DNA of 64,000 bases from positions 3,162,001 to 3,226,000 of the forward strand of contig JAHRHY010000003.1 of assembly GCA_019671135.1 (NCBI GenBank). The letters are read 5' to 3'. The stretch's first letter is position 1, and each line of letters begins with the position of its first letter. Source of the DNA: Linnemannia hyalina (Eukaryota > Mortierellomycota > Mortierellomycetes > Mortierellales > Mortierellaceae). The notes beneath the pieces are model-generated. The model was not told the origin of the DNA and did not search any database. It saw only the letters and a list, made by a program, of their open reading frames with translations. A program made the position numbers and the translations under genes. Below are positions 1-64,000 of this stretch, piece by piece.

Positions 1-860
1 TTGCAAAGACATCAGACAGATTGAGGTTCCGGATGTCCTCATCTCTGAGGAGCATATGGTGCCGAGCTAGAATGCAGAGACGCTCACGGATGCGGGGGAA
101 CCGGGTGATGCACTTGTATTTGCGGACTCCTTTGGTTCGGTGTATAGGCTGTTGTTGCCAGGTGTATGTTGCCATACGTATCAGCTTGTGGCCTTATAAT
201 AAGAAGGGAGATATGTCAGATTGCTGTGAAAAGGTAGGGCATGCTTTCATGGTGTTTAGTTGTCATTACCGTCATATGTGTCGCGTGTGTCACAAGCTGT
301 GTTCCTTGTTGTTCCAGTTGTAGCCTTGTCATAGACGAGACGAACACCATAGGCGTTGATGGCATCATCCAAAGGTCCATCGGTACGTGGGTTAGGCGCA
401 GGATTTGGGCACAAGGTGGTCCTTTGGTTTTGAAGCTTCCAGAGATAAATACAAGCTTTGCGGTAGTTATCAACAGTTCCCAGAGACAAAGGTACCATGA
501 TCGCAATACGACCATGTTTATCAGGTACAAGACCAGAAAAGACTAGTAATAATTGAAAGGTCAAACAAATATCAGTGTCATTATCTCCCTAATAACATCG
601 ATTGAGACCGAAAATTATACATACCTTTCATCTTGTCTGCCTCAGTCTCGATTATGAGGGGTTCTGCAGGAGCTTCTGTTCCAGTGGCATGTTCCAGCAC
701 CTGTTGGTCTCCAGACTCAAAGTCCTCACCTTCCAGAACAAGGCCAGTCTCATCCTCACCTTTCACCATTGCATGCAGTGCTTGTAGTTCTTCTTGGGCA
801 GTGATTTCGACTGAGTTGTTGTCATCCTCTCGGTTTCACCACAAAGATGCAACATAGTAA
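1..860 (-). CDS. Ndc10/Crypton-like DNA-binding protein, 5' part (runs off window)
   Basis: This is a minus-strand gene fragment whose 3' part lies before base 1. Exon 1 (to about 625) encodes an acidic segment (EGEDFESGDQQVLEHATG). A GTATGT donor at 624 and a TAG acceptor at 543 join it to an exon at 542-270 with PLSLGTVDNYRKACIYLWK. A further donor at 269 leads to an exon of about 195-1 containing HHMLLRDEDIRNLNLSDVF. The pattern of 'TVDNYRKA..DL', a basic stretch, then 'LLRDEDIRNLNLSD' is like fungal Ndc10/CBF3-type and Crypton-derived proteins, which bind DNA and derive from tyrosine recombinases. The same pattern occurs at 34.5-35.2 kb. The true start codon is unclear because the frame stays open upstream to a stop near 850. 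It is probably transposon-derived rather than a host gene. Confidence 0.5.
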
Positions 861-992
861 GAACAAGTTTTGGACTATCATCGTTGTTACAAAATTCTAG
901 ACCCCTTACACAATTTCAACTTCACAGTAGTTAGCCAAACGTAAATGCTGCACTAGTAGAAATAGGGTAGCACGGTGGTTCTTTTGCTCTTT

Positions 993-1212
993 GCCTTTTT
1001 CCAAGACACTCGAGCATCCGACCAACGTTAGCTGACTGCATTATTTTCAAGTACACACACAATTAATATAAAGGCCTTTTTCCAAGACACGCGAGCATCC
1101 GACCAACGTTAGCTGACTGCATTATTTTCAGGTACACACACAATTAATATAAAGGCCTTTTTCCAAGAAACTCGAGCATTCGACCAACGTTAGCTGACTG
1201 CATTATTTTCAG
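993..1212. repeat. 81-bp tandem repeat, 2.7 copies
   Basis: Units start at 993, 1074 and 1155, each opening with GCCTTTTTCCAAGA and containing CGACCAACGTTAGCTGACTG. The third unit stops after ATTATTTTCAG. Units differ by only a few bases. There are no ORFs inside and no spacers, so this is a simple minisatellite. The flanks at 860-990 and 1213-1600 show no gene. Confidence 0.9.
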
Positions 1213-1606
1213 TGTTTTATTCGAAGAAGCAGAGACAACAACTGAGAGTGCAACAATCACTCTATCTTCCGTATCGAGCCCCTGATTTCGCAACATCGGC
1301 AAGAATTACTCCCCTTAATTTCGATGCGAAGGATGCGATCTGGTGATGGAGATGTACATTCAGGAGAGATCTATTCAAAGAACTATGGTACATTTCTGTT
1401 TGGAAAAGTTGGCGGTGATTGGTAGGATTATTACGCCCGGAACATTACAATGGTTAGTCAACATAATTATTATACAGATATTATTTGTCTGATGGTCATG
1501 GTTGATCTTACCGCGACGGACAGAGATGAGAGAAATGTTACGCTATATTTTGGACCTGAATGGTCTCCTATGGTGGTCTGGAGTGGCTTAGCTTCTGGTA
1601 GCCATT

Positions 1607-1922
1607 GTTACTCAGGGGAGAGGGTCGACGGCCAGAGTTGTAGGACCGCTGTTAAGTCCTCAATTGGTACGGGGGGGGGAGGGGGGTTGTAGTTTGGAGG
1701 GGGGGAAGTGATAATAGCGTCCTAAAAGAATCACACGAAACGATACACTGCAGCGCGCCAGTGAAACTCTTGTCAATACTGCTCTCGTCCAAGAAGTGAT
1801 GTGTAAAAGGACAAAGAGCAGACAAGAGGGCTCGGCGCACTACTAATACTATCTACTAAAGAATATGACTGCTAACCTAAAGCATCGCTGCCACTGCCTA
1901 GCCACCACATCTTTTTGTAACA
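1607..1922 (-). repeat. Dispersed repeat family R1, copy 1 (with G-tract)
   Basis: This segment is the reverse complement of sequence at 9707-10032 and 31050-31475. All three end in GTTAC/GTAAC and carry a long C or G run in the middle (here about 1670-1688). The family has no ORF and no obvious TIR beyond the terminal GTTAC, so it may be a non-autonomous element. The G-run could form quadruplex or slippage-prone DNA. Confidence 0.8.
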
Positions 1923-1975
1923 CCATTTTGCTATTTTACGCGCTTGCCTGCGACTCAGGCTGCGAATGTCTGGAA

Positions 1976-2106
1976 AAGCACCTTTCTTCCACGATACGAG
2001 CAGGTAGGCACTATGCCCTTTCGACCATTGGTAGCAATAGTAGTTTCTAGTCTTTGGAGAATAGTTATTGACATAAAGCACCTTTCTTCCACGATACGAG
2101 CAGGTC
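1976..2106 (+). repeat. Direct repeat of about 31 bp, 100 bp apart
   Basis: The string AGCACCTTTCTTCCACGATA and the following GAGCAGGT occur at about 1977-2006 and again at about 2077-2106. No gene is associated with it. Confidence 0.75.
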
Positions 2107-2145
2107 TTGAGTGTTACCGTGTTTATTCGCGATATTGAGAGGGAG

Positions 2146-2146
2146 C

Positions 2147-2202
<56 letters not shown>

Positions 2203-2216
2203 ATACACCCACACAT
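2146..2216. repeat. (CA)n microsatellite
   Basis: A CA dinucleotide run of about 20 units with ACAT interruptions. The valine/cysteine-rich ORFs through it on the minus strand are translation artefacts. Nothing gene-like is seen from 2220 to 2780. Confidence 0.95.
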
Positions 2217-2789
2217 ACATATTCACACATCCTTTTCCTCGTCTGCCTGCTATCTGAGTCATGCCCGCTGACCCCGAAGATACTCCTTTGTACACAGGGA
2301 AGAAACTCCACTTTCCCTTCTCCCTCTCCCTCGACGAGTGACCCTGTTCAACCTGGCACTGACGCCAACGACTCGGCCAACCAAGGGCAACTCCCTCCAA
2401 GACCCCCACACCCATTGATAGCGCCTGCGATATATTAAGGTTTTCACATACGTACACTAGTAACTGATGAGACAAAGAGAGGGATTGTACTATTAGGCAC
2501 ACCAGGTACAGTCTATAACAGACTATGAAGCAAAATTTCTTGCTTGAACATGAGACCACGACACAGCCATGGCCAATTGCGTGGCTTAGAGCCGGACTTG
2601 AGGAATTGGGCACATAATCGCCAAAATACTCTTTTTTGTATTACTGTGCCTGAAGAAACACATTTCACCACCAGCATGCCTGCCATCCCTCAATCGCTTT
2701 CGTTTACAGCTTGTCCATCCTCACTCAAACCCCACCTATAATCTACACTCAGCAGAAACACATCAACACCCAACTCCTCTCCTCTCCAA

Positions 2790-3285
2790 GGAGGCCTTTC
2801 AAGTCCAAATTATCGTATGGTGTTTGCTACATCACTGCAGGTCTTGACAATATCGACAGCGACCATTAGAAGAGAGTATATATATAATATTAAGCATGTA
2901 AAACAACCACTGTAATATTCCTTGCGTGACTATCCCACTAAACACCAACCTATTCTCCAAACAACGAACTCTTCTTATTTTTCGCACACCAATTTCGTGA
3001 ATGTCTCCATCTACTATTAAACTGTACCCCTCACTGCAAGATTCAGCAGAGTAGCTCTTGTATGTGATCATCTAAAGCACCTGTACTCTCAACTGTATCT
3101 TGGTCGTGAAATACAAGGGAGATATTACATTTTAAAAAAACATGTGCTGTCTGTGGCTATTTTATTTCATGTTCTATTGCCGACTGTGAAGAGATACTTC
3201 AGCTATGGAAGTCAATACTGCATTCCTTGGGCTTTAGATATTTGCATGTGCCTTTTTATATCCTTTGCACATGAAGGGGCCGCCA
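2790..3285 (+). mobile_element. 5' fragment of the DDE element found at 57.5 and 62.8 kb
   Basis: It begins with GGAGGCCTTTCAAGTCC, like the two elements at 57507 and 62804. It follows them through the 'CTCACTGCAAGATTC' block and the 'GAAGAGATA' block to ACATGAAGGGGCCGCC, where homology stops. It carries no transposase coding sequence. It is visibly more diverged than the two downstream copies are from each other, so it is an older truncated insertion. Confidence 0.8.
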
Positions 3286-3447
3286 AGGTCTCCATCTGCT
3301 TGGCCATCACTCCATTCCTCAAAGTATGAATCACATAAATATGCACCTGTCCACTGCTGTTCTTTTTCAATATTGTTTATTGACGCTAAGCGCTATCTAT
3401 CCACGCTCTCTTCTTGAAACTCCCTCAACTACCACCTACCTTCCACC

Positions 3448-4731
3448 ATGCTGCCCAATAGAGGACCCCGAACCCGCCGCTCGTACGCTACTGCTGTCGC
3501 CGAAGGTCCACTCCGTACCGAAACGAAAGTCTGACCGGAAAAGATGGTCGCTATTGATGAACCAAAAAGACGAGGACAGCGCCGAGGTCCAGCTGCTACT
3601 GAAGTCACCACTCTTGGGACCAAACCCTCCACAGCAACAATCCAACCTACTACCAACACTCTTTCTGTCAAAGCTACAGCTCAAAAAGCCTCTGTCCCTG
3701 CGATCGCCACCAGAACGTGAACAAAGACGGACAATACCACCCCCTCCACCAAGGCGCCCACTACGACCAAGACCCCCAATGCCCCAAAGGCCAGTTCCAC
3801 GATAACCAAGGGTCAAGAGAAGGTCCTTCGTAACAACCCTGGTGCCACTGGCTCTGCTTCCCCTCTTCCTCGAACCTCAAAGGCGGCGAATAAGAAAAGG
3901 CCAAAAGCGATGAGCAGGAAGTCAGTGGACTCTGCAGACACAGACGACTCGGACCCTGACACTGTCAAGAAGTCGGCCAAGAAGAAGGTATAGCGGTACC
4001 ACGGGCCGAATGGATCTACAGTCCGTCGACTTCCAATGCACCAGAAAGACCAGAGCCGGGCCTATCCAACGATCCCTCCTGGAATGACAGAAGAAAAGTA
4101 TTCATAGGCCATCAGATCCTCATCCAACAAGGTCCTCTATGACCTTCTGGCGCGGAAGGATAGTGATATCCAGGAGTTGACCGTCAGGCAACATAAAGTT
4201 AAGCTCTTAACCTGGCAGGTTAGTACTTCATTGCGTTTGTATTTCACAATTTGTAGTGAGATATGCCTTATTTTTATGCATCAATTTCTAATACTCTTGT
4301 TCCTTTTTTCCTTGAGCCAAGTTCTACTGCGATATACATTATGACGGCGACTACACAGTGAATGCTGAGCGCATGCTGCCGTACTTTGAGAACCTGGTCT
4401 TCTCCAAACATCCAAGAAGTTTATCGTCCCTGATATTGGCTACGACGGCGCCATTGGCCTCAGGCCTGCGGGATGGAAGCCGCCAAATCCTAAACAACGA
4501 CGAACAGCTAAAAAAAACAAGGATATTGAAGAGTGGATACCAGAGTCGTCTTCCAAGGAGCAGGACTTACAGGTATGGACCCCTGATGATGCTGACGCAG
4601 CGATAGCCCGATCAGAGGAGCTGGAGTATGAGGAGCACGAGGATGAGGATGAGACAGTTGCTGCTGCAGTGGGTGAGGTCGTAGATGTCGACATGGAAAT
4701 CGTCGTAGGCAATATGCAGATAAGAGACTAG
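3448..4731 (+). pseudogene. Decayed low-complexity Ser/Thr/Pro-Lys-rich ORF
   Basis: An ATG at 3448 opens a frame (MLPNRGPRTRRSYATAVAEG) broken by in-frame stops near 3530, 3718 and 3990. The frame stays recognisable: threonine/proline-rich, then basic and acidic (DTDDSDPDTVKKSAKKK). After a possible intron near 4218-4320 it resumes with 'FIVPDIGYDGAIGLRPAGWKPP' and an acidic tail ending at the stop near 4730. I do not recognise the family. The composition would fit a nucleic-acid-binding ORF of a retroelement or a disordered nuclear protein. Several stops and shifted frames mark it as non-functional. Nothing gene-like is seen from 4740 to 5330. Confidence 0.45.
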
Positions 4732-5339
4732 TTTTTAAAAAATCGCATCTTGCTTGGTGCCTATTTATATTGATCTCTCTTGCAAATTCGGATCGTATAT
4801 ATTAACTCGAATGGTACACAGTTCGTTGACAGAGAGTTGGATGTTTTACAAAACCTTTTCCGTGTGCCGTGTACGTGAAAAATCGCCATATCAGAGTGAA
4901 ACTCTGACAATCAGAAAGTTTCTTCCCTCGCGTCACTCTTTCTTTTGCTCCATCAGATCTGCTGCAGCATCTAATGAGCATCTGATGCGGAGCCAAGGGC
5001 AAAGGACATGCAGATAGACAAGAATAATAGTATAAACATTTACTGCTTCTTGAATTCGTAAAGTGTCCTGTCCTTTCCTTTCCTTGCGCTTGCTACTAGT
5101 CTCTGATACGCATGGCTGATGGAGTTACTCTTTCTGAGGATCATCAAAGCTACGTTGCAAAACGTCACTGAGGCGATGGAGGAGAATAGGAATAGTCGAT
5201 ACCCGTCTTTCAGTACAAACAATGTGAACAATACCATCATATTAACAATCGTCGGTATGATACGCTAAAGGAGGAAAACAGGAGTACAGTCTTTCTTTTT
5301 GAGTGCAAATAGAATAGCAAAGGAAGAGACTAGATGTAG

Positions 5340-7532
5340 GCTATTGGTTGTGGGAGCCGGCTTTTTTCAAGCTCGTCATTTTACGCAGCCATATGTTGCA
5401 GTAATCTCTCCAGGGCAATTGTATCCTGTTGGAAGTCGGTATGGTCCGTGGCAATCCATGATCATCCAAAGTCCACGAAGCAGAACCGAGTGTTGGAACC
5501 ATTGCGTTGCACCACAATGTTCTGTGGCAAGATATCGCCATGAACAACTCCCAGATCATGGATAGCAGACAGTGCTGCCCGTATCTTCACCTGGTCAGAT
5601 TCCTCTAAACGTTCCTGGCAGATGTTGGTCCCCGCAAAGTCAGTCACCAACAGCATCTCCATGCCATCCGCTATTCCAGCAATCCTCAGCCTGGGAATGC
5701 ATAGCCCTTGAAGACTCCGTAAAACCTGGTAAATCATTGCCTCATGCCTCAGTTCCTCCATCACTGGCCGTTCATTCCATATGTCACATTTCTTCACAAC
5801 AACCTCACAGCCTTGCCATGATGATTTGTAGGTTTATGCGTACTCGTTGTGCGAGATCAGTTCCAAGCAATCGAATGTGGGCACAACCACTCGAGTGGTA
5901 TTCCTGGATTGTAATCGCGTCCTTCGACGAGTAAGTCTAGGTCGAGTTCAAGAAAGGCGCTATTAAGAGTTGACTTGAAACACCATCCAATTGTCCCTTA
6001 GCATGTATCAACTTACAATGATATGTTGTCCTTGAGTCGCCTCATCTTTGATCTGTACGGACTGTCCTTTTGTCCTCGCTCGCGGTGCTGACGTTCATCC
6101 TCGAGAATGTTTTCCACCTCCTGATCACTCGAAGGGTCCAAGGGCCGTTGGTCAGCATTCGCCTGCCTTATAAACCACATGTAACACTGTAGGAAAGAGG
6201 GCTCCGTCTGGTTGAAGGCGATGGTAGGTGAAACCATGAGGTTCATCCCTTCCCGCAGCAGAAACCATGTCTGCTCATAGGTCGATAGCACGCCGTATGA
6301 ATAGCCATTAAGGCGCATGTAGCCAAAAGCTTGTTTGACGGCGCGCGCTGGACCTCTTGCTACGCCAGACCGCTCCTGCTCCCTGTAGTCTTCCGCCAAA
6401 TTTGGCGACTGCAAAAGGACTGGTCTTTTGATCTTGATGGGGAAGAGAACTGCCCCTGCAACGTTGGCATTGCGTCCTGCCTTCCGACACACCAGATCAG
6501 GGCTGCCGCGTGGAAGTCCCATGTTTCTGATAGTGGTTGCATGAGGAGGCAAGATTCGTGTTGATCCAAAGTCATACGAGAACAAATCCTGGAGTGTTGT
6601 TTCCGGTATAAAAGTCCTGTCCTCCGAACCGTGGACGTTGATATTGCGGGACTCGCTCCAGTACCATGCCGCCAACACTGGGCAAGAAGTTTGCCCAGGA
6701 CTGAACCGACTGAGGTTTTACCGAGATCGAGCTGTGAGAGCTCACACCCGGACCCTCATCTTGATCTTCACCACGTATAGCGCTAGGCACACACTGCACG
6801 AAGTCAAACTCCGACACGAGGTCTGCACAATGAGACAGCATTAGAATTGAATATTAGCCCAATTCATTCCAACAGCATGTCACGAAAAGCAATAAACGTG
6901 TGTGTGCATTACCTGAAGGGGGCTTGGGATCCCGTTTGGCGTAGTAGTAAAGCGTCCCTCTCACAATCTTGAGGTCCTGGGTTCGAGTCCTACGAGAGCG
7001 TTTGGTTTGGCTTGGCGCATGATCTCATCATCTGACACTCAAGGAGTTGAGGGCTCCTCTCTTTTCTACAGCACAAAGTCTTCCCTCAAATTCAGAGTCT
7101 TGCCGCTGCCCCCTACACATTTCTTTCTCAAGTACCGTCTTCAGAAATAAAAAACTCCTGGTGGCTTGTTGCACCACTGGGACTGTTCTCTCCTTACTGA
7201 GCCTTCCTACGGGAAGGTTCAATTTTTAAAAAAAAAAGCATTACCTGAAGGAGGTCGCTGGATGATGACGTGGATCGTTTTCTTGGGCAGCTTGTCCGGA
7301 AACACGTCAGAGAGATCGTCTGTTTCATCGAGCTCTTCCTTCAAGGGAACTTCGCTCAGCGAAATGTCTTTGCGATCCTTCTTTGGAACGAGAGGGATGG
7401 AGACGCGCCAGAGCCCGAGGTCCTTGGCATCAACTCCCTTGAACGTGTCAGGAATCTTGGTCTTGATTGCGTCTTTGAGGTGATAACAGTTTTTGATGCA
7501 TCGATGTCGACGGAGAATGGCATAATGCGAAG
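5340..7532 (-). pseudogene. Crinkler effector: CRN N-domain, nuclease-like domain, kinase-like domain (decayed)
   Basis: Read right to left. At about 7530-7250 is a Crinkler N-terminal (ubiquitin-like LxLFLAK-type) domain with LKDAIKTKIPDTF, LWRVSIPL, DLSDVFPDKLPKKTIHVI and QRPPSG. Its first strand (LTLFCLVDGE-type) is missing and one frameshift follows SVDIDASK. A donor at about 7246 opens an intron that holds a SINE and ends near 6823. Next (6822-6013) is an ORF with GSPDLVC and AVLFPIKIKRP, which looks like the PD-(D/E)xK nuclease domain of CRNs with the acidic residue replaced. Finally (5797-5340) is a protein-kinase-like end with HGDILPQNIVV and FCFVDFG, followed by TGA where the family would be expected to have Arg. 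CRNs of this architecture are proposed secreted or nuclear host-manipulation proteins. Here the missing N-terminal strand, frameshifts and stop argue for a pseudogene. Confidence 0.75.
6920..7237 (+). mobile_element. tRNA-derived SINE with 14-bp target-site duplication
   Basis: The 318-bp insert is flanked by identical GCATTACCTGAAGG copies at 6906-6919 and 7238-7251. Its head has RNA polymerase III-type boxes: box A TGGCGTAGTAG near 6939 and box B GGGTTCGAGTCC near 6980. It ends in a 10-nt A-run just before the second duplication. The tRNA part does not fold into a good cloverleaf (poor anticodon and acceptor stems), so it is a SINE head, not a working tRNA. It lies in the opposite orientation to the CRN gene, inside its first intron. 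Confidence 0.85.
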
Positions 7533-7539
7533 AATTAAA

Positions 7540-8060
7540 AGAAAAGAAAATGAGGGTTGTAGAGAAGGTGATGTGTGCAGAGGGCGAAGGATGAAAGGAA
7601 GAAAAGAGAAAAAGATGAAGGTGTGGGTTTAAAAGGAAGAGTAAAAAGGGGAAAAGGGCGTGGGTGATGGCAAAGGCGATGAAGGTGGGAAATGGTGGCA
7701 AAAGAAAGGCGGTGGTGAGAAATAAACGGAGAGCAAAGTCGAAAAGAGAGCGTGGGAACGATGGCAAAGCGATGGTGAAAAAAAAAGTAGTGTGGGAAGA
7801 GAGAGCGTGGGAGCGGTGGCAACGACAAGGGAGGCGAAAAGAAAAAAAAAAAGATGGCAAAAAAAGGGGAAAGACAACAAGAAAAGAGTGGGGACAGTGG
7901 CATAACAAAGAGATGTGGGAAGAGTGCGCGTGGTAGAGACAGAGAAGGGAAGTGGCGTGAAGGGTGGTGGTAAAGGGAGTTGGCAAGGGCGAAAAAGGTG
8001 TGGGAATGGTAGGTGATAAAGAAAGTAGTTAGAAACAAAGAAAAGAGCGTGGGAAATAAT
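7540..8060 (+). other. Purine-rich tract upstream of the CRN pseudogene
   Basis: About 500 bp are almost only A and G on the plus strand, with repeated GTGGGA, GGCAAA and GAAAAG words. The long Phe/Ser/His ORFs on the minus strand are composition artefacts. The first part (about 7610-7650, GTGGGTTTAAAAGG) resembles the region upstream of the intact CRN genes (GTGGGTTTACAAAGG near 41791). GCGTGGGAGCGGTGG is also shared (about 7806 and 41819). It is therefore probably the old CRN promoter region, expanded by slippage. Confidence 0.5.
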
Positions 8061-8353
8061 GTTATTTCCTATACTGCAAGGAAATAAACAAGGGTGACGT
8101 TACTAGTTTGAGAATACTGCGGGCTGTGGAGCTGATGGAGCTACACTGCTGGAGTTCCGAACGGCATGTGAGCAGTTGGATAATCTTCGTATCCAGTGTC
8201 AGCTGGGAAGAGGCACTCCTTCTCCCCTTCTCCCTCGTTTTCTTTTACCACTCCCGCTCTCCCTCCATTGTAGCGACTAGCCTTTCCTCCCCCTCGCACT
8301 CATTCTCACATTCACTTCTCGCCATTTACCCTCTCTCTCTTCATTCATTCCAA

Positions 8354-9526
8354 ATGATGGACTTTGAAACAGAAGCCGGTATACTGCATTACCTGCAGTC
8401 TCGCGACAAGACGCGGAGCATTGTCGCAGTCAAGAAGCTGTCCGGTGGAAATGCCAACTATGTCTACCGCGGCACCATCGCCGAACCCTGCACGGATCTG
8501 TTTGGAGGTCGATCCACGGTCGTCATTAAGCACGCGGCCGATCATTCGGCTTCGAACAGGCAGATGGCACTCTATGGCGACCGAATGGCTTTTGAGCAGA
8601 CCGCCCTCGGCGTTGTGGCCGAAGCAAGCGACAACAAGAACAACAACGACAAGGAAGACGAGAACATTGAGACAGCCAACGTCAAGGTGCCACGCGTGCT
8701 CTACTGGGACCATGAGAACAACATTGTGATCCAGGAGGATGCCGGTATAAAATCGACGCACCTCAAGGAGTTCATCTCGTCTCACGCCCAGCCACCGAAC
8801 CCGAGGCTGGCCAAGGAGATTGGCAGTTCGCTCGGCGAGTTCATTGCGCGTCTGCATCTCTACGGTTTTCGCCATCGCTCGGAGCTCTACCCGGAAAAGA
8901 TGGCCAATACTGAGGCTCTTGGCCTGTCGCGTCTGATTCTCTATGATCGGTTCCCGAAGGCAGCGAGCAAGTACATGGAGGATCAGCCGCAGTTCGACCG
9001 GGATGTGATCGACCTGGCGTCCAAGTGGGGCGGCGATCGACTGATGAACGAACCTGAAACACTTGCCCACGGTGATTTCTGGCCAGGCAACTTCCTCGTC
9101 GACACTGCAACAGGAGAAGGAAATGAGATCACAATCAAGCGCATGTATATTGTGGACTGGGAGATGAGCCGGTACGCACCTGCAGCGATGGATCTTGGCC
9201 AGTTCATAGCCGAGGCCTTTTCGCTCAATAAGTACCGCCACCCATGCGAAGAGCTAATGACCTCCTTCCTCGAGACATATTGCAAGATCTATGGCGACCG
9301 GTTGACGACCACGGATCTCAAGACCGCTGTCATTCACTGCGGAGGCCACCTGATGTCATGGACACCCTACACGGGTTGGTTCAAAGAAGACGATGGCCAC
9401 GACGCCAAGACAAAAGAAATCACTCTGATCGGCGCCGAGTTCATCAAGCGTGCCTGGATTGAGGACTGGGCTTGGGTCCGCCAGGAATCTGCCTTCCGCG
9501 TCATGATCGACCATTTGAAGCTTTGA
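8354..9526 (+). CDS. APH/choline-kinase-family phosphotransferase
   Basis: A single-exon 390-aa protein. ATG 8354 was chosen because upstream in-frame sequence is pyrimidine-rich low complexity and a second ATG follows directly. Motifs in order: GGNANYVYRG (glycine loop), VVIKHA (ATP-binding lysine), IVIQEDAG, LGEFIARLH, LAHGDFWPGNFL (Brenner-type catalytic HGDxxxxN, residues about 235-246) and YIVDWEMSRYAPAAMDLGQF (metal-binding D). This is the kinase-like fold of aminoglycoside phosphotransferase, choline kinase and methylthioribose kinase. The closest match by motif memory is the fungal APH-domain group annotated as methylthioribose-kinase-like. A cytosolic small-molecule kinase is likely; the substrate cannot be told. 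An acidic/Asn-rich insert (NKNNNDKEDENIE) separates the lobes. The frame is intact and it is probably a host gene. Confidence 0.85.
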   Translation: MMDFETEAGILHYLQSRDKTRSIVAVKKLSGGNANYVYRGTIAEPCTDLFGGRSTVVIKHAADHSASNRQMALYGDRMAFEQTALGVVAEASDNKNNNDKEDENIETANVKVPRVLYWDHENNIVIQEDAGIKSTHLKEFISSHAQPPNPRLAKEIGSSLGEFIARLHLYGFRHRSELYPEKMANTEALGLSRLILYDRFPKAASKYMEDQPQFDRDVIDLASKWGGDRLMNEPETLAHGDFWPGNFLVDTATGEGNEITIKRMYIVDWEMSRYAPAAMDLGQFIAEAFSLNKYRHPCEELMTSFLETYCKIYGDRLTTTDLKTAVIHCGGHLMSWTPYTGWFKEDDGHDAKTKEITLIGAEFIKRAWIEDWAWVRQESAFRVMIDHLKL

Positions 9527-9706
9527 TACAATCCTCACCGTAGAATTATGAAACGATGTTTTAACGATTTATAAATCTATTGGTTAAAACCAATGTTCCT
9601 TGCAATAAGGGCACTGGGTGTTGAGTGGAGACAAGAATTGAGGTTTATCAATTGCTATTAATAGTTCCAGAGTTACAAGGGCGTCGATCGCGTGGGCGTG
9701 CTCACT

Positions 9707-10032
9707 GTTACAAAAAGATGTGGTGGCTAGGCAGTGGCGGCGATGCCTTAGGTTAGCAGTCATATTCTTTAGTAGACATAGTATTAGTAGTGCGCCGAGC
9801 CCTCTTGTCTGCTCTTTGTCCTTTTACACATCACTTCTTGGACGAGAGCAGTATTGACAAGAGTTTTGCTGGCGCGCTGCAGTGTATCGTTTTGTGTGAT
9901 TCTTTTTAGGACGTTATTATCACTTTCCCCCTCTCCAACCTACAACACCCCTTCCCCCCCCCCCCCCCGTACCAATTGAGGACTTAACAGCGGTCCTACA
10001 ACTCTGGCCGTCGACCCTCTCCCCTGAGTAAC
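9707..10032 (+). repeat. Dispersed repeat R1, copy 2 (with C-tract)
   Basis: It runs from GTTACAAAAAGATG to CTGAGTAAC and is the reverse complement of the copy at 1607-1922. It contains the C-run at about 9955-9969. The following 10033-10500 holds no gene that I can support. It includes a block (about 10100-10150) that reappears in reverse orientation near 31480-31525. Confidence 0.85.
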
Positions 10033-10499
10033 ACTCTTAATTCTTGATTACACTAGCCTTTCTCTCCTATATATCCCTTGTTCACTTCTCGAGCCGTAGC
10101 TTTGCAATGACCCGAAGCTATCATCCGTTGAATTATGGCTGAACGTCTCTAAGTCAGAATCCGTGCTAGAACGCGACGATTACCGCTTTTCGAATTTTAG
10201 TTGAGTATGACTGCAACATATTAGGTTTATCATTGCGCTCTAGTTAGTCATTTCATGTCACTCTCTATCATCTCTGACTCCGTATGACACTACACCTAGA
10301 AACCTAGTTTGCGACTTTGTATATATATTTAGTTGTACCATAGTAATAATATCAATCATCACTGCTTCAACTCTCGTCCCCGTTCTATACTTCTCTGTCC
10401 CAGTCTTCGCCTGTTGCAATGACTAAGTGAGCAACTTGGGTCTATCGCATCTAGTGGTAAAAAGTTTAGGTGGTTGTGTAAAGTCTAAATAAAAAATGG

Positions 10500-10870
10500 A
10501 GTCACAAAGTAACGAGAACGGGGTGAAAGAATTTATTTTTCACACTCTGTGTAATAGGAGCAGAGCAAGAGAGAAGAGGCAAGGGTGATGACAAGGAAGG
10601 AAGGCAAGAGGCAAGGATAATAGCAAGGGAAAGAGACAAGAGGGTGTAGGGACAAGAGGAAAGGGCAAGAAGGAATGAGGTTTATTGTACAGGAGGGACA
10701 GGGTATTTATACGTCTATGATATGAGGGATGATGGTGAGGTAATAATAAGCAGGGGTAGTGTGTAAGACAGACACACAAGATATTAACAAGGAAGTAAGG
10801 AACAAGGCAGCCAAAAGCAGGAGGCAATCTACAATCCTGTTACACTCTGCTCAAAGTTGTTCGTACATAC
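10500..10870 (-). repeat. LTR-like repeat related to 49.3 and 51.8 kb
   Basis: The stretch GTTTATTGTACAGG, GGGTATTTATA and GATGATGGTGAGGTAAT is like the insert at 51755-51956 and, inverted, the sequence around 49400-49560. On the minus strand each has a TATA-like ATAAATA followed about 15-25 bp later by an AATAAA signal, as a short LTR would. The rest is purine-rich. No coding sequence is present. Confidence 0.5.
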
Positions 10871-11046
10871 TGCAGAACAGCCGTTGCAGCAACATGATAG
10901 CTCTTCAATAATTAAAAAATACGCACTAACTCCATGTAAGTCATGCTTCCAGCATAGGATCTCTCAGAATCATATACAGTATCTTTTATAAAGGAAGAGA
11001 TGATTAAAGACTTATATTGGCGTGGGAGATGGGAATGGGTACAGTG

Positions 11047-11214
11047 TTAACAGCGGAAATCAATTCTACATTGTCTACACCAGTAAGGACAATTGCCAGA
11101 ACAACAACCACTGGCGACACAGTTTGCTGGAAGACATGAAGCATTAGCCACTGTAGCTAACAAGAGAAAGGCCAGCGTGAGGACGATCTGGCGAAGGCAA
11201 ATTTGAGAAAGCAT
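11047..11214 (-). CDS. Small secreted cysteine-rich peptide (55 aa)
   Basis: ATG 11214 opens a 55-aa protein. It starts with a signal peptide (hydrophobic IVLTLAFLLLATVANA, about residues 9-25). The mature part is about 30 aa with eight cysteines in the order C..C..CC..C..C..C..C, ending with C before the stop. The spacing suggests a disulphide-knotted extracellular peptide such as an effector or defence-like peptide, but I recognise no family. A longer in-frame ATG upstream would bury the signal peptide, so the inner ATG was chosen. A TATA-containing block at 11360-11606 precedes it. No break is visible. Confidence 0.6.
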   Translation of the reverse strand: MLSQICLRQIVLTLAFLLLATVANASCLPANCVASGCCSGNCPYWCRQCRIDFRC

Positions 11215-11359
11215 GTGGATTTGTATCCCTAGTGAAGACGAGTACGTGGGTTGCTTTTGGATGTAGGAGTGTTTGTTGAGAGAGATGATAAGCAAGCAGA
11301 TCCTTATGCCAATAATATCGCGAAGAGTAGTCACAGTGCCTTACTTTGCGAGGTGACCC

Positions 11360-11606
11360 AGTCAGACTATGGAGGATGTGAAAGATTTTTGCGAGATACT
11401 GCAAGTCTTCTTGAGAGCGTTGCTGTAAACGTTTGATAAGGTTCTGCGGCGTTGCAAGGGTTCTGCGAGGGGTTCGTGGAATGGCTCTTGCTACTTTTCT
11501 TGCAGTACTTGCGGCGAGCGTAGCGTATGCTGTTGTGACTCCAGTTGAGGTAGGATCAGATGAGTGTTGTCGCAGGACGTTGGGTAGGTGTGGGTTCTTT
11601 ATATAC
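11360..11606 (-). promoter_or_regulatory. Upstream region with TATA box, shared with the gene at 13.6 kb
   Basis: On the minus strand a TATATAAAG box (complement at about 11598-11606) is followed by CTACCCAAC, CATCTGATCCTACCTCAA and a block ending near CAAGAAGACTTGCAG. The same order of words occurs at 14030-14268 before a different secreted protein. The distance from TATA to ATG is about 390 bp. Confidence 0.5.
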
Positions 11607-12159
11607 GTGAAGAGGGTTGTAAAAGAACCGCAACAAATGAAGTCATAGCCATTTGGGCAAGGATAGAGACAGTTCAAGGGCACTCTGGGATAGGAGGGAT
11701 ACCGAAAAGATCAAGGGATGCAAGAGAGAGAAAAAAGAGGAGGGATGCCAAAGGATTAGGGGAGTGCTGACAAGAGGAGGAGCAGGAAAATACAAAAAGC
11801 ATGCAAAGGAAAGGGTGGAGAGTGAATGGATTAAGGGATTGAAAAAATGGTAGAAAGGCAAGAGATTGGATAAAGAAAACGAATACAAAGAGCAAGAGAA
11901 CCCGACTGGAGCACTTGATGTGTACGGTCCATGATCAAGTGGTCGGTAAGAAGAGGTTAGACGATGTTAGCATCACGATGACCTACTTTAAAGCAAATGG
12001 ACAAAAAGTCTAGGTGGAACAAAGAAAATAACCTAGATAGTGGAACAAAGAGAAAGCGATTAAAGGGTCTGTCCCACCGACTAAACAGAAATTTCATCAT
12101 CCCATAATTCGCTCTCAATTCTACCATTTGCATTACTCTTCAACAAAAATATAGTTCAG

Positions 12160-12311
12160 GGAACGGATGAAAGATGCTGGAAAAGATAAAAGGATGAGGG
12201 AAACGGAAGATCAAGGGATGAGGGAAGTGAGAGGATCAAGGATGGGGGGAAATGGAAATGTCAAGGGATGGGATAACTGGCCTGCGGTAGCCAAGCGTTC
12301 ATAGCGACGTT

Positions 12312-12347
<36 letters not shown>

Positions 12348-12910
12348 ACCGAAGCAGAGTCCAGTAAGCATTGGATGGTGCACCCACTAGTAGCTAAAGA
12401 GCAAGGGGCCGAAAAGCGCAAAGGGAGTCGAAAAATCTTGAGACCGTAAACACCTAGGGGTTGAAAAGATCAAGGGACGAGGGAAAGACCAAGGGATAAA
12501 GGGAAAGACCAAGGGATGAGGAAAAAGATTGAGGGATGCTGAGAAAAGATTGAGGGATGAAAACATCTAGGGACAGCATCAAGAGACAATATCAATGCAT
12601 AAAAATCAAGGGACAGCATCAAGGGACAAGATTAAGAGGCCGTATCAAGGGAATACAAGAGAGAGAGACACAAATTCGTACAAATTCGGATACTCGAAAA
12701 AGATCAGGGGATACAGGAAAAGATCAAGGGATACTGGGAAGGATCAAGGGTGCCGAAAAGAAAAAAAAAAGGAAGGGATGCTGGAAAAAAATCAAAGAAT
12801 CAAGAGACAACACAAGGGACAACATAAAAATCAAGGGACAACGTCAAGGGGTAATGTCAAAAAGAGCATCAAGGGACCGCATTTGAGGGATGAGGAATGC
12901 GAAAAATAGA
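12160..12910 (+). repeat. Degenerate CAAGGGAT(GA) repeat array
   Basis: Dozens of imperfect copies of words such as AAAGATCAAGGGAT, GGGACAACATCAA and GGGATGAGGGAAA. Similar words occur at 11650-11850, 16140-16200 and 20940-21120. The lysine/arginine-rich ORFs through it are not genes. The 11900-12160 flank also has nothing gene-like. A short block at 12290-12340 (CCAAGCGTTCATAGCGAC) recurs near 48853 and, diverged, near 30968. Confidence 0.7.
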
Positions 12911-13031
12911 GAATGTCGTAATGTCACGTGATCGAAGAGCCCTTGCTTGGGTGGAGTAGGACTTTTCCTCGACGCGACACTAGTGTCCTACGCAACATCT
13001 ACCATCTCTTCGGTCTCCGAAACGCGCTAAC

Positions 13032-13110
13032 TAAAGTGCTCCAATCAATTGATCAACCAAAACGCGATTTGACGTTTTTTTTGAAATGCTCATTTATCAA
13101 TGTCCTAAGT
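13032..13110 (+). mobile_element. Solo terminal-repeat fragment of the foldback family
   Basis: It begins TAAAGTGCTCCA, then has CAACCAAAACGCGATTTGACG, a T-run and GAAATGCTCATTTATCAATG. This matches the first 75 bp of the inverted-repeat element at 24934. The rest is missing, so it is a relic. The 13110-13550 stretch holds only low-complexity sequence. Confidence 0.75.
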
Positions 13111-13553
13111 AACAACAGCTGGCCCTTTATTTTGAATATTTAAGGGGCTCCCAAAGCGAGCTGGGAGTGTACTTCCCTTTGTTGATATAATCAATTGTGA
13201 TTACGCCACATCTTTTTTTCCTTTCTTTCAATCTTGCAGCTTTCTTAATAGGAGAGTGGGTGAAATGGTGTTTAAAGGGTGCCAAGAGAGAGTGAAGAGT
13301 GGAGGGCGTTAAGGGAGAAGAAGGTGAGAAGTGTGAACTGTGGAAAACAATAGAGTAAGTGAGAAGGAGGACAGAGAGAGTTAGGCGCGCCAAAGAAAGT
13401 ATATAGTTCAGGCAAAGGAGAAGGGAAGGGGATCTGTAAGGGGTCGTTGATCACAGCATTATCTGACATAATAAGAAGGGGCCTAATTGAAGACTTTTTT
13501 TCCGTGTCATAGCATAAAGGTTGGCTGTAGCCAAACAATAGTGCCAAATTTAT

Positions 13554-13841
13554 TCAAGATTCCCCTTTAGTCCCATATAATGCGGCGTTTTGACAGAAAT
13601 TAGTACCCTGGTTTTGTGCATCGGGAGCCCTGGAGTCGTTGGGGCAGTTATTATAACATGTAGCTACGGCCTCGTATGCAGCGCAAAGACAATCGTAATC
13701 GTTAGGGCGACAGTCTTGAACCTTAGCTGTTTCACTGCTTAAGCATCTGGTAACAATATAGTCAGCTAGACAATCCTGGTCTTGCGCAGCAACAATATGC
13801 ACAAAAGCAAGCGCAAATGATGCAATAGCCGCTAGTCTCAT
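13554..13841 (-). CDS. Small secreted cysteine-rich protein, GPI-anchored-type N-domain (95 aa)
   Basis: ATG 13841 opens a 95-aa protein with a signal peptide (LAAIASFALAFVHIVAAQ, about residues 3-20). A cysteine-rich domain follows with RCLSSETAKVQDC, NDYDCLCAAYEAVATCYNNC and NDSRAPDAQNQGTNFC. This pattern belongs to a common Mucoromycota cell-surface family, usually followed by a Ser/Thr-rich stalk and GPI signal. Here the protein stops at GTKGES, lacking stalk and GPI signal, so it is either a secreted variant or truncated. The upstream block at 14030-14268 carries a TATA box. Extracellular location is likely; function is unknown. Confidence 0.75.
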   Translation of the reverse strand: MRLAAIASFALAFVHIVAAQDQDCLADYIVTRCLSSETAKVQDCRPNDYDCLCAAYEAVATCYNNCPNDSRAPDAQNQGTNFCQNAALYGTKGES

Positions 13842-14029
13842 TGAACAGCAATTATTAAAGTCGGACGTTGTAAGTGCTGCTGCGAGGCTTGATGTAGGAT
13901 CGGGTGTGTGTCGGTGGTCTACTGGAGATAAAGAAATAGGTTAGCTATGAAAACACTTCTACCCTTAAGTATACTGCTGAAAGTCCTATCGTATTGCCTT
14001 ACAAGAGTTTGTTCAAGGATGTGCAGGTG

Positions 14030-14268
14030 TGTGTGCGGGAAGGGGTTGTGCAGATCTTCTTGTGAGCGTTCCCGTAAGCGTTTCTGATAGGGGTCTGTGG
14101 CGTTCTTGCAAAGGAGATCGTTCATGTGGCGGCTCTTGCAACGATGCTTGCGATGGTTCTTGCTGTAGTTGTTGCAAGGGCGGTGAGTGGTGTTGCGAGT
14201 CTATACTCTTGAGGTAGGATCAGATGTGTCTCGGTGCAGAACGCTGGGTAGGAGCGACTTCTTATATA
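14030..14268 (-). promoter_or_regulatory. Upstream region with TATA box, related to 11360-11606
   Basis: The minus strand has GTATATAAG (complement at about 14261-14268), CTACCCAGCG, CATCTGATCCTACCTCAA and the block complementary to CTTCTTGTGAGCGTTCC. It matches the order and spacing of the block before the 55-aa peptide gene. The coding sequences behind the two blocks are unrelated. Cysteine-rich ORFs read on the plus strand here are artefacts. Confidence 0.5.
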
Positions 14269-14398
14269 CTTGAGAGGATCATCGAAGAAACAAATCAATC
14301 GATTTGCAAGAAGAAAACAAATTGACAGCACGCCATTCCACTTTGGACCAGGAATGAGAGAGATCAAGGGCAAGCTGAAAAAATGAGGGGTGCCAAAG

Positions 14399-14403
<5 letters not shown>

Positions 14404-14434
<31 letters not shown>

Positions 14435-16130
14435 AAAAGAGAGGATTTATTGTGGCTTAAACAGCCTTGATAGAGTTATTTTGTGCTATGGTTTTGGTGA
14501 TTTCGCGAAGTATGGTGTGGATGATATCGCTACTAGATTGAGTGTGTTGATGAAGAAAAAGAACGGTGTTGGCTGATGAAATACCAATGAGGCAACAAGC
14601 CAGCAATTGTGGGATAGTGATGTTAAATTGGGGTTTGATATCAAAGGTTGGAGGATGGAAAGACAAGACCTTATCAAGGTCATCATCTGACCAAAGTGGT
14701 TTGGATGTGTGTTCCTTGAGGATTGTTTGCCAAGCGATGTATTTAGGAGCGCACTGAAAGATGTGATGCGCCTTGTCCTCACGTCGCTCACGACATCCGG
14801 CCATGTTACAATGAGGATCCTGCTTCCATATTTTTTGACGTAGAGTTCCGCAAGGAAGCCAATCCCTTTTAAATCTCCACCACGTGGTCCTGGCCCGGTG
14901 TGGTATTTTAGCGCTCCAGAATTGGCGCCACTGTTTCGAGGTTCCCGTCTCTGGTTGGGTTGAGGAGTTTGGGTTTAGTGGTGTGTCTTGCCTCAAAAAG
15001 GCTCGAAGGTGTTTGTTCGTGGCCGATTCCAGAGTGATGGGATTACTGTCGTTTGGGATCAAGACAGATGAGAGGATATGCTGTGCCAATGTATCATCCT
15101 GCGTGATCTTGGGTGGGTTCGAGAGTGCTTGCTGCATACTGTGGCGCATTCGACGACGTTCTTGGTAGGCCTGGATCCCTAGTTCCACTTGAGCAAGGCG
15201 GAGCTTGGGGGAAAGGTGTGTTTTTCTGACCAGTTGGAGGAGCCCATTGTTGTCAGGAGAAAACTGAAAGAGCTCTTCCACTCGGAGTCTGAGGGTCTTG
15301 ATGGTGGTATCTGTCGTTTCAAACCACCATTCGATTGGTGAGGAGGCAAGTGTTACAGAGTCCGGCAAGGGATCAGCAAGGGCCAGTGCTTTGAGGGAAG
15401 GGAGGAGGGACGCCGCAGATACCAATCGTTGCAGACCGGGAAAACCTGCCAATAAGGATCTGTACTGTCCGTCCAGGGGTGCTAGGAGGAAGGCAAGGCG
15501 GTGAGACGTTTTGGTCCTCCATCGGATGATATCAAGAATGATGTCCTTACCCCAAGAGACATTAGTGGAGAGAGCATTGCGGATATGCTTGAGTTGGAAA
15601 ACATGGCATTGAGTAGCTGGGTCAATAACGCCTAGGCCACCTTTGTCCCTTGGAGTAGTGATCACCTCCCATGATGGCCTTGGTTTAAAGGAGCATACGA
15701 ATTTGGTGACTGCAGCCTTCACCTTTCGCAAAAAGTCGAGCGGGGGGTTGACAATCCAGGATAGATGCCAAAGTTTGGAGAGGATAAGAGAGTTGATGAT
15801 GGTGGCTCGGCCCAGGACGGAGAGGGATCGGGAAGAGTGTATGGTTATGGCTGATTGTATCTTCTTCAGAGTCTTGTCCCAGAAGTCTTTTTCCTGATCG
15901 CGGTTGAAAAAGATAGGGAATCCAAGGTAGATCAAAGCATCGGCGGAGTTGTAGTCATGCCATCGCACGTCCAAATGTTCCAGATGGGTCTGCAATTCTT
16001 TGGAGTAGGAGGGGGCCATAGGAAAGGCCACAGTTTTGGACAGGTTGACTTTGGCATTGGATGCGCGGCCATAGGTCTGTAGGGTATCCTCCAATGCTGA
16101 CCATTCGGTTGTGGAGGAGAAGGGAAGGGA
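14404..16130 (-). mobile_element. 5'-truncated LINE (RT thumb, connection and zf-RVT) with poly-A tail
   Basis: One open frame (16157-14457) reads through the 3' half of a non-LTR reverse-transcriptase ORF: VNLSKTVAFPMAP, YLGFPIFF, LSVLGRATIINSLILSKLWH and GGLGVIDPATQCHVFQLKHI. It ends in a zf-RVT-like zinc-binding region (PHRARTTWWRFKRDWLPCGT ... CRERREDKAHHIFQC). The catalytic YxDD part is absent. The A-tail is the T-run at 14404-14430 on the plus strand. The left junction near 16110-16130 is purine-rich repeat. The frame is still open, so the insertion is recent, but it is dead on arrival by 5' truncation. Confidence 0.85.
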
Positions 16131-16799
16131 TGGGAGAAGAACAAGGGACAACAACAAGGGACAACATCAAGGGATGAGGAAAATTTAAGGGAAGAAACCG
16201 CGTCGGGATGAAAAAAAACAAGTCACAAATTGCGGTAAAACCTTAATTAATTGGTCAAAACCGGGTCATCAAATGGTCCAAACCCGGAATTAAATAGGGA
16301 TGCAATGGGAAGTATGCCAGCATGGGTTAACGCGAGTGCATCTGGTATGACATTTTTGCATGTTTAGGGCTAATGTCTCCGTCTCTGGGAAGGAGCGATT
16401 AGCGAATGATCGACAAATGCTCATTGTTTCTCTCAAGCATGACGATTTGACCATTGTTGTATGGTACCCCCAGTGACGTTGGGGAAAGAAACGGTGGATG
16501 AAATAAACTTATTTGTCCAGGTTAGCCCCCATCAGCAGGCATGATTTGCATGTCCGACGTACATCGAAATACGATGGCTAGTCTTGTGGTCGTTGTGGCT
16601 ATTGTGGCTGAACAACCTTTATTTGCGGAGAGTGAAAGATCAATCACAATGCGCCAAGTATATAGTTTTCTGATCGAGTTATCATAGACGGGACGTTTTC
16701 TTTGTTTGAATCGTGATCGACGAAAGGTCCAACACTTTTAGGTCGCTTGTGGCTAGTCTTGCATTGAGTTCTTTTTCTTGATTGCATTACGCGATTTGT

Positions 16800-18460
16800 T
16801 TGCCCCTTCAAACCATCAGCATCATGGAAGGTCATCACCACCCCTAGACACAACGGTGGCCTCGGGGTCATAGATCCGGCGAAGCAACAACAGGCTTTTC
16901 TCATCAAGCACCTTCGCAACGCCACGACTACGACAGTCTCCTGGGGGAAGGACATTGTACTGGATCTTATCCTTTGGAAGACAAGGGACATCCACCGCCT
17001 ATTCTTCATGTTGGACCCTCATGAGAACAAACTCCACCAACAACTCAAACACTTCCCCACCTCCTGCAGCTAGTCAAGGCGGCCAGCACACTTCCTCCAC
17101 TCAAGACACCCACCATACAAGCAGGACTACCAGATTCGACCACTTTTCTGGAGAGTCCACTGGAATGGTGGTTCCCTTCGATGGATAATGACAACACCAC
17201 TCTCACCGCACGGATTGGAGACCTGTTCGAGTTGGAGATAGACGGGACTAACAAGTTCAAGGCGGCATACAAGCGCCGACTCTCCCGGAAATCGAAGTGT
17301 ATAGGAGGCCATCCATATCCGGCTCCACCAACCATAGACTACAGTATAAAAATATCTGTCAACACCTATTAAAACAGTGTCTTCCTTGAGAGTACAACAA
17401 ATCTCATCAGCTTTTTCCTTCCACCAGTCTCCATTTTCTACATTCACCACCACTACTTTGTAACATCATCTACTTTAGCTGAGAAAGCCTTGGACATGAT
17501 GTTACAAAGTAGTGGTGGTGAATGTAGAAAATGGAGACTGGTGGAAGGAAAAAGCTGATGAGATTTGTTGTACTCTCAAGGAAGACACTGTTTTAATAGG
17601 TGTTGACAGATATTTTTATACTGTAGTCTATGGTTGGTGGAGCCGGATATGGATGGCCTCCATAAGAGACGACCTCATTACACAACTTGCAGGAACTAAT
17701 ACTCGGCGGATGTCACAAGCATACCTGGACGCGATACAGACACCGAATGCTGGAGTCGCCGGAGAACGCCTGGCTCAGAGAATACGCTCACTCATCCTCC
17801 TCGACAACGGCAAGACAAAGGTAACTCTAGGGACTGCCTCCACCAGACAGATCCGACAGTACCTGTCCCCGACTCCCGAACCCGAACCTCCCCCGACCCC
17901 TTCGACGATGCACCCTGAATCCGGCACCAAGTCCCAATGGCGCAAGTTCTGGAAAACCAAGATTCCACATAGAGCCCGTTCTTTCTGGTGGCGATACAAG
18001 CGTGACATTATCCCATGTGGCACGCTTCGGGCCCACAGGTGGAAACAGGACGCCCATTGTGACGCTCAGGGATGCAGGGAAAGAAAGGCTGACAAAAACC
18101 ACCATGTCTTTGGATGCAGGGGCAAGTACCTAGCATGGCAGTTCATTTTGAGAGAATACACGGACAAGCCCACATGGTCCGATGAAGATCTCCATACTTT
18201 GCTATCCTTTAAACCCCCCATCTTTTCCATTAAGCCCAAATACAGCATCACCCCTCCACAATTGCCAGCGTGCTGCCTTATAGGTATAAACACAGCAAAC
18301 ACCATCCTCTTCCTCCACAATCACACACAGTCATCGGAGGAAATCTCTGACTGTATTTCCATAGAAATTAAGAAAGCCATAGCGCAAAACGTCTACATCT
18401 TCAACCATACGGCAACAAGCCACAAATAAAACCTTAGAAAATTAAAAAAAAAAAAAAAAA
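16800..18460 (+). mobile_element. Second 5'-truncated LINE, split by a palindrome
   Basis: From about 16850 the plus strand encodes GGLGVIDPA, HLRNATTTTVSWGKDIVLDL and, after stops and shifts, DLFELEIDGTNKFKAAYKRR. These are homologous to the LINE at 14.4 kb but diverged from it. Coding resumes after the insert at about 17655 with IRDDLITQLAG, then the zf-RVT region (PHRARSFWWRYKRDIIPCGT ... CRERKADKNHHVFGC) to the stop at 18429 and an A-run at about 18444-18462. The stops in the left half make it a pseudo-element. The 16200-16800 flank shows no gene. Confidence 0.8.
17311..17654. mobile_element. 344-bp near-perfect palindrome inserted in the LINE
   Basis: Left arm 17311-17469 and right arm 17496-17654 (159 bp each) are inverted copies around a 26-nt loop (17470-17495). 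The whole is flanked by GGCC on both sides (17307-17310 and 17655-17658). Each arm, read outward from the loop, encodes the same 47-residue segment (VVNVENGDWWKEKADEI..., ...VYGWWSRIW) without stops. The LINE reading frame is separated by it. Confidence 0.85.
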
Positions 18461-18804
18461 AGAATTAATCTATTCACACAGGGCTGTGTGACCTTATTCT
18501 CACAGGGACTGTCGGAATAAGACGAAAATTAAAGCGTTTTTTGATTTTCACAGGGTGTCCTCTATTAACACACAGGGTCATATTTTTTTTATTTTGTTTT
18601 GTTTTTACAGCCTTTTTCACACTATCGCCCAGCAATGAATCCTGTTCATATTATAGTGTCATAGATATGTTTCTTTTCTTTTTGTAAGTCATCTATCTCT
18701 TGCATCTCTTAGTCTCTGCATGCAGCCATTTTTTTTGTTGACTTTATTCTATCCCTATGCACTATCTCACATACTTTTTCGCCTGAGTATCAGATACTAC
18801 TACT

Positions 18805-18985
18805 ACTTCAAAAAAAACAAAAAAGACATTGAGAGAGAGAGAGAGAGAAAAGAAGGGAAAGCAATGAATATTGTAATACATACAATCACCTTCATTTCCA
18901 TAGGTATAGTATGGGACATGTGTGTATTTTCATCTCCCTCCGCGAGCGAAGCCGCGGGTACTTCTAGTTACACGTACATGAAATA
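18805..18985 (+). repeat. Dispersed repeat with CGCGAGCGAAG hairpin motif
   Basis: The block with GA-repeat, TATTGTAATAC, ATGGGACATGTGTG and CCGCGAGCGAAGCCGCGGGT occurs reversed at about 45133-45245 (ACCCGCGACTTCGCTCGCGG, with a TTTC-rich tail). Both copies have the same order of words. The flanks at 18470-18800 and 18985-19250 show no gene. Confidence 0.6.
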
Positions 18986-19254
18986 AAAGTTTGTTCTTTT
19001 TATGCCATAGCACAACGTTCTTGTCTCGTTACTTGTTTCAAGTGAGTGTAATGCTCTAGCGGTAAAAGTATATGACTGATATGTTTTAATTCGTTTGAAG
19101 AAAAGAGACAACTATTGCCTTTATGGGTGTAATTAAAGTGGGTACTAGGGTCTTAATCCAGCGCATAACGCTGGGGGAGGGGGTGGAGGAACAGATGAAC
19201 AGAAAGCAGGAAGGGAAAGAAACATGGGCCAATACAGTATGTTTATGCGCCATT

Positions 19255-20194
19255 TCAACAATGCCAGCTGCTATCGAGAGCAGCCGGAGGACCCACGTTC
19301 TTGTAAGGCGCCAGTTCAAGGCATTCAGCAACGGTCACAAGTTTATACCCTGCAGCCTGAAGCTTCTGGATCACGTATGGGAGCAAATCATGTGCTGTCG
19401 TGCCCTTGGTTTCATGATTAAGAGCAAGAATAGTGCTTGGTCGATTGGCTATAGCTCTATCGTACAATGCTTTCGATTGGGAAACCGAAGACCCTGTTTA
19501 AAGCAATGGCAGGTTAGAGGGAGGGACTTTTGCAATGTTTAAAACTGCACTCTTTGGCTGGACTAGATTACTCAAACTCACCAGTACTATCTCCCGAGTC
19601 GAAATCCCAGTAGACAACTTTGTTTTCCAATGCACCAGCGACTTCGAGAACCAGATTGTTGTATGCTCCATATGGAGGGCGCATGAAAGCTGGGGTGGCA
19701 CCAGTGATTCTCTTGATCGCTTGCTCCACTGGTGGGGGTAAAAAAAAGTTACTTTAGTATGTAATTGAGGATTGCTTCGACTGCCCTTATTCAGCATTGC
19801 TCATCTCTGCCTTAAACTTACCTAGCGACATTTCATTGTTGATCTGGTCTTTACTCAGCGTAGTTAGATCCGAATGGGACCAGGTGTGCGAGGCGATTTG
19901 ATGACCATTATCATAAGCATTCTTGAGCCTTGCGATGCTGCCTCCACTATAGATGCAGTCGTAGTTATCTCCATTCACAAAGAACGTTCCCTTGGCATTG
20001 GCGTTGTTCAATTTTTTGACTATGTCGTTCATGTATATGTATGAGCCATCGTCAAATGTGAGTGCCACGGTGTTTGGTTTGGTACAGTGCTCGATTACTT
20101 GAGCTAGGGGTGGTGGATCACATGCGTTTGAAGGAGATGCTGCCAGAAGAAAGTAGGTAACTGCAATAGCTAAGGGAATGATACGTGACATCAT
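19255..20194 (-). CDS. Secreted polysaccharide deacetylase (chitin deacetylase type)
   Basis: Three exons: 20194-19822, 19728-19582 and 19493-19255, with GTAAGT...CAG and GTGAGT...CAG introns joining in frame. The product is about 252 aa. A signal peptide (IPLAIAVTYFLLAASPSNA) is followed by a NodB (CE4) domain: TFDDGS (catalytic base and metal D), SHTWSHSDL (H..H metal ligands), RPPYGAYN, DFDSGDS and LNHET (catalytic His). CE4 enzymes remove N-acetyl groups from chitin, making chitosan, as in zygomycete-type walls. There is no GPI signal or chitin-binding domain, so it is probably a free secreted or wall enzyme. All motifs are present and the gene looks intact. A TATA box lies about 80 bp upstream of the ATG. 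Confidence 0.9.
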
Positions 20195-20270
20195 TTGGGG
20201 AATAGGTGGGTCTGCTTCGGGATTAAAGAAAAGTTGGAGAATAATGGTAAGATGAACAGGGGGTACAGAG

Positions 20271-20281
20271 TCTTATATATG
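20271..20281 (-). promoter_or_regulatory. TATA box of the polysaccharide deacetylase gene
   Basis: ATATATAAG on the minus strand lies about 80 bp before ATG 20194, the usual distance for a short fungal 5' UTR. Confidence 0.6.
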
Positions 20282-21145
20282 CTCTGTTGCTGTCTTCAGG
20301 ATGAGAGGGGCAACAAGTGGTATCTGTTGTGGATGGAGTGATAATACGGCGTGGCTTGACTCTGATGACGGATTCTTGAAAAATTGAAGGTAATGAGTGG
20401 ATGCAGGCTTGGTTATGAGAAAGAAGAAATAGAGCAAATCGTACACACACATGGAACGTCAATGAAGAAAAGGATTGGATGGATCACTAACCTTGCTTGC
20501 GGGTGGAGGTGGACGATGAAGATAAAAAGCGAGCAGGACATGGTCATCTTTTATATCATCAAAGTGAGATGAAAACAAAATTGAAGGGGATGATATTGAA
20601 ATGTATATGGGTTGAAGTCAATGGGAAGAAAGAGTCTATTTCTTTATTACACACATCAGAGGGGATTATATGCTGAGCACAACCCACTCTGATGTTGGCG
20701 TTTCCACAGTTGTGGATTTGCCAAAGCACGGTGCACTTCTTCATTTAATAAAAAGGGGTAAACTAAAAATAAACCCGTACCGCAAGGCGACAATCCAATC
20801 CTCAGAATTATATTAGGTTAATGGACGAAAGGGGTAGCCTTTCAAAATCTCAATCACTCTTTGAGAGGGGAGGGGAAGGGAGGCATATTGATCTACTAGA
20901 CACAGATAGTTGATACGCTTAGAAAGCATGATGCGATTGCAAAGGGTCCATAGTTTCAAAAAAAAGAGATCAGGAGATAATAAAAAGGGGAACATCAGGG
21001 ACAACTTCAAGGGGTAGCATTAAATAATGGCTTCAAAGGAACAAAACCAAGCGATAACACCATCGGCAATACAGGATAACTTCAAGGGGAAATACCCAGG
21101 TTCAAAATCAAAGGCAGCATCAAAAGTGCAACGATTATATAACAA

Positions 21146-21330
21146 TAGCCTGCTCTCCATCTAACCACCTCCCCAACTAACCACCTTCCCCAGCTAACCA
21201 CCTCCCCATCTAACCACCTTTTCATCTAAAACCACCTCACATCTAAACCACCTCACATCTAAACCACCTCACATCTAAACCACCTCACATCTAAACCACC
21301 TCACATCTAAACCACATCTTCATCGCCTTC
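21146..21330 (+). repeat. Minisatellite of ACCACCTCACATCTAA units
   Basis: First CTAACCACCT(T/C)CCC-type units, then about five 16-bp ACCACCTCACATCTAA units (about 21233-21312). The same CTAACCAC words occur at 49355-49460 and in the insert at 51755-51956 (inverted), before a similar CATCCTGGA...CCATA block. It therefore belongs to the same LTR-like family. 20300-21140 has no gene that I can support. Confidence 0.7.
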
Positions 21331-21587
21331 TAAGCCACATCATCATCATCCTGGATACCATAGACTTTGTCAGAGTTTCCCTCTAATATCTGAAACATCA
21401 CCAATGCCACCAACCTCTCGATCCTTCTAGCGCCACCAAACATCGACAGGTTCCATGCCTGACTAGTGAATAATAGCTGATTAATTAGACATCACTCTCT
21501 CGAAAATACTAGAAGTACCAAGGATCCATCCTGGCCCCCGTAAATATGTCAATACCCATAGTCTGTACCTAGCTTAGTCTTCGGTTC

Positions 21588-22478
21588 ATATTGCGCGTTT
21601 CAAGTAAAATAATTAATTCGGACAGCTAATCATTGATTAAACGAATGTCAATTTTTTTCATTTTCCGATTAGACCACTAATCATTCCGATTAGAGGGCTA
21701 ATTTTTGTGCAATCAGCATGCTAAACCTGCTCCACACAATGCTTTGCTTGGTCAACGCTTGGAACAGAGCGAATAACGACCTAGGAATAGTTTATCACTT
21801 AGTGTTTTGAGGTGAAAGTTTGACCTCAAAACACTAAGGGTTAAGCTATTCAAGCATGGTAATGCTGGCTACTCGAAGTGTTTTAAAAATTATCCTTTCT
21901 CCCTCACAAAAAAAAGAGAAAAAACAATTCTCCACAAAAAATATTTCCGCTCCATGACATATTCCGAGGATCTTCGATGGAGGGCAGTTATACTTTTCAG
22001 CCTCATGGCCATTGATCTGAATGAAGTAGCTTCTTTATTAGGCATATCCGCTGGCACAATCAAACGTTGGACAGGTAAATACAATATGAAATGACCTTCC
22101 TTCGATGAGAAACAACGTAGATCATTTTAACCAACCATTGTCACAGAATGCTTCAATGCGACAGGGCAAGTGTATGAGAAGAAGGCACGCCTAGTCCCTC
22201 CAGTTTGGCCAACAGAAGTGCAGAACAGCGTCAGAACTTTTGTGGAGGAGCGCTCTGGCGGGTAAGGATACGTCTCTTTGAAGGATTTTGTTTCTTGGAC
22301 ATGGTGGCAAGGTGGAAGAACGATGCTTTTTTTTTTTGCGAGAGCAATGAAAATGAAAAATTTCCTTGATGGTGTCAGATTAGCATCCGAAACAGTTCGA
22401 ATAAGAATTCTCCGATTAGAGACTATTCTCCCATTAGACAGAAAAAATTTACATCATTTTATTTGAAACGCGCAATAG
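21588..22478 (+). mobile_element. Tc1/mariner-like remnant with transposase HTH exons
   Basis: Outer ends are inverted: TATTGCGCGTTTCAAGTAAAAT near 21590 and ATTTTATTTGAAACGCGCAATA near 22457. Inside, exon 21954-22074 encodes MTYSEDLRWRAVILFSLMAI and SLLGISAGTIKRWTG, a helix-turn-helix. An intron (22075-22146) leads to ECFNATGQVYEKKARL and EVQNSVRTFVEERSGG, ending at a further GT donor near 22263. This is the N-terminal DNA-binding part of a Tc1-type transposase. The DDE catalytic part is missing, so the copy is a deletion derivative. Confidence 0.65.
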
Positions 22479-22579
22479 AGCTAGAGCCAGATTAATAGTC
22501 ACTTTTTTTGTTCATTTTTATTGAAACCCCGCAATATAGCTATATTAAGTAAAGAAAATAAAGAGACATTAGGATGTGC

Positions 22580-23668
22580 ATTTATGAAGCAGTGCCAAAA
22601 CATGTATTTAGTCTGGCTTACCCGAACAGCTTTCATCATAGCACTGTCGTCAAAATCCACCTCGGGGAGCTCGGCAGTCGATTTTGCGAGTGCACGCAGA
22701 AGCTTCTTGGAGAACGCTTCTTCCATCCTCCTTGTTGACATTGATGGTGCAAACACCCCAATGATAGCCATGGCGTCTGCAACCTCCGTCTTCCTGATTT
22801 CGTTGTTAACCAAAGACTCAATACACGCTCGCTGGAATTCTTGAAACCGACATGCAACACAAGTACCGTCCACCATCCACTCGCAAGCCCGATGAGAAGC
22901 CTTTTCAACGATGCCTAACAGAGTCTCACGCTCAGCATTGTCGAGTACAGGCTCTTCTGCTTCAACAGCAGCATGATCTGACTCTGCTGCTTTAACAACG
23001 GAATGCTCCGACTCTATTGATGGTGTTGTTGACTGTGCTGGCGATGACGTAGGTTGAAGTGTTCGGCCATGAGGCATAGTTAAAGGAGATGTGGATGGTC
23101 CTGATGCATGGCGCTGTTGATTCTGAACCACCGCTATTATGCACACATATTGTATCCGAATAATCATTTAGCAAACTAAGCTGGTTTTGGTTCTACAAAA
23201 ATATCATTGCCATTAAATACAAAACCAACAATCTTACCGACATAGTTTTTAATGTCAGAGGTGTGGAGGGATGACACAGCTTGTTCTTATTGAGAGACAT
23301 TTGGCAACAGAGCCTTGACATGGTCCCGCTATGTGCAGTTTTAAAATAAATAAAAAATAGACAAAAGCGTTCGAGGTTAGGGTTTGTTGACAACATACAA
23401 ATCGACAGCTCTCCACATAATTACTTACTACTTCGAACACTTCGTCAACAATGGCCTCTAGATCCTTTCTCGTGGGTTTCTTGAGATATCTCGCTTGTCG
23501 ACGTTTCTGGGCACTACTGTGCCTTTCGAGGTACGGCAATACAGTTCCCGTCCAGGACCCAATCAACTGTTCCTTTTCTCGATTATCGTCCAAAGCTGTC
23601 AAGAACGCCCGAAACGATATCTCATTCGCCGGAGTCTTGTTACAAAACTCCTTGTAATTTTCGAACAT
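22580..23668 (-). CDS. Unknown multi-exon protein
   Basis: Likely exons on the minus strand: 23668-about 23430 (MFENYKEFCNKTPANEISFR, SWTGTVLPYLERHSSAQKRR, TRKDLEAIVDEVFEV), a short one at about 23305-23242 (ending before GTAAGA), and about 23142-22580 (VVQNQQRHASGPSTS, acidic middle, CEWMVDGTCVACRFQEFQRA, EVADAMAIIGVFAPSM). The middle has a C..C pair and many charged residues, giving a soluble nuclear or cytosolic character. I do not recognise the family. Proteins of this look often accompany transposons in such genomes. Splice sites are approximate and the start may lie further upstream. Confidence 0.4.
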
Positions 23669-24319
23669 CGCAATGAAAACGATGATTGGGCTCTCCTAAG
23701 TACAGAGTAAATCCTCAGCGAAAAAGGGAAAAGGCGCAGCATTAGTTCCAAAGTCAATTGGAGCAGCAAAAAAGTAGACAAGATGTTTGATGATAGATCA
23801 AGTGAAGGCACGCTGAATTAGACCGAAAGAAACACTATCGGATCCCAGTAATCATCAGTGCCATTCCCCCTTGTCATTGGAAGGGAATGGCACTCAATTA
23901 GTGGACCCGCTTAACACATTCTCGGGTCGAAAATGTGGATAGCCATTCACGAAGTTGTCCTCATGTGACTGACCAAGAGAGATGAGGGCCCCGTCCAATC
24001 GAATCATTGCCAATAACAGGAGGAAAGAGAAGGAACGCCGTCTTTACACAAAAAGAAGCACTATTTGATTCCTGGGCCAACACCAACATCCACTCCTTGC
24101 CTATCATGAAGGGAAGATTGGCTACGGATACCGCATGGCGAGGACTGGCTTCACACACCCGCGATCCTCTTCGCAGATGTGCATATCCTTTCTCAAAGCT
24201 TATCTCATATGTCTGGCCAGAGAGATGAGAGCCTCGTCATCCAGAGTCTGTCATTGGTTTGTTTAAAATTCAGACACAATTGAGGTAATTACCTACCAAC
24301 AGTTAGATGAAACGTCTTC

Positions 24320-24326
<7 letters not shown>

Positions 24327-24358
<32 letters not shown>
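24327..24358. repeat. (GA)n microsatellite
   Basis: About 15 GA units followed by purine-rich sequence. The 23690-24320 stretch has no supported gene, only a partly repeated GAGAGATGAG.GCC word at about 23970 and 24218. Confidence 0.9.
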
Positions 24359-24359
<1 letters not shown>

Positions 24360-24698
24360 AAAGGAAGGCGAGAGGGATGAGAGAAGATGAGAAAAGAAAA
24401 CGTTATCTTGTAAATATTAAAGATTAAAAAGGATACGTCATCAGAGATTAGGGGCGCAGGACAAAGGACGCCACAATTCTCTTATTGGCTGAAAGAATCA
24501 ATGGGATCTTTCCTAATATGGATCGAAATTAACTGTCAATTGACACCAAGGCTTTCTGTTCTCCATATAAGTGACAATATGAAATGACACTCAAAGCTGT
24601 TTCTTCCTCACCATTTTCCTACTCTTACTACTTCAGCAAACCGACTATCCTCATCAACATTCGTTTCTTTTGACCCCAAAAGCACAAGCCCCAACGCC

Positions 24699-27600
24699 AT
24701 GGGGTTCTTCGACAGGTACCCTTTCATTCGCAAGAAGGGCTACAACCCTACTGTTCTATACCAATCAGTCCTAGCCTCTCTCCTGACAACAGGCACACGT
24801 CGCTTTGATGTGATGGCCAACTGCTTTCCCGTCATTCAACGGACCTACTCGAACCATAACTTGCCTCAGGATGTGGCGCACAAAATTTTGGAAAACGGCA
24901 TTAAACGATCTGGCAACCCACTCAACATGCATCTAAAGTGCTCCACAAAAGTGTTCAACCAAAACACGATTTTGCCGTTTTTTTTGAAATGCTCATTCAC
25001 CAATGTTCCAACCGGCCCCCAGATTCCAGTCATTCATTCTCCTGAATCGTAACCCCATTCACCACCACTTGCTCTTTTTTGCATGGACCGACATTGGATC
25101 ATCGCCGGAATTGAAATGCCTAACTCTGCTTGAACAGTTTAATGGATTACATGCATCACGATCTCCTTTTTCAACTTGCGGAGTCTTCGTAGTTTCTTAT
25201 TACCTCTACATTTTAATGAGTTACTTCCTCAATCCTATATGACATTGTGTCAAGGTTTGGAGTTCCTACTTATAGTCTTTTGTGTGTGACTTATATGCAT
25301 GATTTTACATGGGTTTAGCACGTATTTAGCTGTTTTTTTAATACCACAAGCTCAATGCACTTTTAACAGGCAAACTGAGAGCTGGTCCATGTATAGAACA
25401 CGCTGTGGGGTCTAGAAGTCTTTAATGTGAGAAACCAGCTACTCTCAATGAAGTGTAATACCGTGACAGGATTTAAAGTCATGCTAACTCCATGTAACAA
25501 TACTTACTTTAGTGATATCTCATGTTAACGTTGCGGTAATCCCATACCTTTTCTATGTTGCTGATCCACAACATGTTCTATACATGGACCAGCTCTCAGT
25601 TTGCCTGTTAAAAGTGCATTGAGCTTGTGGTATTAAAAAAACAGCTAAATACGTGCTAAACCCATGTAAAATCATGCATATAAGTCACACACAAAAGACT
25701 ATAAGTAGGAACTCCAAACCTTGACACAATGTCATATAGGATTGAGGAAGTAACTCATTAAAATGTAGAGGTAATAAGAAACTACGAAGACTCCGCAAGT
25801 TGAAAAGGAGATCGTGATGCATGTAATCCATTAAACTGTTCAAGCAGAGTTAGGCATTTCAATTCCGGCGATGATCCAATGTCGGTCCATGCAAAAAAGA
25901 GCAAGTGGTGGTGAATGGGGTTACGATTCAGGAGAATGAATGACTGGAATCTGGGGGCCGGTTGGAACATTGGTGAATGAGCATTTCAAAAAAAACGGCA
26001 AAATCGTGTTTTGGTTGAACACTTTTGTGGAGCACTTTACATCGACGGCGGTCAGGCAGTAGAGAAAGAGAACACAACCGAGGCACGAGACGAAACCCGA
26101 CACAAGGCCCTGGACCGCACAGAAAAGAGCATCGAGGTTTTCGAGGAAAGACTGAATGACAATTTGAGGGTCAGGAAATGACACTTCACTGACGTCAAGG
26201 CTGGACTCAAGTCGTCTTTTCACTGGTCGTTGAGGAGTCGCCAGGAGTTTGCCAGCTACATGCGGCACTGCGGTTGGACTGTTGACGTTTGCGAGACGGA
26301 GGCGGATCTTGCAATGGCCCAGGATGCTCAGCCTGACGACATCATCATCTCGAAGGACAGTGATATGATGGCGTATCAATCGGTCAAGACCTTGTGACAC
26401 CCAGTCTCTAATAACCTTATCCTCGTTTACAAGCTTCCCAATGTCCTCGCGACCCTTGGGATCACTCGGACGTAGCTGACGGCTCTGGCTGTGGTTTCGA
26501 GGAATGACTATCACAAGAATATCTACTCGCTTGGACGAGCAGCCAATTTCAGCATCATCAAGGAGATTGGATCAAGCCCAGGTAATATTGCGTTGAAAAG
26601 GAATGGCGGCTATTTTTGGGCATTCTCTGCCAAATGCTACTTTACAAATCGAGTTCTCATTTTGATTACCTCTTCTTTTTTAATAGACACCTGAGAGATT
26701 GTCGCTGCGTACCTCACCCACCGTCAAGTCAAGGTGAAAAACACCAAAGAGGAGACATTCGGGAACTCTATCCGGGTGTTCATTCTTTTGCAACAAGATC
26801 GTGTCGAGCCTTTGGCCCAAGAGTCACGAGCCCAGCAACTCTTCCGTGTATTGCAGGACAAGTTCAGGGAGCTTTGCATCAAGCATGAGACTCTGAAAAA
26901 TATTCGAGCAGCAGGAGTCAAGGAGAGGTAATTATACCATTCATTATTGAAGGGCTTTGTACTTTGTGGAGAATTATTTGCGAGGTGCATTTCTCACCAT
27001 TTCATTTGGTTGGTTTTTAATAAATAGAACCAAGGACGACGTTGTACGGTTGCCATCGCCAAAGACCACAACCGATACAGAACAGTCGAGTCACCCAAGG
27101 TTGTCTCCATGGCCACCACTACTGCTACTTCATCGCCACAATCCACTCTGGCTCCTGGACCTTCACAACAGAGCTCCTCTTTGCCCTCTAACCCGAATGC
27201 AGACGGGCATCCTCCATTGGCCAGGACGCGAATTCCGAGGAATTGAGGTCGGTTTTCGTTCAAAGAGAGAACGCGCAAGATTGTCCATGGCCCACCTCCC
27301 TAGGCCAAGCAGTTCAAGCTCAAGTTCTACCGGGAGCCGGCGCAGACCAACAGTGTTTCTATCAAAAAGTCCAAACCGAAGGGCGACAGAGTCTCATCTG
27401 GACTTCAGAATAAATCACTTGCAGATCTCGACAAGAATGGTCTCGTGCGGTCGATGAACTGGCACCACCCAACGTCTTCTTTGGAGATTGGTACAGTGCG
27501 TGCGAACGTCAGACGCGTGGCGATGGACGGAGTTGCCGGCACTGACGCTCTTACCAAGGAGCGGCAGGAGGTAGTCGATTGTTCCCAGGAGGCCCCACGG

Positions 27601-30260
27601 CTGGCTGTGGGCGTGAAGCGTGAGGCTCAGCGTCTTATTGACCATTTCGTGGAAATGCTGAGGGATCGCATGGACAAAGTGGAGGAGGAGCAAAGGATTA
27701 TATTGGAATTAATGACGCCACCCCAAACGATGACCAAATTATATCGACTTCAGTGCAGGAAGGACTCTATCACGGAGGCGGAGCGGGGGATACTGTTGTC
27801 GGTTTGCGAGTGGACAAGCCTGCGGATATCGATAAGGGTGAGGAGGATGCCGGCGGCATCAAGGAGAACGACGACTCCAATGTCGCGAACAGGCAGGACA
27901 AGGAGTTCAGCTTCTTAATCTCTTTCCTGACGTATCTCTATTCAGGAAATTACCCGAAGGAGAACTCCAAGGCAGGCGGCGTTGCTAATCAGCTTGTTGT
28001 CTGGTTGGTGAAGGACGGGATACATGATCCAGTTCGGGCGCGCAGGGAACTTCAGGAAACCGCACCATTCACACCGACGTATTTGGTCCGATCTGTGTCT
28101 GGTCAGCTGGCTGTAGAGCTGAGACGAGTGTATGGGCATAGGAGCCGTGATCTCCACAATAAGGTATGGGCTGAAGTATCTTTGGCTAATTCAGGTGTGC
28201 TGTTATGCTTTCATCGCACAAAAAAAAATATCGCGAATATTATTTAATTTATTTTATTTTATTTTATTTTATTTTTTTCTTTTCATGCATAACTCAAGGT
28301 CATGAAGGACAAGGGCATAGTAAGAGGAGATGTCGACATTCAAATTCGACCAGATGTTTCCGCCGTCGAGAACTTTCTCTACTTGAACAACCTCACGGGA
28401 AACAGCCGTCGGATTGTGCCCCTTACCTCCTCACAGCAACCTTCCATACATTCTCGGAGAGGGAGATTGCAGCCTTTTCTGGAAGCGTACATCGCTGAAG
28501 GAAAGATTGGTGCGGTTGGGCGAGTTGGATAACTCGACCATCACCTCAGTGAACGACCTTGACACATGGATAGCAGGAAAAGAACCCGGTTTTATCATCA
28601 AGAACTTTGTCGCCGACGTCGCCCCTCAAGGTCTCACAAGTCGACAGCGGAAGCAAGCAGATCATCGATCTGCGGCCAAGCTGTGGTCCTTGGATCAGAT
28701 CCGGAGTCACTTGGTGGATGTCCAGAATGAATGGCTCGACCCCATTACCTATGCCACGAAGGGATATGTCCTCCGAAACTCTCTAAAGACCGACGGGTTC
28801 AGGATACAGTTGTTGGCATTCAAGCTTCGAGAGTTTCAGGATGTTCGATTTCGCCGTATCGCAGAGGACAGGCTGCCCTCAAGATTGACTTCGACTGTTG
28901 GCGGAATCGATTACTTTCTGCCTGAGATCAGGGATGTCATTACCAGCAAGGACGACGTCGCCAAATATTGGCCAGGAGTTCAACCCGAAGAGATCAAGGC
29001 GTTGACTTTGGACGGCGGAAGGCATGTGTCATTGGCGCCTCTGCGGATATTCCGGACGACTCGCTCAGGACTGGAAACGGCAAGGAGGTCGGCAGGTAAC
29101 TTCAAGCATGGAAGGGATTGTTGCTACCTCTGTGGAACCGACAGCAACGTCGACATCCTCAATCTCTCTTCCTATCCCCATCTCGGTTTCAACTCAAGAT
29201 CAACAGACAACAACCTCGCCTCTGGTGTCAACAAGGACGGTGTTTCACAATCTGCGTTGAAACAAAAGGCGGTGTATCAACCAACATTCCGCTTCCGTCG
29301 GTGGCTGGAGGGCGAGAAGCAGGCGTTGCTGGATGTGGGTGAGGAACACCGAACGATTGCAGGAATCGAGACTGAACTTCCACCTTTGAAAGGCGAGGGG
29401 GCGAGTGTCATCAACTACACTGCAGAGCTGAGGCGAGTCGAGGAGAGACTATTGGAGTTCTAAGCGGGCCCAGACCAGCTGTATAAACGCCACAAGTGGG
29501 ACATGGAGCGTGCCCGTCAGTATGAGTACCAATTGCTTGCCGACCGCCTCCTTGGTATCGTTGGAGGAAGTATCGGGCGTCGATATGATCCAGTAAACCC
29601 TGTCTTGATTGGAGTAGGACTGGGCAAGTTCTCGATTAGGAGTGGACTCTCCTCTCTTGACTCCACTTTCCTATCTTTTTTTGTGCAGAAGGTAACCATT
29701 GATTCAAGAATATCATTAAGGATTGACACCTGCGAATACTTGTCATCCGCAAAACAAACAAAAGATAGTTAATACGATTGCCCGTTTCCTTCAAATTAGG
29801 CACGGTCGTTGGGTTACCTGGCCGTTGGACTCAATGGGTATTATACGAGCAAGAAATGTCCTTACTGTGGGCTATGCGTCGCCCAGGTCACCTTCCGCCG
29901 TTTCTTTTGCCCAACCTGCCACGTTTATCACCACCGTGACGTTATGGCGGCTGTGAACATGGCCAACCTTGTGCGAGGATATCTTGAGAAGCAACAGCGT
30001 CCAGAGCACCTCCAGCCTGTGGCTCCGGACGGATCTCTTCCTTGGATGGCTAGTGCCGGCGCAGGATCAGAACACTCTCGAACACAACCCCTGGAAGCGG
30101 CAGCAGCGGGAGCACTGGCACAATGAGTCGATGGCCAGGACATCAAAAAGGGCCTGCCTCTACCTCAAGCACCACGGACGGAACTCAAGGCCGACTAAAG
30201 AGGTCAGCCATTGCCTCTAGCTCAAGCCCGGCGCGCGGTGGAAAGGGTGCGCGGAAGTAG
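24699..30260 (+). pseudogene. XPG/FEN1-like nuclease joined to Fanzor (TnpB-like) protein, decayed
   Basis: ATG 24699 starts MGFFDRYPFIRKKGYNP. After a palindrome insertion at 24934-26039 the frame resumes with IDGGQAVEKENTTEAR, CETEADLAMA, DDIIISKDSDMMAY and LTALAVVSRNDYHKNIYSLG, the acidic motifs and H2TH-like end of XPG/FEN1 nucleases. Four good introns follow (about 26583-26690, 26929-27027, 28165-28300, 29691-29799). Beyond them is a long region with PFTPTYLVRSVSGQLAVELRRVYG, IVRGDVDIQIRPDVS, then ALTLDGG (RuvC-I aspartate), PVLIGVGLGKFS (RuvC-II region), a zinc ribbon CPYC...CPTC (29858-29919) and HRDVMAAVNMANL (RuvC-III aspartate). These are the hallmarks of Fanzor, the eukaryotic TnpB-type RNA-guided nuclease. 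Stops at 26179, 26395, 26473 and 29461 and frameshifts (about 27.0-27.7, 28.45, 29.02 kb) show decay. Whether both halves formed one protein is inferred from collinear introns and no intervening promoter. Confidence 0.7.
24934..26039. mobile_element. 1.1-kb foldback element of Tc1/mariner type (TA duplication)
   Basis: Left arm about 24934-25400 and right arm about 25574-26039 (466-467 bp) are almost identical inverted copies (one T-run differs by one base) around a 173-bp spacer. Ends are TA-AAGTGCTCCACAAAAG with TA on both sides. The arms carry no transposase. Related single ends lie at 13032 and 30540-30890. It sits inside the nuclease domain of the XPG-Fanzor gene, between LNMHL and IDGGQ. 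Confidence 0.85.
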
Positions 30261-30330
30261 TCTACTGTCTCCATCTATCTTGGGGTGCCATTAGGCGAAT
30301 ATGCGATACACACCTATCTCTTGAAGGTGT

Positions 30331-30440
30331 CCATCTACTATTAAACTGTACCACTCACTGCAAGGTTCAGAAGAGTAGTTCTTGTATGTGATCATCTAAG
30401 GCAATTATACTCTCAACTGTATCTTTGAGGCGAAATACAG
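30331..30440 (+). repeat. Internal fragment of the DDE element
   Basis: TGTCCATCTACTATTAAACTG, CACTCACTGCAAG and TTCTTGTATGTGATCATCTA match 2999-3110, 57718-57835 and 63015-63130. Only about 110 bp remain, just after the XPG-Fanzor gene. Confidence 0.75.
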
Positions 30441-30539
30441 GTGTTTTGTTACATGGATCTAGCACGATTTCACATCTTATCATGATATTGCACTCTATTG
30501 AGAATGGCTGGCTTTGCACATCGAAGAATTCTAGATCGC

Positions 30540-30890
30540 ACACCATGTCCTCAGTATGGAACTGCTTTCAGTTTGTCTGTAGAAAGTGCATTGATATAGT
30601 GGTTTTTAATAAAACCTGTTTGTTCCGTGCTAAACCCATGTAAAAATTTACATGCAAATCATTCGCCATTACATGCGATCCATTTAATTGATCAAGCGGA
30701 TTTAGGCATTTCAATTCCGGCGATGATCCAGTGTCGGAACTTGCAAAAAAAGACAAGTAGTGATGAATGGGGTTATGAATCAGGAGAATGAATGACAGGA
30801 ATCTGGGGACCAGTTGGAACATTGGTGAATTAGCATTTCAAAAAAAAAGTCGAAATCACGTTTTGGTTGATCACTTGATAGGAACACAGT
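30540..30890. mobile_element. Single arm of the foldback family
   Basis: From about 30545 (CAGTATGGAACTGCTTTCAG) to GGTTGATCACTT at 30876, the order of words (CTAAACCCATGTAAA, ATTTCAATTCCGGCG, GAATGAATGACAGGAATCTGG, ACGTTTTGGTTGA) matches the right arm of 25574-26039 at lower identity. It is an older, one-armed copy. Confidence 0.75.
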
Positions 30891-31049
30891 ATTTTTTTTT
30901 TTTTTTAGGAGGTGGGGGAATGATTGAGGTGTGGTTGGGAACTTGAAGAAGAGGTGCTTGTGGCAGCCAAACGTTCATGGAGACGTTGCTTTTTGATCTC
31001 CTCCCTGCAGGAGAATTCCAGGCCGCGTTGTCAATGCTTCGTTCACATA

Positions 31050-31475
31050 GTTACAAAAAGATGTGGTGGCTAGGCAGTGGCGGCGATGCCTTAGGTTAGC
31101 AGTCATATTCTTTAGTAGATAGTATTAGTAGTGCGCCGAGCCCTCTTGTCTGCTCTTTGTCCTTTTACACATCACTTCTTGGACGAGAGCAGTATTGACA
31201 AGAGTTTCGCTGGCGCGCTGCAGGTAACAACCCCCTCTTTGATAATATGAATACAAGGTCCTTTTACACATCACTTCTTGGACGAAAATAGTATTGACAA
31301 GAGTTTCGCTGGCGCGCTGCAGTGTATCGTTTCATGTGATTCTCTTAGGACGTTAATATCACTTCCCCCCCCTCCAACCTACAACCCCCCTTCCCCCCCC
31401 CCCCCCCCCTCCTACCAATTGAGGACGTAACAGCGGTCCTACAACTCTGGCCGTCGACCCTCTCCCCTGAGTAAC
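31050..31475 (+). repeat. Dispersed repeat R1, copy 3, with internal tandem duplication
   Basis: Same ends as the copies at 1607 and 9707. Here the block from GTCCTTTTACACATCAC to GCGCGCTGCAG occurs twice (about 31159-31223 and 31258-31322), which explains the extra 100 bp. The C-run is at about 31392-31410. The following 31480-31525 matches the flank of copy 2 in reverse orientation. 31530-32040 shows no supported gene; the stretch before 32047 is TTCC-rich. Confidence 0.85.
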
Positions 31476-32046
31476 AAGGCGTTCAGCCATAACCCAACGG
31501 ATGATAGCTTCGGGCCATTGCCTGAGCATTAAATCTTGCCCAACTTTACTAATATGACACATTTCACATCCACTGGCCGCAGGTCGTTCAGGCATCGCCA
31601 AGATAAAAAAAAGATACTGTGACAAGCCTCAGAACCTGAAATGGCTCACTGACCACCATGCATATTGCTCGCCAACAAGGGCCAGTCGCCATTCTCTTTG
31701 TCTTGGTTTTTCTGCATTCATTTATCACTTCATTATTTTGTTTTCCAAGAAAAAAAGGAGACTTTGATATGATTGATCACTGGCCCGCAGCCGCCAGGCC
31801 TCTTGAACTTATATTTGTGGCGCAACACGTAAAAGATTTTGTACGTGCAATTGATCTCGTACGTCCACGTTTGAGTTTGCTTTTCCGCAGAATGAGACCC
31901 AGTGGACACGTTAGAGTTGAAAGTCTGTCTTTCTTTTAACTCTCACCACTCTTCCTTCTGTTCATTCCTTCTATTCCTTTCCTTCCTTTCATTCTTTTCC
32001 TTTCCTTTCGTTCATTCGTCATTGTTCCCCCCACCCTATTCAAAAA

Positions 32047-33914
32047 ATGAAATGGTTGAACAAGAAAGGATTGTTCTCACTTCTGATTACTTTGATCGTT
32101 GTGATCTTCCTGTCCTCTGCAACCGTGTCTGCTGCTCGACCAGAACGTGTTCGTACGACGCTTGCAATTGGTAAGAACAAATTCGCCCTTTCCCTTCCCT
32201 CTTCGAACCGCACTGCAGAATCCTCAGAATAACCATCCATTTTATGTTCATTTTCTTCTCAGAGGTTGGATCTAGTGTCACTCGTTTGAGTGTCGACGTT
32301 GGTGATAACGGTAAACCGAAAATAATATCAATCGGTCCAGGGACACGTTCCACGGCCGGACCATTGGAGTCCAACTGGACAACCGAAGGATTCCTGTTGA
32401 TTAAGGATGGCACAGACAAAGCGCGTTATGTGCACCCATCCAACACACTTTTCAACCTTGGCCATCCAATCGCGTTGCGTTCACGGCATCATTACGGTAT
32501 CAGGCCCAACATTACCGGACACCAGGCATTCACCCTCATCGACATCACAGCCAAGTATCTGCAGGAATTAACAACATCCGCTGAATTGATTCTCGGTCAT
32601 AGTGTCAACTTTGTTGGTATCCTCTCGCCAGATGGACAAAGCCTACGGACCACGACAAAGGAAATCATCGGTGATGGGTTCAGAGGGAACTACACCTTGC
32701 TTGAGAGAGTTTATGTTGGTAGATACACTGAACGGATAGTGATTGAGTTGAGGGAGGTGATGGAGAAAGCCTTAAATGCTGCAGGACTGCAACGCCAAAA
32801 AATCTCTTCCCACGTGTACAGGAAAGCCTCTGCCGCCATCGGTTTCTTTGATCAAGGCATGGAGTACAGTCGAAACGTTCTTGTCTATCGTCTCGGTGGC
32901 TCGACATTCGAGGTCTCAGTCCATGAAGTTGACGACGATTCCAGTTACGCCATGTCTTCCGTCTATGATCAACACCTGGGCGGAAACGATTTCAATCAAC
33001 GCGTCGTCGACCATTTACTCCTGGCCCACAAGAACAAGACCGGTCATGACCTCTCCAGTGACGACAAGTTTCTCCTTCGACTGGGAAACGAAGTCGAAAA
33101 GGCCAAGCGAATGCTCTCTGTCCACGACTGTGTTCGGATCGAAATCGAGTCCCTCCACCCTGGGGTTCAAAGTCTCTCCGAAAAGTTGACTCGGCCTCAG
33201 TTCGAGGATCTCAATATGGATCTCTTTACCAAGACCATCACGGCGATCGATCAGGCTATCAAGGACTCTGACGAGTATACCAAGAATGACATCCAAGACA
33301 TCATGTTCTCCGGTGGATCTACCAATATCCCCTTCCTTCAGTCGACCATCCGAGAGTATTTTGGCCGCCATAAGAGATACCATGGATCGAATCACCCTGA
33401 AACCACCGTCGTGTTTGGTGCGGCAAAACTTAGTCATTGGTACCTGGACGAAAGGCGGTCTGGCGGCGGCGTGTGTTGCTTTATGGAAAGTCCAGGAGCC
33501 TTTGGCATCGAGACAGCCGGCGGAGTGATGTTCAAATTTGCGGCTCAGTACGCCGACGTAAATACCAACAAGATGTACACGTTTTCCACCGCGATGGATA
33601 ATCAGGACCGAGTGGTCGTCCGGGTCTTTAGTGGAGACGGAACACGGACGAGTCAGAATATATTCCTAGGTGGAATCGAGCTCACAGGCATTGCGCCGGC
33701 TCCCAAGGGCGTTCCAGAGATCCGTGTGAGACTTCGCGCTTACTATTGTGGCAGTTCTATCGATCTGCATGTCATGGACGTGGCCTCTGGGAGGATCAAT
33801 GAGACGACACTCTCACCCTTTAAGGACTATGGGGAGGAGACCATATACGAGATGTTGGAAGCAGGTGCGTTCGAACTCGAACCAGCAAGCAAACAAACGC
33901 TTTTACATGTTTAA
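32047..33914 (+). CDS. Secretory-pathway Hsp70-like protein, divergent
   Basis: Exons 32047-32170 and 32263-33914 (GTAAGA...TCAG intron) give 591 aa. A signal peptide or anchor (LFSLLITLIVVIFLSSATVSA) is followed by an Hsp70-type actin-fold ATPase: YDQHLGGNDFNQRVVDHLL, GNEVEKAKRMLS and DIQDIMFSGGSTNIPFLQS. A substrate-binding beta domain follows (AMDNQDRVVVRVFSGDGTRT, IFLGGIEL). It is shorter than BiP (about 650 aa): the helical lid is mostly missing and no HDEL/KDEL retrieval signal ends it. The phosphate loops deviate: EVGSSV where DLGTT is usual, and YRLGGSTFEV where DLGGGT is usual. It could be a weak or inactive ATPase in the ER or secreted. The frame is intact, which suggests selection. 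Confidence 0.85.
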
Positions 33915-34462
33915 GGAGTGCAAAAATAAAACGCTGGGGAAGGAGGGGTTTTTTGTGTGTTTACTCACATTGTACCTAAACGTCCAAGGGACACAACGCT
34001 TCTCTTTGCCGCTCTCTTGTTTTAAATTTGCTAAGCCTCTTCAGCTCCGTTGAATGTCACCATCCTTACTTTTAATGAAGCCCCATTGCTCCGAGAAGTT
34101 TTTTTGCTCTTGTTTATTAGGAGGGATCAGTCTTAAATGAAATTCAAACTGGCGAAAAAGATTCCGCAAAGAACTGCATAGAGTGAAAGGTAGAGGGTGA
34201 AAAAGGTTTAAATGGCCTCGGTTCACCTTTCCTTTTATTGCTCCCTATGTGACCCAGGAGTTTGTAACACAAGATTCCCGTTGAGGGATTGAGGGTATCA
34301 AGGACGAACCTGTTGTATGTCCTCTCATGATATACCATATCTCCTGTTACCGATTGCCAAACAACCAACATTTCCGTCCCATAGGAGTCATCTTCTTGGG
34401 TATGTCGACTTGACCCCCATAGACTTTATCTTGTGTAAGTAGTGGTGTGACCTCACAGTGTG

Positions 34463-35245
34463 ATGAATCTTCTCTCGCCTCCCGATGGTAATACTATTGT
34501 CGTGGGGTCCACAGATGACGGAAACACCAAAACATCTTCTCAGTCTCTCCTACTTTTTGAATCATTTTAATGATATAGATGTGAACGCGGAGGAGGCTGC
34601 CGGAAGAGTGTCTGTCCAATCAGACGGCAAGTGCACAATATACACTCCTTACTCTTACAGCAAAATCGATCATGGCTATGCAGCCCTGAATACCCTTCAA
34701 AAACTACAACAAGCACGGTCAACAGATCCCAACACCTCACAACCACTGGCAACCTACAAACTTATCGAGGACTCTATGAAGGGGTATGCCAGAAGTCTTG
34801 TGAGAGGTATCCTTCGCACCGAGCATGTTGAGAGGGATGAAAACGGCGAACAGATCTGTTCGGGCCGCGATGTTTCAACAAACAGCAATGCCACGAACTA
34901 CTACACTGTTGCAGAGCATATTCGATGCTTGCTCTATGCTTGGCGCCAACCTGTCAACAGTCGCAGTATTATGATTCGTGAGCACTTTGTACCGCCGGTA
35001 CGACATAGTGTGCTGTTGAGGAACGAGAATGTGCGTTTCCTGGGTATCTCCGACTGCTCGATGGACACCTTTGTAAAGCAGCCCGGAGGAACTCAGGAGG
35101 TGGTGTCGTTAGTCTTTTCTATGAGAATAGGAAAGTCAAACACAACCGGAAATGTTCAACTTGGCAAGGCTGTGCGACATGCCGATGTTCGTCGGTGCAG
35201 CGTTGGCGCATTTGCCTTTTACATGTTTGAGCGATTTCAGGCAGA
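34463..35245 (+). pseudogene. Ndc10-like DNA-binding gene, 3'-truncated
   Basis: From an ATG at 34463 (MNLLSPPDGNT...) a frameshift near 34565 leads into EEAAGRVSVQSDGKCTIYTP and YSYSKIDHGYAALNTLQKLQ. LIEDSMKGYARSLVRGIL, HSVLLRNENVRFLGISDCSM and VRHADVRRCSVGAFAFYMFE follow. The last is the 'CPxGAxAxYLFxRF' signature of Ndc10_II/Crypton-derived proteins. After ERFQ the sequence turns into repeat DNA that also occurs at 50.7-50.95 kb, so the gene is cut there by an insertion. 33915-34460 holds no supported gene. Confidence 0.6.
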
Positions 35246-35249
35246 TATC

Positions 35250-35316
35250 TCTGTTTTATTATTCTTCCTTGCCAGGGATTCTATCTGTGTGTATCTTTCT
35301 TTTATTGTCTACGGTG
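35250..35316 (+). repeat. Fragment of the element at 50.66-50.96 kb
   Basis: TTATTCTTCCTTGCCAGGG, TTCTATCTGTG and GTGTATCTTTCTTTTATT match both edges of the hairpin element at 50663-50970. It abuts the truncated Ndc10-like frame. 35320-35595 has nothing else but a T-run. Confidence 0.6.
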
Positions 35317-35597
35317 CTTGAACCGACGAAACTAAACTAAAAAAATATATAAAGCTATGGATCCCTCATTAAATTAAATGTTTTCAAGGGTGTATGAATG
35401 AAAGAGTACTATGGGTAAAGATTCGATGAAAGGGGTCTTTTACATTAGTGTAAGGCGCACTCAACGAGTGAATAAACACACATAGGTGGGCCATATCTCT
35501 GGCTGTTTAGATGAGACGATTCGCTTGATTAATTTTTGATTTTTCACAGCCACTCACACACCTTTTTTTTTTTTTTTTCTGTAATAAAGCCATTTAA

Positions 35598-36328
35598 TTA
35601 TCGCTGACGCTTTCTATTATCTACACAGGATGAGGACGTTATACCTACAATTGTACTTCCTCTCCGTAGCCGCTTGACAGTAGGAAGGGAAATAGGCGTA
35701 GTAGTAGAAGCAGGGGCCGTAGCAGGAGCAACACTTTTGCTCCTTGTAACCCGAGGGATTGCAATCCTGGGCTTTAAAGGCTGTTGGTTCACTCGTTTGG
35801 CTCCTAGCGGTTCTGGAGACTCATCACCTTCATTTCCACCATTCTCACCTTGTCCTTGTCCCTCTACCTGCTCTGCACAATGCCCTTCCACGCTCTGGAT
35901 CACATGCCTCGGCTGCTGGTTCAGTCTGCGTCTCACCAGCGGTTCTGGCTCCACCTCCTCATCCTCGTCTTCATGCTTGTCGTCTCTTCCTTGGTCCTGA
36001 AGCCCTGATGACGAGGATCCAACTGCATCTGTATGTTCCCGCTCAAGATTTTTCTGATGGATAGACTTGAGAAGCTGTCTGACCGTATCAGCTGCCTTGC
36101 CGTGGACATCCTTCACATTGGCCTCATTTCTTCCCAAGTAGATAAACTCCATTGTGATGTATTTCCTCTGAGAATACTTGGCGGAATCTGTCTTGCGCAT
36201 TGCCTTTGTCCAGGAACGAAGTGGAATCAGCAGTCCTTTGCTTGGGTCGCCGTTCTCCCACTGTTCTACAGCATCTTGCCACTTTGAGATGGTAGGTATA
36301 CGTGGAGCAGCCGGCGGGATGATGCATG

Positions 36329-36371
<43 letters not shown>

Positions 36372-38172
36372 TTGTTGAATTACTTGACCAATGCGTTGAG
36401 GTAACTGGGGTGCCTGTTCCTGAGTGACTGGATCTATTGGATGCTGTACTACTGCTGATGGACGAGTTTCTGTCACTGTTAATCGCCGGATAGCGTCCAG
36501 AAGTGTCTTGGTCGACTCTTGGCGGCGTCGCTCCATCGTCTCATGTCGGTATTGCATCTCCTGCTTTAGAATAGAGAACTGATGAGCCGTCTCCTTGTCC
36601 ACTGTTGCGCGCAGCGTTTCTAGGGACGCTGCAAGACCTTGTTGAGTGGCTGGGGCCATTCCTGGGGTATCGGTTTCTCCCATGAAAACGGCATGTCGAC
36701 TGTCTTGTCGTACCGGTGAAAGCATATCACTAAAGCCCAGCTCGTATCGGTTGTACTCGTCTAGCAGATATCGCATGATTGTGCCCGTCCCCTCGCCTTC
36801 AGACCACCCTCCCCACCACTTCACGGCTTTCAATGACCATTTCTCCTTAGCAAACATGAAACGGTATTGTGCCCCGCCTCGGCGAAAGCAGTGTGTGGTG
36901 AACCAACCATTCCGCCCATCCAGAAGTCCTAAGTGCAGCAAACAACAACCTCAGGGTTAGCAAGAAAAATACGCAATTAACACTAGCACTCGTTGTACTA
37001 TAATGTGAATGTATCGCACCTGAAGTCCTTGTGAATAGATCCAACAACGCCTGCACGCGTGTGTGCGATAATGACTCCTTGACTTTAACACGCCCTCTCA
37101 CATCCAACGCTGGGAAAACAAAATCGTCGGGTCGCAATTTTTGTCCACTGCGCTCCATCCATCGAATCCAAGTGCTGAGTTTCGTGAAACAGCAGATATC
37201 TGGATCCTCGGGCTGAGGATGGATCTAGTAGATGTTAGCTACGTGGTTGAGGGTGAAGAGTAAACGTACACTGTTTGAGCACGACCTACGGTCTATCCAA
37301 CGCCAAGTTCAAAACAAAGTTGTACCTTTTAGAGCATCTGCTTGATTCGTTTTGCGGAAAGTTAGAGTGATGGTTAAGTATGGTGTCCCTGCGTCGGTGT
37401 TGAGGCCTAGCTCAAGGTCTCTCCTTTGGAGTCGGAGCAGTTCTTCATTCCTAGTAAGGGACGGTAAATATTAAATATGGACATGGTCAGTTTAGAAACA
37501 ATAGCATCGTCACTAATAGTGCTGTTAAGATCATTACCTTGTCCATAGAGTGAACCCAGTGGCCGCAAAAGCCTGGAATAGCAAACACATTCCCTGGGTC
37601 TCCTTCTCAATAGCCGTACTGTCCTGTAGATGCCCCATAAGCCTGGTCATATCTCTGTAGGATGTTGCCAGACTTTGTTTGGTGACTCCTGATCTTCCAT
37701 CGCGATTCTTGAGAGATTTATAGTACTTGACAAATGTTGGGTCAAAGACAGGGTTGCCGGTCCAATTGTTGAGATCATCACAATACCAGGTGTCGCCTTG
37801 ACAATTAAAGGTGGTCTCGAAGTATTGCTTCAGTGCACTCCTGATGCCTTCTGCTGTCTTGAATGTATAGCGGGACTGCTCACACTTGGACGCGATAAAT
37901 GCAAGCAACACAGTGGGGGTGTGAGCGGATATTGTGGTGAATGCTGTCTTGTATTCAGGATCTGCAGTAGCGGCGGCGTACTCCAGAGCTCGTTTCACGT
38001 GGCCCTGATAACTCTTTGAGGTCCCCTTGCTGTAAAGATGGGCTTCAGTGGACTTGGCCGCTGCATGCAATGCCTCCTTGAGCATGGAAGCATCCACGGC
38101 ATGGCGGGTGATTGCAGCCTTGGAGGACGAGGCTTGGGAGGATGAGGCTGTGGAAGATGAAGAAGATGGCAT
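35598..38172 (-). mobile_element. Crypton-type tyrosine recombinase with GCR1_C-like domain
   Basis: Exons on the minus strand: 38172-37538, 37450-37326, one of about 37226-37020 and 36928-35598. The acceptor before the third is uncertain because the phase does not fit. The N-part is a core-binding domain (TSKSYQGHVKRALEYAAATA). The catalytic part has FTLWTRNEELLRLQRRDLE (first Arg), WFTTHCFRRGGAQYRFM (HxxR), WWGGWSEGEGTGTIMRYLLD and then Y (nucleophile). A glutamine run (about 36322-36380) leads to ISKWQDAVEQWENGDPSKGL, a GCR1_C-type DNA-binding domain often fused to fungal Cryptons, and a proline/charge-rich tail. The key residues are all present, so it could be an active or recently active element. 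Cryptons have no TIRs and their ends cannot be seen here. Confidence 0.75.
36322..36380 (-). repeat. CAG/CAA repeat encoding polyglutamine
   Basis: About 17 Gln codons, mostly alternating CAA and CAG, inside the Crypton ORF between the recombinase and the GCR1_C-like domain. It is a linker-like run, length-variable by slippage. Confidence 0.9.
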
Positions 38173-38902
38173 TCTGAGAAAGTTAGAGAGAATGGGGTGG
38201 GGTCGTGAAGGAATGGAGGAGAGAGATTTGAAGAGAAGAGAGCACAAAGGAAAAAGGAATGGAGGAGAGAGATTTGAAGAGAAGAGAGCACAAAGGAAAA
38301 AGGAACGGTGTGTTTGGTTTTGTGTGAAAAAATAAATGACGAGAACTGAAAGGGGTGAGAATTTCCAGTGCAATCCACATTACACGGGCTTTGTGCGTCA
38401 AACCTGTTTTCCCTGGTTAAATTAAAAAATTGGCTAAAAAATTATTATTAGAGAGGGTGAAGCGGAATGTCACATAACTATTATCTAGACCCAGCTAATG
38501 TAAACTCCCCCTACATTTCTGTTAGCGTGATAAAAAATCGGCGCTGCCGCGAATGTACAGTACATTCCTTTACAGATCTTTCTTCTAGGCTCCACCACAG
38601 AGATGCAAAAACGACCCTTCATACTTGGCTTGTTTATTATTGTTGTTTAAAAAAAAAAAAACCACATTCGTATGAGGAAAAAGCAGTACGCGTAGTTTGT
38701 GCGTGATTATTTTTTTAAACACGGGGAAGATGTATAACAATCTGGTCGGACGTTCAACTGTTACATACAGCGACCTCATTCAGTCTCTCTTTTAATCCAA
38801 TCAACAAGCTGCCGCGGTCAAAAAGTGCCGTAAAGGTGGTTAAGTAGCATCATAGCGTAAGGATGAAAAATAAGTGAAACATGATTGCAATTCGTAAAGC
38901 GT

Positions 38903-41687
38903 TTATTCCTGGCAAACATATCTGATAATCTTTTTCAATTGGACCATATCGTCCTTATGCTCTGGGATGCCCTCAAAGAAAAAGTCGTCCATGTTCAAAA
39001 GGTTGATATACACCATCACATCCTCGGCGCGAGTCACGGGGTCTCTCTTGATGTGGGAAGTTGGCATACCCCTCTTGACGTTATGGAACTCGATATGGAT
39101 ACGGAGGATGCCCCTGAGGTTGGACGGAGTACCCGAAGCCTCATAGTCGCTTCGAATATTTGCCAAGGATTCGTTCAAGGTGCCATCCGCTTGCAAGAAG
39201 CAACCTTGAATATCGCCAGAAGTGTCGTTTGACTGCTGCATCTTGACTTCAAGACGGCTGCTGTAGAACTTGACCGCAAGAGAGCCGGCGTACTTGCTGT
39301 CAGAGAAAAACCCGGCTCCATCCGAACGTGTACTAGAGCAGGCGAGGTCCGCGCGAGCTCCACCGATGGTGTATCCGAACCCTTTGGCTGTGTCAATACT
39401 GTCAATTTGTAACCGGAGAGTGATACACCAGGTGGGCAATGCGACACCTCGAAGGAACGGAAGATCAACAAGACGGTAGCCGTTGAAGCGTTGAAGTGAT
39501 CGACGGACAAGGGGCTCCAGTGCATTCCCCTTTGACGTTGAAGCCACGCCGAAGTTGGTGACAACTTGGTAGAGTTGATCCAGGTACTCAACGAACGACG
39601 GATCCTTGCATGAAGCCTTTAACTCTTCCTGCACCGCCTCGAGTACCATTGGCTCGTCCATGATCAAATGAATACCATCAGGATGTGGTGTTAGTCTGCA
39701 CAAGGCCTTGTCCACAAAGTCGGACTGCTGTTGGCTCGAGAACGAAATTTTGGCACCTGAGAGACGATAGGCCAAGACCATTCGGCAAAGAAGTCGAGCT
39801 GCCTCGCCTGTATTGTCGCTCTCGAGGATTTCGCGAACCCCGGCCCGGAGTTGAGTTAATGTCTGCTCAATCGACAGGTCGACAGCACTAGCCAGAATCG
39901 CTTGTTTCGAGGCCTTAGAAGAGCAGCGCGAGGCAAGGCGTTTGACGACGTCAACGGAAAATCGAGCTCGTCCTGTTAGCTTGTAGCGTTTGGCAGGTGG
40001 GATTTCACAGCCCGACATGTCGACCAGATCCGAGAGAAGTTTGTCCACGTCGGCCTCATTGAATAGGGGGAATTCCGTTATTCTTGTGAAATTGATGGGT
40101 TTGGCGATGGCCGAGCATACATGATCGGCATCCTGCAGTGAGAGTGCTGTGCCAAGAATCACCAGCGTTGATTGCATTCTGCTCAGCGTTCCGGACAAAG
40201 GCGTGAGAAACCCGCGGCGGAAGTTGGATCGTATTTGGCTGTGGCTGTCGAAGAGGACGTTATTGCTCATGCTCAATGCGGATGGCGAGAGGAGCTTGCC
40301 AGACAAGATATGGGTCACTGCAACTTGAGCCTCATCAAGGGCAATCACCAATCCAAGTCGTTTGGGAACAAGGAGAGACTGAAGCTTGGTTTGGACTTTA
40401 CCAAGCATGGCGTAAATTGTAAGGTAGTCGTACTCCCGAAGCTTATAGACCAGCTCGCCGATAGTTGTGGCTCCTCCAGTGGTCTGCTCACGGAAAAACT
40501 GGATTGGTTCCAGATCAGGATTCTTGTTGAGAAGCAGCAGGAGGAAAAGAAATCGCGCAAGGAACTCGTGCTCGACGCGCTCTCCTACGCGTGCCTTCAC
40601 ATCGGAATCGAGATTCAACAATTCGGGTAATGTCCTCGGCCCACCGACAGTCCTGTTCCTGTATATACGCTCGACGTCTTTGGCAAGTGTGACAAAGTTG
40701 GAGTCTTCAAAATCAGGAGAGATGGTGGGACCCGGAAAACAACAGACGCAGTAAACGACAAAGTGCTTGGCTGCCAGATCAATGACAGTGGCGGTCTTTC
40801 CTGAGCCGGACGGGGCAACCATGGCGACCACGCGGTGACCATTGAACTTTCCGATGTCGTCCTCGACAATAGAACGAAGAGTCTCATCGCTTGCCGTCCT
40901 CGCTTGCTTGTCCAGCTCAAGTCCTAACATCACCAGGCTTGTTTCTGTCGCTGTATTGTGATATGGCAAGGTCCTCTTGTAAAAAGGTCCTAGTCTTTCC
41001 CTTTGAGACGATTCGACGGTCTTTGGATCGAAGGGATCAGTGATATGGTGATGGTCGACGCCTTTGAGAATCACTGCCAACTCCTTCTCGATGAGGTCTA
41101 CCGGGACAGACTTCAGTTGTGTGGGTGATACTGCATAATCAAAGGGAAAAAATGGAAGTTAGCTAATAGCATCAAGCCTACCCATTAGAGCTTTAAAACG
41201 AGGTTGATGACACTCACTAGAATGAGACCTATCCCATGGATGGGCCGAACGAGGAGCGGAGACGCGGGTAGGAACAGAGGCTTGAACTATGTCAGCGCAA
41301 TCGGATGTGTAAATTGAGGTTAGTACGATGGACAAGATTATAAGCAAGGTCTGAATGAAAGTAGCACGCGTGTGCATTACCTTGGAGAGCGGGACGCTGG
41401 ACAAAAATGTAAATGTCATCGTCCGGACTCTTGGAAAACAGCTTGGAGAGGGGCGTTCTAGGGTTGTTCAGCTCCGTTTTGTCGTGATGGGTACCGTCGT
41501 CATGAATGGAGACGCGGTAGAGGATGAGCTTGTTTGCAACAATGTCGTCAAAGTCAGGACTCTGCTTTTTCCTGATGCGATCCTTGAGGTCGCCGACAGT
41601 GTTACTTGAAGGAATCTTGACAGGGAACGCGTTGGTGGTAGCCTCTCCGTCGACAAGACAGTACAGGGTGAGTGACTTGCCGACCAT
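38903..41687 (-). CDS. Crinkler effector with P-loop NTPase and nuclease-like C-terminus (copy 1)
   Basis: Exons 41687-41381, 41286-41218 and 41130-38903 (mirror of copy 2) give 867 aa. The N-terminus is the CRN domain (LTLYCLVDGE, VGDLKDRIRKK, LILYRVSIHD, IYIFVQRP), ending at the first intron. A linker with HPWDRSHS leads to the effector part: APSGSGKT (Walker A), LGLVIALDEAQ (Walker B), a helical middle, and a C-terminal region (GFGYTIGGARADLAC ... SLAVKFYSS) that may be the REase-like domain known after NTPases in CRNs. CRNs of such fungi are thought to act in the nucleus of partner cells or in conflict between fungi. There is no classical signal peptide, as is common in fungal CRNs. Compared with copy 2 it lacks 13 residues after RADLA. 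The frame is open. Confidence 0.85.
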
Positions 41688-44600
41688 GATCCTGTGACGT
41701 ATCAATGAAAAATGAAAATAAGATGAAGAAGGCTGGAAGGTACTGGATGAAAAGATGGCGAGGATTGAGAGATAAAGAATGAAAGAGGATGTGGGTTTAC
41801 AAAGGGAAGATTAAAAGCGTGGGAGCGGTGGATGGAGATGCTACGCAACAATAATGGACGCATTAAAAACGTCATAGCAGATGCAAGCTACCAAATTTTG
41901 ATGCGGTGACGTTTTTAATGCGTCCATTATTGTTGCGTAGCATCTCCATCCACCGCTCCCACGCTTTTAATCTTCCCTTTGTAAACCCACATCCTCTTTC
42001 ATTCTTTATCTCTCAATCCTCGCCATCTTTTCATCCAGTACCTTCCAGCCTTCTTCATCTTATTTTCATTTTTCATTGATACGTCACAGGATCATGGTCG
42101 GCAAGTCACTCACCCTGTACTGTCTTGTCGACGGAGAGGCTACCACCAACGCGTTCCCTGTCAAGATTCCTTCAAGTAACACTGTCGGCGACCTCAAGGA
42201 TCGCATCAGGAAAAAGCAGAGTCCTGACTTTGACGACATTGTTGCAAACAAGCTCATCCTCTACCGCGTCTCCATTCATGACGACGGTACCCATCACGAC
42301 AAAACGGAGCTGAACAACCCTAGAACGCCCCTCTCCAAGCTGTTTTCCAAGAGTCCGGACGATGACATTTACATTTTTGTCCAGCGTCCCGCTCTCCAAG
42401 GTAATGCACACGCGTGCTACTTTCATTCAGACCTTGCTTATAATCTTGTCCATCGTACTAACCTCAATTTACACATCCGATTGCGCTGACATAGTTCAAG
42501 CCTCTGTTCCTACCCGCGTCTCCGCTCCTCGTTCGGCCCATCCATGGGATAGGTCTCATTCTAGTGAGTGTCATCAACCTCGTTTTAAAGCTCTAATGGG
42601 TAGGCTTGATGCTATTAGCTAACTTCCATTTTTTCCCTTTGATTATGCAGTATCACCCACACAACTGAAGTCTGTCCCGGTAGACCTCATCGAGAAGGAG
42701 TTGGCAGTGATTCTCAAAGGCGTCGACCATCACCATATCACTGATCCCTTCGATCCAAAGACCGTCGAATCGTCTCAAAGGGAAAGACTAGGACCTTTTT
42801 ACAAGAGGACCTTGCCATATCACAATACAGCGACAGAAACAAGCCTGGTGATGTTAGGACTTGAGCTGGACAAGCAAGCGAGGACGGCAAGCGATGAGAC
42901 TCTTCGTTCTATTGTCGAGGACGACATCGGAAAGTTCAATGGTCACCGCGTGGTCGCCATGGTTGCCCCGTCCGGCTCAGGAAAGACCGCCACTGTCATT
43001 GATCTGGCAGCCAAGCACTTTGTCGTTTACTGCGTCTGTTGTTCTCCGGACCCTACAACCTCTCCTGACTTTGAAGACTCCAACTTTGTCACACTTGCCA
43101 AAGACGTCGAGCGTATATACAGGAACAGGACTGTCGGTGGGCCGAGGACATTACCCGAATTGTTGAATCTCGATTCCGATGTGAAGGCACGCGTAGGAGA
43201 GCGCGTCGAGCACGAGTTCCTTGCGCGATTTCTTTTCCTCCTGCTGCTTCTCAACAAGAATCCTGATCTGGAACCAATCCAGTTTTTCCGTGAGCAGACC
43301 ACTGGAGGAGCCACAACTATCGGCGAGCTGGTCTATAAGCTTCGGGAGTACGACTACCTTACAATTTACGCTATGCTTGGTAAAGTCCAAACCAAGCTTC
43401 AGTCTCTCCTTGTTCCCAAACGACTTGGATTGGTGATTGCCCTTGATGAGGCTCAAGTTGCAGCGACCCACATCTTGTCTGGCAAGCTCCTCTCGCCATC
43501 CGCATTGAGCATGAGCAATAACGTCCTCTTCGACAGCCACAGCCAAATACGATCCAACTTCCGCCGCGGGTTTCTCACGCCTTTGTCCGGAACGCTGAGC
43601 AGAATGCAATCAACGCTGGTGATTCTTGGCACAGCACTCTCACTGCAGGATGCCGCTCATGTTTACTCGGCCATCGCCAAACCCATCAATTTCACAAGAA
43701 TAACGGAATTCCCCCTATTCAATGAGGCCGACGTGGACAAACTTCTCTCGGATCTGGTCGACATGTCGGGCTGTGAAATCCCACCTGCCAAACGCCGCAA
43801 GCTAACAGGACGAGCTCGATTTTCCGTTGACGTCGTCAAATACCTTGCCTCGCGCTGCTCTTCTAAGGCCTCGAAACAAGCGATTCTGGCTAGTGCTGTC
43901 GACCTGTCGATTGAGCAGACATTAACTCAACTCCGGGCCGGGGTTCGCGAAATCCTCGAGAGCGACAATACAGGCGAGGCAGCTCGACTTCTTTGCCGAA
44001 TGGTCTTGGCCTATCGTCTCTCAGGTGCCAAAATTTCGTTCTCGAGCCAACAGCAGTCCGACTTTGTGGACAAGGCCTTGTGCAGACTAACACCACATCC
44101 TGATGGTATTCATTTGATCATGGACGAGCCAATGGTACTCGAGGCGGTGCAGGAAGAGTTAAAGGCTTCATGCAAGGATCCGTCGTTCGTTGAGTACCTG
44201 GATCAACTCTACCAAGTTGTCACCAACTTCGGCGTGGCTTCAACGTCAAAGGGGAATGCACTGGAGCCCCTTGTCCGTCGATCACTTCAACGCTTCAACG
44301 GCTACCGTCTTGTTGATCTTCCGTTCCTTCGAGGTGTCGCATTGCCCACCTGGTGTATCACTCTCCGGTTACAAATTGACAGTATTGACACAGCCAAAGG
44401 GTTCGGATACACCATCGGTGGAGTTCGCGCCGACCTCGCCTTCCTCACCAAATGCCCTCCAAACAAGATGCTTATTGCCTGCTCAGGCACACGTCCGGAT
44501 GGAGCCTGGTTTTTCTCTAACAGAAAGTATGCCGGCTCTCTTGCGATCAAGTTCTTCAGCAGCCGCTTTTCAGTCGACATGCAGCAGTCAAATGAAACTT

Positions 44601-44911
44601 CCAGTGATATTCGAGCTTGTTTCTTGCAAGCGGATGGCACCTTGAACGAATCCTTGGCAAATATTCGAAGCGACTATGAGGCTTCGGGTACTCCGTCCAA
44701 CCTCAGGGGCATCCTCCGTATCCATACCGAGTTCCATAACGTCAAGAGGGGTATGCCAACTTCCCACATCAAGAAAGACCCCGTGACTCGCGCCGAGGAT
44801 GTGATGGTGTATATCAACCTTTTGAACATGGACGACTTTTTCTTTGAGGGCATCCCAGAGCACAAGGACGATATGGTCCAATTGAAAAAGATTATCAGAT
44901 ATGTTTGCCAG
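38909..44911. repeat. Head-to-head inverted duplication, 3.0-kb arms
   Basis: Left arm 38909-41874 and right arm 41907-44911 mirror each other around a 32-nt spacer (41875-41906). Promoters, introns and coding sequence all match to within a few percent. The only length difference I can place is 39 bp in the C-terminal coding region. Homology ends exactly one codon before the stop codon of each gene. Outside the arms the flanks are unrelated. 38175-38900 has no supported gene. Confidence 0.95.
41688..42093. promoter_or_regulatory. Bidirectional promoter region of the two CRN genes
   Basis: 406 bp lie between the two ATGs and are palindromic except for a 32-nt spacer. Each half holds CACCGCTCCCACGC, CTTTTAATCTTCCC and a pyrimidine-rich stretch before the ATG. 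Words GCGTGGGAGCGGTGG and GTGGGTTTA recur upstream of the decayed CRN at 7.6-7.8 kb, suggesting a conserved CRN promoter element. No clear TATA box. Confidence 0.5.
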
Positions 44912-44917
44912 GGCTGA
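42094..44917 (+). CDS. Crinkler effector with P-loop NTPase and nuclease-like C-terminus (copy 2)
   Basis: Exons 42094-42400, 42495-42563 and 42651-44917 give 880 aa. Introns are GTAATG...TAG with a CTAAC branch site and GTGAGT...CAG. ATG 42094 fits the CRN start MVGKSLTLYCLVDGEA. Domain order is as in copy 1: CRN N-domain (about 1-102), linker, P-loop APSGSGKT, ALDEAQ Walker B, helical part and C-terminal domain. The C-terminal patch reads FLTKCPPNKMLIACSG and then ...AWFFSNRKYAGSLAIKFFSS, clearly different from copy 1, while flanking residues are nearly identical. The 13 extra residues are probably ancestral, because they keep a continuous frame on both sides. It is probably functional. Confidence 0.87.
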
Positions 44918-45002
44918 TCCCTTCTCCAAGATCTCCCTCTTGCGCCACCACGTTCAGATCCTCCCATGTCTGGCGCATTAAATCACTCTTTTGGACCAGC
45001 TA

Positions 45003-45403
45003 CTTTTTTTTTTTTTTTTTTTTTACTAATAACAACGCAGATTGCACTGCCCACTGCAACCGTTGATTGTTTGAAAAGAACAAATGAAAAAAATGGCGTT
45101 TTATTGTTGTAGGCTAATGATGAACTAGAATAGTACCCGCGACTTCGCTCGCGGAAGGTGTGGAGCATGTGTCGGGTGAAAAAGAAATGGTATGGGTGTG
45201 GTTTCGTATTGTAATATTTATTTATGTCTGTCTTTCTGTCACTTTCTTTTTTTTTTTTTTTTTTTTTGGGTGGGGGGGAATCTACGTTGGTCTGCCCAGG
45301 TATTTTTAAAAATGCCAACAAGCTACGCCCTCTGTAACTTGAACTTCTCTACGCACATCTACCCCACACACACTCTGCACTTATACACACACACACACAT
45401 ACA

Positions 45404-45441
<38 letters not shown>

Positions 45442-45460
45442 CTCTCTCTCTTTCTCTAGA
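45003..45460. repeat. Low-complexity region with T-runs, CGCGAGCGAAG-type repeat and (CT)n
   Basis: T-runs at 45004-45024 and 45246-45268, a reversed copy of the 18.8-kb repeat at about 45133-45245, CA repeats at 45381-45402 and a CT microsatellite at 45405-45455. Three hypermutable tracts lie within 500 bp. No gene. Confidence 0.85.
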
Positions 45461-45640
45461 TTCTTAGCACTCGCCCTCCTACCACACTCCAGGCACAGAT
45501 CGACAATGGCGCTCGGAGCACCCATCTCTTGTGCAAAAAATGAGATCCCGTTATCCATAACTTCCTGTTTCATTTTCCCCTTTGTATTCGCTTGGCTCTT
45601 TTCCCCCGCTAAGATAAAGTGTCCCAGCAATGAAGATAGT

Positions 45641-48001
45641 TTATTTGTTGTATCTGTGCCTCTTGCTTCGGCATCTCTCGACTCTGTTGGCCTTCTTCCC
45701 GCTACCTTCTTGTTCTATCTTCTGGTCTTGCCTGATCTTAAGGATCGTAGCCTGAAGACGATTGTACGTGAGCTTATGGTCCTTAGGCTTCAGGGACAAG
45801 GTGACACCGACCAGCTTGTTAAGCTCTTCCTTCAAACCATTGACATCCTCCAAAGTGACTATCTTGGGTGCGAGCCTAGCCACTTTTCTCGGTGGAACAG
45901 AGTCGGGGTTCCAATCGACGTGCCTCTGTTGGCTGTCGAATTCCAAGTGCTTCAGTTCCATCTTGACCAACGCAACAAGATGACATTCGATCCCAAGCTG
46001 GAAGCCAGTAGGACAACTACATCTAGAGATTGTGCCATGCTCAAAGTCGACGTTCATCCTGTAAAACACCTTCCTTCCGTTGACCGTTTTCTTGGACAAG
46101 GATCGGATCTTGACCGTCGAATCTCCTTCATACTTGATACGTCCGTGCTTGTTGTCGGTTATATCCTTTGCGGTAAATTCCTTCGCCACCTTGGTTAGCT
46201 CGACCGTCTTCCTACTTCCCGAGAACATGCGTCCTGCTCCTGAATCGCTGGTGATGCACTTGAGTTTGTAGGAAGGGAGAACTTGGCGATACAAGATGTA
46301 AATAACCGTGTCTGCATACTGACGCCTGCTATTAGCAAGATAGTGCCTCTTGACCTGATTATGGTAGGACTCGATAAGGTTGTTGGTGTTCATACGTCCA
46401 TATGAGATGTCCTTCCTGTGAGCGAACATCCACCTCGGCTTCATGTCGACGGAAAAGTATCGATCCAGAGTTCGGAGGAATGCGTAACCTTTCCACTTTT
46501 CCTTGAACTCGTCGATGTTGCGGTTGGCTTTGGTGAGGTCCTCCTCTACAACGAGGAATATATTGAACTAGTATGAAAAAAAAAGTTAGGGTAATTGTGG
46601 AGCGTGGAGACAATGGTGGTGTATGCCAAACGTTGATGCAGTAGCTGCTGAATAAAAAAAAAGAGAGAAAAAAACATGCGTTTTACCTCCCAAACAATTT
46701 CCGTCACCGTCGCTGCCTTTGCTGTCTTCAACCGTTTCTCAGGCCGTCCTGCTTTATCCAAACATTTACGGCGAGAATCCGTTGCCCTCATGACTAGTGC
46801 TGTTACAGCCTTGAGCACATGGAAATAGCAATAAAAAACCTGGGCGGAAGGAAATGCTGCTGTGATAGTGTCGAACTCGGCGATACCCTGATCCATTAAT
46901 GCGACCTTCGGAGAATAATCCTGGTGGTAGTACATCTTGATATGCGCCAGGAGTCGGAAGATCCAATCGATGAGAACCGCTTTTTTCGCCGACCGGGTTA
47001 AACAGAAGGCGACGGGTATACCGTAGCCTTCCGGATTTTGTCTTGCGACCAGTGTGAACAAGAAAGTGTTCTTCCTAATTCGTAAAAAAGAAACAAAAAC
47101 ATCAGATGGGAACAGGCACCAAATAGCCGCATCGGTAAAAAAAAAAAACATACCCAAATACCCCATGGGTTCCATCAATGGAGATGATATCACCATGAGC
47201 AAGTAGCTTCTCCATCTGCCACTTTGAAGAGAAACAGTAGGCGCCATCGTTTTGGTCGTGGCAAGAGAACCCCTGTTCTCCAGCAATGTCGTCCATCCAG
47301 CGTTGTGCGGAGATGACCCGGTCGTCGTGCTTCATGACAATTTCCAAGAGGACCTCGGACTTGACGTTCTGGATGTCATCAGGCGTGAGGATATCGTCGC
47401 GGCTTGGCCTAAGACCTTGAGCGATATCCGCGGTGATTTGCTCGTTGCTCTTGGAGAGCTTCACCTTTATATCCCTGTTTCTCGCGCCATTCTCAACTTC
47501 AGCTCGAATAAGTCGTTTCATGCCGTTGGAAAGGGGCAGATGGGCGACCTTATTTTTTGCAAAGTTGTGATTGTGCCGATAGAAATACATCACTTCAACC
47601 ACCTCCACTACTTTGTGACTGGTCAAGGATTGAGCCTTGTAGTGGAAGTTGATTCTACTTTTGCAGCCGCATTTTTTAGATCCTTTCCAAATAGCCCGCG
47701 GCCTTCCTGTTCTTCCCCCTGCATGGCGATACTTCTTCTCCTCCTTGTTGCCTGAGCAACCGCATTTGAAATAGTCAACACGGTCACCTCCCTTGCATTG
47801 GCGGCCTCCTTTCTTGTAAAAGGTGACTCCAAGGAACCGCTCATGCTTCGCCAACCAGATAGGGAATACGTCCTTCAACAGCGTGAAAGCAATAAGATCC
47901 TCGCCTCGGTAATTGGTGGACTCCTTGACCAATTCGATGTCGCCGTCAGTGAGAGTTCGTCCCGATTCAATGATAGATGCGTCTTTGTTAAACTCTTCCA
48001 T
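45641..48001 (-). mobile_element. MULE (Mutator-like) transposase, three exons, intact frame
   Basis: Exons 48001-47154, 47074-46687 and 46567-45641 join in phase to 720 aa. The N-part has a zinc-binding FAR1/WRKY-GCM1-like region (CGCSGNKE, KKCGCKSRINFHY, YRHNHNF). The catalytic domain shows ISIDGTHGVFG (first Asp), VALMDQGIAEFD, then FYCYFHVLKAV (C..H), and NNLIESYHNQVKRHYL (Glu). A SWIM zinc finger closes it (CSCPTGFQLGIECHLVAL). These are the standard parts of a MULE transposase, and no stop or shift was found. I could not find long terminal inverted repeats by eye. It could be an active element or a domesticated gene. Confidence 0.85.
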
Positions 48002-48239
48002 GAACTCAGTGTGTTGGTTGTTGCCGACTTTGCGCTCCGAATCCTTGTTGTGTTTCTTCGTCTATACATTTTCAAAATGAGTGAAAAGCAGTCAGTGTGC
48101 ATGTCGATTTTGTTTCGCAAGCATTTTAGACTAGTACAGGACCGAACTTTGTTCACTTTGCTTTGCCTTTTGTTGATTTGCCTATTACCTTTTGCTTCAA
48201 TTGCATGTTTTCTTTGGACTAGTTGAATGATTTCATGGA

Positions 48240-49170
48240 ACTACTCATCCATGAACTATAGGGTCTTGTTTGTTTTAAGGCGGGAGGTCTTGCGCTTACA
48301 CCATAATTTAGGTATGCATATCGAAAGGTAGAGAGTACCAATACTGTCTTTGTCCTGAAGAGGACCCATGAAAATCTCTTCCGTTTATGTTACACAAAAG
48401 AAATGGTCATCGATCTAAGAATTCCATCAACTCCTCTTGCTCATCTGTTTGACTTGGGTATACTCGAAATGATGTTACGCTGCAGACAACAGGCTGAAGG
48501 TTGGGAAGACAACAGATCATGTGTTCTTAATTTTTACTCAATTGCAAAGTAACGAGGTAGAGAATAGGTCATCAGACCTTGGTTTAAGGTTAGGGGGAGG
48601 GCGAAGTGTTAATTTTAGTAGAGAAAAATAGACGGGAGGGAAGAGAGGTGTTTTTATTCATGTTGGCACAACACTACCAGGATCTTTTTATGATCCAGGC
48701 AGGCCACATTTTCATTTCTCAATTCGCCAACTAAAAAGAGTTGCTCACTTGCAGCACCGATCCTCAACAGAAGATTGCCAAAGGTTCATTGCTGCAAAAG
48801 TCGACCAATCATTTCCAAAGTCCCAGAGAGACCTAGACTGGGATAACTGACAGCCAAGCGTTCATAGCGACTATTAGCGACGGTGTTTTTTGATATTTTG
48901 ATATTGGCTCTTTCTCTCACTCTTCATTGTCATTCGAGGTCGCATAGTTGATGCTTTAGTTCCTATCACTTTTTAGTGTGGTAGTAGTTAAATGCTTCAT
49001 TTTCAAGTGCTTTTATTTCAACATTTTTCTAAGGGTTCAAAAGCCTCTTCGTTTTAGTTTAAAAGGACAAGGAAGGATCGTATTCCTTCAAACACACCTC
49101 TGAGTGATCGGTCGACTCTTGTGCAACATTGCAAGTGGTCGGTCGACTCTTGGCATGATTGATAACCTTC
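48240..49170. other. Intergenic, no gene seen
   Basis: No ORF of coding character. It contains the CCAAGCGTTCATAGCGAC block (about 48853) shared with 12293 and, diverged, 30968. Also present is a short direct repeat around GGTCGGTCGACTCTTG (about 49110 and 49140). Confidence 0.6.
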
Positions 49171-49339
49171 ACACAAGTTGTATTTTCAGTGGCTTATAAT
49201 GCTGTTAATGGTAGTTTTGGATGAAGCTTGGATCATAAGGATCCCCAGCTTTTCTGTAGCCCATCTCCTTCCATATCTGAAGACTCCAATTTTCTTTCCT
49301 CTCCACAACGCCCATATCACCTTCTGCAACAGTTGTATA

Positions 49340-49560
49340 ATAATAGTCTGCTCTCCTTCTAACCACCTTCCCATCTAAACCACCTTCTCATCTAACCACA
49401 TCAATATCTAACCACATCAATATCTAACCACATCAATATCTAACCACATCACCACCATCCTGGAGCCCATAACCTAACACATATAAATATCCCAGCTCCC
49501 CTGTACTATAAACATTATCACTGCCCCAACTCTTGCACTTGCCCCTTCCTTCTTTTGACT
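49340..49560 (+). repeat. LTR-like repeat, inverted relative to the insert at 51.8 kb
   Basis: CTAACCACATCAATAT units are followed by CACCACCATCCTGGAGCCCATA, ACATATAAATATCCCAGCTCC and CTGTACTATAAACA. These match the minus strand of 51755-51956 in the same order. The ATATAAATA is TATA-like. Confidence 0.65.
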
Positions 49561-49804
49561 TTGTTTCCTGCTGTTGCACCTTCTTTATTCTTTCCTTATA
49601 GCATTATAGCACTCTTTCTCTTATTACACTCTTTTCCTGACCCTGACCTAAGAAAAGTACACCCTGTCAAGACCGAAGTACTTACAGTAAATATAGCCTC
49701 AAATCCCTTGTCAACTCTCCATTCTCGCATCCTACTTGTCTAACTCCTTTCACAGCCCTTTTTACCAATTCATATCTTCTGTGGTATTGCGGTTAGATTA
49801 CGTC

Positions 49805-50413
49805 ATGACGTATTTCCAAGCGCAAATTCGGATCAATCAAGCCAAAGAGGACGAACCGAGATTGCAGCTAATCAAAAGTGAGACTGGTTGTTGGAGGGAT
49901 CCCATTCCGCTCACAGCATGGGAAGCAACCGAATTCTCCTACTCCCAGGCTATTACTGTTCAAAGATCAGTGACTAGTGCTACAAAGATAGGTAAGCTAT
50001 TACATTTGAGATAGTGAGCGAAGACTTCATAAGGTCTTTTCGTCTCTGAACAAACAGATCCCCTCCTGTTTCGTTATTTCCAAGTCCTAACTTCACATAT
50101 TCATTACTATAACAATCCCTGTTACTATTTTCCAATAGGCTTTGATATTGGAGGATTGTTGAAAAACTTCGAGGCTTCCAACTCTATAACTACTACAAAG
50201 AGTTCCACTGACACTATCACAAGAATGGTCAAGAAAAAACCAGGAATGCACCGAAGAGTAGTCTTCTATCCAAACTATGACTATTACACATTCAATCTAG
50301 TCAGGGGCCGTAACAACACTATTGTGAAAAAAGACATCATTGTGGGTTACCCCATTATACTGCGGAATGGTTTCGCGGACGGCATAGTCGAAGTCGAAGA
50401 GAAACGTCTATAG
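49805..50413 (+). CDS. Small two-exon protein of unknown function (153 aa)
   Basis: Exons 49805-49991 and 50139-50413 join in frame through a GTAAGC...ATAG intron, giving MTYFQAQIRINQAKEDEPRL ... SVTSATKIGFDIGG ... HRRVVFYPNYDYYTFNLV ... GFADGIVEVEEKRL. It has no signal peptide or membrane segment, and looks beta-strand-rich with a Ser/Thr-rich middle. That alternation is loosely like aerolysin-type beta proteins, but I cannot support that assignment. A long AT-rich upstream region contains the LTR-like repeat. The frame is intact and it is probably a real gene. Confidence 0.55.
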
Positions 50414-50662
50414 ACAACTGTTGGACAAACATAAAATAGGGGGTTTCAAACCTTGACATTTGTCAAACCAAATAAACGACTATTTGGTTATACGTCACAG
50501 TCAAATACCTCTTCAAATCTTATGAAATACGCCAGACAAACTGGCGCATTTCAGATGCTCCCACGGCGTATTTTGCGAGGTAAACAACATGAAAAAACAA
50601 AAAAATAAAGGTCATCGTTTTAAAGGGGGGTTTATTCAAAAAAGAATTTCTTACAATACTCT

Positions 50663-50935
50663 GGTTAGCGTTGCCGAATGTAATGACGGCTAAAGCCTAT
50701 TATTCGACAACGCCAGGGACTCTAGATGTGTGTATCTTTCTTTTATTATTAACCGTGACTTCCGAAAAAAAAAAAATATTTGAAAATGAAAATGAAAACA
50801 AAATAAAGGGGACTCTAGGTGATCTGTTGATCTCTATCTACTCGCTAGAAAAGGGCGGGTCGGGTGGGACATCTAGAGTCCCTGGCGTTGTCGAATAATA
50901 GGCTTTAGCCGTCATTACATTCGGCAACGCTAACC
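50663..50935. mobile_element. Hairpin MITE with 67-bp inverted repeats
   Basis: Arms 50663-50729 and 50869-50935 are exact inverted copies (GGTTAGCGTTGCCGAATG ... CATTCGGCAACGCTAACC) around a 139-bp AT-rich centre. CCAGGGACTCTA appears in both arms and again just outside at about 50954, so an older copy may have been split. The related fragment at 35250 contains the same words. Confidence 0.85.
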
Positions 50936-50976
50936 ATTATTCTTCCTTGCCAGGGACTCTATCTGTGAATCCAAAG

Positions 50977-53359
50977 TTAGGAAAGAATGGCTGTGGTGAA
51001 GTTGTTCGCCAGGGACCGTGAGATTCTGTAGAACGCTTCAACGATGGCTGGGGATGACCAGTTGCCGTGTGTGACGACGTCGTCCAGTGGGATCCCCTTC
51101 TCAAGTGCGGCGGTAGTGCCCACTGCTCGGGCCTTGTATGGTGGCTGGGTCTCGTCTCGTGGCATCAGTTGCATGATCTCTTGGATGTATTTCCGGATCC
51201 GATCTGAACTCAATCCCAGGTTGGCTCGACGCACATGTCGGATGAGAGGAGTGAATGGCTCTGTCTCGACCTTGGGGTGTGTCGTTCTGGCGAAACGATC
51301 CTGGTTCGATGTACGTCGCCGATACTCGACATAGGCTTTGACCGGGCAAAAGAACTCGACTGGGTGCGGTTTGATGATGACAGGCTTGATGATCATTTGA
51401 CCTCCTCGGTGTTCCTTGGGGAATACGACTGTGAGCTCCAGCTTGTCTCCGTTGATCCTGCACTGGGACGCGTCCGTGCAGGCTAGGTCGTCCGGGCGCA
51501 GAAGACCGCATGTGGCCAAGAGGAAGCATGTCTTGGCGGTGAGGTCCTTGATGTCCATGCTGTGGTTGTCGCCGAGTGCTTGAAGACCAGTCAATATCGG
51601 TGTCAGATCCACTGTGGCGTTGTGGAGACGTTTGAAGGTGCCTGTGCCCATCACCTTCATAAAGTCCCTGAAGAGCTCATCCTCCTTGATCTCCAGTTGT
51701 TGCTTGATGGGAAATAGCTGTAGAATGGCTGACTTGTAATGTAATAGCAACAGAAGAAGGGTGATAGACAAGAGCAGGAGGCAGAAACGGATGGTGTTTA
51801 TTGTACAGGGGAGCCAGGGTATTTATGTGTGCTAGGCTATGGGCTCCAGGATGGTGGTGATGTGGTGAGGTGGTGATGTGGTTAGATGGGGATGTAATTA
51901 GGTGTTAATGTGGTTAGATGAGACAGTGGTTAGATGACGCTAATGATCTAGGGTCACAACAGATTATGATACTGTGACATGTAAGTGTGAACTGTTGTAA
52001 GCTTCCACTTTCTCTCTTCTAGTCCGTAGTCGAGAAAGTTCAAGAGGTCCATGGCCGATGGGTTGAGAGGGTCCCGATCGTGATCCTGCATCCACTGGAT
52101 AAAAGCTTGTTGTCCGGGAACTCGTCTCTTGCGGCGTGATTGTGCTGCCCTTGAGTCGAATAATTTGGCGAGGACTCCTGTTCCTGCTCCCTTCTCTACT
52201 GCTTGCTGCCGTCGACGTTCCAAGCTGAGAGCGACCACATTGGGTTCCTCTCGAGGATGTGCGGACTGTTCCCCGGAGCTGGCAAGACTTGGTTCCTCGG
52301 GATCCGTAGAGGCTTGTCGACCGACATGGCTGTGATTGTAGGGAACCAAAGCGCGCTCGTCCAGAATGGAGTGATGACCGTTGCCTTGACCTTGTCCTGC
52401 TTGATCTTCTGGAGGACCTTGCTGATTAGAGACCACGGCGGACACGCATAGACTCTGTTCATGTTGGACCAGCAGCTGTTGAACGCGTCCTGGCTCCAGG
52501 CGGTTTCCTCTCGCTTCCATGAGATGTATCGAGGAACTTTGGCGTTCGTTGCTGTTGCGAATAGGTCGATGTGGTGGTGACCCCATATCGACTCGAGGTG
52601 TTGAAAGAATGACTTGTCGATCGACCACTCCAGTTGCGTCGTCATCCTCCTGGACGGTGCATCTGCTGGATTGAACTGTGAGGGAACGTATGTCGTCTTG
52701 AGTCTTGTGCCCGTCTCCATGCAGTGGTTCCATATCCTGGTCGTCAGTTCGAGTAGTGGTTGAGACCTCGTCCCGCCGAATTTGTTGATCTGAGCGATGG
52801 TCGTCATGTTGTCGCAAATAACATGAATTGTCTTCCCGATCGTTTCTGGAAGGTGGACCAAGTGCCAAATGACCCGCAGCTCCTTCCAATTGATGTGGTG
52901 TGGTTGCTCCGATGCACTCCACGTCCTGGACCTCTCCTTGTCCTCGATCACAATCCCCCATGCATCTTCCGAGGCATCTGTGTACGCGTCGACTTCCGTC
53001 CTCTGAGGCAAAAATCCTTGGCCGTTCCATTCCGAGAGATGAGTTCGCCACCAGTTGAGGTTCTCCAGTGCCGCCTTGTCCAACGTAACTGGGTCCGTCC
53101 ACTTGCATTCCTTGGCTAGAGCTGCATTCTGAACCTGAATCAGATTCCTCGTCTTCAGTCGAGCCGGAAAGACTGCCACCGTCATCGCGATCGCCTTCCC
53201 AATAAACGCCGCCAGCCGTCGAAGTTGAATGGTTCCTGCCCTGATCATCTTCTCCGCCTCCCTGCGTAGGTCGCGGACCTTTGGTCTTGGCACCGAAAGT
53301 GTCATGTCGGCGGTGTTGATCCTGAACCCAAGATGGTCGATACATTGGGTAGGGTCTAG
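50977..53359 (-). mobile_element. DIRS-type tyrosine-recombinase retroelement (partial)
   Basis: The minus strand reads, from 53359: DPTQCIDHLGFRINTADM (RT thumb), AFIGKAIAMTVAVFPAR, then DIRS RNase H (VDAYTDASEDAWGIVIED, HINWKELRVIWHLV, IHVICDNMTTIAQINKFGG, NPADAPSRR). The recombinase ORF overlaps the RNase H ORF end in another frame: PGQQAFIQWMQDHDRDPLNP then TTVHTYMSQYHNLL. It is cut by a 202-bp insert and continues LLHYKSAILQLFPI, CGLLRPDDLACTD (Arg), PYKARAVGTTAALEKG and VTHGNWSSPAIVEAFYRIS (Tyr). This layout is diagnostic of DIRS. The RT catalytic part is missing because a Ty3/gypsy LTR starts at 53360, so the element is inactive. No gag-like ORF or terminal repeats were found. Confidence 0.85.
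51755..51956 (-). mobile_element. 202-bp LTR-like insert in the DIRS recombinase, 7-bp TSD
   Basis: CAACAGA occurs at 51748-51754 and 51957-51963. Removing the insert plus one repeat restores an unbroken recombinase frame across the join (HNLL|LLHYKSA). Inside, on the minus strand, is TGACCCTAG...ATAAATA and AATAAAC, so TATA and poly-A signals are in promoter-to-terminator order. Relatives at 10.5-10.9, 21.15-21.33 and 49.34-49.56 kb suggest a small LTR or TRIM-like family. Confidence 0.8.
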
Positions 53360-53515
53360 TGTGAAAATTTTTACGCTAGTCACGCACAATCGAATTGATA
53401 AGACAAGAGAGGGATCTTTGTTAACAGCCCAGACACCTCCATTTATGTCGGTGTCTGGTCATATGACTAAATTACTGTCTCTAGCCTAATTACATTAGCT
53501 GAAACCCCCGAGACA
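53360..53515 (-). repeat. LTR of the Ty3/gypsy element (156 bp)
   Basis: On the minus strand it begins TGTCTCGGGGGTTTCAGC and ends TTTTCACA, with TG...CA ends. A hairpin word (AGACACC ... GGTGTCT) lies inside. It follows the gypsy ORF after 400 bp of noncoding DNA with a purine run (GGGAGGGGATTG) 15 bp before the LTR. The other edge abuts the DIRS RT frame. Confidence 0.6.
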
Positions 53516-53926
53516 GGCAAATATGCGACAATCCCCTCCCATGGGAAAGGCTGAAAGCCGTCTGCTTAAAAACGCATATATGCTCTGCTCGTTTGTGTCT
53601 AAGAATCACTTGGACTCTGTGCATTATTTTACTGTTCTGCCAGGAAAAAATCTAAATAAAAACCTTGCAGACAGGTTGAGGATCAACAATCCTCACATGA
53701 CATTAATTGTTCACTCAAGGCAAAAAATCGTTTAAAAATCCTTGCGAGGGGAAAACCCAAGAGGGAAAACCTCGAACGTGATTGTAGGGGAAGCGGAAAA
53801 ACCCCTACTGCATTATTCATCGGATGCACTGATGATGCATGCTAATGACGATCAGGCATACGCCCGCGAATCGTCCTAAGCTCAATACTCATCTTCTCGC
53901 CATTAGCATTATTTCTTCGCAGTCGT

Positions 53927-56900
53927 TTAGACCTGCGTCGATCGACCAATTGATCTTCTTCTTCGTCGGGGTTTTGCACGCTTGCATGTACCCTTATTAA
54001 GAGCATCACCATTGGATATGTTCTTTGATGTTTTAGTAGCACCTTTACATTGCGATGGATTGAGCTCCTGCTCTTGACCCTTAGTCCCGAGAGTCGCGGC
54101 CGTTTGACGAGGCTGCGTTAGAGATTGCGATCCTGGTAGGTTTTTAGTCTTCCAGTAGTCTGTGATACACTTTCTCTCAATAAAATTCTCTTGAGGCTCC
54201 CAGGTTTCCTCTTTGTACCCTTTCCATTTTACGCGGTATTCCATCCCCCCCCTAGGTCCATGCCTGTGGTTGAGAACTTTTTCTACTACGTATGTGTCAG
54301 TTGCTTCAAAATCGTCGAGCACAAGCTTTAGCTGCGACGGCGCAAATTTACGACCTAACTCTTCTCCTGTGGCATCCTTCAACACATAGGATCCACCAGT
54401 TGTTCGTCTGACTACAATATAAGGGCCTTCATACCTAGGCGAAAGCTTGTCGCCCAAGATCGGGTCCAAAGACATAACCTTTGCTCCATCAGGGAATTCA
54501 CTGTGCAGTACTGTTCTATTGAAACGCTCAATCATTCGACGTTGAGTTTCACGGGTCTTAGTGTCAATCGCTGGAAAGACGGTCTTGGTCATGTACTCAA
54601 GCCGCTTTAAGAGCTCCTCCTGGGATGATAACTTCTCTGTCGTGTCCGAAAAATTGCTAATACCATTATAACGCCGCGCAAAAAACAAAGAGAATGGGGA
54701 CGAATTGTGTAGAGCCACAATTCTGGTGTTCATAGCTAGCTGTGCCATAGGAACATGTTTCGCCCATGCTTGTTTATGGTCTTGAACCTCTTTGCGAATG
54801 ATAGTGCATGCTGTTTTCACATGATTTTCGGCGACTCCGTTTCCGCGAGGGTGATAAGGGGTGAGTAACCTATGTTGCACTCCCATAGTGGTAGTCATCA
54901 CTTGCACCGCCTCGTTAACGAATTCTCTGCCATTGTCAGATTGGAGGATACGTGGAAAACCAATAGTGGTGAAGATTTTGAACAAAACTTTTGCAATGGT
55001 CATCCCCTTCTTGTCAGGTATGGGTTCCAAGAAGACGAACCTTGTACAAACATCAACCAAAATGAGTAGGAATAGGTTTCCATCGCTCTCCACAGGGAAT
55101 GGACCGGTCAAATCAACCGCCATATGTTCACCTGGTAACTGAGCATGAATGGCCGTCAGAGGGTGGTATCCCTTGCGTGCGATGTTGACTCGCTGGCATT
55201 CTTGGCAACGCTGAACATACTCCAAGCAATCCTTGGCCAGATTAGGCCACGTCTTTTGCAACGAATGAATATGCTTGACCATGGCGTTAGTCCCAATGTG
55301 ACCAAGCGCATGTGCGTCGACTAACACTCCTCTTCTCTCTGAGACAGCTACCGTCACACGTTGAGTGTCGGCATCCTGGATTAAGTGAACGTAACCATAA
55401 ATTTTGCTCGGAGCAGATCCTTGAATGCGGGCTGTCCACAATTCTTGAGGAAACTGGCGAGACAAAGCGTCTGGTAAAACGTTCAGAACGCCAGGTCGAT
55501 AAACAACCTTAAACGTGTAATCCAAAATAGTCTCCTGCCATGCGGTGAGCATCGAGTTCATATCCTTCTGCGTATGCATAAAAGTAAGAGCGCGATGATC
55601 CGTGAAAAGCGTAAAGGGACGGCCCCACAAATAGTAATGCAACTTCTTCAGCGCAAACACAATTGCCAATAACTCCTTCTGAGTTGTACTATAGCGTCGT
55701 TCACTGGGTTGCAATGAGCGCGCAACAAAAGAAATATATCTAATGTTTTTGGGATTCGCCTCGCCTTCCGGCAGCTGATATAAAATTGCTCCAATTCCAA
55801 CGTTAGATGCATCTGTAGCAACATATAACGGCAAATTGAAATCCACCCAGCAAATTATGGGCGATAAGACCAACAAATTCTTTAGTGCCTCAAAGCTCTT
55901 CAACTGAGCAGCATTCAACGTAAATGGACCCACCACATTACGCATAGCATCTAGCGGAGCGCTAATGGTAGCTATAATGGGTACGTGATCGCGGAAAAAA
56001 TTAAAAGTCCCCATATAAGATTGAACCTGCTTACCCGTAGTTGGGGGTTTCCAATCATTGATATTCACCAATTTATTGGGATCAATTCTTTTCCCATCAA
56101 GATCCACAATGAAGCCCAGCAACGCCACCTGCGTATTGTAGAACTTGCACTTGTCAAGGTTAATAATAAGCTTGGCATCAGTTAGCCGTTTAACCAACTC
56201 TATCATCTGAATCGCATGATCGCTTCTGTTCTTTGATGCGAGAAGAATGTCATCGATAAAATTTCTGACAAATTTCAAATCCCCAAGGATTCGGCTCATG
56301 CCACGCTGAAACAAACTGGACAAGGGCTTCAATCCAAAAGGAGCCTTCTTGAACATATATTGAATCCCGTTATGCATAAATGCCGTCAACGGCTGATCTT
56401 CTTCATGGATTGGTAATCGATGATACGCCTGCTTTAGGTCCACAGTCGAGAACACTGCATTGCCTCCAGCAAATTGCATGATGTCTGATATAAGTGGTAC
56501 CGGAAAATTATCATCGGGTAGGTGCACGTTTAAGGGCCGCGGATCCAAGCACACTCGGTAGAGAGTCTTGTTTCCGTTTGCATCTTTCTTAGCCGCTAGC
56601 GTTAATGTGTTGTTGTGTGCATTACCTGCAGGTGCTAATGTAATTACATCATCCTTCAGCCAATTCTGGATTGCTTCATCAAGAACCGGCATTTGCGATG
56701 CAGCAAATACTTTAGGTCTGCGGTAGAGGATAACGTCATCAGGGACTGGCAAATACACCTTCATTTCAGGTATAGTACAATGACTTGTATTTGGAATCTT
56801 GGCGTTTAACCTCAGCGACTCTTCTATACTCTTCATGAACGCGTCCTTTTCCGCAATAAATTCCTGCGTCTTTTCTCTTTCTGGAATCGTGAGAGGTATC

Positions 56901-57510
56901 AGCGTGGGCTTTTCGTCTTCAACTGGCGCTGGCATCCGTTCAGACGACTCATCTGCATCGGGTAGTCCAACGATATTGAATCCATAGCGGTGAAAGAGAT
57001 CCATGCCAATGGTAACTGCATGACTCTGTTCAATAACCTCATATGGCGCGCTAAGCACATTCTGTCCACAGACAATCTCTACGTTTTCCGTTTCTCCAAC
57101 GCGTTTAATGACAGACGAGTCAGCTAATTCAATGTATCCTTCCATTGGTTTAACCGGAATAGAATACTTTTTGACTACAGCTGCACTAATAAATGAATGT
57201 GTGGCACCAGTATCAATGAGTGCAAGATGTCGCTCTTGATTAAGATAAACAGGAACAAACAGTCGATTATCCGGCTGATGTTTTCGTTTACTTGAACCAT
57301 AGTGCTTGTGTACTAACTCAAAGTCCTTCTCTCCAAAGGAGAATAATGGGTAACCATCACATGCGTCTGACACTGGGTTATCACTAATTGAAAATCTTTC
57401 GAAGGCCCTTAGGTACTCGTCGTCTACTACATCCTCGATGTTGTACTCGGCCGGTGCATTATCTCTTCCTTCTTTAACAATGCCCATAGCTCCATACTTC
57501 ACCTTTGGAG
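53927..57510 (-). mobile_element. Ty3/gypsy retrotransposon pol with chromodomain, 5'-truncated
   Basis: One open frame of about 1190 residues. Order: aspartic protease (LIDTGATHSFIS), reverse transcriptase (KAPFGLKPLSSLFQRGMSR, FIDDIL in place of YxDD), RNase H (VATDASNVGIGAIL), integrase with HHCC zinc (HALGHIG...CQECQRVN) and DDE (MAVDLTGPFP, LQSDNGREF, HPRGNGVAENHVK). A chromodomain (VVEKVLNHRHGPRGGMEYRV, KWKGYKEETWEP) and a basic tail follow. This is a chromovirus-type element, whose chromodomain would steer insertion to heterochromatin. Gag and the 5' LTR are absent because the DDE element starts at 57507. No stop was found, so truncation is recent. Confidence 0.9.
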
Positions 57511-59460
57511 GGCCTTTCACGTCCAAGTTATCATATGGTGTTTGTTACATCTCTGTAGATCTCGACAATATCCATAGCGACTATGGGATGAGAATGTATA
57601 TATGATACCAAGCATATAAGACAACCCATTGTAACATTTTTTGTTTAACTATCCTACTAAACACCAACCTATTCTCCAAACAACAGTCTTCTTATTTTTC
57701 GCACACCACACTCTTGAATATGTCCATCTACTATTAACCTGTAACCCTCACTGCAAGATTCGCCAGAGTAGTTCTTGTATGTCATCATCTAAAGCACTTG
57801 TACTCTCAACTGTATCTTTGGGGCGAAATACAGGGGAGAGATTACATTTTAAAAAAACATGTGCTGTCTATTGCTATTTTATTCTGTGTTCTGTTGCCCA
57901 CTATGAAGAGATATGTCAGTTATGGAAGTAAACACTCCGTTCCTTGGGCTTTGGATATTTTTTATATGCCTTTTTATATCCTCTGCACATGAAGGGCCCC
58001 TACCGAAAAAAATATAAAAATATATTTGTATTCTCAACTATGTGCTTGCTATATGATAGATACCATCCTACATGCTGTTGTGTATGCAGTTAAGTATAAG
58101 CCTTTTTAAAAAATTGTTATTGTTGGTTAACGTCATGACAATCCAATACATAAATATTATTATGGATCTAACAAAACACTTCCAACAACTGCTTGATGAC
58201 CATTGACTTTCCTCAACGCTGGATGGCCAACAATTACACCACGTAATAATCATCGTACTGTAAGCAAGGAAATTGGGTATATGCCAGAAATAAAGAAACC
58301 CTAAATCGACGCCTTGGTCCTATTCCAGTGTACTTCTTTCTTGTTGACATCTGGCCAAAGGTTAAGTATCCTGGTCCATACAAAGAAGTGGAGAAAGGTC
58401 TTTTAATGCTCTATCATCTTGTCAAAGGACTGTCTATGGAAGCAATGGAACCACACATGCCAAAAAGTAGTTTTCATGCAATGCACTCTGTGTTTTATAA
58501 GAAAGAATATACTTTGCACAACAAGTACATCACCAACTGTATTGCAACAATGTTCTCCACAATTAAAATACGCCTATTGTCTGCAAAGGAAAAGAATCCT
58601 CCATTATTTAAGCATGTTACATTGCATCTTGATGGTCATGATACAAGAGCAACATACAAAGGTGAGAGTAGTGCTGATATGTACTCTTACAAGCTGAAAA
58701 AGTCTGGATTACGCACACAGGTAGCAATGGATTGTAATGGCATGGCTTTATTTGTCTCCAAATCTGCATCTTGCAAGAACAATGCTGATGGAACAATGCT
58801 GCTTACGATGAAGTTGGACAAGAGAGTGCATGAGATGGATTGCATTGCTCTCGATGGAGGGTATCCACAGTTCTTAAGGAGGCTTATAGATGAGTCTGAT
58901 ATTCTTAGAGTCCAAATTTCGCTCATCCATACCGTAAACAGAAGAACAAGGAACTTACACAGGAAGAAGCGTTATACAATACCACCTTTGGTAGTTTCCG
59001 CTCGCAGATGGAATCTCTGTTTGCAGACCTTGGTTCCACATTTGAGAAACACAACAATCGTACTCCTGTGTTGGTGGATAAGAAACAAACATATAATTTG
59101 CAGTTGAAGTTATCTTTGTTACTCTTAAACATGAAAAAGATGGTTGCTTTGTTGAAGATTTCTGCAGAACCAATTCATACAGCTTGGCTTCGCGAAGGAT
59201 TCGAGTATCCGACAACAGAGAACGACGTTGAGCAACCAATGGGATATGTTGATGTTGGTGCGCTAGTGGAGGATGGAAATACAATGGCACAACTCCAGAA
59301 CGAATTTCTTGGTATTAAACTTCATGGTGATGTTGATGTTGATGAGGACACACCAATGGATCAAGCAGTAATAATGCAACCCGGCCTTTCCATTGAGCTT
59401 AGAAGTACGAATCGACAAATGGATGTTAATGGTAATCTGTAGACTTATTGCAGGTTTTTT
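57507..59460 (+). mobile_element. DDE transposon copy A (PIF/Harbinger-like), with point lesions
   Basis: A 5' leader of about 650 bp, starting GGAGGGCCTTTCACGTCC, precedes the transposase ATG at 58163. The catalytic motifs are TLHLDGHDTRATY (first Asp), IALDGGYPQFLRRL (second Asp) and FRSQMESLFADLGSTFEKHN (Glu region), in the style of DDE_Tnp_4 proteins. Copy A lost one G near 58205 (giving TGA) and one A near 58295, and is shifted again near 58905. Copy B has neither of the first two lesions. The C-terminal ORF then runs to the stop at about 59442. It inserted into the 5' part of the gypsy element. Confidence 0.75.
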
Positions 59461-59639
59461 AAAAGAATAGACATACATGGCCTATTTAGTCAGCTTTAAG
59501 ATACGGTATTAACTGCCAAGACGCTAATATGCACCGGTATCTATTATTAAAAGCCATGGTATTATTGTAGTAGATCGGATGCTATTCTATGCTATTCTAC
59601 AGCATTCCTTTTTATTAACAAAGAGGATAAACACATGTA

Positions 59640-59820
59640 CAAACCTACGTCATAAAATAATACTACATTCTTAACCATTTTTAAACCCGTCTTTAATGCC
59701 AAGCAGTCTTAATAAGCAAGATCTACGTCATACGAGGAACACTACATTATTAACCACTTAGATGCCTTTTTAAAACTCTTTTGTTACTAAGCGCCAAGCA
59801 GTGCTAATAAGCAAGCGCTA
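59640..59820 (+). repeat. Two-copy direct repeat upstream of the ORFs at 60 kb
   Basis: CTACGTCAT..., ACTACATT, TTAACCA, TTTTTAAA and GCCAAGCAGT.(C/T)TAATAAGCAAG occur twice in order (about 59645-59722 and 59727-59815). 59460-59640 holds no gene. Confidence 0.6.
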
Positions 59821-59856
59821 TTAATGTCCATTGTGGCAGTGTTCCTGAATTAGTAT

Positions 59857-59868
59857 AAATAAAGGAGT
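59857..59868 (+). promoter_or_regulatory. TATA box before the ORFs at 60.07 kb
   Basis: TATAAATAAAGG lies about 210 bp upstream of ATG 60073, followed by an A/C-rich leader with repeated CCATCCATA-type words. Confidence 0.5.
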
Positions 59869-60072
59869 CCACTTCCCTCTTGCTTAATCTTTATCTAGTA
59901 ACCAACCAACAATTATCCATATCTATACAACCATCCATACCTATACAACCATCTTTTATTGCAATTCTTTATATCAGTGTACTAAGCAGCTGCAATCTAC
60001 CACACATAAACTGAAAACTCATTCACACCCACCATACCACAAGTACAATCCATATTATTCATATCCAAAAAC

Positions 60073-60645
60073 ATGAAGTACGTTCAGCTTACAATCGAGC
60101 TCATCACCAAGGCCTTTGAGACATTCTCCTCTAAGAAGGGAGTGGAGTTTAACAAGAAAGATGCAAATAAGATCTTTAAGGCGCTTGATGAGGATGAGGA
60201 AGTAGAGAGATACTACTTTTGTGGAGAAAAGTGCACCAAGTCCAAGCGCAAATGCATGAAGGAAGTTGATGATGAAGGCATGCATTGTTATGTCCACGAT
60301 CCTGCGCGCAAGTGTCAAGGCACAACTATTAAGGGTGCTAATTGTGGTAGTGTAGCCAAACTTGGTCAAACATACTGTGGACGTCATCAAGATCAAGATA
60401 GAGGTTATATAAAACGTAGTAACAACAACGCACCTGTCGACAAGCGTACCAAGTCTTCCAAGGCTTTAAAGAAGACACATACTTCTAAGTTTGTGTCTTC
60501 CGATGACGATATGACTTCCGAGGATGAAGAACCAAAGAAGCGAAAGAGAAACAAGCAGGAGTCATCGGATGAAGAGCCGTCCGATGATGATGATGAAGAA
60601 GATATAATTTGCCGTCTCCTTTCCGTTGAGTCCAAAGGTAGTTGA
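60073..60645 (+). CDS. Cysteine/histidine-rich protein with acidic-basic nuclear-type tail
   Basis: ATG 60073 gives 190 aa: an N-terminal alpha-helical segment (VQLTIELITKAFETFSSKKG), then a Cys/His zone. That zone has CGEKCTKSKRKC, HCYVHDPARKCQGTTIKGANC and QTYCGRHQDQD, suggesting one or two zinc sites. The tail mixes SSDDDMTSEDEEPKKRKRNK with long Asp/Glu runs, as in nuclear chromatin-associated proteins. The C..G..C..YCxxH pattern resembles short zinc-binding modules common in large DNA viruses and their hosts; this is inference only. It overlaps the next ORF by 20 bp in a different frame, so the two may once have been one frame. Confidence 0.5.
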   Translation: MKYVQLTIELITKAFETFSSKKGVEFNKKDANKIFKALDEDEEVERYYFCGEKCTKSKRKCMKEVDDEGMHCYVHDPARKCQGTTIKGANCGSVAKLGQTYCGRHQDQDRGYIKRSNNNAPVDKRTKSSKALKKTHTSKFVSSDDDMTSEDEEPKKRKRNKQESSDEEPSDDDDEEDIICRLLSVESKGS

Positions 60646-61816
60646 CATAACGTCCAAGAAAAATGTACCACTCGCTAATACATGTATATGGACGCGTTAT
60701 GCAACTAATCCAGCTTTCCTGTATGCAAAAAGCTTTACTGTAAATGGCAAGTACATTATTAGGCTAAAGGAAAAGAATCTCTACATTGCATTGTGTCCAC
60801 CTAAGCTCATGGGCAAGAATCTCCCTGCGCCAGAAATATCTGAGAAAGAGGCACGCATATTGGCCAAGATGGGTCTTCAAGAGGCAACTTCAGCAGATGT
60901 AGAAAAAATAGAAGAGTCTTCTGCTGATGAGAATTCTGACGATGATACAGATGATGGTGATACGTCTGATAATGCTGACTCTGACGATGATTCCTCTAAA
61001 GATAAAGACTCTGATGATGGCAAGTCCAATAACAGATCTGATGTAGAATCTGGAGATGATACCTCTAAGGATAACCCTGATGAAAAACTATCTCATAAAA
61101 AGCCATCTAAGGATGATGAGAAGAAGACTTCTCGAAAGAAAAGGCATTCAGAGATGCCCAAAAATGCAGAGCCATCTTCTAATGTAGATGTTTCTAAGGA
61201 TGAAAAAGATGAACACACATTTGCACTGGCCACAACGGTGCGTAACATTAGATCAGAGAAAGACATACCACTTGCAAAGGATGGAGGATGGATGGTTCAT
61301 CCTAATAACGACATGCTTGAGTATGCAACTAACTTTACGATGAAGGCTAAGTACATTGTCAAGCTATGTGGAAAGAATACATACGTTGGCCTGTTTACGC
61401 TTGATCATCTGCGTGGCGGTGGTGATGTTCCAGAGATGGATATCTTGGAACGCTCCATGCTTAGCAAGATGAAACTTCAAGAAATGTCTGATGAAGAGAG
61501 AAAGATGCTTTTCAACGAGGAGGTCGAAGTAGAAGAGGAACTACCAGTGGAAGGACCGACAGATATATCCAAGATGAAATGGAAAAGGTTTCACAAGCAG
61601 CAATTGGAGTATTCCAAGAATGTACTTGTAAATGGAAAGCACATTCTCAAGATCCGCAAGCAAAACATTGTAGTTGGCTTGGTGACTGATGACCACATTA
61701 GTGCAGAGAATGTCGACTATGATAATCTTAACCAAAAGGAAAAGAAAAGATCTTCGCTATGGGCTTTAAGCCACAATGGTCTAAGGATAGGTCGACAGAG
61801 AAAGGTGAACCGGTAG
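60626..61816 (+). CDS. Acidic protein with three copies of a ~60-aa repeat domain
   Basis: The frame lacks a good ATG at its start (it opens from a stop and overlaps the previous ORF), so it is probably the C-terminal half of the same gene after a 1-nt shift. Three related blocks are visible: FLYAKSFTVNGKYIIRLKEK (near 60720), LEYATNFTMKAKYIVKLCGK (near 61320) and LEYSKNVLVNGKHILKIRKQ (near 61605). Each is followed by N(L/T/I)Y/V(I/V)(A/V)(L)-type strands. A long Asp/Ser/Lys-rich disordered stretch (about 60900-61210) separates blocks 1 and 2. I do not recognise the domain. The 3' end is frayed: a GTAGAAAAA.TAGATGATGAG block is repeated at 61815 and 61872. Confidence 0.4.
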   Translation: MSPKVVDITSKKNVPLANTCIWTRYATNPAFLYAKSFTVNGKYIIRLKEKNLYIALCPPKLMGKNLPAPEISEKEARILAKMGLQEATSADVEKIEESSADENSDDDTDDGDTSDNADSDDDSSKDKDSDDGKSNNRSDVESGDDTSKDNPDEKLSHKKPSKDDEKKTSRKKRHSEMPKNAEPSSNVDVSKDEKDEHTFALATTVRNIRSEKDIPLAKDGGWMVHPNNDMLEYATNFTMKAKYIVKLCGKNTYVGLFTLDHLRGGGDVPEMDILERSMLSKMKLQEMSDEERKMLFNEEVEVEEELPVEGPTDISKMKWKRFHKQQLEYSKNVLVNGKHILKIRKQNIVVGLVTDDHISAENVDYDNLNQKEKKRSSLWALSHNGLRIGRQRKVNR

Positions 61817-62803
61817 AAAAAATAGATGATGAGGTGCAAGAGTCGAATATAAGGAAACTTTAGATGAACTTGTAGAAAAAGTAGATGATGAGGTGCAAGA
61901 GTCGGATGTTAAGAAAACTCTAGAAGATGGTGGACCTATGGAAAGCGAAAATGTGAATGCCTCAAGTGTTTACACTACAAAGACCATCATGATTTTCTGA
62001 AGGCAATGGGAGAAGTATATAGCAAAATAAACAGCTATCGAAGAAGAACTCCGCGAGGAATACGTTTCGGCAGATGGTAATGCAGAGAAAAAGAACTAAT
62101 TTTTCACCTAGGTTTGTTGGAGAAAGATTATTCCAACTACGAAACATGGCACATGGATAAGTTTGGTTCCCGCGAACCACATTCCGATATATTATGTAAG
62201 TTTGCAAAAGAAGGATCTAACAACAGAAAAACCATAGTGCAAAGTGTATTAGATAGTATTCAAGCCAAAGAGAAAAGTACGATGGAAGAAAAGAAGCCTC
62301 TTGAAGTAACATTTGAGACCGCAGAAGAGTAGATCAAGAATTTTAAAAACTGTAGATATACCACTTGCACAAATAAAGCTTTTATATATGGAATACACAT
62401 GTAATATTATCCTCGTCCCTTCCAATGAGATTCACCAGATATATTACCCATCTTTTTAAAAACTTCCACCATCCTTTGCACAATTTACAATATTTCTTTC
62501 TTGATCACAGTGGTGTTTATCCACAATCTACTTATATTTAACATTACGAAAATTACAATAACTATATCTAATATGTTCTACAATGCATGCACTCTTTATG
62601 ACATTTATTTTTTCACCATTGGCATATTTACCAACGATCTGTATAGGAGGCCGCATATCAACAAATATTATAACAATCGTAACTTCCTACAAAGTATGTT
62701 ACATCAAACATTATAAAACCACGATAACTTCATCTGAGACGTTCCACAATGCATGCACCCTCACCATTATGCATTACCCATATTTTTTTAAAACATTCAC
62801 CTA
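61817..62803 (+). other. Decayed tail and AT-rich spacer before copy B
   Basis: Short frames such as ETWHMDKFGSREPHSDILCK (about 62140-62200) continue the style of the previous ORF, but stops interrupt them. From 62340 on the sequence is AT-rich with repeated TACAATGCATGCAC (about 62578) and CACAATGCATGCACC (about 62746) words. No complete gene. Confidence 0.5.
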
Positions 62804-64000
62804 GGAGGCCTTTCACGTCCAAGTTATCATATGGTGTTTGTTACATCTCTGTAGATCTCGACAATATCCATAGCGACTATGGGATGAGAATGTATATATG
62901 ATACCAAGCATATAAGACAACCATTGTAACATTTTTTGTTTAACTATCCTACTAAACACCAACCTATTCTCCAAACAACAGTCTTCTTATTTTTCGCACA
63001 CCACACTCTTGAATATGTCCATCTACTATTAACCTGTAACCCTCACTGCAAGATTCGCCAGAGTAGTTCTTGTATGTCATCATCTAAAGCACTTGTACTC
63101 TCAACTGTATCTTTGGGGCGAAATACAGGGAGAGATTACATTTTAAAAAAACATGTGCTGTCTATTGCTATTTTATTCTGTGTTCTGTTGCCCACTATGA
63201 AGAGATATGTCAGTTATGGAAGTAAACACTCCGTTCCTTGGGCTTTGGATATTTTTTATATGCCTTTTTATATCCTCTGCACATGAAGGGGCCGCTACCG
63301 AAAAAAATATAAAAATATATTTGTATTCTCAACTATGTGCTTGCTATATGATAGATACCATCCTACATGCTGTTGTGTATGCAGTTAAGTATAAGCCTTT
63401 TTAAAAAATTGTTATTGTTGGTTAACGTCATGACAATCCAATACATAAATATTATTATGGATCTAACAAAACACTTCAAACAACTGCTTGATGACCATTG
63501 GACTTTCCTCAACGCTGGATGGCCAACAATTACACCACGTAATAATCATCGTACTGTAAGCAAGGAAATTGGGTATATGCCAGAAATAAAAGAAACCCTA
63601 AATCGACGCCTTGGTCCTATTCCAGTGTACTTCTTTCTTGTTGACATCTGGCCAAAGGTTAAGTATCCTGGTCCATACAAAGAAGTGGAGAAAGGTCTTT
63701 TAATGCTCTACCATCTTGTCAAAGGACTGTCTATGGAAGCAATGGAACCACACATGCCAAAAAGTAGTTTTCATGCAATGCACTCTGTGTTTTATAAGAA
63801 AGAATATACTTTGCACAACAAGTACATCACCAACTGTATTGCAACAATGTTCTCCACAATTAAAATACGCCTTTTGTCTGCAAAGGAAAAGAATCCTCCA
63901 TTATTTAAGCATGTTACATTGCATCTTGATGGTCATGATACAAGAGCAACATACAAAGGTGAGAGTAGTGCTGATATGTACTCTTACAAGCTGAAAAAGT
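62804..64000 (+). mobile_element. DDE transposon copy B, runs off window
   Basis: It starts GGAGGCCTTTCACGTCC and matches copy A over all visible 1.2 kb at very high identity. ATG 63457 opens the transposase frame (MDLTKHF...), which is unbroken to the window end at AYGES...LKK. It lacks the two single-base deletions of copy A. The start-to-start distance to copy A is 5297 bp in the same orientation. Confidence 0.85.

Follow-up and report, generated by a model that had tools for sequence, protein, structure and literature searches.

In the literature covered here, as far as its available text goes, Fanzors carry one nuclease each, and their biological role is unsettled. The RuvC active site of Fanzor and TnpB consists of Asp-Glu-Asp, with the Glu located six residues before the zinc finger, and a DPG motif at RuvC-I is near exclusive to Fanzors (PMC10711439). 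Rhizopus, Phycomyces, and Mucor have MuDR-like elements that carry Fanzor1, and transposase-less elements are known in this group (PMC3627910, available text); separately, a Cas9-EXO1 exonuclease editor was reported to raise homology-directed repair (PMC11107001, available text). The gene described here almost certainly encodes, judging from its sequence, one transposon protein of about 1,350 residues, in which an XPG/FEN1/EXO1-type 5' nuclease is followed by a linker and a Fanzor. Like Fanzor1 (SpuFz1, GtFz1, and PpFz1), the fusion has the REC, WED, RuvC, and TNB parts (by structure match), the alternative catalytic Glu, and the zinc finger, and it sits in transposons; unlike Fanzor1, it has an N-terminal XPG half of ~340 residues, and the available Fanzor1 domain lists name no such part.

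The window (the whole stretch of 64,000 nucleotides that was analysed) holds a decayed Linnemannia hyalina (Mortierellaceae) copy of the gene, with the XPG/FEN1/EXO1-like half first and the Fanzor half second on the forward strand, and its coding span runs from the ATG at 24699 to the stop codon at 30258-30260. A left terminal repeat lies at 24456-24477 on the same strand (2 mismatches against the family pattern). The end of exon 1 and the borders of exons 2-4 were inferred from a related copy (C13). The first piece of exon 1 (24699-24935), which encodes the XPG N-terminus (MGFFDRYPFIRKKGY...), is separated by a palindromic insert of 1,102 bp (24936-26037; two nested inverted repeats of 240 nt) from the second piece (26038-26581), which encodes the XPG I-region and has in-frame stops at 26179, 26395, and 26473. 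Exon 2 (26687-26927; stop at 26692) encodes the C-terminal portion of the XPG half; exon 3 (27028-28163; broken frame) the linker and the start of the Fanzor half; exon 4 (28299-29691; broken frame, stop at 29461) the REC/WED/RuvC region, with RuvC-I LDGG at ~29.01 kb; and exon 5 (29800-30260) the TNB zinc finger (CPYC...CPTC) and the RuvC-III HRD. Within exon 5, Gly (LNGYYTSKKC, codon at 29836) replaces the alternative catalytic Glu of most relatives. The right end of the element is gone, and a diverged partial relative of the palindromic insert (73-85%) occupies 30443-30887, the site expected for that end. The palindromic insert is bordered by TA on both sides, and a sister copy (C49) is without it and has a single TA at that site; a TA-duplicating insertion, with C49 as the empty site, is only one possible interpretation, since intact relatives carry TATA at this position and C49 has two bases fewer. 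With Pfam, the window pieces, joined together, matched XPG_I (E = 3.7e-06, 27.7 bits; cut-off, 24.9), and the Cas12f1-like TNB domain (PF07282) matched 29800-30123 (E = 7.7e-12, 45.6 bits; cut-off, 26.3). The XPG and Fanzor parts lie in the order, on the strand, and at the coordinates given in a preliminary description of the locus, and its statement that the copy is dead agrees with the five in-frame stops, the frame shifts in exons 3 and 4, and the palindromic insert. The insert, the left terminal repeat, the missing right end, and the Gly in exon 5 are additions to that description.

That the two parts form a single gene, as the same description had proposed, was borne out in relatives. In the L. 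hyalina genome, a same-strand XPG match is located 2.0-4.3 kb upstream of 62 of 91 TNB (Fanzor zinc-finger) matches, the remaining 29 having no upstream XPG match; for the same 91 matches, XPG lay no more than 6.5 kb away on the other strand in 2 cases and downstream in 2 cases, and because the order is repeated at 62 sites against these controls, it is not attributable to chance. Intact relatives, which had been predicted, exist: copies of two distant families gave spliced proteins of 1,348 and 1,351 aa, and annotated proteins of other Mortierellaceae extend across both halves. The proposed protein search returned both halves in 18 of 28 aligned database proteins (eight genera), and the fused query was covered to 90% or more by 11 of 32 database proteins. 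For the 18 proteins, the distances of the XPG and Fanzor halves were moderately correlated (Mantel r = 0.46; reached by 1 of 2,000 permutations). In viral and prokaryotic contig collections, scanning with a few patterns found no relatives. The alternative that one transposon carries two adjacent genes (XPG and Fanzor), merged here only by gene prediction and splicing, draws on the in-frame TAA that exon 2 of C13 meets if the intron is retained (AGG TAA), and on several annotated proteins, mostly marked partial, that stop after the XPG half. We consider it highly improbable, since 11 proteins cover nearly the whole query as above, introns of 91-102 nt leave scant room for a promoter, and one copy (L089) has an uninterrupted ORF of 1,380 codons that includes the XPG part and the RuvC-I motif with no intron between them. 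In L089, the XPG part gave a profile match of 60.6 bits (its reversed sequence gave no significant match), the RuvC part was recognized by a DPG motif together with a profile match that was weak (2.9 bits), the TNB was a separate match downstream of the ORF, and a Pfam search of the ORF returned no family. In C13, a GT-AG intron of 98 nt links the XPG exons to the Fanzor exons in one frame. Halves that are always separate genes, or that are divided by a stop and a promoter, were looked for in the relatives, and this is not the arrangement found.

Structure prediction of one fused protein, also suggested earlier, gave an EXO1/FEN1 fold at one end, with EXO1 and FEN1 tied as the best matches, and a Fanzor fold matching solved Fanzors at the other end (pTM = 0.53, at which the relative placement of the two halves is unreliable). 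Compared with EXO1, FEN1, and XPG (Rad2 family), the XPG half is only 13-16% identical in alignments, is joined to a Fanzor and transposon-borne, and shows a Gln variant in a sister family. XPG_I passed the cut-off of 24.9 in one relative (P0079, 26.2 bits) and stayed below it in C13 (19.7), P0059 (20.1), P0061 (23.5), and P0084 (22.6). Some XPG relatives of the Mkt1 or Asteroid type serve in DNA binding or docking and do not cut, and it is conceivable, if unlikely, that the XPG half here is likewise a DNA-binding or docking module that no longer cuts. Consistent with such a module are the replacement of one XPG Glu by Gln in all 11 readable rows of the second (sister) family and the Asteroid-type model PF12813, which was above its cut-off in 1 of 6 proteins examined. 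Against it, the seven acidic positions, which we take to be those of the XPG/FEN1/EXO1 active site, are all conserved in the window's family, in 23/24 to 26/26 readable rows, and dN/dS between subfamilies was 0.10-0.18 where computable, with dS near saturation.

For the Fanzor half of the window's family, the RuvC Asp, Glu, and Asp are kept in 26/26, 20/23, and 22/23 readable rows, respectively, and the four Cys of the TNB zinc finger in 21-22 of 22-23. Its RuvC-I reads DGG, DAG, or DLG in place of the DPG of Fanzor1; in L089 and the second family, the motif is DPG. DPG at RuvC-I is typical of Fanzors, not strictly defining. Searched against PDB with phmmer, the Fanzor half of C13 had weak matches only (best E = 0.00094, a TnpB-like protein), and exon 4 of another copy (L087) returned nothing relevant. 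The active-site residues of the fusion are largely kept.

The gene is carried by at least two transposon types, a terminal-repeat type and a piggyBac-associated type. The terminal-repeat pattern of the window's group had 34 matches, against 0 for the reversed control; an exact target duplication of 9 bp was present at C13 and 8 matching bases at C22, and none was seen at C4 and C48. MULE/MuDR elements have terminal inverted repeats and a 9-bp target duplication. The 23 matches to the MULE transposase (PF10551) all lay more than 10 kb from each of the 34 repeat matches, and no recognised transposase was found near the repeats. The group resembles the MuDR-like Fanzor1 elements in its terminal repeats, Fanzor cargo, and lack of an encoded transposase, and differs in the nuclease fusion, of which the available text on those elements makes no mention (PMC3627910). 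In the second group, the piggyBac transposase (PF13843) was found upstream on the same strand for 28 of 84 XPG matches (downstream, 0; opposite strand, 2), and six of the 28 have open frames of 563-616 aa; in the L069 family it is truncated. The target duplication of piggyBac is TTAA, and at the L069-family ends (TTATCCCC...GGGATA) no clear target duplication was seen. A role of the XPG half in transposition itself, by flap or end trimming at excision or integration, would suit the terminal-repeat group, which is without a recognised transposase near its repeats; we judge it rather improbable, as some copies in the second group have an upstream piggyBac transposase, so that transposition there could proceed without help from the gene.

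Between the stop codon and the right end, related copies have a structured, covarying element, which the window copy is without; a structural alignment guided by a model from three similar copies, which favours structure, was needed to bring out the covariation, and folding on a plain MAFFT alignment of the right ends of 13 copies gave 6 pairs, none with double changes. The 3' end of a Fanzor element is the expected place for its guide RNA, and the right-end element is a putative guide-RNA scaffold, with the guide taken from flanking DNA. That the XPG half is a 5' RNA nuclease processing the guide RNA or its transcript seems to us quite improbable.

In the mechanism that we propose, the right-end scaffold would receive its guide from the flank, the Fanzor half would cut guide-matching sites without the element, and the XPG half, kept at the break, would resect or trim the 5' ends; repair would then proceed via homologous recombination with the transposon-bearing copy, restoring or spreading the transposon. 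As the best explanation of the locus as a whole, a decayed copy of a fusion gene with an RNA-guided cut-and-resect role has about an even chance of being right. The full mechanism, from RNA-guided cutting through 5'-end resection to recombination by which the transposon is retained or spread, stands somewhat below even, and a self-contained natural cut-and-resect enzyme, in which a Fanzor break and EXO1-like resection lead to homologous recombination and to retention or homing of the transposon, is put forward tentatively, being more doubtful than probable. Resection, as opposed to flap cutting, is a guess, because EXO1 and FEN1 tie structurally. Flap processing or excision of its own carrier by the fusion, as first suggested, is possible; given that some carrier elements have an intact-looking piggyBac transposase, we favour end resection that promotes retention by recombination over excision.

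In open-licence PMC full texts, we found no pairing of a Fanzor with an XPG/FEN1 nuclease, no Fanzor in Mortierella, and no TnpB in Mortierella transposons; texts that name TnpB with XPG or Fanzor with FEN1 appeared unrelated. Like the Cas9-EXO1 editor (PMC11107001, available text), the fusion would combine an RNA-guided cutter with an EXO1-based or EXO1-like nuclease; that editor is man-made and Cas9-based, whereas the fusion is natural. The fusions may be natural versions of laboratory-built cutter-plus-exonuclease editors. An EXO1/FEN1-like fusion kept in two distant families and in several transposon types points to a possible processing of ends after the cut and to the choice of repair, and it makes the benefit of a Fanzor to its transposon directly testable.

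Translation of the forward strand placed the start ATG of the XPG N-terminus at 24699, the XPG I-region at 26.0-26.6 kb, and the Fanzor C-terminus at 29.8-30.0 kb, and XPG_I and TNB were both above the Pfam cut-offs in the profile search of window pieces. The genome that holds the window (C23:3162001-3226000) is 51.5 Mb; hereafter, C with a number denotes a contig of Linnemannia hyalina, which belongs to the Mortierellaceae. As the preliminary description had stated, this copy is dead. Its reading frame has five in-frame stops (26179, 26395, 26473, 26692, and 29461) and changes within exons 3 and 4, the catalytic Glu of most relatives is replaced by Gly, and exon 1 holds a near-perfect palindrome of 1,102 bp (24936-26037), built as two nested pairs of 240-nt inverted repeats at 99-100%. 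Window 24000-30960 was duplicated at C49:2224965-2231580 with 95-98% identity over the longer common stretches, the 5' flank included; the duplicate was without the palindrome and had additional sequence opposite 28256-28263 and 29178. The palindrome site was TA on both sides in the window, a single TA in C49, and TATA in the intact copies on C4, C17, and C44. A left terminal repeat was found at 24456; adjoining the window copy, neither the right terminal repeat nor, in the covariance-model scan described below, the right-end RNA element was found. A diverged palindrome fragment was located at 30443-30887. Separately, two 65-nt direct repeats (95% identical, starts 99 nt apart) were noted at 31159-31322.

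The intact relatives predicted from the dead copy were present. The C13 copy (C13:857940-862370) was modelled with five exons and four GT-AG introns of 91-102 nt, giving 1,348 aa, and locus L087 of a distant family (C4:813200-819900) with five exons, giving 1,351 aa; the last intron of L087 was at the point matching that of C13 (QK before.LGY). In profile-profile comparison of the two families, the XPG parts and the RuvC-TNB parts matched in the same order. Judged by sequence, the start of the Fanzor match (HPTVTLDVGT, near residue 418 of the modelled protein) falls within exon 3 of C13. A third locus, L089 (C23:1072800-1079000), had a single ORF of 1,380 codons with the XPG motifs and MDPG close to its end, and its TNB match was just downstream of this ORF; the XPG profile match was firm (60.6 bits) and the RuvC match weak (2.9 bits).

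The rival explanation of two separate genes was considered with the arrangement of both halves across the genome. With tblastn, the Fanzor half gave 118 pieces and the XPG half 45. XPG matches of four queries were pooled into 84 places and compared with 91 TNB matches, of which 62 had an XPG match upstream on the same strand (spacing, 1,985-4,336 bp); as controls, 2 of the 91 had an XPG match no farther than 6.5 kb away on the opposite strand, and 2 had one downstream. The remaining 29 had no upstream XPG match. Two of these (C22 and C33) aligned to the window copy only from inside the gene onward, and therefore look 5'-truncated. TNB matches were lacking at 22 of the 84 XPG places, some of which had a match to the Fanzor middle part instead. 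When proteins of other genomes were searched, full-length C13 matched at least 32 among the best 7,996 candidates scored, at least 11 of them with at least 90% query coverage, and L087 matched 14, whose names place them in Linnemannia, Entomortierella, Dissophora, and Podila; the reach of both searches was limited to relatives with short words in common. Of the 32, 28 were aligned, and 18 contained both halves, so that single Mortierellales proteins with both domains, the proposed check of the fusion, were found in eight genera (Dissophora, Mortierella, Linnemannia, Haplosporangium, Podila, Entomortierella, Benniella, and Actinomortierella). Such proteins were labelled 'XPG-I domain-containing' or 'Cas12f1-like TNB domain-containing' in the database; automatic annotation had thus already met both domains.

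The fusion gene was found in at least two kinds of carrier. In the first group (the window's family), the 22-nt terminal repeat had 34 genome matches vs 0 for the reversed control. The flanks were read by eye: the C13 element, with this repeat at both ends, was bounded by exact 9-bp repeats (ATTTGCATG), 8 bases matched in the C22 flanks, and no flanking duplication was seen at C4 and C48. All 34 repeat matches were free of MULE transposase (PF10551) matches out to 10 kb. A PF10551 match (36.1 bits) was observed at window 46810-47076 on the reverse strand, not near the terminal repeats of the element. In the second group, a piggyBac match was upstream on the same strand at 28 of the 84 XPG places (downstream, 0; opposite strand, 2), with open frames of 563-616 aa in six; at L086 (C4:125200-131700), the XPG-Fanzor gene was downstream of a piggyBac transposase with a 563-aa open frame. 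The family of locus L069 had 11 full XPG matches of near-equal scores, a truncated piggyBac piece (PF13843, E = 1.2e-20), and a sharp right end common to the five copies compared. About ten near-identical copies in each of the L087 and L086 families suggest recent movement. Two gene models in the annotation, P0094 and P0096, combine a piggyBac piece with the Fanzor. Fanzor1 is known as cargo in several transposon superfamilies (PMC3627910). A rival explanation is that the XPG half acts in transposition.

First-group elements shared about 90 conserved nt located between the stop codon and the right end, and the z-scores of five single folds were -3.2 to -5.6. Three copies were used to build a covariance model, which was scanned over 76 sources and gave 32 matches. 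Of these, 25 were at right ends, a count in which overlapping loci enter twice and a fold-back pair is included; the other 7 were at other sites or in reverse orientation, among them two weak ones in the window (given below). With an alignment of 15 chosen copies fitted to the structure beforehand, double-sided changes occurred in 10 of 29 pairs (shuffled mean, 5.0; 1/500 reached 10), and the covariation score was 0.219 vs 0.122 for shuffled alignments (0/500 reached it) and at most 0.105 for slid versions; a free alignment of 13 right-end copies showed no covariation. Four second-group 3' ends (z-scores, -0.9, -3.6, -2.5, and -3.4) had a different plan, a 7-nt-loop hairpin and a terminal hairpin that is closed by GGGATA, the last bases of the element; between families, the letters of the stems change on both sides. 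Position and structure are compatible with a putative Fanzor guide-RNA scaffold, and an RNA may be made there; processing of RNA by the XPG half is another rival explanation. The weak matches of the covariance model in the window were on both strands at 41849-41965 (20.0 and 19.7 bits), perhaps another palindrome. L078 1-1901 (C1:238900-240800) held a fold-back element of about 1.5 kb, built of a C25-type right end and a second, inverted copy of it.

The rival explanation of a non-cutting XPG half was considered with the acidic positions, whose catalytic identity we take from EXO1 and FEN1. In the window's family, one of the seven was kept in 23/24 readable rows and the others in 25, 25, 25, 25, 26, and 26 of 26; the RuvC Asp, Glu, and Asp were kept in 26/26, 20/23, and 22/23. 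Among the 15 rows of the second family, all 11 that were readable at the I-region Glu had Gln there; the other XPG acids were kept in 7/9, 14/14, 11/11, 11/12, 12/12, and 13/15, and the RuvC triad in 12/12, 9/10, and 7/7. Between subfamilies, dN/dS of the XPG exon was 0.10-0.18 where computable (dS, 1.8-3.5); recent pairs, with few changes, gave 0.16 to 1.77. For the Fanzor exon, two distant pairs were computable (0.06 and 0.14), and recent pairs gave 0.48-0.97.

Among open-licence full texts, none was found on Fanzor with XPG, Fanzor with Mortierella, or Mortierella with transposon and TnpB; for Fanzor with FEN1 and TnpB with XPG, only papers that appeared unrelated from their titles and abstract openings were found. 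The domains named in the consulted part of a Fanzor structural paper are REC, WED, RuvC, TNB, and FRI (PMC11423790). Homology-directed repair was reportedly raised by an EXO1-based Cas9 editor (PMC11107001). By analogy, the Fanzor half might be guided to the DNA adjoining the right end of the element and cleave sites without the element; the EXO1-like half, kept at the break by its tether, would then resect or trim the 5' ends. Such 5'-end processing would favour recombination with the element-bearing chromosome, by which the element may be kept or copied.
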